Assembly (NCBI GenBank): GCA_026996295.1
Contig: JALWLL010000084.1
Location: forward strand, 1 to 38,782
Direction: 5' to 3'
Source of the DNA: Sulfurimonas sp.
GTDB lineage: Bacteria; Campylobacterota; Campylobacteria; Campylobacterales; Sulfurimonadaceae
DNA length: 38,782 nt
Shown here: piece after piece, positions 1-38,782 of the stretch
How the letters are laid out: every line of letters starts with the position of its first letter
Numbering within the stretch: the first letter of the stretch is position 1
The notes under the pieces: generated by a model
The model's input: the letters and a program-made list of their open reading frames with translations, nothing else
Told to the model about the DNA's origin: nothing
The model's database searches: none
Translations under genes and position numbers: made by a program

Positions 1-471
1 GCTATTTTGGTTCTTCCGGAATCAACACCGCTTATCGGTGCATTTATGTTTGGTAACTTCTTAAAAGAGAGTGGTGTTGTTGAGCGTTTAAATGATACAC
101 TTCAAAATGCACTTATCAATATCGTTACTATTTTCTTGGGTCTTGGTGTTGGTTCTAAACTAGCAGCAGATCAGTTCTTGGTTCCTGATACTATGTTTAT
201 CATGGCGCTTGGTATTATTGCTTTTTCTGTAGGTACTGCTGCAGGTGTTTTGATGGCAAAAATTATGAACCTTTTCCCTGGACACAAGATCAATCCACTG
301 ATAGGTTCAGCGGGTGTCTCTGCTGTTCCTATGGCAGCTCGTGTTTCCAATAAAGTTGGTATGGAATATGATCGTTCCAATATGCTTCTTATGCATGCTA
401 TGGGACCAAATGTTGCGGGTGTTATCGGTTCTGCCGTTGCAGCCGGTGTACTCATTTCACTCTTCCAATAA
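1..471 (+). CDS. oadB: Sodium ion-translocating decarboxylase beta subunit, C-terminal part (5' truncated by window)
   Basis: The reading frame is open from base 1, so the gene starts upstream; 156 residues of the C-terminus are visible. Hydrophobic segments alternate with the conserved [18 protein letters not shown] and [15 protein letters not shown] blocks typical of the beta subunit of Na+-pumping oxaloacetate/methylmalonyl/glutaconyl-CoA decarboxylases. This family is an integral membrane protein that couples decarboxylation of biotin-bound carboxylate to Na+ export. Which alpha subunit it partners cannot be seen here, so the substrate is open; oadB is the usual symbol for the family. A hairpin follows 10 nt after the stop, suggesting it is the last gene of its operon. 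Confidence 0.9.
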
Positions 472-480
472 AAACATAAA

Positions 481-507
481 GAGATATATCATTTTTTGAT
501 ATATCTC
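481..507. terminator. Perfect 11-bp hairpin behind oadB
   Basis: The arms 481-491 and 497-507 (GAGATATATCA and its exact complement) pair around a TTTTT loop, 10 nt after the oadB stop. There is no clean U tract on the plus strand; the A-rich run on the left (471-480) would give one on the minus strand. A role in ending or stabilising the oadB transcript is inferred. Confidence 0.55.
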
Positions 508-587
508 CAACTCTTCTGAACTTAAGCATTATTAAATAGTATCTTGTTAAAATTACTTAGTGCTAGTTTCATAATTAAGGAAACAAA

Positions 588-2918
588 ATGTCTTCTCAAG
601 ATCTGTCATACGATAATTTACCGATAGATTTAATCCCTCTTAATGTAGTTATTTACCACAAACAAGGTGATGCTTTTATGATCACAAATGTAAATACTGC
701 CTTGCTTAAAAGTGAGTGTGTAGATAAAAATGAACTTCTTGGTAGAGTGTTGAAATCTCCCTTTTCCAATGCATACGATGAAGGATTATTTAAAGTGATG
801 CAGCGAGTTTCTATAAAAGGCACCGCTGAAGAGTTTAATTTTTGTGATAGTTATACCGGTGTTATCAAAACAAATAATATATCGAAATTATCTGATAACA
901 GTGTTATGGTTCTCTCAAAAGATATCTCAAAAAGTATTCAATGTACAAGTGATGAACTACAAAAACAACAACTTGAAGAGGTGCAAAAAATTACACATCT
1001 TGGAAGTTGGAGAAGAGATATCAATACAAATGTTCTTACCTGGTCTGATGAAGTATATAGAATTTTTGGAGAAATTCCACAAAGTTTTGTTGCCACATAT
1101 GAGAGATATATCTCTTACCTCTCTAAAGAGGATCAAATGGCACTTGCTAAAGTAATAACAAAAGCTATTGATGAGAATGAAGAATACGTTTTTGAGTACA
1201 AGGTGAATCGCAATGACGGTAGTGTTCGTTATATTCGGGAATTTGGTCAAATCCAGTATGATGAGAATGGAGTAGCAGAAGCTATTTTTGGTGTTGTTTT
1301 AGATATAACAGATAAAAAAGAGTTGCAATCGCTTGGATACATTGTTGATAACAGCATGAATGAAGTTTATATATTTGATCCAAAAACTCTCAAGTTTACT
1401 TATGTAAATAAGGAAGCACAAAGAAATACCGGTTATTCACTGCAAGAGATGAAAGGTATGAGTCCTGTCGATTTAAAGCCATTATATACAATGGAAGATT
1501 TTTCACTACTTCTCAACCAACTCTACACAGGGAGCCGTGAGTATCTTATTTTTGAAACTGTACATGAAAGAAAAGATGCTACAAGATACAATGTTGAGAT
1601 CAGACTTCAGCTTATGAATATATATAATAGCAAACAGTTTGTTGTTATGGCTCATGATATCACTGAGAGAAAACAGATCGAATTCAAACTTCAAGAGAGC
1701 GAAGAAAAATTTAGAAAGATATCTGAAAATAAACTCATAGGTGTTTTTATATATCAAGATAACAAATATGTATATGTCAATGAAGCGCTGCAAAGTATGA
1801 CAGGGTATAGTGCCGAGGAGTTTTATGGTATGACGCCGTGGGAGATAATGGCTACTGAAAATAAAGAAACTGCAAAGCAAACTGTACAGAGACGTTTGAA
1901 GGGGGAAGAGTTTCCAGGAGAGTACAATGATGTTGTGATTATTACGAAAAATAATCAGTATCGTACCATGCGTGTTTCAACACAAACCATTACTTATAAC
2001 AACAGATTTGCCGGTATGGGAACCTTAGTTGATGTTACAGACCTAAAAGAGACAAAAGAGCAGTTGAGTTTATTGGCAAAGGCAGTTGAGCAGATGGATG
2101 AAATGGTATGTATAACCGACAAAAACAGTGTTATATCATATGTCAATGAATCTTTTGTAGCGCATTGCGGATATAAAAAAATTGAACTGCTGGGTGAAAA
2201 AATAGGCCAATTTAAATCTGGACTCAATGAGAAAAGTTTTTATGAAGAGTTATGGAAAACAATACTTGCAGGCAATATTTTTAAAGGTGTTTTTATAAAC
2301 AGACATAAAGACGGCAGAATATATTATGAAGAGGAAACAATTACACCTATAATGGATGAGGAACAAAATATCAAAAATTTTGTTGCCACATCTCAAGATA
2401 TTACCAAACGTGTTCAGGTAGAAGAAAAGTTACAAAAACTCGCTACTATAGACAGTTTAACGGGTATATATAACCGTTACAAAATCAATAAAGAATTAGA
2501 TGTAGAGATAGCAAGAGCAAAACGCTACAGTGGATCTTTTGGCTTGGCAATGTTCGATATAGATCATTTTAAACTGGTAAATGATCTTCATGGACACGAT
2601 GTTGGTGATCATGTGCTTAAAGAATTGAGCGATACTCTTTCAAAGTATATTCGTGAAAGTGACAGATTTGGAAGATGGGGTGGTGAGGAGTTTATGATTA
2701 TCTTGCCACATATTGATAAAAAACATCTTATCGCATTTGTAGAAAAATTAAGAGAGGTGATCTCTTCACATAATTTTGGTGAGATCGATCAAATAACCAT
2801 CAGTGTCGGTATAACAGTCTTGGGTGAAGATGATGAAAAGAAAACGATTTTAAAACGTGTGGATGATGCCCTCTATCAAGCAAAGAAAGAGGGAAGAAAC
2901 AGGGTTGTCTTTAGATAA
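588..2918 (+). CDS. Multi-PAS diguanylate cyclase
   Basis: A 776-aa soluble sensor protein that should make cyclic di-GMP from two GTP. Five PAS-like modules can be traced at about residues 10-115, 130-243, 250-362, 370-487 and 495-610 (GYS/GYK and DIT/DVT motifs mark their edges). A GGDEF domain follows from about 615 to the end. The active-site loop is GGEEF at 698-702, a catalytically competent variant. RESD at 689-692 lies five residues upstream and is a canonical RxxD product-inhibition site, so feedback control by c-di-GMP is expected. No transmembrane segment is evident, so the signal is probably cytoplasmic (redox, haem or small molecule), but no cofactor can be read from sequence. 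The start is supported by AAGGA six nt before the ATG. It converges on the cheV-like gene with only 8 nt between the stops. Confidence 0.93.
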   Translation: MSSQDLSYDNLPIDLIPLNVVIYHKQGDAFMITNVNTALLKSECVDKNELLGRVLKSPFSNAYDEGLFKVMQRVSIKGTAEEFNFCDSYTGVIKTNNISKLSDNSVMVLSKDISKSIQCTSDELQKQQLEEVQKITHLGSWRRDINTNVLTWSDEVYRIFGEIPQSFVATYERYISYLSKEDQMALAKVITKAIDENEEYVFEYKVNRNDGSVRYIREFGQIQYDENGVAEAIFGVVLDITDKKELQSLGYIVDNSMNEVYIFDPKTLKFTYVNKEAQRNTGYSLQEMKGMSPVDLKPLYTMEDFSLLLNQLYTGSREYLIFETVHERKDATRYNVEIRLQLMNIYNSKQFVVMAHDITERKQIEFKLQESEEKFRKISENKLIGVFIYQDNKYVYVNEALQSMTGYSAEEFYGMTPWEIMATENKETAKQTVQRRLKGEEFPGEYNDVVIITKNNQYRTMRVSTQTITYNNRFAGMGTLVDVTDLKETKEQLSLLAKAVEQMDEMVCITDKNSVISYVNESFVAHCGYKKIELLGEKIGQFKSGLNEKSFYEELWKTILAGNIFKGVFINRHKDGRIYYEEETITPIMDEEQNIKNFVATSQDITKRVQVEEKLQKLATIDSLTGIYNRYKINKELDVEIARAKRYSGSFGLAMFDIDHFKLVNDLHGHDVGDHVLKELSDTLSKYIRESDRFGRWGGEEFMIILPHIDKKHLIAFVEKLREVISSHNFGEIDQITISVGITVLGEDDEKKTILKRVDDALYQAKKEGRNRVVFR

Positions 2919-2926
2919 CTTTTGTT

Positions 2927-3877
2927 TTAAGACTCACCTTTTTCCTGCATGATAGATACAATAAGAGGGATGATATTATGACTTTTTGTTTTATCTACAA
3001 AACGATCTGCACCTAAAGTATCTGCTTCTCTTTTGTTGTTGTGTCCTGTCATTGAAGAGTTTACAATGATTGGAATATCTTTAGTTTGTGGATTTGCTTT
3101 GAGCTTTTGAACAACTGTAAAACCGGACATCTCCGGCATCTCTATATCTGTCACAACAGCCGGAATGATCGAGGGATCGGGAAGAGCAAAGATATGATCT
3201 ATAAGTTTTTTTCCATTATCAAAAAGCAACATATTGAGATTTGAATTTTTAAATATATGGCTTAGATGTTTTTGAGCAGTTTTTGAGTCTTCAGCGATAA
3301 GAACTACTCCGTTTTTAAGCTTTTGAGGTATATGTAAATCTTTTATATTTGCCGGTGACTCCGCGACATCGACCATCGCTTGGGGTATAACATCTGCGAG
3401 AAGTTTTTCATAGTCCAAAATAAGACACAAGCTGCCATCTTCAAGTCGCGTATCATTCATTACGAGTCCATTGTCTTTGAGTCTATAGCTATCGGGGGCA
3501 TGCATCTCATTCCAGTTCTTTTTAATCACTCTGTACGCGGACATAATCCTAAGTCCGATGATGATACCGTTAAAATCACAGATAAGAATATTGGAGTTTT
3601 CAATCTCCTGTTTTGTTAGGTGTATGCCAAGCCATGCAGGTAGATTTAAAATCGGGATCTGAAGATCTCGAAGAATAATAGTTCCTTCTAGAAAAGGGTG
3701 TGCAGAAGGGATCTGTGTGAGGTAATGATTTTTAGACTCTACAACTTCACGTGTTTTAAAAACATTAATTGCATAATATGCAGACTCTTCACTGTTACTG
3801 AGTCTAAAAACCAATAACTGTAGTTCATTGTTTTTGGCTAAATTGGTCGCTGTATCAACATTCTCTAGAACAGACAT
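2927..3877 (-). CDS. cheV: CheV-type chemotaxis coupling protein (CheW + receiver)
   Basis: The 316-aa protein has a CheW-like coupling domain (about residues 18-165) and a C-terminal receiver domain (about 190-312). The receiver keeps the acidic pocket E196/D197, the phospho-acceptor D244 in VVTDIEMPEM, the switch serines near 274 and K296. CheV proteins link chemoreceptors to CheA, and their receiver is phosphorylated by CheA to tune or damp signalling; Campylobacterota commonly have one to three copies. A strong AAAGGG precedes the ATG by five nt. It is monocistronic here, divergent from the adaptor operon and convergent with the diguanylate cyclase. The fold assignment is firm; which receptor set it serves is unknown. 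Confidence 0.92.
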   Translation of the reverse strand: MSVLENVDTATNLAKNNELQLLVFRLSNSEESAYYAINVFKTREVVESKNHYLTQIPSAHPFLEGTIILRDLQIPILNLPAWLGIHLTKQEIENSNILICDFNGIIIGLRIMSAYRVIKKNWNEMHAPDSYRLKDNGLVMNDTRLEDGSLCLILDYEKLLADVIPQAMVDVAESPANIKDLHIPQKLKNGVVLIAEDSKTAQKHLSHIFKNSNLNMLLFDNGKKLIDHIFALPDPSIIPAVVTDIEMPEMSGFTVVQKLKANPQTKDIPIIVNSSMTGHNNKREADTLGADRFVDKTKSHNIIPLIVSIMQEKGES

Positions 3878-3955
3878 AGATACCCTTTGTGTTGAAAATT
3901 ACTTAATAGTATCTAAAATAAAATGAAAGATGCTTGAATTTTAATAATGAAATGG

Positions 3956-3961
3956 TAAAAT
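3956..3961 (+). promoter_or_regulatory. Candidate -10 box (TAAAAT) of the adaptor operon
   Basis: TAAAAT lies 28 nt before the adaptor ATG in an AT-rich leader with AAGG nine nt before the start. Campylobacterota sigma-70 promoters mostly show only a TAWAAT-type -10 box. This is a motif match only. Confidence 0.4.
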
Positions 3962-3989
3962 ATGTATATTTAATTTAAGGTATAAATAG

Positions 3990-4787
3990 ATGAAAATTTT
4001 TATTTTTTTAGTTCTTCTTTTTTCTTTCTCCTTTGCTAAAGTTTATTACTCCAAGGTGCAGCCGTACGAGATACGTGATATCTCTTCCAATGTAGCAGGT
4101 TTGGTGCTTTTTAGTGATGAAGATATGATAGGAAAAAAACTGGGAGATAAGGCATATATCATTATAGATGATGAACTGGATAAAAAAGAGCTTCATTATG
4201 TTCAGCAGAAATTATCTTATTTAGAAAATATGATACAAATTAATGAAGATGTTTTAAAAAACCTTGAAAAATCTTTAAAGAAAAAACAGCAAAACTATGA
4301 AAAGATTATCGCTTTAAAAACAAAATCTGCTATAGAAAAAGATCAAGAGTTTTATGATCTTGTTAATACGCAAAACCAACTTTTAAATACAAAAAAAGAG
4401 ATTCAAAATCTTCAAGTTCAAAGAGCAGATTTAAAGTTAAAAGAGGCATATCTTCTAAGAAGCATCAATGATAAAAATTTAAAAGCTAAAGATTTTGTTC
4501 TTTACAGTATTTTGGTAAAACCCGGAAAAGTAGTGGGAGTATCAACCCCTTTGGCTCAGATCGCAGATACTTCCAAAGCACTTCTTAGTATATATCTTGA
4601 TGAAGATGATCTGCACAATGTTAAAGAAAAAACTGTTTATATTAACGGTAAAAAAACAGAGTATAAAATATCAAGAGTGTTACATATTGCGGATTCAAAA
4701 AACATTTCAAAATATAAAGCACAGATCATTATAAAAGCACCAAAAATATTTTCAAAGTTGGTAAAGGTAGAATTAAAAGATGAGTAA
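3990..4787 (+). CDS. Periplasmic adaptor (HlyD/membrane-fusion family) of an efflux system
   Basis: The 265-aa protein begins with a signal peptide (hydrophobic MKIFIFLVLLFSFSFA, cleavage near residue 16). The first half of a lipoyl/barrel-sandwich domain follows (about 20-60, SSNVAGLVLF). A long lysine/glutamine-rich alpha-helical hairpin spans about 65-160. The returning lipoyl half (ILVKPGKVVGVSTPLAQIAD, about 172-192) and a short beta-barrel region end the protein. Adaptors of this family bridge an inner-membrane pump and an outer-membrane TolC channel. It is shorter than usual (350-400 aa) and lacks an obvious membrane-proximal domain. It heads an operon of five overlapping genes that includes a TolC homologue, while the only visible pump (RND) lies on the opposite strand at 10667-13753. 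Pairing with that pump is an inference. Confidence 0.82.
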   Translation: MKIFIFLVLLFSFSFAKVYYSKVQPYEIRDISSNVAGLVLFSDEDMIGKKLGDKAYIIIDDELDKKELHYVQQKLSYLENMIQINEDVLKNLEKSLKKKQQNYEKIIALKTKSAIEKDQEFYDLVNTQNQLLNTKKEIQNLQVQRADLKLKEAYLLRSINDKNLKAKDFVLYSILVKPGKVVGVSTPLAQIADTSKALLSIYLDEDDLHNVKEKTVYINGKKTEYKISRVLHIADSKNISKYKAQIIIKAPKIFSKLVKVELKDE

Positions 4788-6513
4788 AACCACGGCATGT
4801 CCGCTTGATTGTTATGATGCCTGTGGCATTGTGTATGATAATGGCAAGTTAAAAGCGATGAAAGAGGGGCATACGCAAGGTTTTTTGTGTCCGCATATGA
4901 ATCATTATGAGAAGCATAAAACCATCGCCATGCCAAGATATAAAGGTAAAGAGATAAGCATGGATGAGGCTCTGAGCAAACTGGGTGACATACTTGAGTC
5001 CAGTGATGCCCAAGAGATACTCCACTACAGAGGTTCTGGAAATTTTGCTCTTATGCAGGAGGTGACAGACCATTTTTTTGCTTCATACGGAGCGACTCTG
5101 ACAGAGGGCAGTTTGTGTGACGGTGCCGGTGAAGCGGGTATAGTTGATGGACGTGGAGATAACAACAATATGCCGCTCTCAGAGATAGCAAAGTCAGAAG
5201 TGGTGGTGATTTGGGGGCGTAATCCTCACACCACATCGAGTCATCTGCTTCCTCTTTTAAAAGACAAAACCATTATAGTGATCGACCCTGTAAAAACAAA
5301 AATTGCAAAGATGGCGGATCTGCATATACAGATAAAACCGCACGGAGATTTTTATTTGGCAATGCTTCTGAGCCGTTTTTTACATATTGAAAACAGCTGT
5401 GATGAAGAGTTTTTGGCGGAGTATGCTTCTGAATATGAAGAGTTTTATGAGTTGACGCAAACCGTAAGAATTAAGGCAAAACTAGAAGAGATCGATGTGA
5501 CCTTGGGTGATATAGGTTCTTTTTTATCACTTACTAAAGATAAAAAGGTTGCTATTGTATGTGGTGTGGGTATTCAGAAGTATAGTGACGGTGCGGATGT
5601 TATGAGGGCTATTGATGCATTTGCAGCTATGCGTGGACTTTTTGGCAAAGAGGGGTGTGGTGTTGCTTATCTTGGTAACTCAAAAGATAAGATAAACTCG
5701 CCTTTTCAGACAAAAGCAAAAAGGGTCTCCAAGGTGGATACCGATTTTTCAAAATTTACAACAGTTTTTATTCAGGGGGCAAACCCGCTTTCACAAATGC
5801 CTGATTCTTTACGTGTGAAAGACTCTATCGCACAAGTTGAGAATGTTATTTATTTTGGTCTCTATGAAAATGAAACAAGTGAAGTTGCCGATCTTGTCAT
5901 ACCGGCAAAAAGCTTTTTGTACAAAGATGATGTAAGAACTTCCTACTCACATCATGCTATGATGGATATGCCAAAAGTAGCAGATACTGATCAAGGTATC
6001 AGTGAGTATGAACTCAGTGCCTATCTGTGTAAACGATTTTCTGTTTCACTTGAGAGTGAAGCTTTTTACCTGAAGCATTTTAAGAACTTTGCTGTTCAGA
6101 AGATGGATGCTCAATGGTATGTTGAGGGGAGAGAAGATGTACCCTATAAAGAGGGATTTCATACTGATGATGGAGAGTTTTGTTTTTTAGAGGAATATGA
6201 TTCTGATTTTGATATGCATAACGATCTGTTTTTGATCACCCCTAAAAGTGCAAAAGGGCTTAATTCTCAGTTTTTTAGAGAAGAGAGGGTCTATTTGCAT
6301 GCAACTCTCGGGTTTTTGGAAGATGAGGTAGTATCTATCAGCTCAGAAAACGGAAGTGTACAACTCAAAGTTAAAATAGACAATGATCTCAGAAGTGACT
6401 GTGTGCTGATCTACAGCGGAACAAGAGGTGTGAATAATTTAACAACTTCTAAACATTCACTCGATGGCAAATGTGCAATATTTCAGGATAATAAAGTAAA
6501 GGTAAGTAGATGA
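4780..6513 (+). CDS. Molybdopterin-dependent oxidoreductase, cytoplasmic, 577 aa
   Basis: The N-terminus carries a [4Fe-4S] cysteine set C7-x3-C11-x3-C15-x21-C37, typical of the bis-MGD (DMSO reductase/formate dehydrogenase) superfamily. Mo-cofactor and Rossmann-like blocks follow (IWGRNPHTTSSHLL, TIIVIDPVKT), with TEGSLCDGAGEAG near residues 108-120 and a molydopterin-dinucleotide binding tail from about 480. There is no twin-arginine signal, so it should stay in the cytoplasm. It is shorter than respiratory family members (700-1000 aa), and no iron-sulfur or membrane-anchor subunit is adjacent. The substrate cannot be deduced. It overlaps the adaptor gene by 8 nt and the aminotransferase by 4 nt (ATGA), so the genes are almost certainly cotranscribed. 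Confidence 0.85.
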   Translation: MSKTTACPLDCYDACGIVYDNGKLKAMKEGHTQGFLCPHMNHYEKHKTIAMPRYKGKEISMDEALSKLGDILESSDAQEILHYRGSGNFALMQEVTDHFFASYGATLTEGSLCDGAGEAGIVDGRGDNNNMPLSEIAKSEVVVIWGRNPHTTSSHLLPLLKDKTIIVIDPVKTKIAKMADLHIQIKPHGDFYLAMLLSRFLHIENSCDEEFLAEYASEYEEFYELTQTVRIKAKLEEIDVTLGDIGSFLSLTKDKKVAIVCGVGIQKYSDGADVMRAIDAFAAMRGLFGKEGCGVAYLGNSKDKINSPFQTKAKRVSKVDTDFSKFTTVFIQGANPLSQMPDSLRVKDSIAQVENVIYFGLYENETSEVADLVIPAKSFLYKDDVRTSYSHHAMMDMPKVADTDQGISEYELSAYLCKRFSVSLESEAFYLKHFKNFAVQKMDAQWYVEGREDVPYKEGFHTDDGEFCFLEEYDSDFDMHNDLFLITPKSAKGLNSQFFREERVYLHATLGFLEDEVVSISSENGSVQLKVKIDNDLRSDCVLIYSGTRGVNNLTTSKHSLDGKCAIFQDNKVKVSR

Positions 6514-7691
6514 GTATAAAAGAGATAGATACAAAATATGTTTTACCTACATATGCAAGGGCAGATGTAGAGTTTGTCAGTGGTAAAAATGCAACACTTT
6601 TTGATAGCAGTGGGAAAAAATATATAGATTTTACTTCCGGAATAGGGGTTGTTTCTGTAGGTCATGCAAATGAGCAGGTGAGTAAAGCTTTGTGTGAACA
6701 GCTCTCGCAAATAACACATATATCGAATCTTTACTATATGGCACCTCAGGCACTGGCTGCTCAAAAAGTGGTGCAAGCAAGTGGCTATGATATGCAATGT
6801 TTTTTTGCAAACAGCGGGGCTGAAGCAAATGAGGGTGCTATCAAGATCGCAAGAAAGCACGGTGAACGTGATGGAGAGATCAAGCGCTACAAGATTATTA
6901 CGCTGAACCATTCTTTTCACGGTCGCACTATTACAACGGTCAAAGCAACTGGACAGGAATCTATGCATAATTATTTCGGGCCGTTTCCGGATGGTTTCGT
7001 ATATGCAGACGGTATTGATGAGATAGCATCACTTCTGGATGATCACACGGCAGCGGTTATGATAGAGCTGATTCAGGGCGAGGGTGGTGTTGAACCTCAA
7101 GATAAGGCAAAAGTACAGGCACTTGCAAAACTTCTCAAAGACAAAGAGATCCCTCTCATAGTCGATGAAGTACAAACGGGATGTTACAGAGTGGGAGAGT
7201 TTACTGCTTCACAAGCGTATGGCATAACACCTGAGATCATCACCTTGGCAAAAGGTATCGGCGGCGGTGTGCCTGTTGGGATAGTTATGACAACACTCAA
7301 GCATGTACTTTCAGCCGGAGATCACGGTTCAACTTTTGGGGGTAATTATCTCTCGGCTCGTGCGGTATGTGAGGTTGTAGATATTTTATCACAGATGAAG
7401 CGATCGGGAGACCTGGAGATAGGCTCTTTGATGTTCAATCAGGCGCTTGAAAAATTTTACGAAAAACATAAAAATATTTTTACGCAAAAAGTGGGCATAG
7501 GTATGATGTGCGGGTTACGTACAAAAGATGCCAAAACCTTAAACAGCATCATTAACAATGCCAGAGACGCGGGAGTAATGGTGCTTAAAGCGGGACGCAA
7601 TACTTTAAGATTTTTACCACCGCTAACTATAACAAAAGAGGAAATCGATGAAGGCTTTCAAGCTCTTGAGTCTGCTGTATCTGCTTTGTAG
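6510..7691 (+). CDS. argD: Acetylornithine/class-III aminotransferase (ArgD family)
   Basis: The 393-aa length matches the family of PLP-dependent class-III (omega) aminotransferases. Visible signatures are NSGAEANEGAIKIAR (101-115), NHSFHGRT (133-140), the PLP-ring aspartate D219 in IVDEVQTGCYR and the Schiff-base lysine K248 in TLAKGIGGGVP. The best fit is N-acetylornithine aminotransferase, which converts N-acetylglutamate semialdehyde plus glutamate to N-acetylornithine in arginine synthesis; succinyl-diaminopimelate or ornithine activity cannot be excluded. Translation is probably coupled to the upstream oxidoreductase through the ATGA overlap. Its 3' end overlaps the tolC-like gene by 44 nt, an unusually long overlap. 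Confidence 0.85.
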   Translation: MSIKEIDTKYVLPTYARADVEFVSGKNATLFDSSGKKYIDFTSGIGVVSVGHANEQVSKALCEQLSQITHISNLYYMAPQALAAQKVVQASGYDMQCFFANSGAEANEGAIKIARKHGERDGEIKRYKIITLNHSFHGRTITTVKATGQESMHNYFGPFPDGFVYADGIDEIASLLDDHTAAVMIELIQGEGGVEPQDKAKVQALAKLLKDKEIPLIVDEVQTGCYRVGEFTASQAYGITPEIITLAKGIGGGVPVGIVMTTLKHVLSAGDHGSTFGGNYLSARAVCEVVDILSQMKRSGDLEIGSLMFNQALEKFYEKHKNIFTQKVGIGMMCGLRTKDAKTLNSIINNARDAGVMVLKAGRNTLRFLPPLTITKEEIDEGFQALESAVSAL

Positions 7692-8865
7692 TGCCACAAG
7701 CTTACTTGCAGATCAAAACAGTGAATCACTAGAGAATTATATATCCAAAAATAAACAAGAGCAATTCTCTTATGATTATGAAAAAAATAAAGCTGAGAGT
7801 TCGAAGCTTCGCGATTCCTGGATAGCTCCTTTGAACTTACAATACAGTTACTCTAGAAGTAATCCCTATGGAAGTGAGCAAACTTCTCAAAATGCAGCTA
7901 TAAAAATGGATCAGAGCATTTTTCAAAGTGGGGGGATCTACTATGCCATAAAGTATGCAGAGGCATCTCATAAATATATGGATCTTTCTGTTGATGTTCT
8001 TAAGAGAAAACTGATAAACGATGCTATTTCTCTATTGATGCAGATTAAGCAGATGGAGCTTAAGATCGCTAAACAAAATTTGCAAATAAAAAATGCTGAA
8101 ATAAATTTGCAGCTCAAAAAAGAGCAATACCTCAATGGGCAGCTTGATTCCGGATTTTTGGATAATGCGGTGATAGAGCGTAACAATGTTATACAGGCAC
8201 TTTATGATATGCAAACTTCCAAAGAAAGACTTCTCTCACAGTTTCAAACTATCAGTGATGTTGATTATAAAAGTGTGAGAACGCCTCATCTGGAGTACAT
8301 AGATGAAGATGATTTTTTAAGAGACAACATTGTACTGAAGATGTCTAAGAGTGATATTGAAAAAAACAGATATAACAAAGATGTGGTGACTTCCAAATAT
8401 CTACCCCGCTTGAGCATAACAGCAGGGTACAACTGGAGTAAAAGTGAAAATAACAGTTATGCTTTTGGAGCAAATGAGAAAGATTACTACGATTATGGCT
8501 TTAAAGCGTATATGCCTCTTGATATCAATACTTTTAAAGATATGGAAAGCTCAAAAGTAACCTACTTAAAAGCAAAACTTGTTTTAGAAGATAAAAAAAG
8601 AGAGTTGCATGCTCTTTATGATCAAGTGATGCAAAATATAGATAATTTTGATAAGAAGATAACACTTTGTATAGAAAATAGAGATATCTATGATAAATTG
8701 CTTGAAGATACAAGAGATCTATATAATGCCGGGTATAAAACACATTATGATGTAGAGCTTTTAGAGAACTCTTTAAAGATGCAAGAGATTGATATTCAAG
8801 TATTTGAGATAGATAAACAACGAGAGCTATTAACGCTTTATGAGATGTATGAAGGTGGGAAGTAG
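7648..8865 (+). CDS. TolC-family outer-membrane channel protein
   Basis: The 405-aa protein starts with a signal peptide (MKAFKLLSLLYLLCSATSLLA, cleavage near residue 21). Two long helical segments (about 45-215 and 285-400) separated by a strand-rich block (YLPRLSITAGYNWSKSEN) reproduce the duplicated helix-strand pattern of outer-membrane efflux proteins. It is a little shorter than typical TolC (about 420-480). The start is inside argD, supported by GAGGA six nt before the ATG and by the signal peptide beginning at that Met. It would form the exit duct for a tripartite pump with the adaptor at 3990 and possibly the RND pump at 10667. It is followed without a gap by the methyltransferase gene. 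Confidence 0.85.
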   Translation: MKAFKLLSLLYLLCSATSLLADQNSESLENYISKNKQEQFSYDYEKNKAESSKLRDSWIAPLNLQYSYSRSNPYGSEQTSQNAAIKMDQSIFQSGGIYYAIKYAEASHKYMDLSVDVLKRKLINDAISLLMQIKQMELKIAKQNLQIKNAEINLQLKKEQYLNGQLDSGFLDNAVIERNNVIQALYDMQTSKERLLSQFQTISDVDYKSVRTPHLEYIDEDDFLRDNIVLKMSKSDIEKNRYNKDVVTSKYLPRLSITAGYNWSKSENNSYAFGANEKDYYDYGFKAYMPLDINTFKDMESSKVTYLKAKLVLEDKKRELHALYDQVMQNIDNFDKKITLCIENRDIYDKLLEDTRDLYNAGYKTHYDVELLENSLKMQEIDIQVFEIDKQRELLTLYEMYEGGK

Positions 8866-8866
8866 T

Positions 8867-9874
8867 GTGAAATTTAGCGAGTATATGACACAGTGGCTCT
8901 ATGGAGATGAGGGATATTATGCAACCTACAAAAATATAGGTAAAAAGGGTGATTTTTACACGGCAGTGAGCACAAGTAAGTTTTTTGGAGGTACTATAGC
9001 CAAACATATTATCTCTTTGGTAGATGAAGGTTTTTTAGCAAAAAATGGTGTTGTTTGCGAGATAGGTGCGCATCATGGATATTTTCTAGCAGATGTGATT
9101 GAGTTTATCTATACTCTCAGACCAGAGCTTCTAGAGAGTTTAGAGTTTGTGATTATAGAGCGTTTTGATGATCTTGAGAAGTTTCAAAAAAACTATTTTC
9201 AGGAGTCTTTTGGTGATGTGATCAACCTTACTCATTACAAATCACTAAGTGAACTAAGGTGCACAAACGCTTTTTTTATTGCCAATGAAATTTTTGATGC
9301 ATTTCCATGTGAGCTTTACTACAAGGGAAAAACAGCACAAGTCGATAACCACAATGTGCTCTTTGAGAGTGAAGACAGCTGGGTTACATCAAAGGCACAA
9401 AAATACCATAAGGACAGAGGTGAGATAGCAGTAGGTTATGAGGCGTTTGCTTCTGAAATGGCTCAGAGCTGTGAAAAATTTGAATTTATCAGTTTTGACT
9501 ATGGTGAGATGCAGGCACGACCCGATTTTTCACTACGCGTATATACAAAACATAAAGTACTGCCGTTTTTTACTCCAAAAGATAGTGAAGAGTATATTGC
9601 AAGAGAGGAGCTGTTTGCACAATCAGATATAACCTATGATGTGACTTTTGAGCATGTTAAAGATGCCTTTGTGGAGGCTGGTGTGGAGTTTATGGAGTTT
9701 AAAGCACAAATGGTTGCACTTGTTGATATGGGTCTTTTAGAGCTTTTAGAGATACTCAAAGCAAATGTTGAAGAGAAACTTTACAAGCAAGAGCTTGAAA
9801 AGGCCAAAATGCTCATTATGCCAAACTTCTTAGGGGAACGTTTTAAAATGATACGTTTTAGAAAAGAGGGGTAA
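8867..9874 (+). CDS. SAM-dependent methyltransferase, MidA/NDUFAF7 (DUF185) family
   Basis: The N-terminal region (KFSEYMTQWLYG, YYATYKNIGKKGDFYTAVSTS) and the SAM-binding block CEIGAHHGYFLADV followed by ANEIFDAFPCE identify the MidA/NDUFAF7 family. The mitochondrial members methylate an arginine of a complex I subunit; the bacterial substrate is not established. I place the start at GTG 8867, just after the tolC stop, because family members start near the KFSEYM motif. An ATG at 8849 or 8840 in the same frame would add 6 or 9 residues overlapping tolC. From the GTG the protein has 335 aa. It converges on tonB with 5 nt between stops. Confidence 0.82.
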   Translation: MKFSEYMTQWLYGDEGYYATYKNIGKKGDFYTAVSTSKFFGGTIAKHIISLVDEGFLAKNGVVCEIGAHHGYFLADVIEFIYTLRPELLESLEFVIIERFDDLEKFQKNYFQESFGDVINLTHYKSLSELRCTNAFFIANEIFDAFPCELYYKGKTAQVDNHNVLFESEDSWVTSKAQKYHKDRGEIAVGYEAFASEMAQSCEKFEFISFDYGEMQARPDFSLRVYTKHKVLPFFTPKDSEEYIAREELFAQSDITYDVTFEHVKDAFVEAGVEFMEFKAQMVALVDMGLLELLEILKANVEEKLYKQELEKAKMLIMPNFLGERFKMIRFRKEG

Positions 9875-9879
9875 TAGAG

Positions 9880-10674
9880 TTATCTTAAAACATAGGATAT
9901 CTTTATTTTAAACTCCTTTGGGAAGTTAAAGAGAGTGGTATCCACCTCCATAGGAAAACATCTACTAATAGCTTGAATGGTAGATTTTTTAAAGATTCTT
10001 CTTCCTGAGAGAACTTTTATATCTTCTACTGTTCCATCGGACATAATAACAAATTGAACTTCAACATCACCCTCCATACATCTTCTTCTTGCCATATTCG
10101 GATATGATTTGTTATCGTTTATTCTTTGCATAAGATTAGTTAAAAAAAGATTTTTCTTTGCTTGAAGTATCTGTTCTTGTTGTGCTTTTGCAGTTGCACT
10201 TTCTTGAGTGACCTCGTGGGTTTCATCTTGTAGATCTTCACTCTCTTTTTCAACCTCAAAGAACTCCTCGGCTACCTCTTTTTGCAGCTTTTCTTGCACC
10301 TCCTCTTGTGCCACAGCCTTTGTTTGTTCTTTTTTTAGAGGTATTGTTTTTACTACTTCTTGTTGTACTACAGTTTTTGGTTTTTCTAAAGGCTTCAGTA
10401 GAGGCTTTGGCTTTTGCACTTGCTTGGGTTTAGGCTTTTCAATCGGTTTTGGTTTTGGTTTTGGTTTTGGTTTTGGTTCAACTTTTTTTTCTTGTTTTGG
10501 CTGTGTGACACTTGTCTGCAGAGGGGAGATCATTGCTATATTGATCTTATGCATTGTCTCACATCCGCATCTGGCATGGCAGCTTTGATTTTTATTTATA
10601 AAATAAAACACGGCGACTAATGCACTTGTGTATAAAATAAAAGCAATGATAAAAGAGGATAAGTATCTATTCAT
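9880..10674 (-). CDS. tonB: TonB energy-transducer protein
   Basis: The 264-aa protein has an N-terminal membrane anchor (about residues 5-27) and a long Pro-Lys-rich periplasmic spacer. The spacer includes a KPKPKP run encoded by a GGTTTT hexanucleotide repeat, followed by an acidic Glu-rich stretch. The C-terminal TonB domain (about 180-264) shows YPNMARRRCMEGDVEVQFVI and DGTVEDIKVLSG. TonB carries ExbB/ExbD-derived energy to outer-membrane receptors. No exbB, exbD or receptor gene is visible. Instead it overlaps the 3' end of the RND pump by 8 nt, so the two are coexpressed. Whether it serves the pump's outer-membrane partner or unrelated receptors is unknown. Confidence 0.88.
   Translation of the reverse strand: MNRYLSSFIIAFILYTSALVAVFYFINKNQSCHARCGCETMHKINIAMISPLQTSVTQPKQEKKVEPKPKPKPKPKPIEKPKPKQVQKPKPLLKPLEKPKTVVQQEVVKTIPLKKEQTKAVAQEEVQEKLQKEVAEEFFEVEKESEDLQDETHEVTQESATAKAQQEQILQAKKNLFLTNLMQRINDNKSYPNMARRRCMEGDVEVQFVIMSDGTVEDIKVLSGRRIFKKSTIQAISRCFPMEVDTTLFNFPKEFKIKISYVLR
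10445..10478. repeat. Hexanucleotide (GGTTTT) repeat, 5.7 copies, inside tonB
   Basis: Five perfect GGTTTT units plus GGTT lie in the part of tonB that encodes the Lys-Pro spacer. A gain or loss of units would change spacer length without shifting the frame. Confidence 0.85.
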
Positions 10675-13600
10675 TTTTGTGCCTGTGAAAGAAATTATAC
10701 ATTGTTGGAAGATAAAAAAGGTTTAAAACAGTTCCCCATAAAAGACCGAACCCTATTGTTATAGCAAGAGGTTGAAACACAACTGCCTGTGCTGTTGCAA
10801 AGAACATAAGAGATGATAGACCGATGATAGTTGTTACAGAGGTAAGAACAATAGGTCGCAATCTTCGAGAAGCCAAAAGAAATATATCCTCTTTCGTTTT
10901 TGCATTTTTGAGTGTAGACATCATGATGATGCCATCATTAACAATAACACCTGCAAGACCAAGTGCTCCGATGAGTGATGGCAGAGAGATATTTAGACCC
11001 ATAATATAATGCCCGCCATAGATACCCAAGATGGAAAAAGGGATAACCGATATCACTATAAATGTTTCTCTAAAAGAATTAAAAAGATAGAGTATAGAGA
11101 TAAATATAAGTATGACAGCCAAGAAAGATGCAAGAAGCATCTCTGTTTGCATAGTTCTTTTTTGCTCTCTTTCCCCTTTGAATTTAAGTCTTATATCTTT
11201 TGTTTTTTGTAGTTTTTCAAGGAGGGGTGCGATCTTTTCAAGCACTTCTGTAGCCGTAATAACAGAAGGATCTACATTGGCAAAAACATAAAAATTTGTC
11301 TCCCCGTCATCTTTGACAAGTCTCTCTAGTGATTCCACTTTAACAAATTCACAAATATCTTTAAGTTTGACAAGAAGACCATTTTTTAAAGGGATTTCTA
11401 GATTTTCAAACTTTTGCATATCGTCTTTATAATTGAGTGATTTCACCTTAACATCAAAAAGCTCTTTACCGTCAGAAATAACACCGATTTTTCTACTCAA
11501 GTAAAGATTGGAGATATATTGACCCAGATACTTCTGAGTAATACCTAGCTCTTTTGCATAATCATTAAGTTTGAGTTTTATCTCATCAGCACCTACCTTA
11601 ACATTATCACCAAAATATTTTATTCCGTTTATAGAAGCAAAGGTGGATTCGATCTCACGTATTGCCTTGAGTGCTTTTTGGTAGTTATCACTGATGACAC
11701 CTATGCGAATATCTGCTTTTGAGTGCCCCATATTATTTTCAACAACCATCAGATTTGTAAGTTTAAAGTTTTTTGCATACTCTTTTTCTTTGAGCCATTT
11801 TCTTAGATCTGCAGAGATATCCTGAGAAGATTTATCGCGGATGCGACCTTTTGGATCATAGTAAAGACTTAGATAGGGAGTTATGTATTTATCAACAAAG
11901 TTGATAGGACGCATCTTTTGAAGCTCTATAGATATATAACCGACATAAGGGTACATCTCAGTAGTACCTGTTGCACTTCTTCTATATCCTGCAGTGGAGC
12001 TGACATACTTGACAAAAAATCTTTCACTCTCTAAGAGAAGATCTTTTTCCAAAGTTTGCACTATTTTAAGTGACTCTTCGAGTGTTGTAGTAGGTTGAGC
12101 TTTAAATGTGATGTTGATGGAACTCGCATCAAAAGGCTGAAACATTTGAAACTTGGATGTTGTAAAGCCATAGTATATAAGCAGTGGTACAAGAATAACA
12201 AAAACACTTAAAAAAGTTTTTTGGTACTTTACAAGTTTTTTGAGAGCTTTCAAATAGAGTAAATTGATCTTTTCCCATGACAAGGTTTTTGATTTTGATG
12301 AGAGAATATGTGAAGCATGTATGGGTAAAAAGATAAATGACTCCAGTAGTGAAGCGATAACAAGCGCAGAAAAAGCAATAGGGATAAGTTGTATGATCTC
12401 TCCTGTTCTTCCACTGAGCATAAGGAGTGGAATAAAAGAAAAAAGTGTGGTTAATGAGGCTATGGTGACCGGTTTTGCCATCTCTTTTGTTCCAAGCAGA
12501 GCAGCATCTCTTGCGGAGTAGCCTTTTTCTATATACTGTTGTATATTTTCACTCACAACAATAGCATCATCAACAATGATACCGATGGCGATTAAAACGC
12601 CAATAAGTGAAGTGACATTGATGCTGTAGCCTGTAAAATAAAAGTATATAGCTCCCATAACAAAAGATGTCGGGATGCCAAGGGCAATAACAAAAGCTAT
12701 ACGAATATTTATGAGAGCCGATGTCAGAAGTGTGATTAGAAGGACTCCCAAAAGGATGTTAGAGATAACAATATTGAGTCTATCCTTGATCACCGTTGAT
12801 TTATCCATTCGTATAGTTAAATTGATATCATCTATTTTTGTTTCATCTACAAGTTTTTTCACATCCTTAGCGATCGTTATAGCGTTGCCCTGAGGATTTT
12901 GTGAAATAGCAAGCGTTATGGAATTTTGAGCATTTATACTTGCTAGAGTGGAAGAATCTTCATATTTCTTTTTGATATGGGCAATATCTTTGAGTGTAAT
13001 TTGCTGATCGTTTATATTTATGACTGTGTTGGCAAGATCACTTGAGAGATGGTTGTCGTTTTGCATAGAGAGAAAATAGCGTTCTTTAGGATTGTCAAGT
13101 TTTCCAAGAGGGAAAATATAAGAGACTTCTGAGATCATGCGTAGTGTTTCATCTAAGGAGAGACCATAGGCATTTACTTTTTTTTCATCAATAAGAATCT
13201 CATAAAAAAGATCAGAATCCCCAAAAATCGTTACATCTGATATATCTTTGATAGACATAATTTTGCTTTTAAGCTTTTTTGAGACTCTTTTGAGCTCATC
13301 TCTGGAAACTTTTGACGAGAGGATCGAGAGATGTAAAAGACTTCGTGAATGTGCAACACTTCTGATGGTTGGTTCATCCATATCGCTTGGAAGATTGCTT
13401 CTGATGAGTGAGATCGCATCTTCAACACTCATGATCATATCTTTTTTGTCCACACCATCATCAAGTTCAAGGATGATACTAAATCTTCCCGGTGAAATGA
13501 TAGAAGTAACAGCTTTTACTCCTACGATATTGTTCACTTTATCTTCTATCTCCACAACGGCCATCTGATTAAGGGTATCAACAGATGCCCCTGCATATGA

Positions 13601-13753
13601 GCCTCTGATAGTTATTGAATCCGGTTCTATGTTTGGAGATATCTCCTTTGGTATTTGCATATAGGAGTATATGCCTAGGGCAAAAATGAGAAAAAAAAGT
13701 GTATAGTTTATTTTGTAGTTATCGATAAAAAATTTTAGTATCTTTTCAAACAT
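10667..13753 (-). CDS. RND-family efflux pump permease (AcrB/MdtB-like)
   Basis: The 1028-aa length and architecture match the resistance-nodulation-division family. An N-terminal TM segment is followed by a large periplasmic loop, a TM cluster (about 325-540), a second periplasmic loop and a final TM cluster (from about 855). Family motifs include AYSGASVDT-like GSYAGASVDTLNQ, the porter-domain repeats, and the adjacent aspartates D395/D396 in GIIVDDAIVVSENIQ, which form the proton relay. The pump should therefore be a proton-driven exporter. The substrate is unknown. No adaptor or outer-membrane gene lies on this strand; candidates are on the opposing operon at 3990 and 7648. The start has GGGAA about 8 nt upstream. 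It is cotranscribed with tonB. Confidence 0.92.
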   Translation of the reverse strand: MFEKILKFFIDNYKINYTLFFLIFALGIYSYMQIPKEISPNIEPDSITIRGSYAGASVDTLNQMAVVEIEDKVNNIVGVKAVTSIISPGRFSIILELDDGVDKKDMIMSVEDAISLIRSNLPSDMDEPTIRSVAHSRSLLHLSILSSKVSRDELKRVSKKLKSKIMSIKDISDVTIFGDSDLFYEILIDEKKVNAYGLSLDETLRMISEVSYIFPLGKLDNPKERYFLSMQNDNHLSSDLANTVININDQQITLKDIAHIKKKYEDSSTLASINAQNSITLAISQNPQGNAITIAKDVKKLVDETKIDDINLTIRMDKSTVIKDRLNIVISNILLGVLLITLLTSALINIRIAFVIALGIPTSFVMGAIYFYFTGYSINVTSLIGVLIAIGIIVDDAIVVSENIQQYIEKGYSARDAALLGTKEMAKPVTIASLTTLFSFIPLLMLSGRTGEIIQLIPIAFSALVIASLLESFIFLPIHASHILSSKSKTLSWEKINLLYLKALKKLVKYQKTFLSVFVILVPLLIYYGFTTSKFQMFQPFDASSINITFKAQPTTTLEESLKIVQTLEKDLLLESERFFVKYVSSTAGYRRSATGTTEMYPYVGYISIELQKMRPINFVDKYITPYLSLYYDPKGRIRDKSSQDISADLRKWLKEKEYAKNFKLTNLMVVENNMGHSKADIRIGVISDNYQKALKAIREIESTFASINGIKYFGDNVKVGADEIKLKLNDYAKELGITQKYLGQYISNLYLSRKIGVISDGKELFDVKVKSLNYKDDMQKFENLEIPLKNGLLVKLKDICEFVKVESLERLVKDDGETNFYVFANVDPSVITATEVLEKIAPLLEKLQKTKDIRLKFKGEREQKRTMQTEMLLASFLAVILIFISILYLFNSFRETFIVISVIPFSILGIYGGHYIMGLNISLPSLIGALGLAGVIVNDGIIMMSTLKNAKTKEDIFLLASRRLRPIVLTSVTTIIGLSSLMFFATAQAVVFQPLAITIGFGLLWGTVLNLFYLPTMYNFFHRHKNE

Positions 13754-13841
13754 ATATTATTCCCAATTTTAAATATTTATACAAGATTTATGTGTTACAA
13801 GAAAAATTTTATGCAAAGTATCTACCACTTACTAAGCTTTT

Positions 13842-14042
13842 CTAGGTTGTATCAAGATGTGGTGAAACTTTTTTTATTTTTATTAAATTATCCGAGTGTT
13901 CTGAGAAGTGAGAATTCTCCATTGTACTTACGGTATTATATAAAAAAGCCACAATGATGGATAGAAATATAATAAAACTAATAAGAACAAGATCTATATT
14001 TGTTAGTTCAGAGATATCTAACAGCTGCCCGTTATATAACAA
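13842..14042 (-). CDS. Small single-span membrane protein (66 aa, TTG start)
   Basis: I recognise no family. The 66-aa frame has an N-terminal polar segment, one clear transmembrane helix (about residues 19-39, LVLISFIIFLSIIVAFLYNT) and a charged, His/Lys-containing tail. The TTG start would be doubtful alone, but a strong AAAGGAG lies exactly seven nt upstream, which is why I call it real. It occupies the 440-nt gap between pilT and the RND pump, on the same strand as both. It may be monocistronic or a leader gene of the pump operon. Confidence 0.5.
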   Translation of the reverse strand: MLYNGQLLDISELTNIDLVLISFIIFLSIIVAFLYNTVSTMENSHFSEHSDNLIKIKKVSPHLDTT

Positions 14043-14163
14043 TTATTATCTCCTTTGATAAATATTAATTCTAATTCTATAGTATTTTTGTTAAAGAAGA
14101 GTTAATTTTATAGATAGCTTATAAATACATAACCATTGTTTTATGCAGTGAAAAACATAGAAA

Positions 14164-14185
14164 CAAGTACTATGAGAAGTACTTG
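14164..14185 (-). terminator. Terminator of the gatC-arsC-pilT operon
   Basis: An 8-bp perfect stem (CAAGTACT / AGTACTTG) with a 6-nt loop lies just after the pilT stop. Read on the minus strand it is followed by TTTCTATGTTTTT, giving a rho-independent terminator pattern. Confidence 0.65.
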
Positions 14186-14193
14186 CAAAAGTT

Positions 14194-15306
14194 TTAAAGA
14201 GCTTCTAAAACTTTACGAAGCTCATCAGGTCTGTTGGAGCCTTTAATGGCATTATCTTTAGTAATTGTTTTTTTCTGCAATAGATCAAGAAGCTCTTGTG
14301 TTTGTGTTGTCATATGTGTTTCTTTTTGGTTTAGCTGCATTTGAGAGTAAATTTGGTGTACTTTATCTTCTCTAATAAGGTTTGAAATAGCAGGGTTTGT
14401 TATGAGAACCTCTTGTGTTGCAACCTTTCCCCCTCCAACTCTCGGCAGAAGTGATTGTGAAATAACGGCAATGAGCGAAGATGCAAGTTGTGCTCTGATC
14501 TGTGCTTGTTCCTCTCCGTCAAACACATCGATGATACGGTTAATAGTTCCGGGTGCAGAGTTGGTGTGAAGTGTACCAAAAACAAGGTGACCGGTTTCAG
14601 CTGCTGTTAAAGCAGCCCCAATGGTTTCGGCATCTCTCATCTCTCCGATAAGTATGATATCGGGATCTTGACGAAGTGCATACTTCAGAGCTGTGGCAAA
14701 TGATTCGGTATTGCTTCCGACATCTCTTTGAGAAAAAAGAGATTTGATATTTTTATGAACAAATTCCACCGGATCTTCAACGGTGATTATGTGTCTTCTT
14801 TCAGTAAGATTGATCTCATGAAGCATGGAAGCAAGTGTTGTTGATTTACCACTCCCTGTTGGTCCGGTAACCAAAATAAGACCTTTTTCTTTTTTAATCA
14901 GCTCTTTAAAAATAGGTTTGTTTCCAAACTCATCAAGTGTTGGAACATCGATGGGGATCATACGAAAGGCACAGGCGATACCACCGATAGTACGGTAATA
15001 GTTTGCTCTAAAACGTCCAATACCCTGAAGTTCAAAAGAGAAGTCAAGCTCGTTTTTATCTTCAAATACTTTCTTTTGCTTGTCTTCAATAAGAGAATAA
15101 GCCATCTCTTCGATATCTTTAGCCCCTAATACAGCGAGGTTTAAAGGTCTCAGTTCCTTATCTATCCTGATTTGTGGTTCACTTCCGACAACAAGGTGCA
15201 GATCTGATGAACCATAGGCTAAAACACTTTTAAGAAGTTTCTTGATATCGATACTTTTTCTCTCTTCGTTCGCATTTGTTTGTGTTGTTGTTTGTTCTTC
15301 ACTCAT
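14194..15306 (-). CDS. pilT: PilT-type retraction ATPase
   Basis: The 370-aa length and all hallmarks of the PilT/PilU branch of secretion ATPases are present: Walker A GPTGSGKST (148-156), Asp box ITVEDPVEF (174-182), Walker B region IILIGEMRD (217-225), His box GTLHTN (244-249) and the PilT signature AISNLIRE (306-313; AIRNLIRE in the family). PilT powers type IV pilus retraction in a cytoplasmic hexamer. No other pilus gene is in the window, so it sits apart from its machine. It is translationally coupled to the arsC/spx-like gene by an ATGA overlap and ends at a hairpin terminator. Confidence 0.92.
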   Translation of the reverse strand: MSEEQTTTQTNANEERKSIDIKKLLKSVLAYGSSDLHLVVGSEPQIRIDKELRPLNLAVLGAKDIEEMAYSLIEDKQKKVFEDKNELDFSFELQGIGRFRANYYRTIGGIACAFRMIPIDVPTLDEFGNKPIFKELIKKEKGLILVTGPTGSGKSTTLASMLHEINLTERRHIITVEDPVEFVHKNIKSLFSQRDVGSNTESFATALKYALRQDPDIILIGEMRDAETIGAALTAAETGHLVFGTLHTNSAPGTINRIIDVFDGEEQAQIRAQLASSLIAVISQSLLPRVGGGKVATQEVLITNPAISNLIREDKVHQIYSQMQLNQKETHMTTQTQELLDLLQKKTITKDNAIKGSNRPDELRKVLEAL

Positions 15307-15644
15307 AATAAAACCTTTGTGTAATTATCTTCATTATACCCGATGAGCAGCTCTGGGTCACACTCTATAACAGGTCTTTTAATAAGCATATTCTCTTTAT
15401 ATAACCACTCCGCTTTTTGTTCATCTGTGAGCTTCAGCTCTTTGAGCTTGAGGGTTCTGTATGTTGTACTTCTAGAGTTAAAGAGCGTTTTTATATCTGT
15501 CTTTTTGAGCCATGAGGAGATCTGCTCGCGTGAGAGCTCTTGAGTTTTAAAATCATGAAACTCATACTCAAGCGCATGTTTTTTTAAAAAAGAGAGTGCT
15601 TTTTTGACACTGTCGCAGTTTTTTATGCCATAAACCCGGATCAT
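15303..15644 (-). CDS. ArsC/Spx/YffB-family thioredoxin-fold protein
   Basis: The 113-aa protein opens with VYGIKNCDSVKKALSFL, the single-cysteine signature (C10) of the ArsC/Spx/YffB family, and has KRPVIE in the second half. Arsenate reductase activity would use C10 with glutathione or glutaredoxin, but many relatives (YffB) have no proven arsenate activity, and no ars genes are near. I therefore call family only. It sits 3 nt downstream of gatC and overlaps pilT by 4 nt. Confidence 0.82.
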   Translation of the reverse strand: MIRVYGIKNCDSVKKALSFLKKHALEYEFHDFKTQELSREQISSWLKKTDIKTLFNSRSTTYRTLKLKELKLTDEQKAEWLYKENMLIKRPVIECDPELLIGYNEDNYTKVLL

Positions 15645-15647
15645 TGT

Positions 15648-15938
15648 TTACTCTATGATTTTTGGAACTATAAAAAAGTGGTCTGCACTCTTTGGTGCAT
15701 GTTTGAGTATATCATCGTTGATAGATGTGTCACAAGAAGGTGTATCTTCTCTTAGTGGAGTTGCTGCATCACTCATGGCAAAGTTATCATCTACACCATC
15801 TGTGTCCAAGCTGCTTAAGTTGTCAACAAAACTTACGATTTCAGAGAGTTGGTTGATAATCTCCTCCCTTTTATCATCAGCTACTTTTAAAAAAGACAGC
15901 TTCTCAAGTCTGCTTAAGAGTGCATCATCTACTTGCAT
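15648..15938 (-). CDS. gatC: Asp/Glu-tRNA amidotransferase subunit C
   Basis: The 96-aa protein has the GatC pattern: a helical N-terminal half (LSRLEKLSFLKVADDKREEI, INQLSEIVSFVDNLSSLDTD) and the tail motif TPLREDTPS followed by APKSADHFFIVPKIIE. GatC stabilises GatA in the GatCAB complex, which converts Glu-tRNA(Gln) and Asp-tRNA(Asn) to the amidated forms. gatA and gatB are not in the window. The start is supported by AGGA and a -10-like TACAAT upstream. It is the first gene of the operon with the arsC-like gene and pilT. Confidence 0.92.
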   Translation of the reverse strand: MQVDDALLSRLEKLSFLKVADDKREEIINQLSEIVSFVDNLSSLDTDGVDDNFAMSDAATPLREDTPSCDTSINDDILKHAPKSADHFFIVPKIIE

Positions 15939-15966
15939 ATAAAATCCTAATAGTTTAATTTTTTAG

Positions 15967-15972
15967 ATTGTA
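15967..15972 (-). promoter_or_regulatory. Candidate -10 box (TACAAT) of gatC operon
   Basis: On the minus strand TACAAT is preceded by a T-rich run, as in Campylobacterota promoters, and lies about 28 nt before the gatC ATG. Motif match only. Confidence 0.4.
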
Positions 15973-16080
15973 ACAAAAAAAACTTATAGATTTGATGAAA
16001 CTTTAACAAACTATGCGATATTATTTTGAACTTTTTGAAAACTGTGAAATGTTTTATAAATTTGTAATTAAGGAAATTTT

Positions 16081-16677
16081 TTGAGCTTAAAAAATGATAT
16101 CAATATGGTAAAAGACGAGTTGAACTCTGAAGAGAAGTTTTTTGAAAAAGCGGTGATGACGGAAAAGTTCGTCAAAAAGTATAAAAAGCTGATGATAGGT
16201 TCTGTTGTGGCCGTTGTAGTTCTTGTGGGTGCAAATATTGCGTATGATATTACAAAGCAAAATCAGATCGTACAGGCCAATGAACTTTTATCACAGCTGA
16301 GCAAGGATCCTAAAAATACCAAAGCACTCGCCGAGCTACAGGTAACAAGCCCAAATCTTTATGATGTATGGATGCTTTCACAGGCTGTTGCAGATGAAAA
16401 TGTTGAGGCTTTAAAAAATTTGACACATTCTAAAGCTATGATCGTTGGGGATATCGCAACATATGAACTGGCTCAAGACACCAATGATGCACAAGCTTTA
16501 AGCTCATATGCTTCTAAGCAGGAGGCGATCTACAGAGATCTTGCACAGGTTCAAAGTGCTCTTATCTTGATGAAAGAGGGTAAAACCACTCAAGCGCATC
16601 AAAAACTCGCTTTGATATCACAAGAGTCCCCTATGATTAAAATTGCTCAAGCACTACGTCATTATGGAGTAAAGTAA
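16081..16677 (+). CDS. YfgM-like membrane-anchored periplasmic helper protein
   Basis: The 198-aa protein has a charged cytoplasmic N-terminus (about 1-36), one transmembrane helix (about 37-57, MIGSVVAVVVLVGANIAYDI) and an Ala/Leu-rich, TPR-like helical periplasmic tail. This matches the layout of E. coli YfgM, an ancillary SecYEG/PpiD-associated chaperone. The next gene is a BamB-like lipoprotein, the same order as yfgM-bamB in E. coli, which supports the assignment. The start is TTG with AAGGA about 7 nt upstream. Sequence identity to YfgM is low, so the functional call is tentative. Confidence 0.65.
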   Translation: MSLKNDINMVKDELNSEEKFFEKAVMTEKFVKKYKKLMIGSVVAVVVLVGANIAYDITKQNQIVQANELLSQLSKDPKNTKALAELQVTSPNLYDVWMLSQAVADENVEALKNLTHSKAMIVGDIATYELAQDTNDAQALSSYASKQEAIYRDLAQVQSALILMKEGKTTQAHQKLALISQESPMIKIAQALRHYGVK

Positions 16678-16681
16678 CGTT

Positions 16682-17740
16682 TTGAATAAATTTTTCCTAT
16701 TTTTTGTACTTCTTGTGGCTCTGTTTTTTAGTGCATGTAGCACAAAAGAGGTTTTTGAGCCTAAAAATATACAGGGATTTTGGCAGGAACCTGAACGTAA
16801 ACAAAGTGACATATTTCCTAAGATCGATAAAGATGCGTGTGGCTTTGTCAAGTATCCAAAACATAAGCAAAAAATAATAGATGTAACATCTCAACTTGCA
16901 CTTTTAGAAAACTCAAAAGTACTGACGTCAAAAGGTGTGTTAGATGTTGAGGTTAAAGAACCTTACAGGCTTTTGGGTGAGAGTGACGGCTGGATACTCA
17001 GTGCTACGATCGATGGCAATGTCACACTTGATTCTATTGAGAACAATGCCACAAAAAAAAGATTTTCTTTACATAAAACTGTAGCAAGTGCCAGTGTAAA
17101 AGATGATGTGCTTGCCGTTTTGTTTGCAGATAATGAGATGGCACTGTATTCTCTTACAACAAAAGAGCTGTTGTATAAGCTTCAAGGAAATGCACCTATC
17201 GTAGTGGATTCTAGAATAGTAAGTCCCTATTTTATGAACGATCTTGTTTTGTTTTTAACACTTGATGGCAAAATAGTGATCGTGAACTATGAGTTGAAGA
17301 AGAAACTAAGAACGATTATCATCTCTTCAGAAGAGTACTTTAACAATGTTATCTATTTTAATGTAATTGATGGCAGGCTTATCGCAGCGACTGCCCACAA
17401 AATACTCTCTTTGGCTTCTAAAGAGATCCGTTCAAATTTTGAAATAAGAACGATCGCTTATGATAATAAAGATATATTTATAACAACAAAGCAGGGTGAA
17501 GTTATTTCTCTGACGCCATCTTTGGAAGTTACTGCAAAGGTAAAATTTCCTTTTGCTCATTTTTTAGGAATGATTGTACATAAAAATAAAATATATCTTT
17601 TGGAAAAAGAGGGGTATATAATTGAACTCAGTAAAGACCTTTTAACTTACTCCATATATGAAGTTGATTTTGATGATGGTTATATTTTTGTGCAAGATGA
17701 TAAGTTTTATGTTGACAACAAGATCATACCCATAGAGTAA
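16682..17740 (+). CDS. BamB-like outer-membrane lipoprotein
   Basis: The 352-aa protein begins with a lipoprotein signal peptide ending in the lipobox FFSAC (lipidated Cys near residue 19), without an Asp after it. The body is a succession of short strand repeats (about every 40 residues: VLTSKGVLDV, WILSATIDGN, DVLAVLFADN, DLVLFLTLDGK, DIFITTKQGE, NKIYLLEKEG), consistent with a PQQ-type beta-propeller such as BamB of the outer-membrane assembly machine. It follows the YfgM-like gene by 4 nt and overlaps the Xer gene by one base (TAATG). The start is TTG with only a distant GGAG. The BamB role is inferred from fold and gene order. Confidence 0.65.
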   Translation: MNKFFLFFVLLVALFFSACSTKEVFEPKNIQGFWQEPERKQSDIFPKIDKDACGFVKYPKHKQKIIDVTSQLALLENSKVLTSKGVLDVEVKEPYRLLGESDGWILSATIDGNVTLDSIENNATKKRFSLHKTVASASVKDDVLAVLFADNEMALYSLTTKELLYKLQGNAPIVVDSRIVSPYFMNDLVLFLTLDGKIVIVNYELKKKLRTIIISSEEYFNNVIYFNVIDGRLIAATAHKILSLASKEIRSNFEIRTIAYDNKDIFITTKQGEVISLTPSLEVTAKVKFPFAHFLGMIVHKNKIYLLEKEGYIIELSKDLLTYSIYEVDFDDGYIFVQDDKFYVDNKIIPIE

Positions 17741-18555
17741 TGTCCAACGAATTAGAAGCATTTATAGAGTATATCAGTGTTACACGGGCACTGAGTAAGA
17801 AAAGTGTAGAGGCGTACCGAAGTGATCTGGAGTTGATTGAAAAGGAACTTCACAGATCATTGATAAGTATAGACTCTACAACTCTTTTAAAGTTTTTATC
17901 CCAATATAGCAATAAACGAACACTTAACAGAAAACTCTCTTGTGTCAACAGCTTTTTTGACTTTTGTTACAAAAGCCAATTTGCTCAAGAACATACAAAG
18001 CTCAAATTTGCCAAAATTCCCAAACTGCTTCCAAAGTTTCTCACATACGATCAGATCCAAAATGCACTTGAACTTATTGACAGAAGTACATGGATAGGCT
18101 TAAGGGATTATGCCCTTATCCTTTTTTTGTATGCAACCGGAGTCAGGATCAGTGAATGTTTAGAGTTGAGTATGGGTGATATAGAGGGGGAGTGGTTACA
18201 TATAAGGCATGCAAAAGGTGAAAAAGAGAGAATCGTTCCTATTGCACCGGTGGCGATAGAGGCTATTGGCAAGTATCTTGAATCATCAAAATATGATAAA
18301 GAATATGTATGGTGTAACTACAAGGGCACAAAGCTCAGCCGCATCAGTGCTTACAAAATAACACAAAAATATTTGAATGTTTCACCGCATGTTCTTAGGC
18401 ACTCTTATGCTTCATCACTTATATCGGGTGGTGCAGATCTTAGAGTAGTTCAAGAGCTGCTTGGACACTCCTCTTTGCTCACGACACAGATCTACACACA
18501 TATACAAAAACAAGATCTCAAAGAAACGGTGCAGGTGTGCCATCCTATGGCTTAG
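17740..18555 (+). CDS. Xer-family tyrosine recombinase
   Basis: The 271-aa protein has an N-terminal SAM-like DNA-binding domain (about 1-85) and a catalytic domain with the complete set R136 (TGVRISE), K159, H217 and R220 (PHVLRHS), H243 (GHSS) and the nucleophile Y252 (IYTH). Such an enzyme resolves chromosome dimers or integrates elements. Location in a housekeeping operon behind the YfgM/BamB-like genes argues for a chromosomal Xer role rather than a phage integrase. It is shorter than XerC/XerD (about 300) and XerH (about 360). No dif-like site was identified nearby. Its stop overlaps that of the convergent HD-GYP gene by 4 nt. Confidence 0.88.
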   Translation: MSNELEAFIEYISVTRALSKKSVEAYRSDLELIEKELHRSLISIDSTTLLKFLSQYSNKRTLNRKLSCVNSFFDFCYKSQFAQEHTKLKFAKIPKLLPKFLTYDQIQNALELIDRSTWIGLRDYALILFLYATGVRISECLELSMGDIEGEWLHIRHAKGEKERIVPIAPVAIEAIGKYLESSKYDKEYVWCNYKGTKLSRISAYKITQKYLNVSPHVLRHSYASSLISGGADLRVVQELLGHSSLLTTQIYTHIQKQDLKETVQVCHPMA

Positions 18556-19655
18556 AGTACATCTTTATATTTATCTCTAATGGCTAAAAAATCATCCAGG
18601 TTTTTTTCAAAGAGTTCTATAAGCTTTGGATCAAAATGCTTGCCTTTTTGTTCATGGAAAAAATCTAAAATTTTCTGTAGTGGCCAAGCTTTTTTATAGA
18701 CTCTGTTACTTCCAAGTGCATCAAAAACATCAGCTATGGCAGTGATACGTCCGTAAATATGGATATCATCTCCCTTTAGTCCTTGTGGATAGCCTGAACC
18801 GTCATATTTTTCATGGTGTTGCTGTGCCACTATGGCTGCTGCTTTTATGATGGGTTGATTGGATTTACACAGCATCTCATAACCTATTTGAGCATGGGTT
18901 TTCATGATCTCAAACTCTTGTGCAGTTAACTTTCTGGGAGCATTTAAAATCTCATCGGCAATACCGACTTTGCCGATATCATGCATCGGTGAAGCTGTTT
19001 TTAAAAGTTCGGCTTCTTCGTGGGAAAGACCACAAAGCAGTGCCAGTTTTTCAGAATACAGAGCAACTCTTTTAACATGATGACCGGTTTCTTTTGATCG
19101 TGTCTCCCCAATCTCACCCATAGTGTAGATGATCTCCCTTTGTGTCTCTTCTATAGCATCATTAAGCTCTATGATCTTAGTCACATCGTGAACATAAACA
19201 AGTAAAATTTTATCCTCTTGAATACCCTGTAAATTGATTTGAAATGTTTTTTCCCCTTCGCTATAGATTATCTCTTTAGATATGTTTTCATTAATCAGTT
19301 CTTCAATATTGGAGATGTTGATATCGTAAAGTGATTCCATATGTTTGAAATAAGATTCCGCAATATCATTTTCATACACTTTTTTGTTGTTGATATTAAA
19401 AATATACACTGCATAACGATTGTACTTTGGAAGTTGTGAGATATAGTAACTTTTAAGGCTGAAACGTTCATTGATTTTAAGTAAAGAGTACATAAAACAA
19501 AATTTTGCAATAGCGCTATGAAACAAAATGAGGCCTGCAACAGCTAAAAGGATAGAATCGATCTTGTAAGCTGCAATAAAAATGATTATGGATATGACGC
19601 CTCTTATATATGACTCTGTATTGGTCATATTACATCGAGTTTCTTTTTTAAACAT
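18552..19655 (-). CDS. DUF2892-PAS-HD-GYP protein (putative c-di-GMP phosphodiesterase)
   Basis: The 367-aa protein has three parts. Residues about 12-62 form a two-helix membrane hairpin ending in FCFMYSLLKI, which resembles the DUF2892/YgaP membrane module (usually FCPLYSLLGI). Residues about 68-160 look PAS-like and lead into a linker helix. The C-terminal half is an HD-GYP domain with HHVKR, the metal pair MHDIGK, KTHAQIG, the QQHHEKYDGSGYP signature and ADVFDAL. HD-GYP enzymes hydrolyse c-di-GMP, so this may oppose the GGDEF enzyme at 588. The start could be the first ATG or the ATG nine codons later (MTNTES); neither has a good ribosome binding site. Confidence 0.85.
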   Translation of the reverse strand: MFKKETRCNMTNTESYIRGVISIIIFIAAYKIDSILLAVAGLILFHSAIAKFCFMYSLLKINERFSLKSYYISQLPKYNRYAVYIFNINNKKVYENDIAESYFKHMESLYDINISNIEELINENISKEIIYSEGEKTFQINLQGIQEDKILLVYVHDVTKIIELNDAIEETQREIIYTMGEIGETRSKETGHHVKRVALYSEKLALLCGLSHEEAELLKTASPMHDIGKVGIADEILNAPRKLTAQEFEIMKTHAQIGYEMLCKSNQPIIKAAAIVAQQHHEKYDGSGYPQGLKGDDIHIYGRITAIADVFDALGSNRVYKKAWPLQKILDFFHEQKGKHFDPKLIELFEKNLDDFLAIRDKYKDVL

Positions 19656-19784
19656 CTATTTAAAAACCTTATAAATCTTATTAGTAAATCTATTGTGGAG
19701 TAATTATATAGATCTAAACTTTAAAAATGGCTATAAATTAAAAATGAATCAAAAATTATATATAAATTTAGAAGAACAATAGTG

Positions 19785-19790
19785 TAAAAT
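19785..19790 (+). promoter_or_regulatory. Candidate -10 box (TAAAAT) directly before an ATG
   Basis: TAAAAT ends 7 nt before the ATG of the HD-domain gene at 19798, and no Shine-Dalgarno sequence is present. If used, transcription would begin at or next to the start codon, giving a leaderless mRNA. Confidence 0.4.
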
Positions 19791-19797
19791 ACACCTA

Positions 19798-20268
19798 ATG
19801 AATAATACAAAAAATCATATATTTTCAAAACCTTTTTTACGCTCTCTTTTTATCATACAAAACGAATGGCATCAGCACGGTGTCTTTGTGCATAGTTTAC
19901 GGGTATTTTGGAATGTGCTTAAACATGGTGAATTTAAATTTTTGGCAGCAGCTCTTTTGCATGATATAGGAAAACCCTTTGTAGCATACCAAAAACCTAA
20001 AGATCTAGAACATAATCAGTATAGTTTTACAGATCATGAAGAGAGAAGTTACCAAATTATAAAAAACTGGCCCTTTATCAGTCGCTACACCAAAGAGTTG
20101 GTACGCTACCATTATCTTATCAGAGATATAAGCAAACATAAAACAAAAGAACCCGCTAGAAGTCAGGCTAAAGAAAAAATATGGAAAAGACTCAGCAGCA
20201 GTATGCAAAACGATCTCAAAAGGTTTATGATGTATGATGATCTGGCAAAAGGCAAAAAGAGAAGATAA
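19798..20268 (+). CDS. HD-domain metal-dependent phosphohydrolase
   Basis: The 156-aa protein shows the four HD-superfamily metal positions: QHGVFVHSLRV, the HD pair in LLHDIGKP (about residue 55), the His in FTDHEERS (about 81) and the Asp in YDDLAKG near the end. It is compact, with no sensor domain. Substrates of stand-alone HD proteins range from nucleotides to cyclic dinucleotides, so none can be assigned. It has a very basic C-terminus (KGKKRR). No ribosome binding site is visible, whereas a -10 box lies immediately upstream. Confidence 0.8.
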   Translation: MNNTKNHIFSKPFLRSLFIIQNEWHQHGVFVHSLRVFWNVLKHGEFKFLAAALLHDIGKPFVAYQKPKDLEHNQYSFTDHEERSYQIIKNWPFISRYTKELVRYHYLIRDISKHKTKEPARSQAKEKIWKRLSSSMQNDLKRFMMYDDLAKGKKRR

Positions 20269-20388
20269 AGTAACAAAAGTATAAAATACCTTTATTATAA
20301 CAATCCTGTTAATACTTATGTAACATAGCTTCAGTAGTATTATGTTTATAAAATCCTGTTTTTTATTTATTGTGTGGAGCGTAGTTTA

Positions 20389-20895
20389 ATGATAAAAAAA
20401 AGTATCCCTTTTTTTATAGTTTTGGCAATAGTGGCTCTTATAGTCGCTCTGTTTTTGTCTTTAGCATCATCGCAAAAGATGATCGTTACGAAAGAGGGAA
20501 ATACAAAAAGATTACCAATAAAGATGGAACTTAACAAATACCAAGACAGCGACTGTGGTATGGTTATAACAGATTTGGATTATGTTTCCCAAGTGATCGC
20601 AAAAGATGGTAAAACATGGTTTTTTCATGATCATGGCGGTTTTGTGCATTGGCTTAAAGATAAAAGCTTCCAAGATGATGTCGTTATCTGGGTGATGAGC
20701 AAGGATACAAAAAAGTATATAGATGCTACAAAGGCATATTATTCTTTAACGGATAACACGCCTATGGGGTATGGTTTTGGTGCGTATGAGCATAAACAGG
20801 AAGGTTTTATAGATTTTGATACGATGAAACTTCGGATGCTGCGGGGTGAAACACTTAAAAATCCCCGTATAAAGCAACAGCTCTTAAATCAGTAA
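20389..20895 (+). CDS. NosL-like membrane-anchored copper-binding protein
   Basis: From the chosen start the protein has 168 aa. An N-terminal membrane anchor (about 5-27) is followed by a periplasmic domain with DSDCGMVITDL, WFFHDHGGFVHWLK, IDATKAYY and TPMGYGFGAY. These are the hallmarks of the NosL family (Cu(I) chaperone for nitrous oxide reductase), including the CGM metal site. NosL is normally a lipoprotein; here a TM helix replaces the lipobox. No nos genes are adjacent, and the partner is a TauE/SafE-like transporter, so a broader copper-handling or oxidase-assembly role is possible. ATG 20389 is chosen because GGAG lies nine nt upstream; a GTG at 20374 is in frame but would include that site. 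Confidence 0.75.
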   Translation: MIKKSIPFFIVLAIVALIVALFLSLASSQKMIVTKEGNTKRLPIKMELNKYQDSDCGMVITDLDYVSQVIAKDGKTWFFHDHGGFVHWLKDKSFQDDVVIWVMSKDTKKYIDATKAYYSLTDNTPMGYGFGAYEHKQEGFIDFDTMKLRMLRGETLKNPRIKQQLLNQ

Positions 20896-20908
20896 GTAAA
20901 AGGTCACA

Positions 20909-21622
20909 ATGGAAACAGTAAATATTTTAACCATTATAAGCATCGCTTTTTTGGGCTCTTTTGGTCATTGTATCGGTATGTGTGGCGGCATAGTTGTTGC
21001 GTACTCAACCATCAAAATCAATCCTAAAAGCTCTAAGGTTTCTCAAGGTGTTGCTCACTTGCTCTACTCGTTTGGAAGGGTGTTGACATATACGATTTTA
21101 GGTGCGATCTTTGGTGCACTCGGTGGAGTTGCAACCTTTAGTAACAATGCCAATGGGGCACTTCTTATCTTTGCGGGTATCGCTATGATCTTAGCGGGAC
21201 TTTCTTTGATGGGTAAAGTGAAGTTTTTAACACTGATTGAGCACTCCTTTTCATCTTCTTCTTTATATAAAAACGCTTTTAAACGAGTGCTTAACTCTCA
21301 ATCAAATGTAAGTTTTTTTATACTCGGTATGCTCAACGGTCTTTTACCGTGTGGATTTGTGTACTTTTTTGCCATTACGGCAGCAAGTACGGCAGATCCT
21401 TTTTATGGAGCATTGGTGATGGCAATTTTTGGAGTGAGTACCATTCCCGCAATGTTTGGACTGGGATTTTTAACATCGCTTGCAACCCAAACAAGCTTTA
21501 GAAATATGATGATGAGTCTCTCTTCCATTGCAGTGATTTTGTACGGGGCATATACGGTTTATCATGGGTATGATTATATTTCAAACCCACAAAAAACATT
21601 AACTGATTGTCATAGTAAATAA
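20909..21622 (+). CDS. TauE/SafE-like (UreH/DsbD-fold) membrane transporter, probably metal-related
   Basis: The 237-aa protein has about six transmembrane segments. It carries the signatures GHCIGMCGG (19-27) near the N-terminus and NGLLPCGFVYFF in the middle, characteristic of the heavy-metal subgroup of the TauE/SafE (UreH-like, DsbD-fold) family often found next to cytochrome cbb3 or copper genes. The conserved His/Cys/Met cluster suggests copper or thiol chemistry rather than sulfite export. It lies 13 nt after the NosL-like gene with AAGG before its ATG, so the two are probably one operon. Confidence 0.8.
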   Translation: METVNILTIISIAFLGSFGHCIGMCGGIVVAYSTIKINPKSSKVSQGVAHLLYSFGRVLTYTILGAIFGALGGVATFSNNANGALLIFAGIAMILAGLSLMGKVKFLTLIEHSFSSSSLYKNAFKRVLNSQSNVSFFILGMLNGLLPCGFVYFFAITAASTADPFYGALVMAIFGVSTIPAMFGLGFLTSLATQTSFRNMMMSLSSIAVILYGAYTVYHGYDYISNPQKTLTDCHSK

Positions 21623-21635
21623 TTTAATATTAAGT

Positions 21636-21644
21636 TGATATAAT
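21636..21644 (+). promoter_or_regulatory. Extended -10 promoter element (TGATATAAT) of the HDOD gene
   Basis: TGATATAAT matches TGnTATAAT exactly and ends 35 nt before the HDOD ATG. It marks the start of a likely transcription unit HDOD-polA-aldo/keto reductase-kinase-regulator. Confidence 0.55.
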
Positions 21645-21679
21645 TGAAAAGTTTAAATAAATAACTCCAAGGTATTTAG

Positions 21680-22507
21680 ATGGAAAAGTCTATAGTCGAA
21701 AGTGTAAAATCACTCCCTCCGCTGTCTAAAACTATTTTAGATATAAATGAAGTGTATGCAGATGAAGATGCTTCTTTGCAAGATTTGGTCAAAGTTATAG
21801 AGCGTGACCCTATGATCGTTGCAAATCTTTTAAAAGTGGCAAACTCTCCCCTTTACAGTTTTGGAAGAGAGATCAAAAGCATCTCTCAGGCTGTAAGTTT
21901 GTTTGGTATGGGGATGACGCGCAATATAGCCTTGGGAAACTCGGTACGCAAGCTTTTAAATGTAGATATGCAGCCTTATGGCATCAGTTCCATAAGATTT
22001 ACCGAAATCTCCAATATGCAAGCGATGTTGATTTATAAATGGTATAAAAAGATAGATGCCAAAAAGGCCGAAAAACTCTATCTCTGTGCATTTTTACAAG
22101 AAACAGGAAAGATCCTTATAGCAAGTTCTGTGATTCAGGAGAATGAAACGATCAGTTTCCAATCAGAAGTAGAAACCTCCTATAAATTGTCTATGGTTGA
22201 GAAGTCTTATGTTGGTGTGACAGCCGCTGAGGTTTCATCAGAACTTTTTAAACACTGGGGGTTTGACAGTGAATTTGTAGATGCTTTAAAATATTCGGAT
22301 AACCCCTCAGAAGCATCACAAAAAGTACAAGAGTTAAGCACCGCTTTAAATATTGTCAAAACCATAGTCCCTATCAATCAGCCATTTTCCGATACATCGA
22401 TCCGTTTTGGCCTAAAGATGGCAGAAGATGCAGGCTACGACAAGACACTGTTAGAGTCTGCTATAAATGAGATATTAGAAGATAACACAAAGAGAGAGAA
22501 TGTCTAA
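21680..22507 (+). CDS. HDOD-domain signalling protein
   Basis: The 275-aa protein is almost entirely one HDOD domain (about residues 8-210): LPPLSKTILDINEVYADEDASL, VIERDPMIVANLLKVANSPLY, ISQAVSLFGMGMTRNIALG and YLCAFLQETGKILI. HDOD domains are HD-like folds that have lost most catalytic residues and act in signalling. No effector domain is attached. AAGG seven nt upstream supports the start. The 3' end overlaps polA by 8 nt, so it is coexpressed with DNA polymerase I. Confidence 0.85.
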   Translation: MEKSIVESVKSLPPLSKTILDINEVYADEDASLQDLVKVIERDPMIVANLLKVANSPLYSFGREIKSISQAVSLFGMGMTRNIALGNSVRKLLNVDMQPYGISSIRFTEISNMQAMLIYKWYKKIDAKKAEKLYLCAFLQETGKILIASSVIQENETISFQSEVETSYKLSMVEKSYVGVTAAEVSSELFKHWGFDSEFVDALKYSDNPSEASQKVQELSTALNIVKTIVPINQPFSDTSIRFGLKMAEDAGYDKTLLESAINEILEDNTKRENV

Positions 22508-25220
22508 AACAGTTACAATTATAGATACATTTGGTTTTTTTTTCCGCAGTTTTTATGCACTTCCGCAACACCTAAAAAATAAAGAGGGTTTCCCGACAGG
22601 TCTTTTAACCGGTTTTACAAATTTCATAGCAACACTGCAAAAAGATCATGACAGTGATTACATCATCTTTGCAATAGATACCAAAGGGGATACCTTTAGA
22701 AATGAGATAGATAAAAATTACAAGGCAAACCGCTCAGCTCCCCCTGAAGAACTTACAATGCAACTTCCAATAGCCATAGAGTGGATAGATAAAATGGGCT
22801 ATAAAACTTTGGGAAAAGATGGTTTTGAAGCAGATGATATCATAGCGACTGTGACAAAATTTGCTAAAGAGAAGGGCTACAATGTGCGTGTTGTGTCTCA
22901 CGATAAAGATCTTTACCAGCTTATAGATGACGGGCAGGTTGTTATAGTCGATGCTATCAAGAAAAAAGTGGTCGATGAGAAAGCGTGTTTTGAGAAGTAT
23001 GGAGTATCACCAAAACAGTTCATAGACTATCAGGCTATTTTGGGCGACAGTGCCGACAATGTTCCCGGAGTAAAAGGGATAGGAAAAGTAGGAGCTGAAA
23101 AACTTTTAAAAGAGTACGGTTCTTTAGATAATATTTATGCCAATCTAGGAACCATCAAAGGGGCCATGCAAAAAAAACTCCTTGAGTCAAAAGATGCGGC
23201 ATATATGTCAAAAGAGCTTGTAACTTTAAGAGATGATGTGTTTGAATGCATTGACTTTGAAGAGTATAAAATGGATATACAACACCCATTTTTAAATATA
23301 TACGATGAACTGATTAAGTATGACCAAAATGCTGTTTTACGCCACCTTCATGCAAAAAATATGGTAAGTGACGAGCGTAAGCAGGAGGCTCACAAAAAGC
23401 AGGAGAGTGAGCTTAAAGAAAGTAGTGAGAATCTCTCTTTTAAAGCAACACTTCTTACCGACGCAAAAGAGTTAGATGCTATTTTGGATAGTTTGCCAAA
23501 AGAGACGGTTTTAGCTTTTGATACTGAGACAACGGGGCTTGATTATGACAATGACAAGCTTGTAGGATTTAGCTTTTGTTTTAATGAAGAGCAGGCTTAC
23601 TATGTACCCTTTAACCATTATTACCTCGGTGTTACAAAACAGATCAGTGAAATTGAGGCGAAAAAGGCGATTGAGAAGATATTTGAGTTTCAAGTTGTCG
23701 GGCATAACATTAAGTTCGATCTTCATTTTGTCACTCGTTTTTTAGGCAAAGAGACTCTGCCTATATATTCAGACTCCATGATACTTGCCTGGCTTATTAA
23801 CCCTGAGAGTGCACTTGGACTTGACAAACTCTCAGATAAACTTCTCAACCATAAAATGCTTGCTTTTAAAGATACGGTAAAAAAAGGGGAAACCTTTGCA
23901 GATGTAGCCCTAGAAGATGCTTGTAACTATGCTGCTGAAGATGCCTTTATAACGCTCAAGCTTTTTCATCTGTTCAATCACAAACTCAAGCTCCAAAGTG
24001 CCCAACATCTTATAGAAGAGTCACAAAACGTGGAGATCCCTTTTATAGAGACTCTTTTATGCATGGAGAGATACGGCATAAAAGTTGACAGCGCATTTTT
24101 AGAGAACTTTTTAGTAGAGGTAAAAAACACACTTGAAACACTCACAGGAAAGATATACACACTTGCAGGAAGTGAGTTTAACATCAACTCTACCAAGCAG
24201 TTGGGGGTGGTTCTTTTTGAGACACTTGGGTTACCGGTGGGGAAAAAAACAAAAACGGGTTACTCTACAGATGAGAAGGTTTTAAGCTCCTTAAAAGAGA
24301 AACACGAGATTATCCCTTTGCTTCTTGAATATCGTGAGGTGTATAAACTTTTCTCTACATATATAGAGCCACTTTTAAAACTTTCCAAGCAAAATGCCGA
24401 TGCACGCATACACACCTCTTTTGTACAAACGGGAACGGCAACAGGGAGACTCAGCTCTAAAAATCCAAATTTGCAGAACATTCCGGCTAGAAGTGAGCTT
24501 GGTCTTAAAATAAGGGAAGCTTTTGTTGCTCCTGCTGGGAAAAAACTAATAGGTATAGATTACTCACAAATAGAGCTGAGACTGCTTGCTCATTTTTCAC
24601 AGGATAAAGTTTTGGTAGATGCATTTATGCACGATAAAGATATCCATATGCAAACAGCCATAGTGCTTTTTGGCGAGGAGGAAGCGGCTTCTAAGCGTGG
24701 AGTGGCAAAAACAGTGAACTTTGGACTTTTGTATGGAATGGGACAAAAAAAACTCTCAGATACCCTTGGCATTACAACCAAAGAAGCAAAAGCGATCATA
24801 GAGAAATATTTTGAAAATTTTCCATCAGTGAAAAGCTACTTCCGATCGATCGTTGATAGTTCAAAAGAGTACGGATATGTAGAGACTCTTTTAAAAAGAC
24901 GTAGATATTTTGACTATGAAAATGCAACGCCGATGTTTAAAGCCGCATATGAGAGGGAGTCTGTCAACACTGTGTTTCAGGGAAGTGCGTCTGATCTTAT
25001 AAAACTCTCTATGAATAAAATTCATCAGGTGATTCAAGAGGAAAACCTCGCAGCTGTGATGCTTTTACAAATTCACGATGAACTTATTTTTGAGGTCGAT
25101 GCAGACAAAGCACAAGCTCTTGGTGAGAGGTTTAGAGAGCTGATGCAGACGATTATGCCACTGAACATACCACTCAAAGCGAGTTTAAACATCGGTGATA
25201 ACTGGGGTGAGTTGAAGTAG
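22500..25220 (+). CDS. polA: DNA polymerase I with 5' nuclease and proofreading domains
   Basis: The 906-aa length is typical of family A polymerase I. The N-terminal 5'-3' nuclease (about 1-285) shows DGFEADDIIAT and DSADNVPGVKGIG. The 3'-5' exonuclease (about 320-500) keeps all key motifs: D341/E343 in LAFDTETTGLD, VGHNIKFD, and NYAAEDA. The polymerase domain (about 510-906) has motif A IGIDYSQIELR, motif B KTVNFGLLYG and motif C LQIHDELIFE. It should fill gaps, remove RNA primers and proofread. It overlaps the HDOD gene at its 5' end and is followed after 35 nt by the aldo/keto reductase. Confidence 0.97.
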   Translation: MSKTVTIIDTFGFFFRSFYALPQHLKNKEGFPTGLLTGFTNFIATLQKDHDSDYIIFAIDTKGDTFRNEIDKNYKANRSAPPEELTMQLPIAIEWIDKMGYKTLGKDGFEADDIIATVTKFAKEKGYNVRVVSHDKDLYQLIDDGQVVIVDAIKKKVVDEKACFEKYGVSPKQFIDYQAILGDSADNVPGVKGIGKVGAEKLLKEYGSLDNIYANLGTIKGAMQKKLLESKDAAYMSKELVTLRDDVFECIDFEEYKMDIQHPFLNIYDELIKYDQNAVLRHLHAKNMVSDERKQEAHKKQESELKESSENLSFKATLLTDAKELDAILDSLPKETVLAFDTETTGLDYDNDKLVGFSFCFNEEQAYYVPFNHYYLGVTKQISEIEAKKAIEKIFEFQVVGHNIKFDLHFVTRFLGKETLPIYSDSMILAWLINPESALGLDKLSDKLLNHKMLAFKDTVKKGETFADVALEDACNYAAEDAFITLKLFHLFNHKLKLQSAQHLIEESQNVEIPFIETLLCMERYGIKVDSAFLENFLVEVKNTLETLTGKIYTLAGSEFNINSTKQLGVVLFETLGLPVGKKTKTGYSTDEKVLSSLKEKHEIIPLLLEYREVYKLFSTYIEPLLKLSKQNADARIHTSFVQTGTATGRLSSKNPNLQNIPARSELGLKIREAFVAPAGKKLIGIDYSQIELRLLAHFSQDKVLVDAFMHDKDIHMQTAIVLFGEEEAASKRGVAKTVNFGLLYGMGQKKLSDTLGITTKEAKAIIEKYFENFPSVKSYFRSIVDSSKEYGYVETLLKRRRYFDYENATPMFKAAYERESVNTVFQGSASDLIKLSMNKIHQVIQEENLAAVMLLQIHDELIFEVDADKAQALGERFRELMQTIMPLNIPLKASLNIGDNWGELK

Positions 25221-25255
25221 TATAGTGTTATACAAACGAACTGAGAAGGTTTCAT

Positions 25256-26272
25256 ATGCAGTATAGATATATTGGAAAAACAGGTTTACGCGTGAGCCCC
25301 ATTTGTATGGGTACGATGACATTTGGCTCAGGTTGTGATGAAAAAGAGGCTTTTAGGATCATGGATAAGGCCTATGAGCGTGGTGTAAACTTTTTTGATA
25401 CGGCAGAACTCTACCCGGTTCCTCCCAAAAAAGAGTATGTCGGCATCACTGAAGAGATTGTGGGCAGATGGCTAAAGACAAAAAACAGAGAAAGTATCAT
25501 AGTGGCTACAAAGGTGGCAGGAGCAGCTAACGGCTGGTTCGTTCCACCGGTGAGAGAGGGTTTGACGGCTATTGACAGTTTTCATATAGAGCGGGCGATC
25601 GAGGGAAGCTTACAAAAGTTGCAAACTGATTATATAGACCTCTATCAGATGCACTGGCCAGATACCGTTGTTCCGATTGAGGAGAGTCTCAAAGCGTTTG
25701 ATAGGCTTGTGCAAAGCGGTAAAGTACGCTACATCGGTACCTCCAACGATACAGCATACGGAACAACCAAGGCACTTCTGACTTCTGAGTTTCACAACTA
25801 TGCCAGATTTGAATCTATCCAAAACAACTTCTCCCTTTTAAACAGACGCTTTTTAGATGAACTTTCCACTTTGGCTCAAAAAGAGAGCATCTCTTTACTT
25901 CCATACTCACCTATAGCAGGGGGTGTTCTCAGTGGTAAGTATAATCAGTCCCGTGGTGCGAAAGGTCGTTTTACTGAGTATATGAACTCAAAGAACCAAA
26001 GGCAAAGGGTGATGGCTCAGCGTTTTATGAATGATAAAACACTACTGAGCACTCAGAAGTATTTAAAAATTGCAAATGATTTTGATCTGCATCCTGTGAG
26101 TATGGCTGTGGCATGGTCGAAGCAGTTTGACTTTGTTGCTTCCACCATCATAGGTGCAACAAGTGTGCAACAGCTTGAACCCTCTTTGGATGCAATGGAG
26201 CTTGTTCTGAGTGATGAAGTACTTCAGGCGTGTGATCGTGTGCATGAAGAGATTTTATACCCTATGGGCTAA
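25256..26272 (+). CDS. Aldo/keto reductase, Tas-like
   Basis: The 338-aa protein is a complete aldo/keto reductase barrel. The start motif (MQYRYIGKTGLRVSPICMG), the catalytic Asp/Tyr in FFDTAELY, Lys in VATKVAG and His in LYQMHWPD, and the NADPH-binding tail ASTIIGATSVQQLEPSL are all present. The YPVPP segment after the catalytic tyrosine is shared with the E. coli Tas branch. It would reduce an aldehyde or ketone with NADPH in the cytoplasm; the substrate is unknown. AAGG lies seven nt before the ATG. Confidence 0.88.
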   Translation: MQYRYIGKTGLRVSPICMGTMTFGSGCDEKEAFRIMDKAYERGVNFFDTAELYPVPPKKEYVGITEEIVGRWLKTKNRESIIVATKVAGAANGWFVPPVREGLTAIDSFHIERAIEGSLQKLQTDYIDLYQMHWPDTVVPIEESLKAFDRLVQSGKVRYIGTSNDTAYGTTKALLTSEFHNYARFESIQNNFSLLNRRFLDELSTLAQKESISLLPYSPIAGGVLSGKYNQSRGAKGRFTEYMNSKNQRQRVMAQRFMNDKTLLSTQKYLKIANDFDLHPVSMAVAWSKQFDFVASTIIGATSVQQLEPSLDAMELVLSDEVLQACDRVHEEILYPMG

Positions 26273-26283
26273 ATGAGTCTGGG

Positions 26284-27504
26284 ATGTTGCAACAGTATAT
26301 AGACGCGATTGAGAAGAGCAATATTGTTTCAAGAACAGATGTGAAGGGTATTATCACTTTTGTGAATGATGAGTTTTGCAAAATTTCAGGCTACTCCAAA
26401 GAGGAGCTCATCGGTGCCGATCACAATATAGTGCGACACCCTGATGTTCCGGCTTCCAGGTTTAAGCTGCTTTGGAAAACGATACTCAACAAACAAACCT
26501 TTAAAGCCACTGTGAAAAACAAAGCAAAAAACGGTTCTACTTTCTATGTCAACACAACAGTTACCCCCATACTTGATGAGGATGATAATATTGTTGAGTT
26601 TATTGCAATTCGCTACGATGTCACAAAAGAGGTACTCTTAAAAGAGGAACTTTTTAAAAAAGATACGCAGCTTCAAGAACTGAACAAAACACTTGAGATG
26701 AGGGTAAAAGTAAAAACAAAAGAGCTCAAAGAGTTAAACAGGACACTCGAGCGTCGTGTTCAAGAAGAGATTAGTAAAAATGAAGAAAAACAACGTGTCA
26801 TGTTTTGGCAGTCAAGGCATGCAAGCCTCGGGCAGATGCTGGCAAATATCGCACACCAGTGGAGGCAGCCTTTAACAGAGCTCTCTTTAACCATGTTTGG
26901 TATTAAAAAAGCTGCCATAAACAAAGATGAAGATGCTTTGATGACTTTTTATGATGAGAGTAAAAAGATCATTAGAAATATGTCAAGTACTATAGATGAT
27001 TTTACAAACTTTTTTAAACCTGATAAGGAAAAACACTATTTTGATATCAGTGAAAGTATCAATGAGTCTTTGCAGATACTCGACAAGATCATCAAAAAAG
27101 AGATGATCAGTATTAAAACAGATTATGAGAATATAGAGGTGTTAGGCATTACCAATGAACTGACCCAAGTGATCATCAACTTGATACAAAACTCAAAAGA
27201 TGCATTTATTCATAACAGTATTTTGATAAGAGAAATTAATATTACTACCAAAAAAGAGAAGGATTTTGCTATCATAAGGTTGCAAGATAATGCGGGTGGT
27301 ATAAAAGAGAAAAATATTGAGAAGATATTTGAACCTTATTTTACAACAAAACATACAAGTCAGGGAACCGGACTTGGTCTTTTTATGTCACGAATGATCT
27401 GTGAACAGGGACTTCACGGTAGTATTGATGTAAAGAGTGTGAAAAATACAACCACTTTTATCATTAAAATTCCATTGCAAAAAAGTAGTATAAATGAAAA
27501 ATAA
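26284..27504 (+). CDS. PAS-domain sensor histidine kinase (cytoplasmic)
   Basis: The 406-aa protein has an N-terminal PAS domain of the Aer-like type (about 1-118, GADHNIVRHPDVPASRF), which in Aer binds FAD and senses redox. A heptad-rich coiled coil (about 118-172) follows, then a dimerisation/phosphoacceptor helix with AHQWRQPL (H191). The ATPase domain has N box VIINLIQNSKDA, G1 DNAGGI and G2 GTGLGLFM. No membrane segment is seen. It is 11 nt downstream of the aldo/keto reductase and overlaps the response regulator gene by 11 nt, so the two form a cognate pair. Confidence 0.93.
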   Translation: MLQQYIDAIEKSNIVSRTDVKGIITFVNDEFCKISGYSKEELIGADHNIVRHPDVPASRFKLLWKTILNKQTFKATVKNKAKNGSTFYVNTTVTPILDEDDNIVEFIAIRYDVTKEVLLKEELFKKDTQLQELNKTLEMRVKVKTKELKELNRTLERRVQEEISKNEEKQRVMFWQSRHASLGQMLANIAHQWRQPLTELSLTMFGIKKAAINKDEDALMTFYDESKKIIRNMSSTIDDFTNFFKPDKEKHYFDISESINESLQILDKIIKKEMISIKTDYENIEVLGITNELTQVIINLIQNSKDAFIHNSILIREINITTKKEKDFAIIRLQDNAGGIKEKNIEKIFEPYFTTKHTSQGTGLGLFMSRMICEQGLHGSIDVKSVKNTTTFIIKIPLQKSSINEK

Positions 27505-28177
27505 ATTATTGAAGCAATTAAAAGTTTTACTGGTTGAAGATGAGGCAAAGCTGGCAAGTTTATTAAAAAATACTATAGGCGATAATTTTTACAGCTTTAG
27601 TATTGCAAGTAACGGAAAAGAGGGTTTGCAAAAGTTTGCAACTCTCAAGCCCGATATTGTTATCACAGATATTATGATGCCTCAGATCACAGGTCTTGAT
27701 ATGGCAAAAGAGATCAAAAAGCAAGATAAAAATGTTCCTATTATAATTTTGAGTGCCTTTAGCGATACACAAAAACTTCTCAATGCTATCGATATAGGTG
27801 TCATAAAATATTTTATAAAACCCTTTGATATAGATGAACTTTTAGAGTATATAGAGTCTATAAGCGAAACATTTGAGAGTAAAATAGTACAGCTAAACGA
27901 TGGGTTTTCGTACAATAAAACAACCAATAATCTTTATAAAGACGGTCGCTATATCTCCTTATCTAAAAAAGAGAAGAGCTTTGTTGAACTGCTTGTGAAA
28001 CATAATCAAGAGTATAAAAATGTTGTGGAAGATGCCTTGATAAAAAGTACACTTTGGGAAGAGGAGGATGTCAGTGATGAGAGGCTTAGAACTTTCGTTA
28101 AAAGACTAAGAGCTAAGACTTCTAAAGAACTGATACGAAATATAAAAGGGCAAGGCTACGAAATTATCGTAACCTAA
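27494..28177 (+). CDS. OmpR/PhoB-family response regulator
   Basis: The 227-aa protein has a receiver domain (about 8-122) with the acidic pair E15/D16, phosphoacceptor D59 in IVITDIMMP and K in FIKPFD. A C-terminal winged-helix DNA-binding domain (about 135-226) has LSKKEKSFVELLVKH, VSDERLRTFVKRLR and the terminal IKGQGYEI. It would be phosphorylated by the overlapping kinase gene. The regulon is unknown. The gene ends 8 nt from the stop of the convergent 47-aa peptide gene. Confidence 0.93.
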   Translation: MKNKLLKQLKVLLVEDEAKLASLLKNTIGDNFYSFSIASNGKEGLQKFATLKPDIVITDIMMPQITGLDMAKEIKKQDKNVPIIILSAFSDTQKLLNAIDIGVIKYFIKPFDIDELLEYIESISETFESKIVQLNDGFSYNKTTNNLYKDGRYISLSKKEKSFVELLVKHNQEYKNVVEDALIKSTLWEEEDVSDERLRTFVKRLRAKTSKELIRNIKGQGYEIIVT

Positions 28178-28185
28178 GATGAGAG

Positions 28186-28329
28186 CTATTTTTTAGGGTA
28201 TAGATCATTAGTTGGATGGTTTGGTTGCGTAGTTTGAGGCTGTTTTGTCTCTTTTTTGTCATAATGAACTACGTTTTGTGCTTGTAGTGCACTTAATGTT
28301 AATGCGATTGCTAAAATGATTTTTGTCAT
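28186..28329 (-). CDS. Small secreted peptide, 47 aa
   Basis: No family is recognised. The frame encodes a clean signal peptide (MTKIILAIALTLSALQA, likely cleavage after A17) and a 30-residue mature part that is Gln/Pro/Thr/Asn-rich and ends in Lys-Lys. The ATG is preceded by AAAGGA with a six-nt spacer, a very good ribosome binding site. It lies between the response regulator (convergent) and the siroheme reductase (same strand, 111 nt upstream). A periplasmic location is expected; function unknown. Confidence 0.7.
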   Translation of the reverse strand: MTKIILAIALTLSALQAQNVVHYDKKETKQPQTTQPNHPTNDLYPKK

Positions 28330-28345
28330 GTTTTATCCTTTGCTA

Positions 28346-28362
28346 AGAGCACATTATGCTCT
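28346..28362. other. 6-bp hairpin between the siroheme reductase and the 47-aa peptide gene
   Basis: AGAGCA and TGCTCT flank a five-nt loop. There is no convincing U tract on the minus strand, so a terminator role is uncertain; it lies 16 nt upstream of the peptide gene start and could be a leader hairpin. Confidence 0.35.
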
Positions 28363-28420
28363 AATTTTAATTCGGACAAATTTTATCCCATTTAACTTTT
28401 AAAAGTGATTATTACTGTAT

Positions 28421-28445
28421 GTTAATTGTGATATCACAGATTAAC
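28421..28445. other. Inverted repeat overlapping the stop of the siroheme reductase gene
   Basis: The 12-bp perfect palindrome TGTGATATCACA (28427-28438) is extended by GTTAA and TTAAC on the outside with a single-base offset, giving a 25-nt dyad. The reductase stop codon is within it. It may protect the 3' end of the mRNA or act as a protein-binding dyad for the downstream gene. Confidence 0.45.
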
Positions 28446-30153
28446 GAAAGCTTGTTCTTTGTATGGGTGGCTTGTAGTTGGGGTCTTTGCCTTCAACAGT
28501 CCATAGCTCTTTAGCAAGAGCAGAGATGATTTTTGTAAAATCTGTTGTGATCAACTCTTGGTATGGAAGCTTTGAAAAAGATTTTAAAAGTAATGCCTTC
28601 TCCTCTTCAAAGCTAGGTGCTTTATCATGTTTAGAAAGTGTAAGCGTTTGTTTTGTATGAAAATTTGCCAGTATCCAAATCGACAAAAATTCCTCAGAGT
28701 ATGTGTTTAAAATATTTTTGGCAAACAACTCAAAGATCGTATAATCACTTTGTTCATACATAGAGATTAAGATAGTGAGTGTTTCGTTGAGGTGCACAAA
28801 AGGAACCATGGAAAAAAGCATTCTTGCAACAGAAGTACCGTTAGAGTGCTCAGCTCCAATAAAGACCCTCGCACCACCTTCTGTGTCGCCAAAATGGTTT
28901 GTTTTGAGTCCGATAAGCCCAATATCTGTATGTCTGTGTCGTCCACATCCTTTGGCACAGCCTGAGAAACCCACTTGGATATTGTGTTGTTTTATTTTCT
29001 TTAGCGGAAGGTAAGCTGTTTCGTTCTTTATACTCCACACTGCATAGGGGCATAAATTGCCGGCACAGGTAAGTACACTTCTACTGTGTTTTGGTGAGAT
29101 CAGTTCTGTACATCTGTCTTTGAGCCCGAGAATGTAGATGTTTTGATCGATACCTATGCGGATATGGGCACTCTCTTTTGAGGCAAAGTGGGCAATGTTT
29201 TGCATCTCATCGGGGGTGAGTCTTCCAAAATCACTCTCATAACAAAAAGAGTATGTACCATCCTTGAGCTTTTCATCTATATCAAACTCTTTATGCTGGA
29301 GCTGTATCTCTCCTGCTGATGAGAAATCCTTTTGATACTGCTGCCCCAAAAGAGACTTGAGCTTCTCTATGCCGATATCTTCCATAAGATAAAACAGGCG
29401 TGTTTTAGAGCGTGTGTAGCGTGAACCGTGTAGATAAAAGGTTTCTACAAAGGCTTTGAAAAAATCAAACACTTCACACTCTTGTAAAAATATATCAATA
29501 TCCTGTGCCACTTCTGTATTTTTACCGCCCATATAGACATTGAAGCCAAAAATATCTCCCTTTTTGGCAAGGGCAAAGTAAATATCATTTGCAAAAAATG
29601 ATGAAAGGTTAGCAGAGTTTCCCGATATGCCGATGGAGACACGTCTTGGAAGCATACCGACATAGCGTGGATTTTTGAGTATAAACTCCTGCATCTGCAG
29701 GATAAGGGGATATACCTCTATCTCACTGTATTTTCCGACACCGTCAAATACATCTGTCACGATATTGCGAATATTGTCCCCAAAGCTTTGCCATGTGCTC
29801 AGACCGCGATCATTGAACTTTTTCCAAATCTCAAGCACATTTTCAGCTTCCACTTCATGTATCTGTATCCCTCCACGTGCCGTGAGTATGAGAGTTAGCT
29901 CGTACTCTGCAACAATATCGGCTATATATGCAAACTGCTCCGCACTTAATCTTCCTGCGGGAACGCGGAGCCTGATATTGAACTCATCTTCTAAAAAATC
30001 TGTGTTAAATATACCAAAATCCTGCAAGTAGAACCTATCCCCTTCCCCTAGGTTCTCAAAGTCCAACGTTTCAAACTCTTCAAAATAATCATAGGGTCGA
30101 AGACGCGCTTTATAACGTTCACGTTTGTTGAGCTTTTCATCTTGCTTTTGCAT
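28441..30153 (-). CDS. Siroheme/[4Fe-4S] nitrite or sulfite reductase (ferredoxin-type)
   Basis: The 570-aa protein has the duplicated architecture of the assimilatory nitrite/sulfite reductase family. The N-terminal half has RLRVPAGRLSAEQF, LTARGGIQIHEV and a siroheme-binding RVSIGISGNS segment. The C-terminal half contains the cluster cysteines C363, C368, C399 and C403 (CAGNLC ... SGCAKGCGRHRHTDIG). The enzyme would reduce nitrite to ammonia or sulfite to sulfide with six electrons, probably from ferredoxin, in the cytoplasm. The first pair is spaced Cx4C instead of the family's usual Cx5C. No cys, nas or siroheme synthesis gene is adjacent, so nitrite and sulfite cannot be separated. It is divergent from the MQO-like gene. 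Confidence 0.88.
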   Translation of the reverse strand: MQKQDEKLNKRERYKARLRPYDYFEEFETLDFENLGEGDRFYLQDFGIFNTDFLEDEFNIRLRVPAGRLSAEQFAYIADIVAEYELTLILTARGGIQIHEVEAENVLEIWKKFNDRGLSTWQSFGDNIRNIVTDVFDGVGKYSEIEVYPLILQMQEFILKNPRYVGMLPRRVSIGISGNSANLSSFFANDIYFALAKKGDIFGFNVYMGGKNTEVAQDIDIFLQECEVFDFFKAFVETFYLHGSRYTRSKTRLFYLMEDIGIEKLKSLLGQQYQKDFSSAGEIQLQHKEFDIDEKLKDGTYSFCYESDFGRLTPDEMQNIAHFASKESAHIRIGIDQNIYILGLKDRCTELISPKHSRSVLTCAGNLCPYAVWSIKNETAYLPLKKIKQHNIQVGFSGCAKGCGRHRHTDIGLIGLKTNHFGDTEGGARVFIGAEHSNGTSVARMLFSMVPFVHLNETLTILISMYEQSDYTIFELFAKNILNTYSEEFLSIWILANFHTKQTLTLSKHDKAPSFEEEKALLLKSFSKLPYQELITTDFTKIISALAKELWTVEGKDPNYKPPIQRTSFR

Positions 30154-30173
30154 AGTAATGACTCCATTGTTAT

Positions 30174-30207
30174 ATAAGGTGTATTTTGCCCTAAGTTATC
30201 ACCTTAT
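30174..30207. promoter_or_regulatory. Inverted repeat upstream of the siroheme reductase gene
   Basis: ATAAGGTG (30174-30181) and its exact complement CACCTTAT (30200-30207) are separated by 18 nt, 21 nt upstream of the reductase start codon in the divergent intergenic region. Position and symmetry suggest an operator or a 5' leader hairpin; the cognate regulator is unknown. Confidence 0.4.
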
Positions 30208-30273
30208 GAGATGATATACATCAATACTCATACAAATAGATACTTAAATGATGATGTTTAATGATTAATTATG

Positions 30274-30279
30274 TATAAT
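30274..30279 (+). promoter_or_regulatory. Candidate -10 box (TATAAT) of the MQO-like gene
   Basis: A perfect TATAAT lies 38 nt before the ATG at 30317, which has GAGGG five nt upstream. Confidence 0.5.
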
Positions 30280-30316
30280 ATTTTCAAATACCTACAAGTT
30301 GAAATAAGAGGGATAC

Positions 30317-31687
30317 ATGACACAAAACCATTATGATGTTATCGTTGTTGGAGGGGGAGTTTCCGGGGCTGCACTTTTTTATGAACTGGGACGATACACC
30401 GATATAAAAAAAATATGTTTACTTGAGAAGTATGGTTCACTTGCATCACTGAACTCCAATGGTTCGGCAAATTCGCAAACGATACATTGTGGTGATATTG
30501 AAACAAACTATACCTTGGAAAAAGCAGCCAAAGTGAAAAGAACTGCAAAAATGGTTGAGAAGTACTGTTTGCAACACGGCTATGAGAATAAAGTCATTTT
30601 CTCACATCAGAAAATGGCACTTGGCGTGGGGTATGAAGAGGTTAACTATATCAAAAACAGATATAAAGAGTTTCGAGAACTTTATCCTTATATGAAGCTC
30701 TACACTAAAGAACAGCTCAAAGAGATTGAGCCTGCAGTGGTGTTTGACGAGGATGGCAAAGAGCGTCCTGAAGATATCATTGCCATGGGTGCACAGGGGG
30801 AGTTCACAACAGTTGACTTTAAAGCTTTAAGTGACAGCTTTATCGATAATACTTTGAAAATTGAAGACAAAGTCACAGATATATTTTTTAACAATGAGGT
30901 GAAAAATATTCAAAAGATCGGAAGTACATACCATGTAGAGACCACTATGAGTCAGTTTACGGCAAATTTTGTTGTGGTTGATGCGGGAGCACACAGTCTT
31001 TATCTAGCTCATAAAATGGGACATGGACTTGATTATGGTTGCTTGCCGATGGCAGGAAGTTTTTACATAGGTAACCGTAAGATCCTCAATGGAAAAGTCT
31101 ATATGGTACAAAACCCAAAACTCCCTTTTGCAGCGCTTCATGGTGATCCTGATATCTTAGTCAACGGTTTTACCCGTTTTGGACCAACTGCTTTGATGCT
31201 TCCAAAACTTGAACGCTACAAGCCCGGAACATATTTAGATTTTTTTAAAACTTTACGGCTGGATCATAATGTCATTAAAATCTTTTATGATCTTCTTAAA
31301 GATGCAGATATCAGAAACTATGTCCTGAAAAACTTTATGTTTGAGGTACCCTTTATCAACAAAAAGCTTTTTGTTCAAGATGCGAGAAAAATCGTTCCTG
31401 CTTTGAGTGAGGATGATATCTCCTATGCAAAAGGTTTTGGCGGCATCAGACCACAGATACTTGATAAAAAAGAGCAGAGACTTATGCTTGGTGAAGCTTC
31501 CATCAATACAGGGGAGGGGATCATTTTTAACATGACGCCATCTCCGGGCGCCACTTCATGTCTGGGAAATGCGCTGCGTGATGTGGAAGTGATCTGTGAA
31601 TATCTTGGAAGCTCTTTTGATAAAGAAAAATTTTATGATGAGCTGATTGAAGAACAACCTTTACGAGGAGTAGATTATGCAATCTGA
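30317..31687 (+). CDS. mqo: FAD-dependent malate:quinone oxidoreductase-like protein
   Basis: The 456-aa protein starts with an FAD-binding Rossmann motif (VIVVGGGVSGAALFYEL). It continues with MQO-type features: LASLNSNGSANSQTIHCGDIETNYTL-like substrate-loop region (around residues 43-68), GAQGEFTTVDFKAL, FTRFGPTALMLPKLE and the C-terminal GFGGIRPQ and TPSPGATSCLGNA. MQO oxidises malate to oxaloacetate at the inner face of the membrane and passes electrons to quinone. Campylobacterota commonly use it in place of, or beside, malate dehydrogenase. Activity on other 2-hydroxyacids is possible. It overlaps the glycosyltransferase gene by 11 nt. Confidence 0.82.
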   Translation: MTQNHYDVIVVGGGVSGAALFYELGRYTDIKKICLLEKYGSLASLNSNGSANSQTIHCGDIETNYTLEKAAKVKRTAKMVEKYCLQHGYENKVIFSHQKMALGVGYEEVNYIKNRYKEFRELYPYMKLYTKEQLKEIEPAVVFDEDGKERPEDIIAMGAQGEFTTVDFKALSDSFIDNTLKIEDKVTDIFFNNEVKNIQKIGSTYHVETTMSQFTANFVVVDAGAHSLYLAHKMGHGLDYGCLPMAGSFYIGNRKILNGKVYMVQNPKLPFAALHGDPDILVNGFTRFGPTALMLPKLERYKPGTYLDFFKTLRLDHNVIKIFYDLLKDADIRNYVLKNFMFEVPFINKKLFVQDARKIVPALSEDDISYAKGFGGIRPQILDKKEQRLMLGEASINTGEGIIFNMTPSPGATSCLGNALRDVEVICEYLGSSFDKEKFYDELIEEQPLRGVDYAI

Positions 31688-32804
31688 ATATAGAAAAAAA
31701 CTTCTGTATATAACGGACCAACAGGAATACACTGAACATGGAACGATCGGTCCGCTGTTTCATGGTTATTTAAAAGATTATGTGGATATAAATGTGGTCT
31801 ATTTGACAAAGTTTAAGAACTCGTTTCAAAAAAAAGAGACAGACTATGTTGTTCCTCAACAATATACACAAGAGATATGCAGGTATCTCGCTGTTAAAGA
31901 TGTAGATCTTGCTTCGTTTGATTTTATTTTTGTTCGCAATATGCTTGATGTGCTTGCAGATGTCTTAAAACATAAAAAACAATACGGCTACAAAGTAGGG
32001 TTTCGGGTCTCTTTCCCAAAAACAGAAGTGGCTTATGAAGCTCAAAAAGCACTCAACAGCTCCTCCTCTTTTTTTAGGGTTATTAGTAGATATACCCAAG
32101 AATTTAACAAAAAACGCCTGCTTTCACAGTGCGACCTTTTTATGCCAACTTCAAAAGAGATGCAAGATGAATTTTATGGCAACATAGAGGTGGCAAGTTT
32201 TCCACTGCCGGCAGGACTTGACCCAAAGAGAATCACTCCACACCGAGCCTCAGAAGGTAATGAACGTCATTTTATTTATGTAGGTACACTCGATAGTTTG
32301 CGGGAGTTTGATAAAGTGTTGCTTGCCTTTAGTAAACTCGCTTCCAAAGAGTGGCATTTAAACATATCAACACTCAACACGGATTTTGCAAAACAAGTGA
32401 TGCAAAACTACCCTGAGATCATCCATAAAGTCACTATTTTACATGCTGAGAACTTGGATGAACTGATGAAACAGGTAGATGATTGTGATGTTGGTATCGC
32501 TCTTTTACCCGATATTCCCATATACTCTACCTCTATACCGGCAAAAGTGATGGACTACTACACCTGTGCTTTGCCTGCGATGCTGACAGACAACTCGAAA
32601 AACAGGGCACTGTTTGATGATGAAGATGCTTTGTTTTGCAGGTTTGACATAGACTCTATCGCCACTAAGCTAGAGGAGATTATAGCGATGTCTCAAGATG
32701 ATATAGCAAAAATGGGACATGCAGGACAGGTAAAGCTTCTCCAACATAAGCGTAATTATGAGATCATGGCAAAAGAGCTTTATGAGAGATTAAAGTCACT
32801 CTAA
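31677..32804 (+). CDS. Glycosyltransferase, GT-B fold (family 4-like)
   Basis: The 375-aa protein has two Rossmann-like halves. The C-terminal half shows the donor-site pattern of GT4-like enzymes: FIYVGTLDSLREFDKVL, a segment reading VDDCDVGIALLPD, and SIPAKVMDYYTCALPAMLTDN, where the acidic/EX7E-like site is weak. It would transfer a sugar from a nucleotide donor in the cytoplasm, presumably for a surface glycan. No other glycan genes are adjacent, so its overlap with the MQO-like gene is functionally unexplained. It converges on nrdG with 5 nt between stops. Confidence 0.72.
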   Translation: MQSEYRKKLLYITDQQEYTEHGTIGPLFHGYLKDYVDINVVYLTKFKNSFQKKETDYVVPQQYTQEICRYLAVKDVDLASFDFIFVRNMLDVLADVLKHKKQYGYKVGFRVSFPKTEVAYEAQKALNSSSSFFRVISRYTQEFNKKRLLSQCDLFMPTSKEMQDEFYGNIEVASFPLPAGLDPKRITPHRASEGNERHFIYVGTLDSLREFDKVLLAFSKLASKEWHLNISTLNTDFAKQVMQNYPEIIHKVTILHAENLDELMKQVDDCDVGIALLPDIPIYSTSIPAKVMDYYTCALPAMLTDNSKNRALFDDEDALFCRFDIDSIATKLEEIIAMSQDDIAKMGHAGQVKLLQHKRNYEIMAKELYERLKSL

Positions 32805-32809
32805 AGAGC

Positions 32810-33538
32810 TTACCTCCAAAGTATTTCTAGATCATTTGAGAGTAATGATCTGTCAAATGAATGAAGCGGAGCTTTCAGATTTGCGATGCTTGAACCTGTA
32901 TCTAAAAACTCTTGAAGATAGTACGCTTTGGTATGACCCCTTTGTAAAAGATCATCGATAATAGTGTTGATATCTTGTTCGTTAAGCAGATCATTGTGTA
33001 TGGTTGTTCTCACCTCATAGTCGATACCACTTTGTATGAGCAGGTTGAGTGTTTGTGAGAACTCATCATACTTTTTTGAAAGGGTTATCTGCGTGAACTT
33101 CTCTTTTGGAGCTTTATAATCAAGTGCAACATAATCGAGCAGTTCAAGCTCTATAAGCTCTTTGAGAGTTTTATGGTTTGTTCCGTTAGTATCGAGTTTT
33201 ATGAGAAACCCCAACTCTTTGATCTTTTTGCAAAACTTTACCAAATTGTACGAAGATGCTTCTCCCCCTGAGAGTACCACCGCATCCAAAAGATGGATAC
33301 GTGTTCGTAAAAAACTGAGTACATTGATGTAGCTGTAGTACCCCTCTTTTGAGAAAACGATCTCACTGTTATAACAATACTCACACCGCATGTTACACCC
33401 GCTAAACCAAATGATACAGGCAAGCTTGCCCGGGTAATCGAGGTGTGTGAACTTTGTTATATCATAGATATCTTTAGCATTCAACAAACTGTCGTCTTTG
33501 TTTGTGCTCACCGGTTTTTCCAACGTTGAAACTCTCAA
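32810..33538 (-). CDS. nrdG: Anaerobic ribonucleotide reductase activating enzyme (radical SAM)
   Basis: A radical-SAM protein with the cluster motif GCNMRCEYC (Cx3Cx2C) early in the sequence, followed by VVLSGGEASS and a typical partial barrel; up to 242 aa, the size of the NrdG2-type activases. It would cleave SAM to install the glycyl radical on the reductase. The start is uncertain. The longest frame begins at TTG 33538 with a poor ribosome binding site. GTG 33511 has GGAA at a better distance, and homologues begin close to the DYPGKL segment. It overlaps the 50-aa glycyl-radical ORF by up to 65 nt in another frame, so coupled translation is likely. Confidence 0.9.
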   Translation of the reverse strand: MRVSTLEKPVSTNKDDSLLNAKDIYDITKFTHLDYPGKLACIIWFSGCNMRCEYCYNSEIVFSKEGYYSYINVLSFLRTRIHLLDAVVLSGGEASSYNLVKFCKKIKELGFLIKLDTNGTNHKTLKELIELELLDYVALDYKAPKEKFTQITLSKKYDEFSQTLNLLIQSGIDYEVRTTIHNDLLNEQDINTIIDDLLQRGHTKAYYLQEFLDTGSSIANLKAPLHSFDRSLLSNDLEILWR

Positions 33539-33626
33539 CAGGTCTGTGATATCCCATCACTCTCGTGTAAACTATACATTTTTGTCTTTTGTCTTTATTG
33601 AGTTCTAGTATTTTATTTTTATCCAT
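33474..33626 (-). CDS. Separate glycyl-radical domain of anaerobic ribonucleotide reductase (50 aa)
   Basis: The 50-aa frame consists of a Lys-rich helix-like N-terminus (about 1-16) followed by CIVYTRVMGYHRPVESFNVGK. The RVxGY core (candidate radical Gly25) and the downstream FNxGK/basic tail match the extreme C-terminus of class III reductases (compare RRVCGYLG ... FNAGKQEE in E. coli NrdD). It has its own ribosome binding site (AAAGGA, seven nt before the ATG), begins 20 nt after the nrdD stop and is in a different frame. It should bind NrdD and supply the glycyl radical in trans. The family resemblance is strong; that it acts as a separate subunit is inference. Confidence 0.8.
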   Translation of the reverse strand: MDKNKILELNKDKRQKCIVYTRVMGYHRPVESFNVGKTGEHKQRRQFVEC

Positions 33627-33646
33627 TGTAGTATCCTTTATGTGAT

Positions 33647-35752
33647 TTATGAAACTTTTTCCTGAAGTTCTTGAGTGATGATGATCTCCTCATCACACCT
33701 TGGGCAGTACTCGTGCTCCCCGGGAATATATCCGTGTTTAGGACAGATCGAAAAAAGCGGAGTCACGGTGATATACGGAAGCCGGAAGTTGGAGATGACA
33801 TTTTTGACAAGTCTGCGACACGCCTCGGCTGAGGAGAGTTGCTCTTGCATATATAAATGCAGCACGGTTCCTCCGGTGTATTTACATTGCAGATCATCTT
33901 GAAGTGAGAGCGCTTCAAAAGGATCATCAGTCAGATCAACAGGTATTTGAGAAGAGTTTGTGTAGTATATGTTGTCATCCATACCTGCTTGTATGATAGC
34001 ATCACCGTATCTTTTTTTGTCCTCTTTTGCAAAGCGATATGTGGTTCCCTCTGCCGGTGTTGCTTCGAGGTTGTAAAGGTTTCCTGTTTGCTCCTGATAG
34101 GCTACCATAGTCTCTCTCATATGCTCGAGTATCTCTGTTGCAAATGCTATGCCTGTGGGTGTACTTATATCGTAGGCATCTTCTGAGAAGTTCCTGATCA
34201 TCTCATTCATACCGTTGACACCTATGGTGGAAAAATGGTTCTTAAATCCCGGCAGGTATCTTTTAGTATATGGAAAAAGCCCTCTGTCATACATCTCTTG
34301 AATAAAGACACGTTTTTTCTCCAAAGTGTTTTTTGCATGTTCCATAAGTTGATCTATACGAAGTATAAGAGCTTCTTTATCCCCTTTATATAAATAACCA
34401 AGCCTTGCCATGTTGAGTGTAACAACACCGATACTACCCGTCATCTCGGCACTTCCAAAGAGACCGCCACCACGTTTGAGAAGTTCTCTGAGGTCAAGTT
34501 GCAAGCGACAGCACATACTTCTGACATGACCCGGTTTATACGCTTCTTCGTTAGGTACAAGTTGTCCGTTTTCATCTTTTTTATACTGACTTCCGATGAA
34601 GTTTTGAAAATAAGAAGATCCAATCTTGGCAGTATTTTCAAACAGTAGATCTGTATTTTCCCCATACCAGTCAAAATCTTCAGTAATATTGACCGTAGGG
34701 ATAGGGAAAGTAAAAGGCTGTCCGGTTTTATCACCCTCAGTCATCACCTCATAATATGCCTTGTTGATCTTGTTCATCTCTCTTTGAAAATGTTTGTATG
34801 TCATATCTTCAAGTCTGTTGCACCCTCTGTCTCTTGCTATAGTTATGAGCTCTTTATCGAGTATATTTTTCAAAAGATGTGATTGTTTTCTCGTTGGGAT
34901 CTGCTCTTTGAGGTCTTCTGGAACACTCCAATCGATCGTTATATTTGTAAAGGGTGACTGCCCCCAGCGAGCGGGAACATTGAGGTTATATACAAAACTT
35001 CTGATCGCTTTTTTGATCTCTACATAGGGAAGTTTGTCTTTAAAAACATACGGTGCCAGATAGGTGTCAAATGAAGAAAAAGCCTGTGCACCCGCCCATT
35101 CACTTTGTAAAATGCCCAAAAAGTTTGCCATCTGTCCAAGTGCCTCGCGAAAGTGTTTTGGAGCATCACTCTCCACTCTTCCTCTGACTCCGTTAAATCC
35201 TTCATCTAAAAGTGCTCGTAAGCTCCAGCCCGCGCAATAGCCTGTTAAACAATCAAGATCATGAATATGGTAGTCACCGTTTCTATGTGCATACCCTTCC
35301 TCTTTGGAGTAAATTTTATCCAGCCAGTAGTTGGCGATGATCTTACCTGCAGAGTTGTTAACGAGTCCTGCATTGGAGTATCCGGTGTTTGAGTTGGCTT
35401 TGATGCGCCAGTCACTTCCGTTGATATACTCCTCTATGGTTTGGGTTGAATTGATGTAGGTTGTATCCTCCTCGAGAAAACTTTCCCTTTGGAGTTTATG
35501 CATATGACGATAGAGCATAAAAGAGCGCATCACGTCAAAGTATCGTGCTTTATAGAGTTCTTGCTCTATAGTATCTTGTATATCTTCTACGGCAACAACT
35601 CTTTTGTTTTTGAGATTTTCAAGTACATTGAAAAATATAGCACTGTCATAGGTTGTATGTTCACTCTCAAATGCTTTTTTTATGGCATCCTCGATCTTAT
35701 ATGCCATAAACTCTTTATATGTTCCATCTCTTTTTAAAATATTTTCAACCAT
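33647..35752 (-). CDS. nrdD: Anaerobic ribonucleoside-triphosphate reductase large chain, lacking the glycyl-radical tail
   Basis: The 701-aa protein has an N-terminal ATP-cone (about 1-90, KRDGTYKEFMAYKIEDAI). The ten-stranded barrel core has HIHDLDCLTGYCAGWSL, NTGYSNAGLVNNSAGKI and RSMCCRLQLDLREL. At the end sits a zinc-knuckle region C670-P-K-H ... C683-P-R-C686. Class III enzymes normally continue about 15-25 residues later into an RVxGY glycyl-radical loop; here the chain ends at QELQEKVS without it. The loop is encoded by the next small gene. The start is ATG 35752, with GAGG eight nt upstream; a longer in-frame extension to 35851 lacks conserved sequence. The operon order is nrdD, small glycyl ORF, nrdG. 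Confidence 0.93.
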   Translation of the reverse strand: MVENILKRDGTYKEFMAYKIEDAIKKAFESEHTTYDSAIFFNVLENLKNKRVVAVEDIQDTIEQELYKARYFDVMRSFMLYRHMHKLQRESFLEEDTTYINSTQTIEEYINGSDWRIKANSNTGYSNAGLVNNSAGKIIANYWLDKIYSKEEGYAHRNGDYHIHDLDCLTGYCAGWSLRALLDEGFNGVRGRVESDAPKHFREALGQMANFLGILQSEWAGAQAFSSFDTYLAPYVFKDKLPYVEIKKAIRSFVYNLNVPARWGQSPFTNITIDWSVPEDLKEQIPTRKQSHLLKNILDKELITIARDRGCNRLEDMTYKHFQREMNKINKAYYEVMTEGDKTGQPFTFPIPTVNITEDFDWYGENTDLLFENTAKIGSSYFQNFIGSQYKKDENGQLVPNEEAYKPGHVRSMCCRLQLDLRELLKRGGGLFGSAEMTGSIGVVTLNMARLGYLYKGDKEALILRIDQLMEHAKNTLEKKRVFIQEMYDRGLFPYTKRYLPGFKNHFSTIGVNGMNEMIRNFSEDAYDISTPTGIAFATEILEHMRETMVAYQEQTGNLYNLEATPAEGTTYRFAKEDKKRYGDAIIQAGMDDNIYYTNSSQIPVDLTDDPFEALSLQDDLQCKYTGGTVLHLYMQEQLSSAEACRRLVKNVISNFRLPYITVTPLFSICPKHGYIPGEHEYCPRCDEEIIITQELQEKVS

Positions 35753-35808
35753 CAAAATTACCTCATATATTTTTCGTAGTGTATAGCAGGATCGATTAAG
35801 CACTAATA

Positions 35809-35830
35809 ACAAAAACTGTAACGTTTTTGT
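35809..35830. other. 8-bp inverted repeat upstream of nrdD
   Basis: ACAAAAAC and GTTTTTGT flank a six-nt loop, 57 nt before the nrdD start codon. It could be an operator of nrdD or a leader hairpin; it does not match the NrdR-box consensus. Confidence 0.35.
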
Positions 35831-35920
35831 CACTGTGTAGGTTTTTAACAAGGAGAGATGAAAGTATAAAATCTATAAATATAATTGGTGAAAAGTAGTT
35901 CATTTAAAGTTGGGTTTTTA

Positions 35921-35940
35921 TAAGTGCCCTTAAGTGCCCT
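35921..35940. repeat. Two tandem 10-bp repeats (TAAGTGCCCT) upstream of the DUF1566 lipoprotein gene
   Basis: Two perfect, adjacent copies lie about 25 nt upstream of the TATAAT at 35965, followed by TAGTGAGTTAAGTTAAG. They could be a direct-repeat binding site overlapping the -35 region. Confidence 0.6.
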
Positions 35941-35964
35941 ATAGTGAGTTAAGTTAAGATTTGT

Positions 35965-35970
35965 TATAAT
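35965..35970 (+). promoter_or_regulatory. Candidate -10 box (TATAAT) of the DUF1566 lipoprotein gene
   Basis: A perfect TATAAT 26 nt before the ATG; the tandem TAAGTGCCCT repeats sit upstream. Confidence 0.5.
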
Positions 35971-35995
35971 TAGACAAATTAAAACAAGGTTTAAG

Positions 35996-36931
35996 ATGCT
36001 GTTCTTTAAAAAACAACAAAATATGGGTGGGGAAGACTTTAAAAATTACCTTTTTTTAAATCTTTTTTTTCTTTTCATAATACTTTTTTTAACTGGCTGT
36101 AGTGATGGGGATGATAATAAGAATGCTTCACCAACACCAACATCAACCCTAGGTGAATTTTACATAAAATCAGCAGTATATGACAACAATGCTACAGAAA
36201 TTCCAACAGATGATAAACTATACATCTACTTTGATCAAGCTATAAACTCCGCTTCCATAGCTGCAGATATGAGTACAAACTATACGCTAGAGGGGACAGG
36301 AGTTATAGGCACAGCGTCAACAAGTATTTATGATGATACACGATTTCATCAACACATAATTTTTCTAAACAATGACGGTTCAACTTCTATAGCTCTTGTA
36401 GCTAATGATACAAATATATCTATAGCTTCAAGTGTACTAGAAGATACTTTAGGTAACTATACTATGTATGATACAAACAAAACAACAGTAAAAAAGTTTA
36501 GAGTTATGCTAAAAACAGGACAAACTACAAGTTATATAGCAAATGATGATGGATACTATCAAAGTGGAAAAAACAGAAGCTACACAGACAATGGAGATAC
36601 AGTTATAGACAACGCAACCGGACTCATCTGGCAACAAGAGGATGATAATATTACAAGAAATTGGATAGATGCAGGAACTTATTGCGCGGATATTACACTT
36701 GATGGCAACTCAAACTTTAGACTTCCAACTATTGAGGAGCTGGTTCAGTTGACAGATAAAGGAAAAGCCGCAGTCATAGACCCAATCTTTATAAATACAA
36801 ATAGCTCCAATTACTGGTCGTCTACTACTTATTCGCTAGATACACAAATTGCTTGGTATGTCGATTTTCGTACTAGCTTTGATAATACAGGCGATAAAAC
36901 TACTTCAAATTATGTTCGTTGTGTGCGTTAA
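35996..36931 (+). CDS. Surface lipoprotein with Big_5-like and DUF1566 (Lcl C-terminal) domains
   Basis: The 311-aa protein has a long, basic-then-hydrophobic signal region ending in the lipobox FLTGC (Cys near 35) and a low-complexity Asp/Asn/Pro/Thr linker. Next is an Ig-like domain reminiscent of Big_5 (about 55-170, PTDDKLYIYFDQAINSASI). The C-terminal DUF1566 domain (about 195-311) has VIDNATGLIWQQ, NFRLPTIEELVQL, YWSSTTY and a final NYVRCVR. DUF1566 has a C-type-lectin-like fold and is one of the target domains known for diversity-generating retroelements. Its last 40 codons align gaplessly with those of the next gene. AAGG lies about six nt before the start. Confidence 0.75.
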   Translation: MLFFKKQQNMGGEDFKNYLFLNLFFLFIILFLTGCSDGDDNKNASPTPTSTLGEFYIKSAVYDNNATEIPTDDKLYIYFDQAINSASIAADMSTNYTLEGTGVIGTASTSIYDDTRFHQHIIFLNNDGSTSIALVANDTNISIASSVLEDTLGNYTMYDTNKTTVKKFRVMLKTGQTTSYIANDDGYYQSGKNRSYTDNGDTVIDNATGLIWQQEDDNITRNWIDAGTYCADITLDGNSNFRLPTIEELVQLTDKGKAAVIDPIFINTNSSNYWSSTTYSLDTQIAWYVDFRTSFDNTGDKTTSNYVRCVR

Positions 36932-36932
36932 G
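36911..36932 (+). repeat. 22-bp direct repeat, copy 1 (3' end of first DUF1566 gene)
   Basis: Identical over 22 bp to 37489-37510; it covers the codons for YVRCVR, the stop and one more base. The next nine bases match at seven positions. Confidence 0.9.
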
Positions 36933-36992
36933 CGAGAGAATAATTTGAAAATTTGTAAGGATTTTTATGAGATAAGATAATTTACTAACATA

Positions 36993-37021
36993 TTGTTCAT
37001 CCATGAATTTTTGTGTATATA
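36993..37021 (+). promoter_or_regulatory. Sigma-70-like promoter of the second DUF1566 gene
   Basis: TTGTTC (36993-36998) and TATATA (37016-37021) are separated by exactly 17 nt, 71 nt before the ATG. The second DUF1566 gene is thus probably transcribed on its own. Confidence 0.5.
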
Positions 37022-37092
37022 TAAACTAAAGTAAATAGATGATCATAAATTAAAAAAGCTAAATAACTTAGTAAAAAATACAGGAGTTTTAA

Positions 37093-37509
37093 ATGAGAGT
37101 AATCCTTTTAATTATGGTAGGACTTAGTTTACTGCAAGCAAATTATATAAGAGATGACAGTAAAGAAGTAGTGTTAGACACAACAACAAACTTGTTGTGG
37201 CAGGATGACAACGCAGTAATATCATTAAAATATACATGGACAAATGCCATAACACAGTGTGAAAATTTAAACCTAGGTGGCTACGATGATTGGCGTTTAC
37301 CAAGCTTTAATGAACTATACGCACTAATAGATAAAAATACTTTTAATCCGGCAATGAGTTCAGTTTTTTTAAATGTACAAAACACAAGTTATTGGTCGTC
37401 TACCACCTATGCAAGGAATATTACAAATGCTTGGGATGTGTATTTCAATCATGGCGGTGACGGAGTAGGCCTTAAGACTGATACTTCCTATGTTCGTTGT
37501 GTGCGTTAA
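37093..37509 (+). CDS. Secreted DUF1566-domain protein
   Basis: The 138-aa protein has a signal peptide (MRVILLIMVGLSLLQA) followed by a single DUF1566 domain: VLDTTTNLLWQDD, YDDWRLPSFNELYALID, SYWSSTTY, AWDVYF and the terminal YVRCVR. AGGAG six nt before the ATG is a strong ribosome binding site. The C-terminal 40 residues share all framework positions with the preceding lipoprotein, but the intervening loop residues differ. Role unknown; a ligand-binding surface or periplasmic protein is plausible from the fold. Confidence 0.75.
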   Translation: MRVILLIMVGLSLLQANYIRDDSKEVVLDTTTNLLWQDDNAVISLKYTWTNAITQCENLNLGGYDDWRLPSFNELYALIDKNTFNPAMSSVFLNVQNTSYWSSTTYARNITNAWDVYFNHGGDGVGLKTDTSYVRCVR

Positions 37510-37510
37510 G
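37489..37510 (+). repeat. 22-bp direct repeat, copy 2 (3' end of second DUF1566 gene)
   Basis: Identical to 36911-36932. Such a shared constant 3' end is where a retroelement would place its homing-initiation sequence; simple duplication is the plain alternative. Confidence 0.9.
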
Positions 37511-37560
37511 TGAGACAATGTTACTTTGATGATTTTAGATTGATATAAATTAAAGCTCAT

Positions 37561-37618
37561 AAATAGCCACTTTTTAGTATAAATTTGTTCCTGTAACATT
37601 AAAAATGCAAGGCTATTT
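37561..37618. other. 8-bp inverted repeat before the transposase-like remnant
   Basis: AAATAGCC (37561-37568) and GGCTATTT (37611-37618) flank 42 nt, ending two bases before the ATG of the remnant. It may be a leader hairpin or a relic of the element's end. Confidence 0.35.
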
Positions 37619-37619
37619 T

Positions 37620-37906
37620 ATGGAACTTGCAAAATATATCAACTATGCTATGAAGAGCTTATTAAAGAATCCAATTTTAGAAGTGTTACAAGAGATAAGA
37701 CCGCTACACAAACAAGGTTGAGCACTGTTTACTCATTATTGATGATACGGTTGAGCCAAGTTGTAAATATATTCTGGAGCAACAAAGAATACAGAACCGT
37801 TAATGCACTCAATATCGTATCTCTCAATTATGCAGATTCCCATTCAACTTTTCAACTTAACTTTGCAAAACTAAAAGCACATCTGACGCGGATTAAGAGC
37901 TTCTAG
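37620..37906 (+). pseudogene. Decayed transposase-like remnant in three frames
   Basis: A start at 37620 opens a frame reading MELAKYINYAMKSLLKNP that stops at 37721. LIIDDTVEPS follows in the next frame (37732-37806), and ALNIVSLNYADS in the third (inside 37718-37906). The IDDT and NIVSLNY segments resemble the DDE region of IS4-type transposases, in the right order but in different frames and with the intervening part deleted. I read this as a frameshifted relic. No intact terminal repeats or target duplications were found. The family call is tentative. Confidence 0.4.
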
Positions 37907-38043
37907 AACTGTTTTTAAAAAATATTGCTATTGCATTTGAAAATATTTATTTTGATCAAGAGATCATAGAAGTAAAAGAGAAACTGCTGGGTATATGTGA
38001 GGAGTTTAGTGATAATTTTGAACAGCTAAGGGGAAAAATCTAG
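37897..38043 (+). pseudogene. Start-less coding fragment, unidentified
   Basis: A 48-codon open stretch without a start codon (LLELFLKNIAIAFENIYFDQ at its beginning) runs to a TAG at 38041. Its composition looks coding (acidic amphipathic helices), but the family is not recognised. It is probably the 3' end of a gene disrupted by the events that left the neighbouring transposase relic. The 37510-38050 interval otherwise holds nothing I can identify. Confidence 0.35.
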
Positions 38044-38057
38044 TCACTTTTTTTGTG

Positions 38058-38063
38058 TATAAT
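38058..38063 (+). promoter_or_regulatory. Candidate -10 box (TATAAT) of the hypothetical gene at 38089
   Basis: A perfect TATAAT after a T-rich run, 26 nt before ATG 38089. Its position argues against the earlier in-frame starts at 38053 and 38062, which overlap it. Confidence 0.5.
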
Positions 38064-38088
38064 GACAAAAAATTTTAAAGAGTACACA

Positions 38089-38517
38089 ATGGACACTAAA
38101 ATACAAAAAGCTTTAGAGATATGGCACACACATTTTGCGGATGAGCAAAATCATTATTCTGAATTTGAAAGTTCTGATATAGAGTATTTTGTGGGTTGTA
38201 TGCTTTACAATCATTTTGCATTTTCAAAAGCACTCCATACCATGAAGACTATGGATCTTTCTTATGATTTTCTAAGCTCTTGTGGTGATGAAGCGTATAA
38301 AAGTGTAACAGAGATCATTGGAAGTATTGCATTTGACACAGAAGAAGAAAAACTAAGATTTTTACAAGAGTATATACAAGAGGCAAAATCAAAATATACC
38401 CAAGAGGAACTCTACTTACTTGAGAGGTTGGAGTACCATGTAGAAGCGATGGCTCAGCGTTATGAAAAAAATGTAGATGCCGTGAAAATTGACTTTAAAA
38501 ACCCACTTTTAAGATAA
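38089..38517 (+). CDS. Conserved-looking hypothetical protein, 142 aa
   Basis: I do not recognise the family. The protein is soluble, acidic and mostly helical, with a Cys/aromatic-rich segment (EYFVGCMLYNHFAFSKAL, about residues 31-48) and no signal peptide. I chose the ATG at 38089 because a TATAAT box covers the earlier in-frame starts and AAAGAG precedes it. It lies 5 nt upstream of thiE on the same strand, so cotranscription is likely, but no thiamine role can be inferred from that alone. Confidence 0.65.
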   Translation: MDTKIQKALEIWHTHFADEQNHYSEFESSDIEYFVGCMLYNHFAFSKALHTMKTMDLSYDFLSSCGDEAYKSVTEIIGSIAFDTEEEKLRFLQEYIQEAKSKYTQEELYLLERLEYHVEAMAQRYEKNVDAVKIDFKNPLLR

Positions 38518-38522
38518 CAGCT

Positions 38523-38782
38523 ATGTTACGAAAGTATCTTATAACCTCACGAGAATTTTATACGGACACTCCGGCAGTATTTCGCTCGATACTGCATGAA
38601 CAATTGGCTCTTCATATGCCGGAGTATGCTTTGTACAGAGACAAAGCAAACCCCTCTTATGCTCTACAGGCAGCTCATTTTGTTGAGGTGTGCTCCCAGT
38701 TTGCATCTGTAAAGAGTTTTATCCACAGAGATATTGAACTAGCACAACAGCTTCAATCAGGTGGTGTGCATCTTACTTCTAA
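38523..38782 (+). CDS. thiE: Thiamine-phosphate synthase family protein, N-terminal part (truncated by window end)
   Basis: Eighty-six codons are visible. They read as the first third of a ThiE/TenI TIM barrel: KYLITSREFY at the start (family YLITD), YALYRDK where ThiE has VQLRDK for the pyrimidine pyrophosphate site, FIHRDIELAQQL where the family has the INDxxxLA strand, and GGVHLTS (family DGVHLGQ). ThiE joins HMP-PP and the thiazole phosphate to thiamine phosphate. The substitutions around RDK and HRD leave room for a TenI-like relative. The gene continues beyond the window. Confidence 0.75.
   Translation, partial: MLRKYLITSREFYTDTPAVFRSILHEQLALHMPEYALYRDKANPSYALQAAHFVEVCSQFASVKSFIHRDIELAQQLQSGGVHLTS

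Follow-up and report, generated by a model that had tools for sequence, protein, structure and literature searches.

The stretch of DNA analyzed here (the window, 38,782 nucleotides) carries two tandem genes with DUF1566 domains whose 3' segments differ at many codons. These genes raise the question of whether their variable ends were made by a diversity-generating retroelement (DGR) and, if so, what became of that element. DUF1566 is reported to be the commonest Pfam domain among DGR targets (PMC6642488). The window corresponds to contig C84 in a draft Sulfurimonas assembly (G000; 2.1 Mb in 119 contigs, with an estimated completeness of 100%). We consider it very probable that the locus is a decayed DGR that was laid out as VR1, avd, template repeat (TR), reverse transcriptase (RT), and VR2, VR1 and VR2 being the variable regions of two target genes that are now frozen.

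The VR1 gene (35996-36931, + strand) encodes 311 aa with a lipoprotein-type start (lipobox LTGC), an N-terminal Ig-like/Big_5-type domain, and a C-terminal Lcl_C/DUF1566 domain. The VR2 gene (37093-37509, + strand) encodes a secreted DUF1566 protein of 138 aa with a signal-peptide-type start and a predicted C-type-lectin fold. A first-pass annotation had described tandem DUF1566 genes with variable 3' segments, and both open reading frames are indeed real, with Pfam Lcl_C/DUF1566 scores of 91.5 bits for the VR1 gene and 106.7 bits for the VR2 gene, far above the cut-off of 34.9. When aligned to the template repeats of relatives, the former variable regions occupy 36803-36928 (+ strand, 42 codons) in the VR1 gene and 37381-37506 (+ strand) in the VR2 gene. 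Segments 36809-36931 and 37387-37509 align without gaps over 41 codons (40 sense codons and the stop). The amino acid is changed in 19 codons, the third base is the same in 13 of those 19, and a further 7 codons differ silently. Both genes end in a common 22-bp stretch, which consists of TATGTTCGTTGTGTGCGTTAA and 1 base past the stop. Our recount returned every one of the figures given earlier for the 40 codons.

The shared third bases, mostly in NNT codons, had been described as what a mutagenized template would give. This argument proved weak. Third-base agreement in the variable codons was higher than expected for independent codons (13/19 compared to 6.5/19, p = 0.0017), but the conserved codons agreed at the same level (15/22) and the pattern was also present in control pairs; it was rejected as evidence of templating. 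Because variable and conserved codons are equal in this respect, the agreement reflects shared ancestry and is no sign of templating. The position of the differences was not specific either. There were 45 VR differences in the window pair, 26 of them at template-A columns. Set against the TRs of relatives, since the pair has no TR of its own, these fell at 26/50 A columns vs 19/76 others, and controls without a DGR lean likewise. Control tandem DUF1566 pairs in which no DGR parts were detected, some of which may be unrecognized DGR loci (L167, for example), differed at 49% of template-A columns vs 18% of other columns, compared to 53% vs 16% in the window. Third-base use was also similar, with T or C at 0.80 in the controls vs 0.74-0.79. 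The template-A enrichment in the window pair is significant (p = 0.002), yet it is shared by the control pairs, and it was rejected as specific DGR evidence. Neither A-column differences nor T/C third bases alone identify a DGR target.

These results suit a scenario in which no retroelement was ever involved and the pair are simply tandem DUF1566 paralogs, with drift or positive selection behind the divergence of their lectin-fold loops: control tandems with no detected DGR parts vary in the same columns, and the seven silent differences are at positions other than adenines. The case for a DGR history rests instead on relics and on homologous cassettes.

Between the VR1 and VR2 genes, the 161-bp gap retains remnants of avd and RT whose order and strand are those of a cassette, as in a relic DGR locus. 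These two relics are the sole DGR remains in the gap, and both score above shuffled controls. Their shortness counts against the DGR reading. The avd 5' relic (36967-37023, + strand) is 19 codons long, reads MR*DNLLTYCSSMNFCVYI with an in-frame stop, and compares to the intact Avd of G044 (L134) as MRYENLPIYRSSMEFCVYI. Its local score of 61 was reached by 0 of 1000 dinucleotide shuffles (maximum 46), and no other avd match anywhere in the window scored as high, the runner-up reaching 53. An active DGR would have an intact avd accessory gene, and the locus has this relic only. The RT 3' relic (37065-37127, + strand), NLVKNTGVLNESNPFNYGRT*, corresponds to the last ~20 codons of the RT and shares the first 35 bases of the VR2 gene in a different reading frame, an overlap that intact cassettes have too. 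Read in the frame of the relatives, it is matched by NLMKKIGVINESNPFDYNRA* in G020. The nine residues ahead of the VR2 ATG gave p~1e-4 in the register fixed by the relatives, and the significance is confined to that register, a free search of the strictly intergenic bases being not significant. The part overlapping VR2 was equalled by 12 of 20000 synonymous recodings of the VR2 start, and the relic scored 75 compared to 9 or less at 15 other gene starts in the window. The first-pass annotation had noted neither an RT nor a template repeat here. The absence of a template repeat stands; the absence of an RT does not, since its 3' relic is present.

Relatives were searched for in 135 genomes of the same genus, and several of the contigs are Sulfurimonas in public records. 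Three genomes (G018, G044, and G047) have the complete order of DUF1566 gene (VR1), avd, TR, RT, and DUF1566 gene (VR2), the same gene type in the same position being targeted by an intact DGR. In G043, avd, TR, RT, and VR2 lie on a 3.4-kb contig that stops before VR1. The RT of the relatives carries LPIGNLTSQ and YVDD motifs, and its 3' end overlaps the VR2 start in intact loci. Their Avd is recognized by the Pfam bAvd and NCBIfam Avd models, in both cases below the cut-off. Mismatches between TR and VR were at TR adenines in 22/23 and 24/25 cases in G018, 20/21 and 23/23 in G047, 11/11 and 14/15 in G044, and 23/24 in G046, which has a broken RT; over these seven TR-VR comparisons the count was 137/142. 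The VR2 of G043 was less clean (20/30). Because the mismatches sit almost only at TR adenines for both VRs, a single TR feeds both flanking DUF1566 genes in intact cassettes. Related DGR-type RTs, 36-49% identical, were also found in viral contigs. A cassette of the same family with a full-length RT lies on a contig labelled Patescibacteria (L174, JAHJJO010000154.1), which suggests misbinning or transfer; its VR2 is ~49% identical to that of the window.

The earlier proposal that the genes are retroelement-diversified targets is thus supported, in the past tense: orthologous pairs flank an intact DGR, and scraps of avd and RT remain between the window genes. The same relics and homologous pairs, along with an RT-tail imprint in at least 10 relic loci, largely refute ordinary paralogs with no retroelement history, a scenario that we regard as very unlikely. 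Compared to known DGRs with DUF1566 targets (PMC6642488), the locus is alike in its C-type-lectin-fold target with a 3' VR and in having homologous intact loci with avd, a DGR-type RT, and adenine-specific differences. It is unlike them in that its avd is truncated with a stop, the TR is absent, and only the 3' end of the RT is left.

We searched the whole 119-contig draft assembly for the missing parts. No DGR RT was found with a profile of the relatives' RT family. No template repeat was found by DNA searches with both segments or by a pattern search with their common 3' end, which returned just the two genes and chance matches. The assembly has seven DUF1566 domains and one RVT_1 match, on contig C119. 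The latter was rejected as a DGR RT, the best fit being to retron type VI RT models; this retron type VI-like RT (G000:C119:26782-27345, L008:1294-2217) is unrelated to the DUF1566 locus. According to the first-pass annotation, a genome with neither a DGR RT nor a template repeat would speak against a DGR. Neither was found, but the DGR reading is retained, because the cassette was probably lost rather than never there.

A second pair is present in the same assembly on contig C17 (L009:13454-14266 and 14828-15241), with its own RT-tail imprint, SFSLKQGAIDENNPFDYDRA* (L009:14800-14862). Its VRs have 24 differences, 21 of them at template-A columns. Because non-A third positions are changed at 1/39 in the C17 pair vs 13/39 in the window pair, the C17 pair looks recently frozen and the window pair frozen long ago. 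In intact cassettes, 0-1 of 39 non-A third positions differ between VR1 and VR2. The 13/39 figure also shows that the two window genes have had no common template recently.

These results bear on another scenario, in which a DGR RT and a TR located in an assembly gap continue to diversify the targets in trans. The assembly is a draft, contigs tend to break at DGR repeats, and the C17 pair looks recently templated on a contig that stops 64 bp past VR2, where an unassembled adjoining core is possible. However, the RT family profile had no match and no TR-like copy was seen in the whole assembly, and the changed third positions of the window pair argue against a recent shared template. Diversification in trans is accordingly given little credence.

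The window genes were also compared with those of relatives. The window VR2 gene is of the same short secreted type as the gene that comes after the RT in intact loci; it was 42-51% identical to VR2 behind an RT and up to 62% identical to the VR2 of relic loci. The N-terminal domain of the window VR1 protein was 71-83% identical in L122, L123, L124, and L125, all four without an intact core. A point against the DGR reading is that the nearest clade (window, G097, G059, G029, and G035) yielded no intact cassette. Between the window VR1 gene and its G097 ortholog, 123/148 residues were identical in the N-terminal domain (dN 0.10, dS 0.62) and 53/69 in the rest of the DUF1566 domain, so that the protein outside the VR was 77-83% identical. 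Within the VR, identity was 18/23 at non-template-AA codons and 5/19 at template-AA codons. This low identity fits DGR activity after the split of the window and G097 lineages, and ordinary loop evolution could contribute. Loss of the cassette may postdate the divergence of the window lineage from its closest sampled relatives.

Loss of the core could be followed across genomes. Among relatives, G046 retains avd, TR, and a broken RT, G029 keeps N- and C-terminal RT fragments, and G059 keeps several RT fragments on contig C30. Pieces of avd 5' sequence and the RT tail are left in G061, G097, and contig C47 of G059, and the RT C-terminus alone in G020, G056, and G035. Some nine further genomes of the genus have relics with break points other than those of the window (L122, L123, L124, L125, L127, L131, L135, L138, and L139). 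The RT-tail imprint at the VR2 start keeps the same frame and register in the relic loci counted above. Because break points differ among loci, the sequences argue for several separate deletions. A VR2 tree was also considered for counting losses, and was dropped (97 columns, poor support, and no reduction in state changes relative to shuffles). The tree being too weak, independence of the losses rests on the break points. The search began from VR2 and would miss loci without a target, and survival of the targets is thus partly a matter of ascertainment.

Gain and loss are indistinguishable on that tree, where orphan and RT-bearing pairs are mixed, but an ancestral orphan pair into which the avd-TR-RT core was inserted in other lineages is scarcely credible, since truncated avd and RT pieces with varied break points are not expected from insertion into a bare pair, and this scenario is refuted for relic-bearing loci, which leaves it tenable at most for relic-free bare pairs.

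The same type of relic was found beyond the genus set in L165, L177, L213, and L239. L165 (CAMCYD010000006.1) is labelled Helicobacter pylori PMSS1, a title that probably reflects mislabelling or misbinning of an environmental MAG. In contigs of Desulfosudis, Desulfobulbus, and Desulfobacterales (L201, L212, and L222), avd fragments only were seen between tandem DUF1566 genes. Because of these fragments, such DGR decay may reach beyond Campylobacterota.

Three loci have a TIGR02436 gene (S23-type four-helix bundle) between the targets, namely C17 of the present assembly (L009:14416-14772), contig C265 of G097 (L056:629-1027), and L239:5112-5504. In all three, this gene replaces the deleted core and is followed by an RT 3' relic, and the cassettes may have been broken by its insertion as a mobile element. 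The four-helix gene of C17 was evaluated as a possible Avd, rejected on its match to TIGR02436, and left out of the DGR parts.

For the window locus, decay of a DGR would have proceeded as follows. In an ancestor in which the element was presumably active, the RT, with Avd, would have made errors at adenines in copying the template RNA. Substitution of this cDNA for the 3' end of each flanking DUF1566 gene would have altered the face with which two surface lectins bind their ligands. One or more deletions would then have taken most of avd, the entire TR, and nearly the whole RT, leaving ~19 codons of the avd start and the last ~20 codons of the RT. The RT tail was probably retained because the VR2 start lies within it. 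Both targets would have persisted as ordinary fixed genes, drifting by normal substitution.

The predicted structure of the VR2 protein (pLDDT 89.8) is in keeping with the C-type-lectin fold and C-terminal VR expected of a DGR target. Its top structural match was the Legionella Lcl C-terminal domain (PDB 8q4e), followed by C-type lectin domains. The Lcl domain is the closest solved fold (Z 13.2, 110 aligned, rmsd 2.3, 26% identity), a likeness that covers the fold alone. The frozen proteins may still bind something.

Loss of DGR components has been suggested for single loci before. In Anabaena/Nostoc PCC 7120, all3226 is a paralog of a DGR target that has remnant TR-VR homology and no RT, and removal of DGR components after variant selection was suggested (PMC7517822). 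There are no RT genes or pseudogenes near all3226, whereas in the window avd and RT scraps are in place and belong to a graded series across many species. Pseudogulbenkiania NH8B carries a heavily mutated RT close to DGR target genes with remote VRs (PMC3521204); an intact RT elsewhere still serves those targets, and none was found in the window genome. A literature search covering few subscription papers returned no published DGR in Sulfurimonas and no graded relic series.

DGRs are usually found through their RT, and genes that were shaped and then abandoned by a DGR are invisible to such surveys. The RT-tail imprint at the VR2 start offers a simple sequence key to frozen targets, and the series from intact cassette to bare pair makes the rate of DGR loss, loss after a good variant, and the drift speed of frozen targets testable. 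It is conceivable, though we hold it to be rather doubtful, that loss is adaptive, a case of "diversify, then lock" in which the Campylobacterota cassette is repeatedly deleted and intact, selected targets fix a chosen lectin pair. If so, an RT tail overlapping the start of the second target would mark frozen former DGR targets.

Elsewhere in the assembly, a single open reading frame on contig C63 (L010:7544-8821) encodes a lipoprotein of 425 aa in which the DUF1566 domain occurs twice. The N-terminal domain of this lipoprotein resembles that of the window VR1 protein (42% identity).
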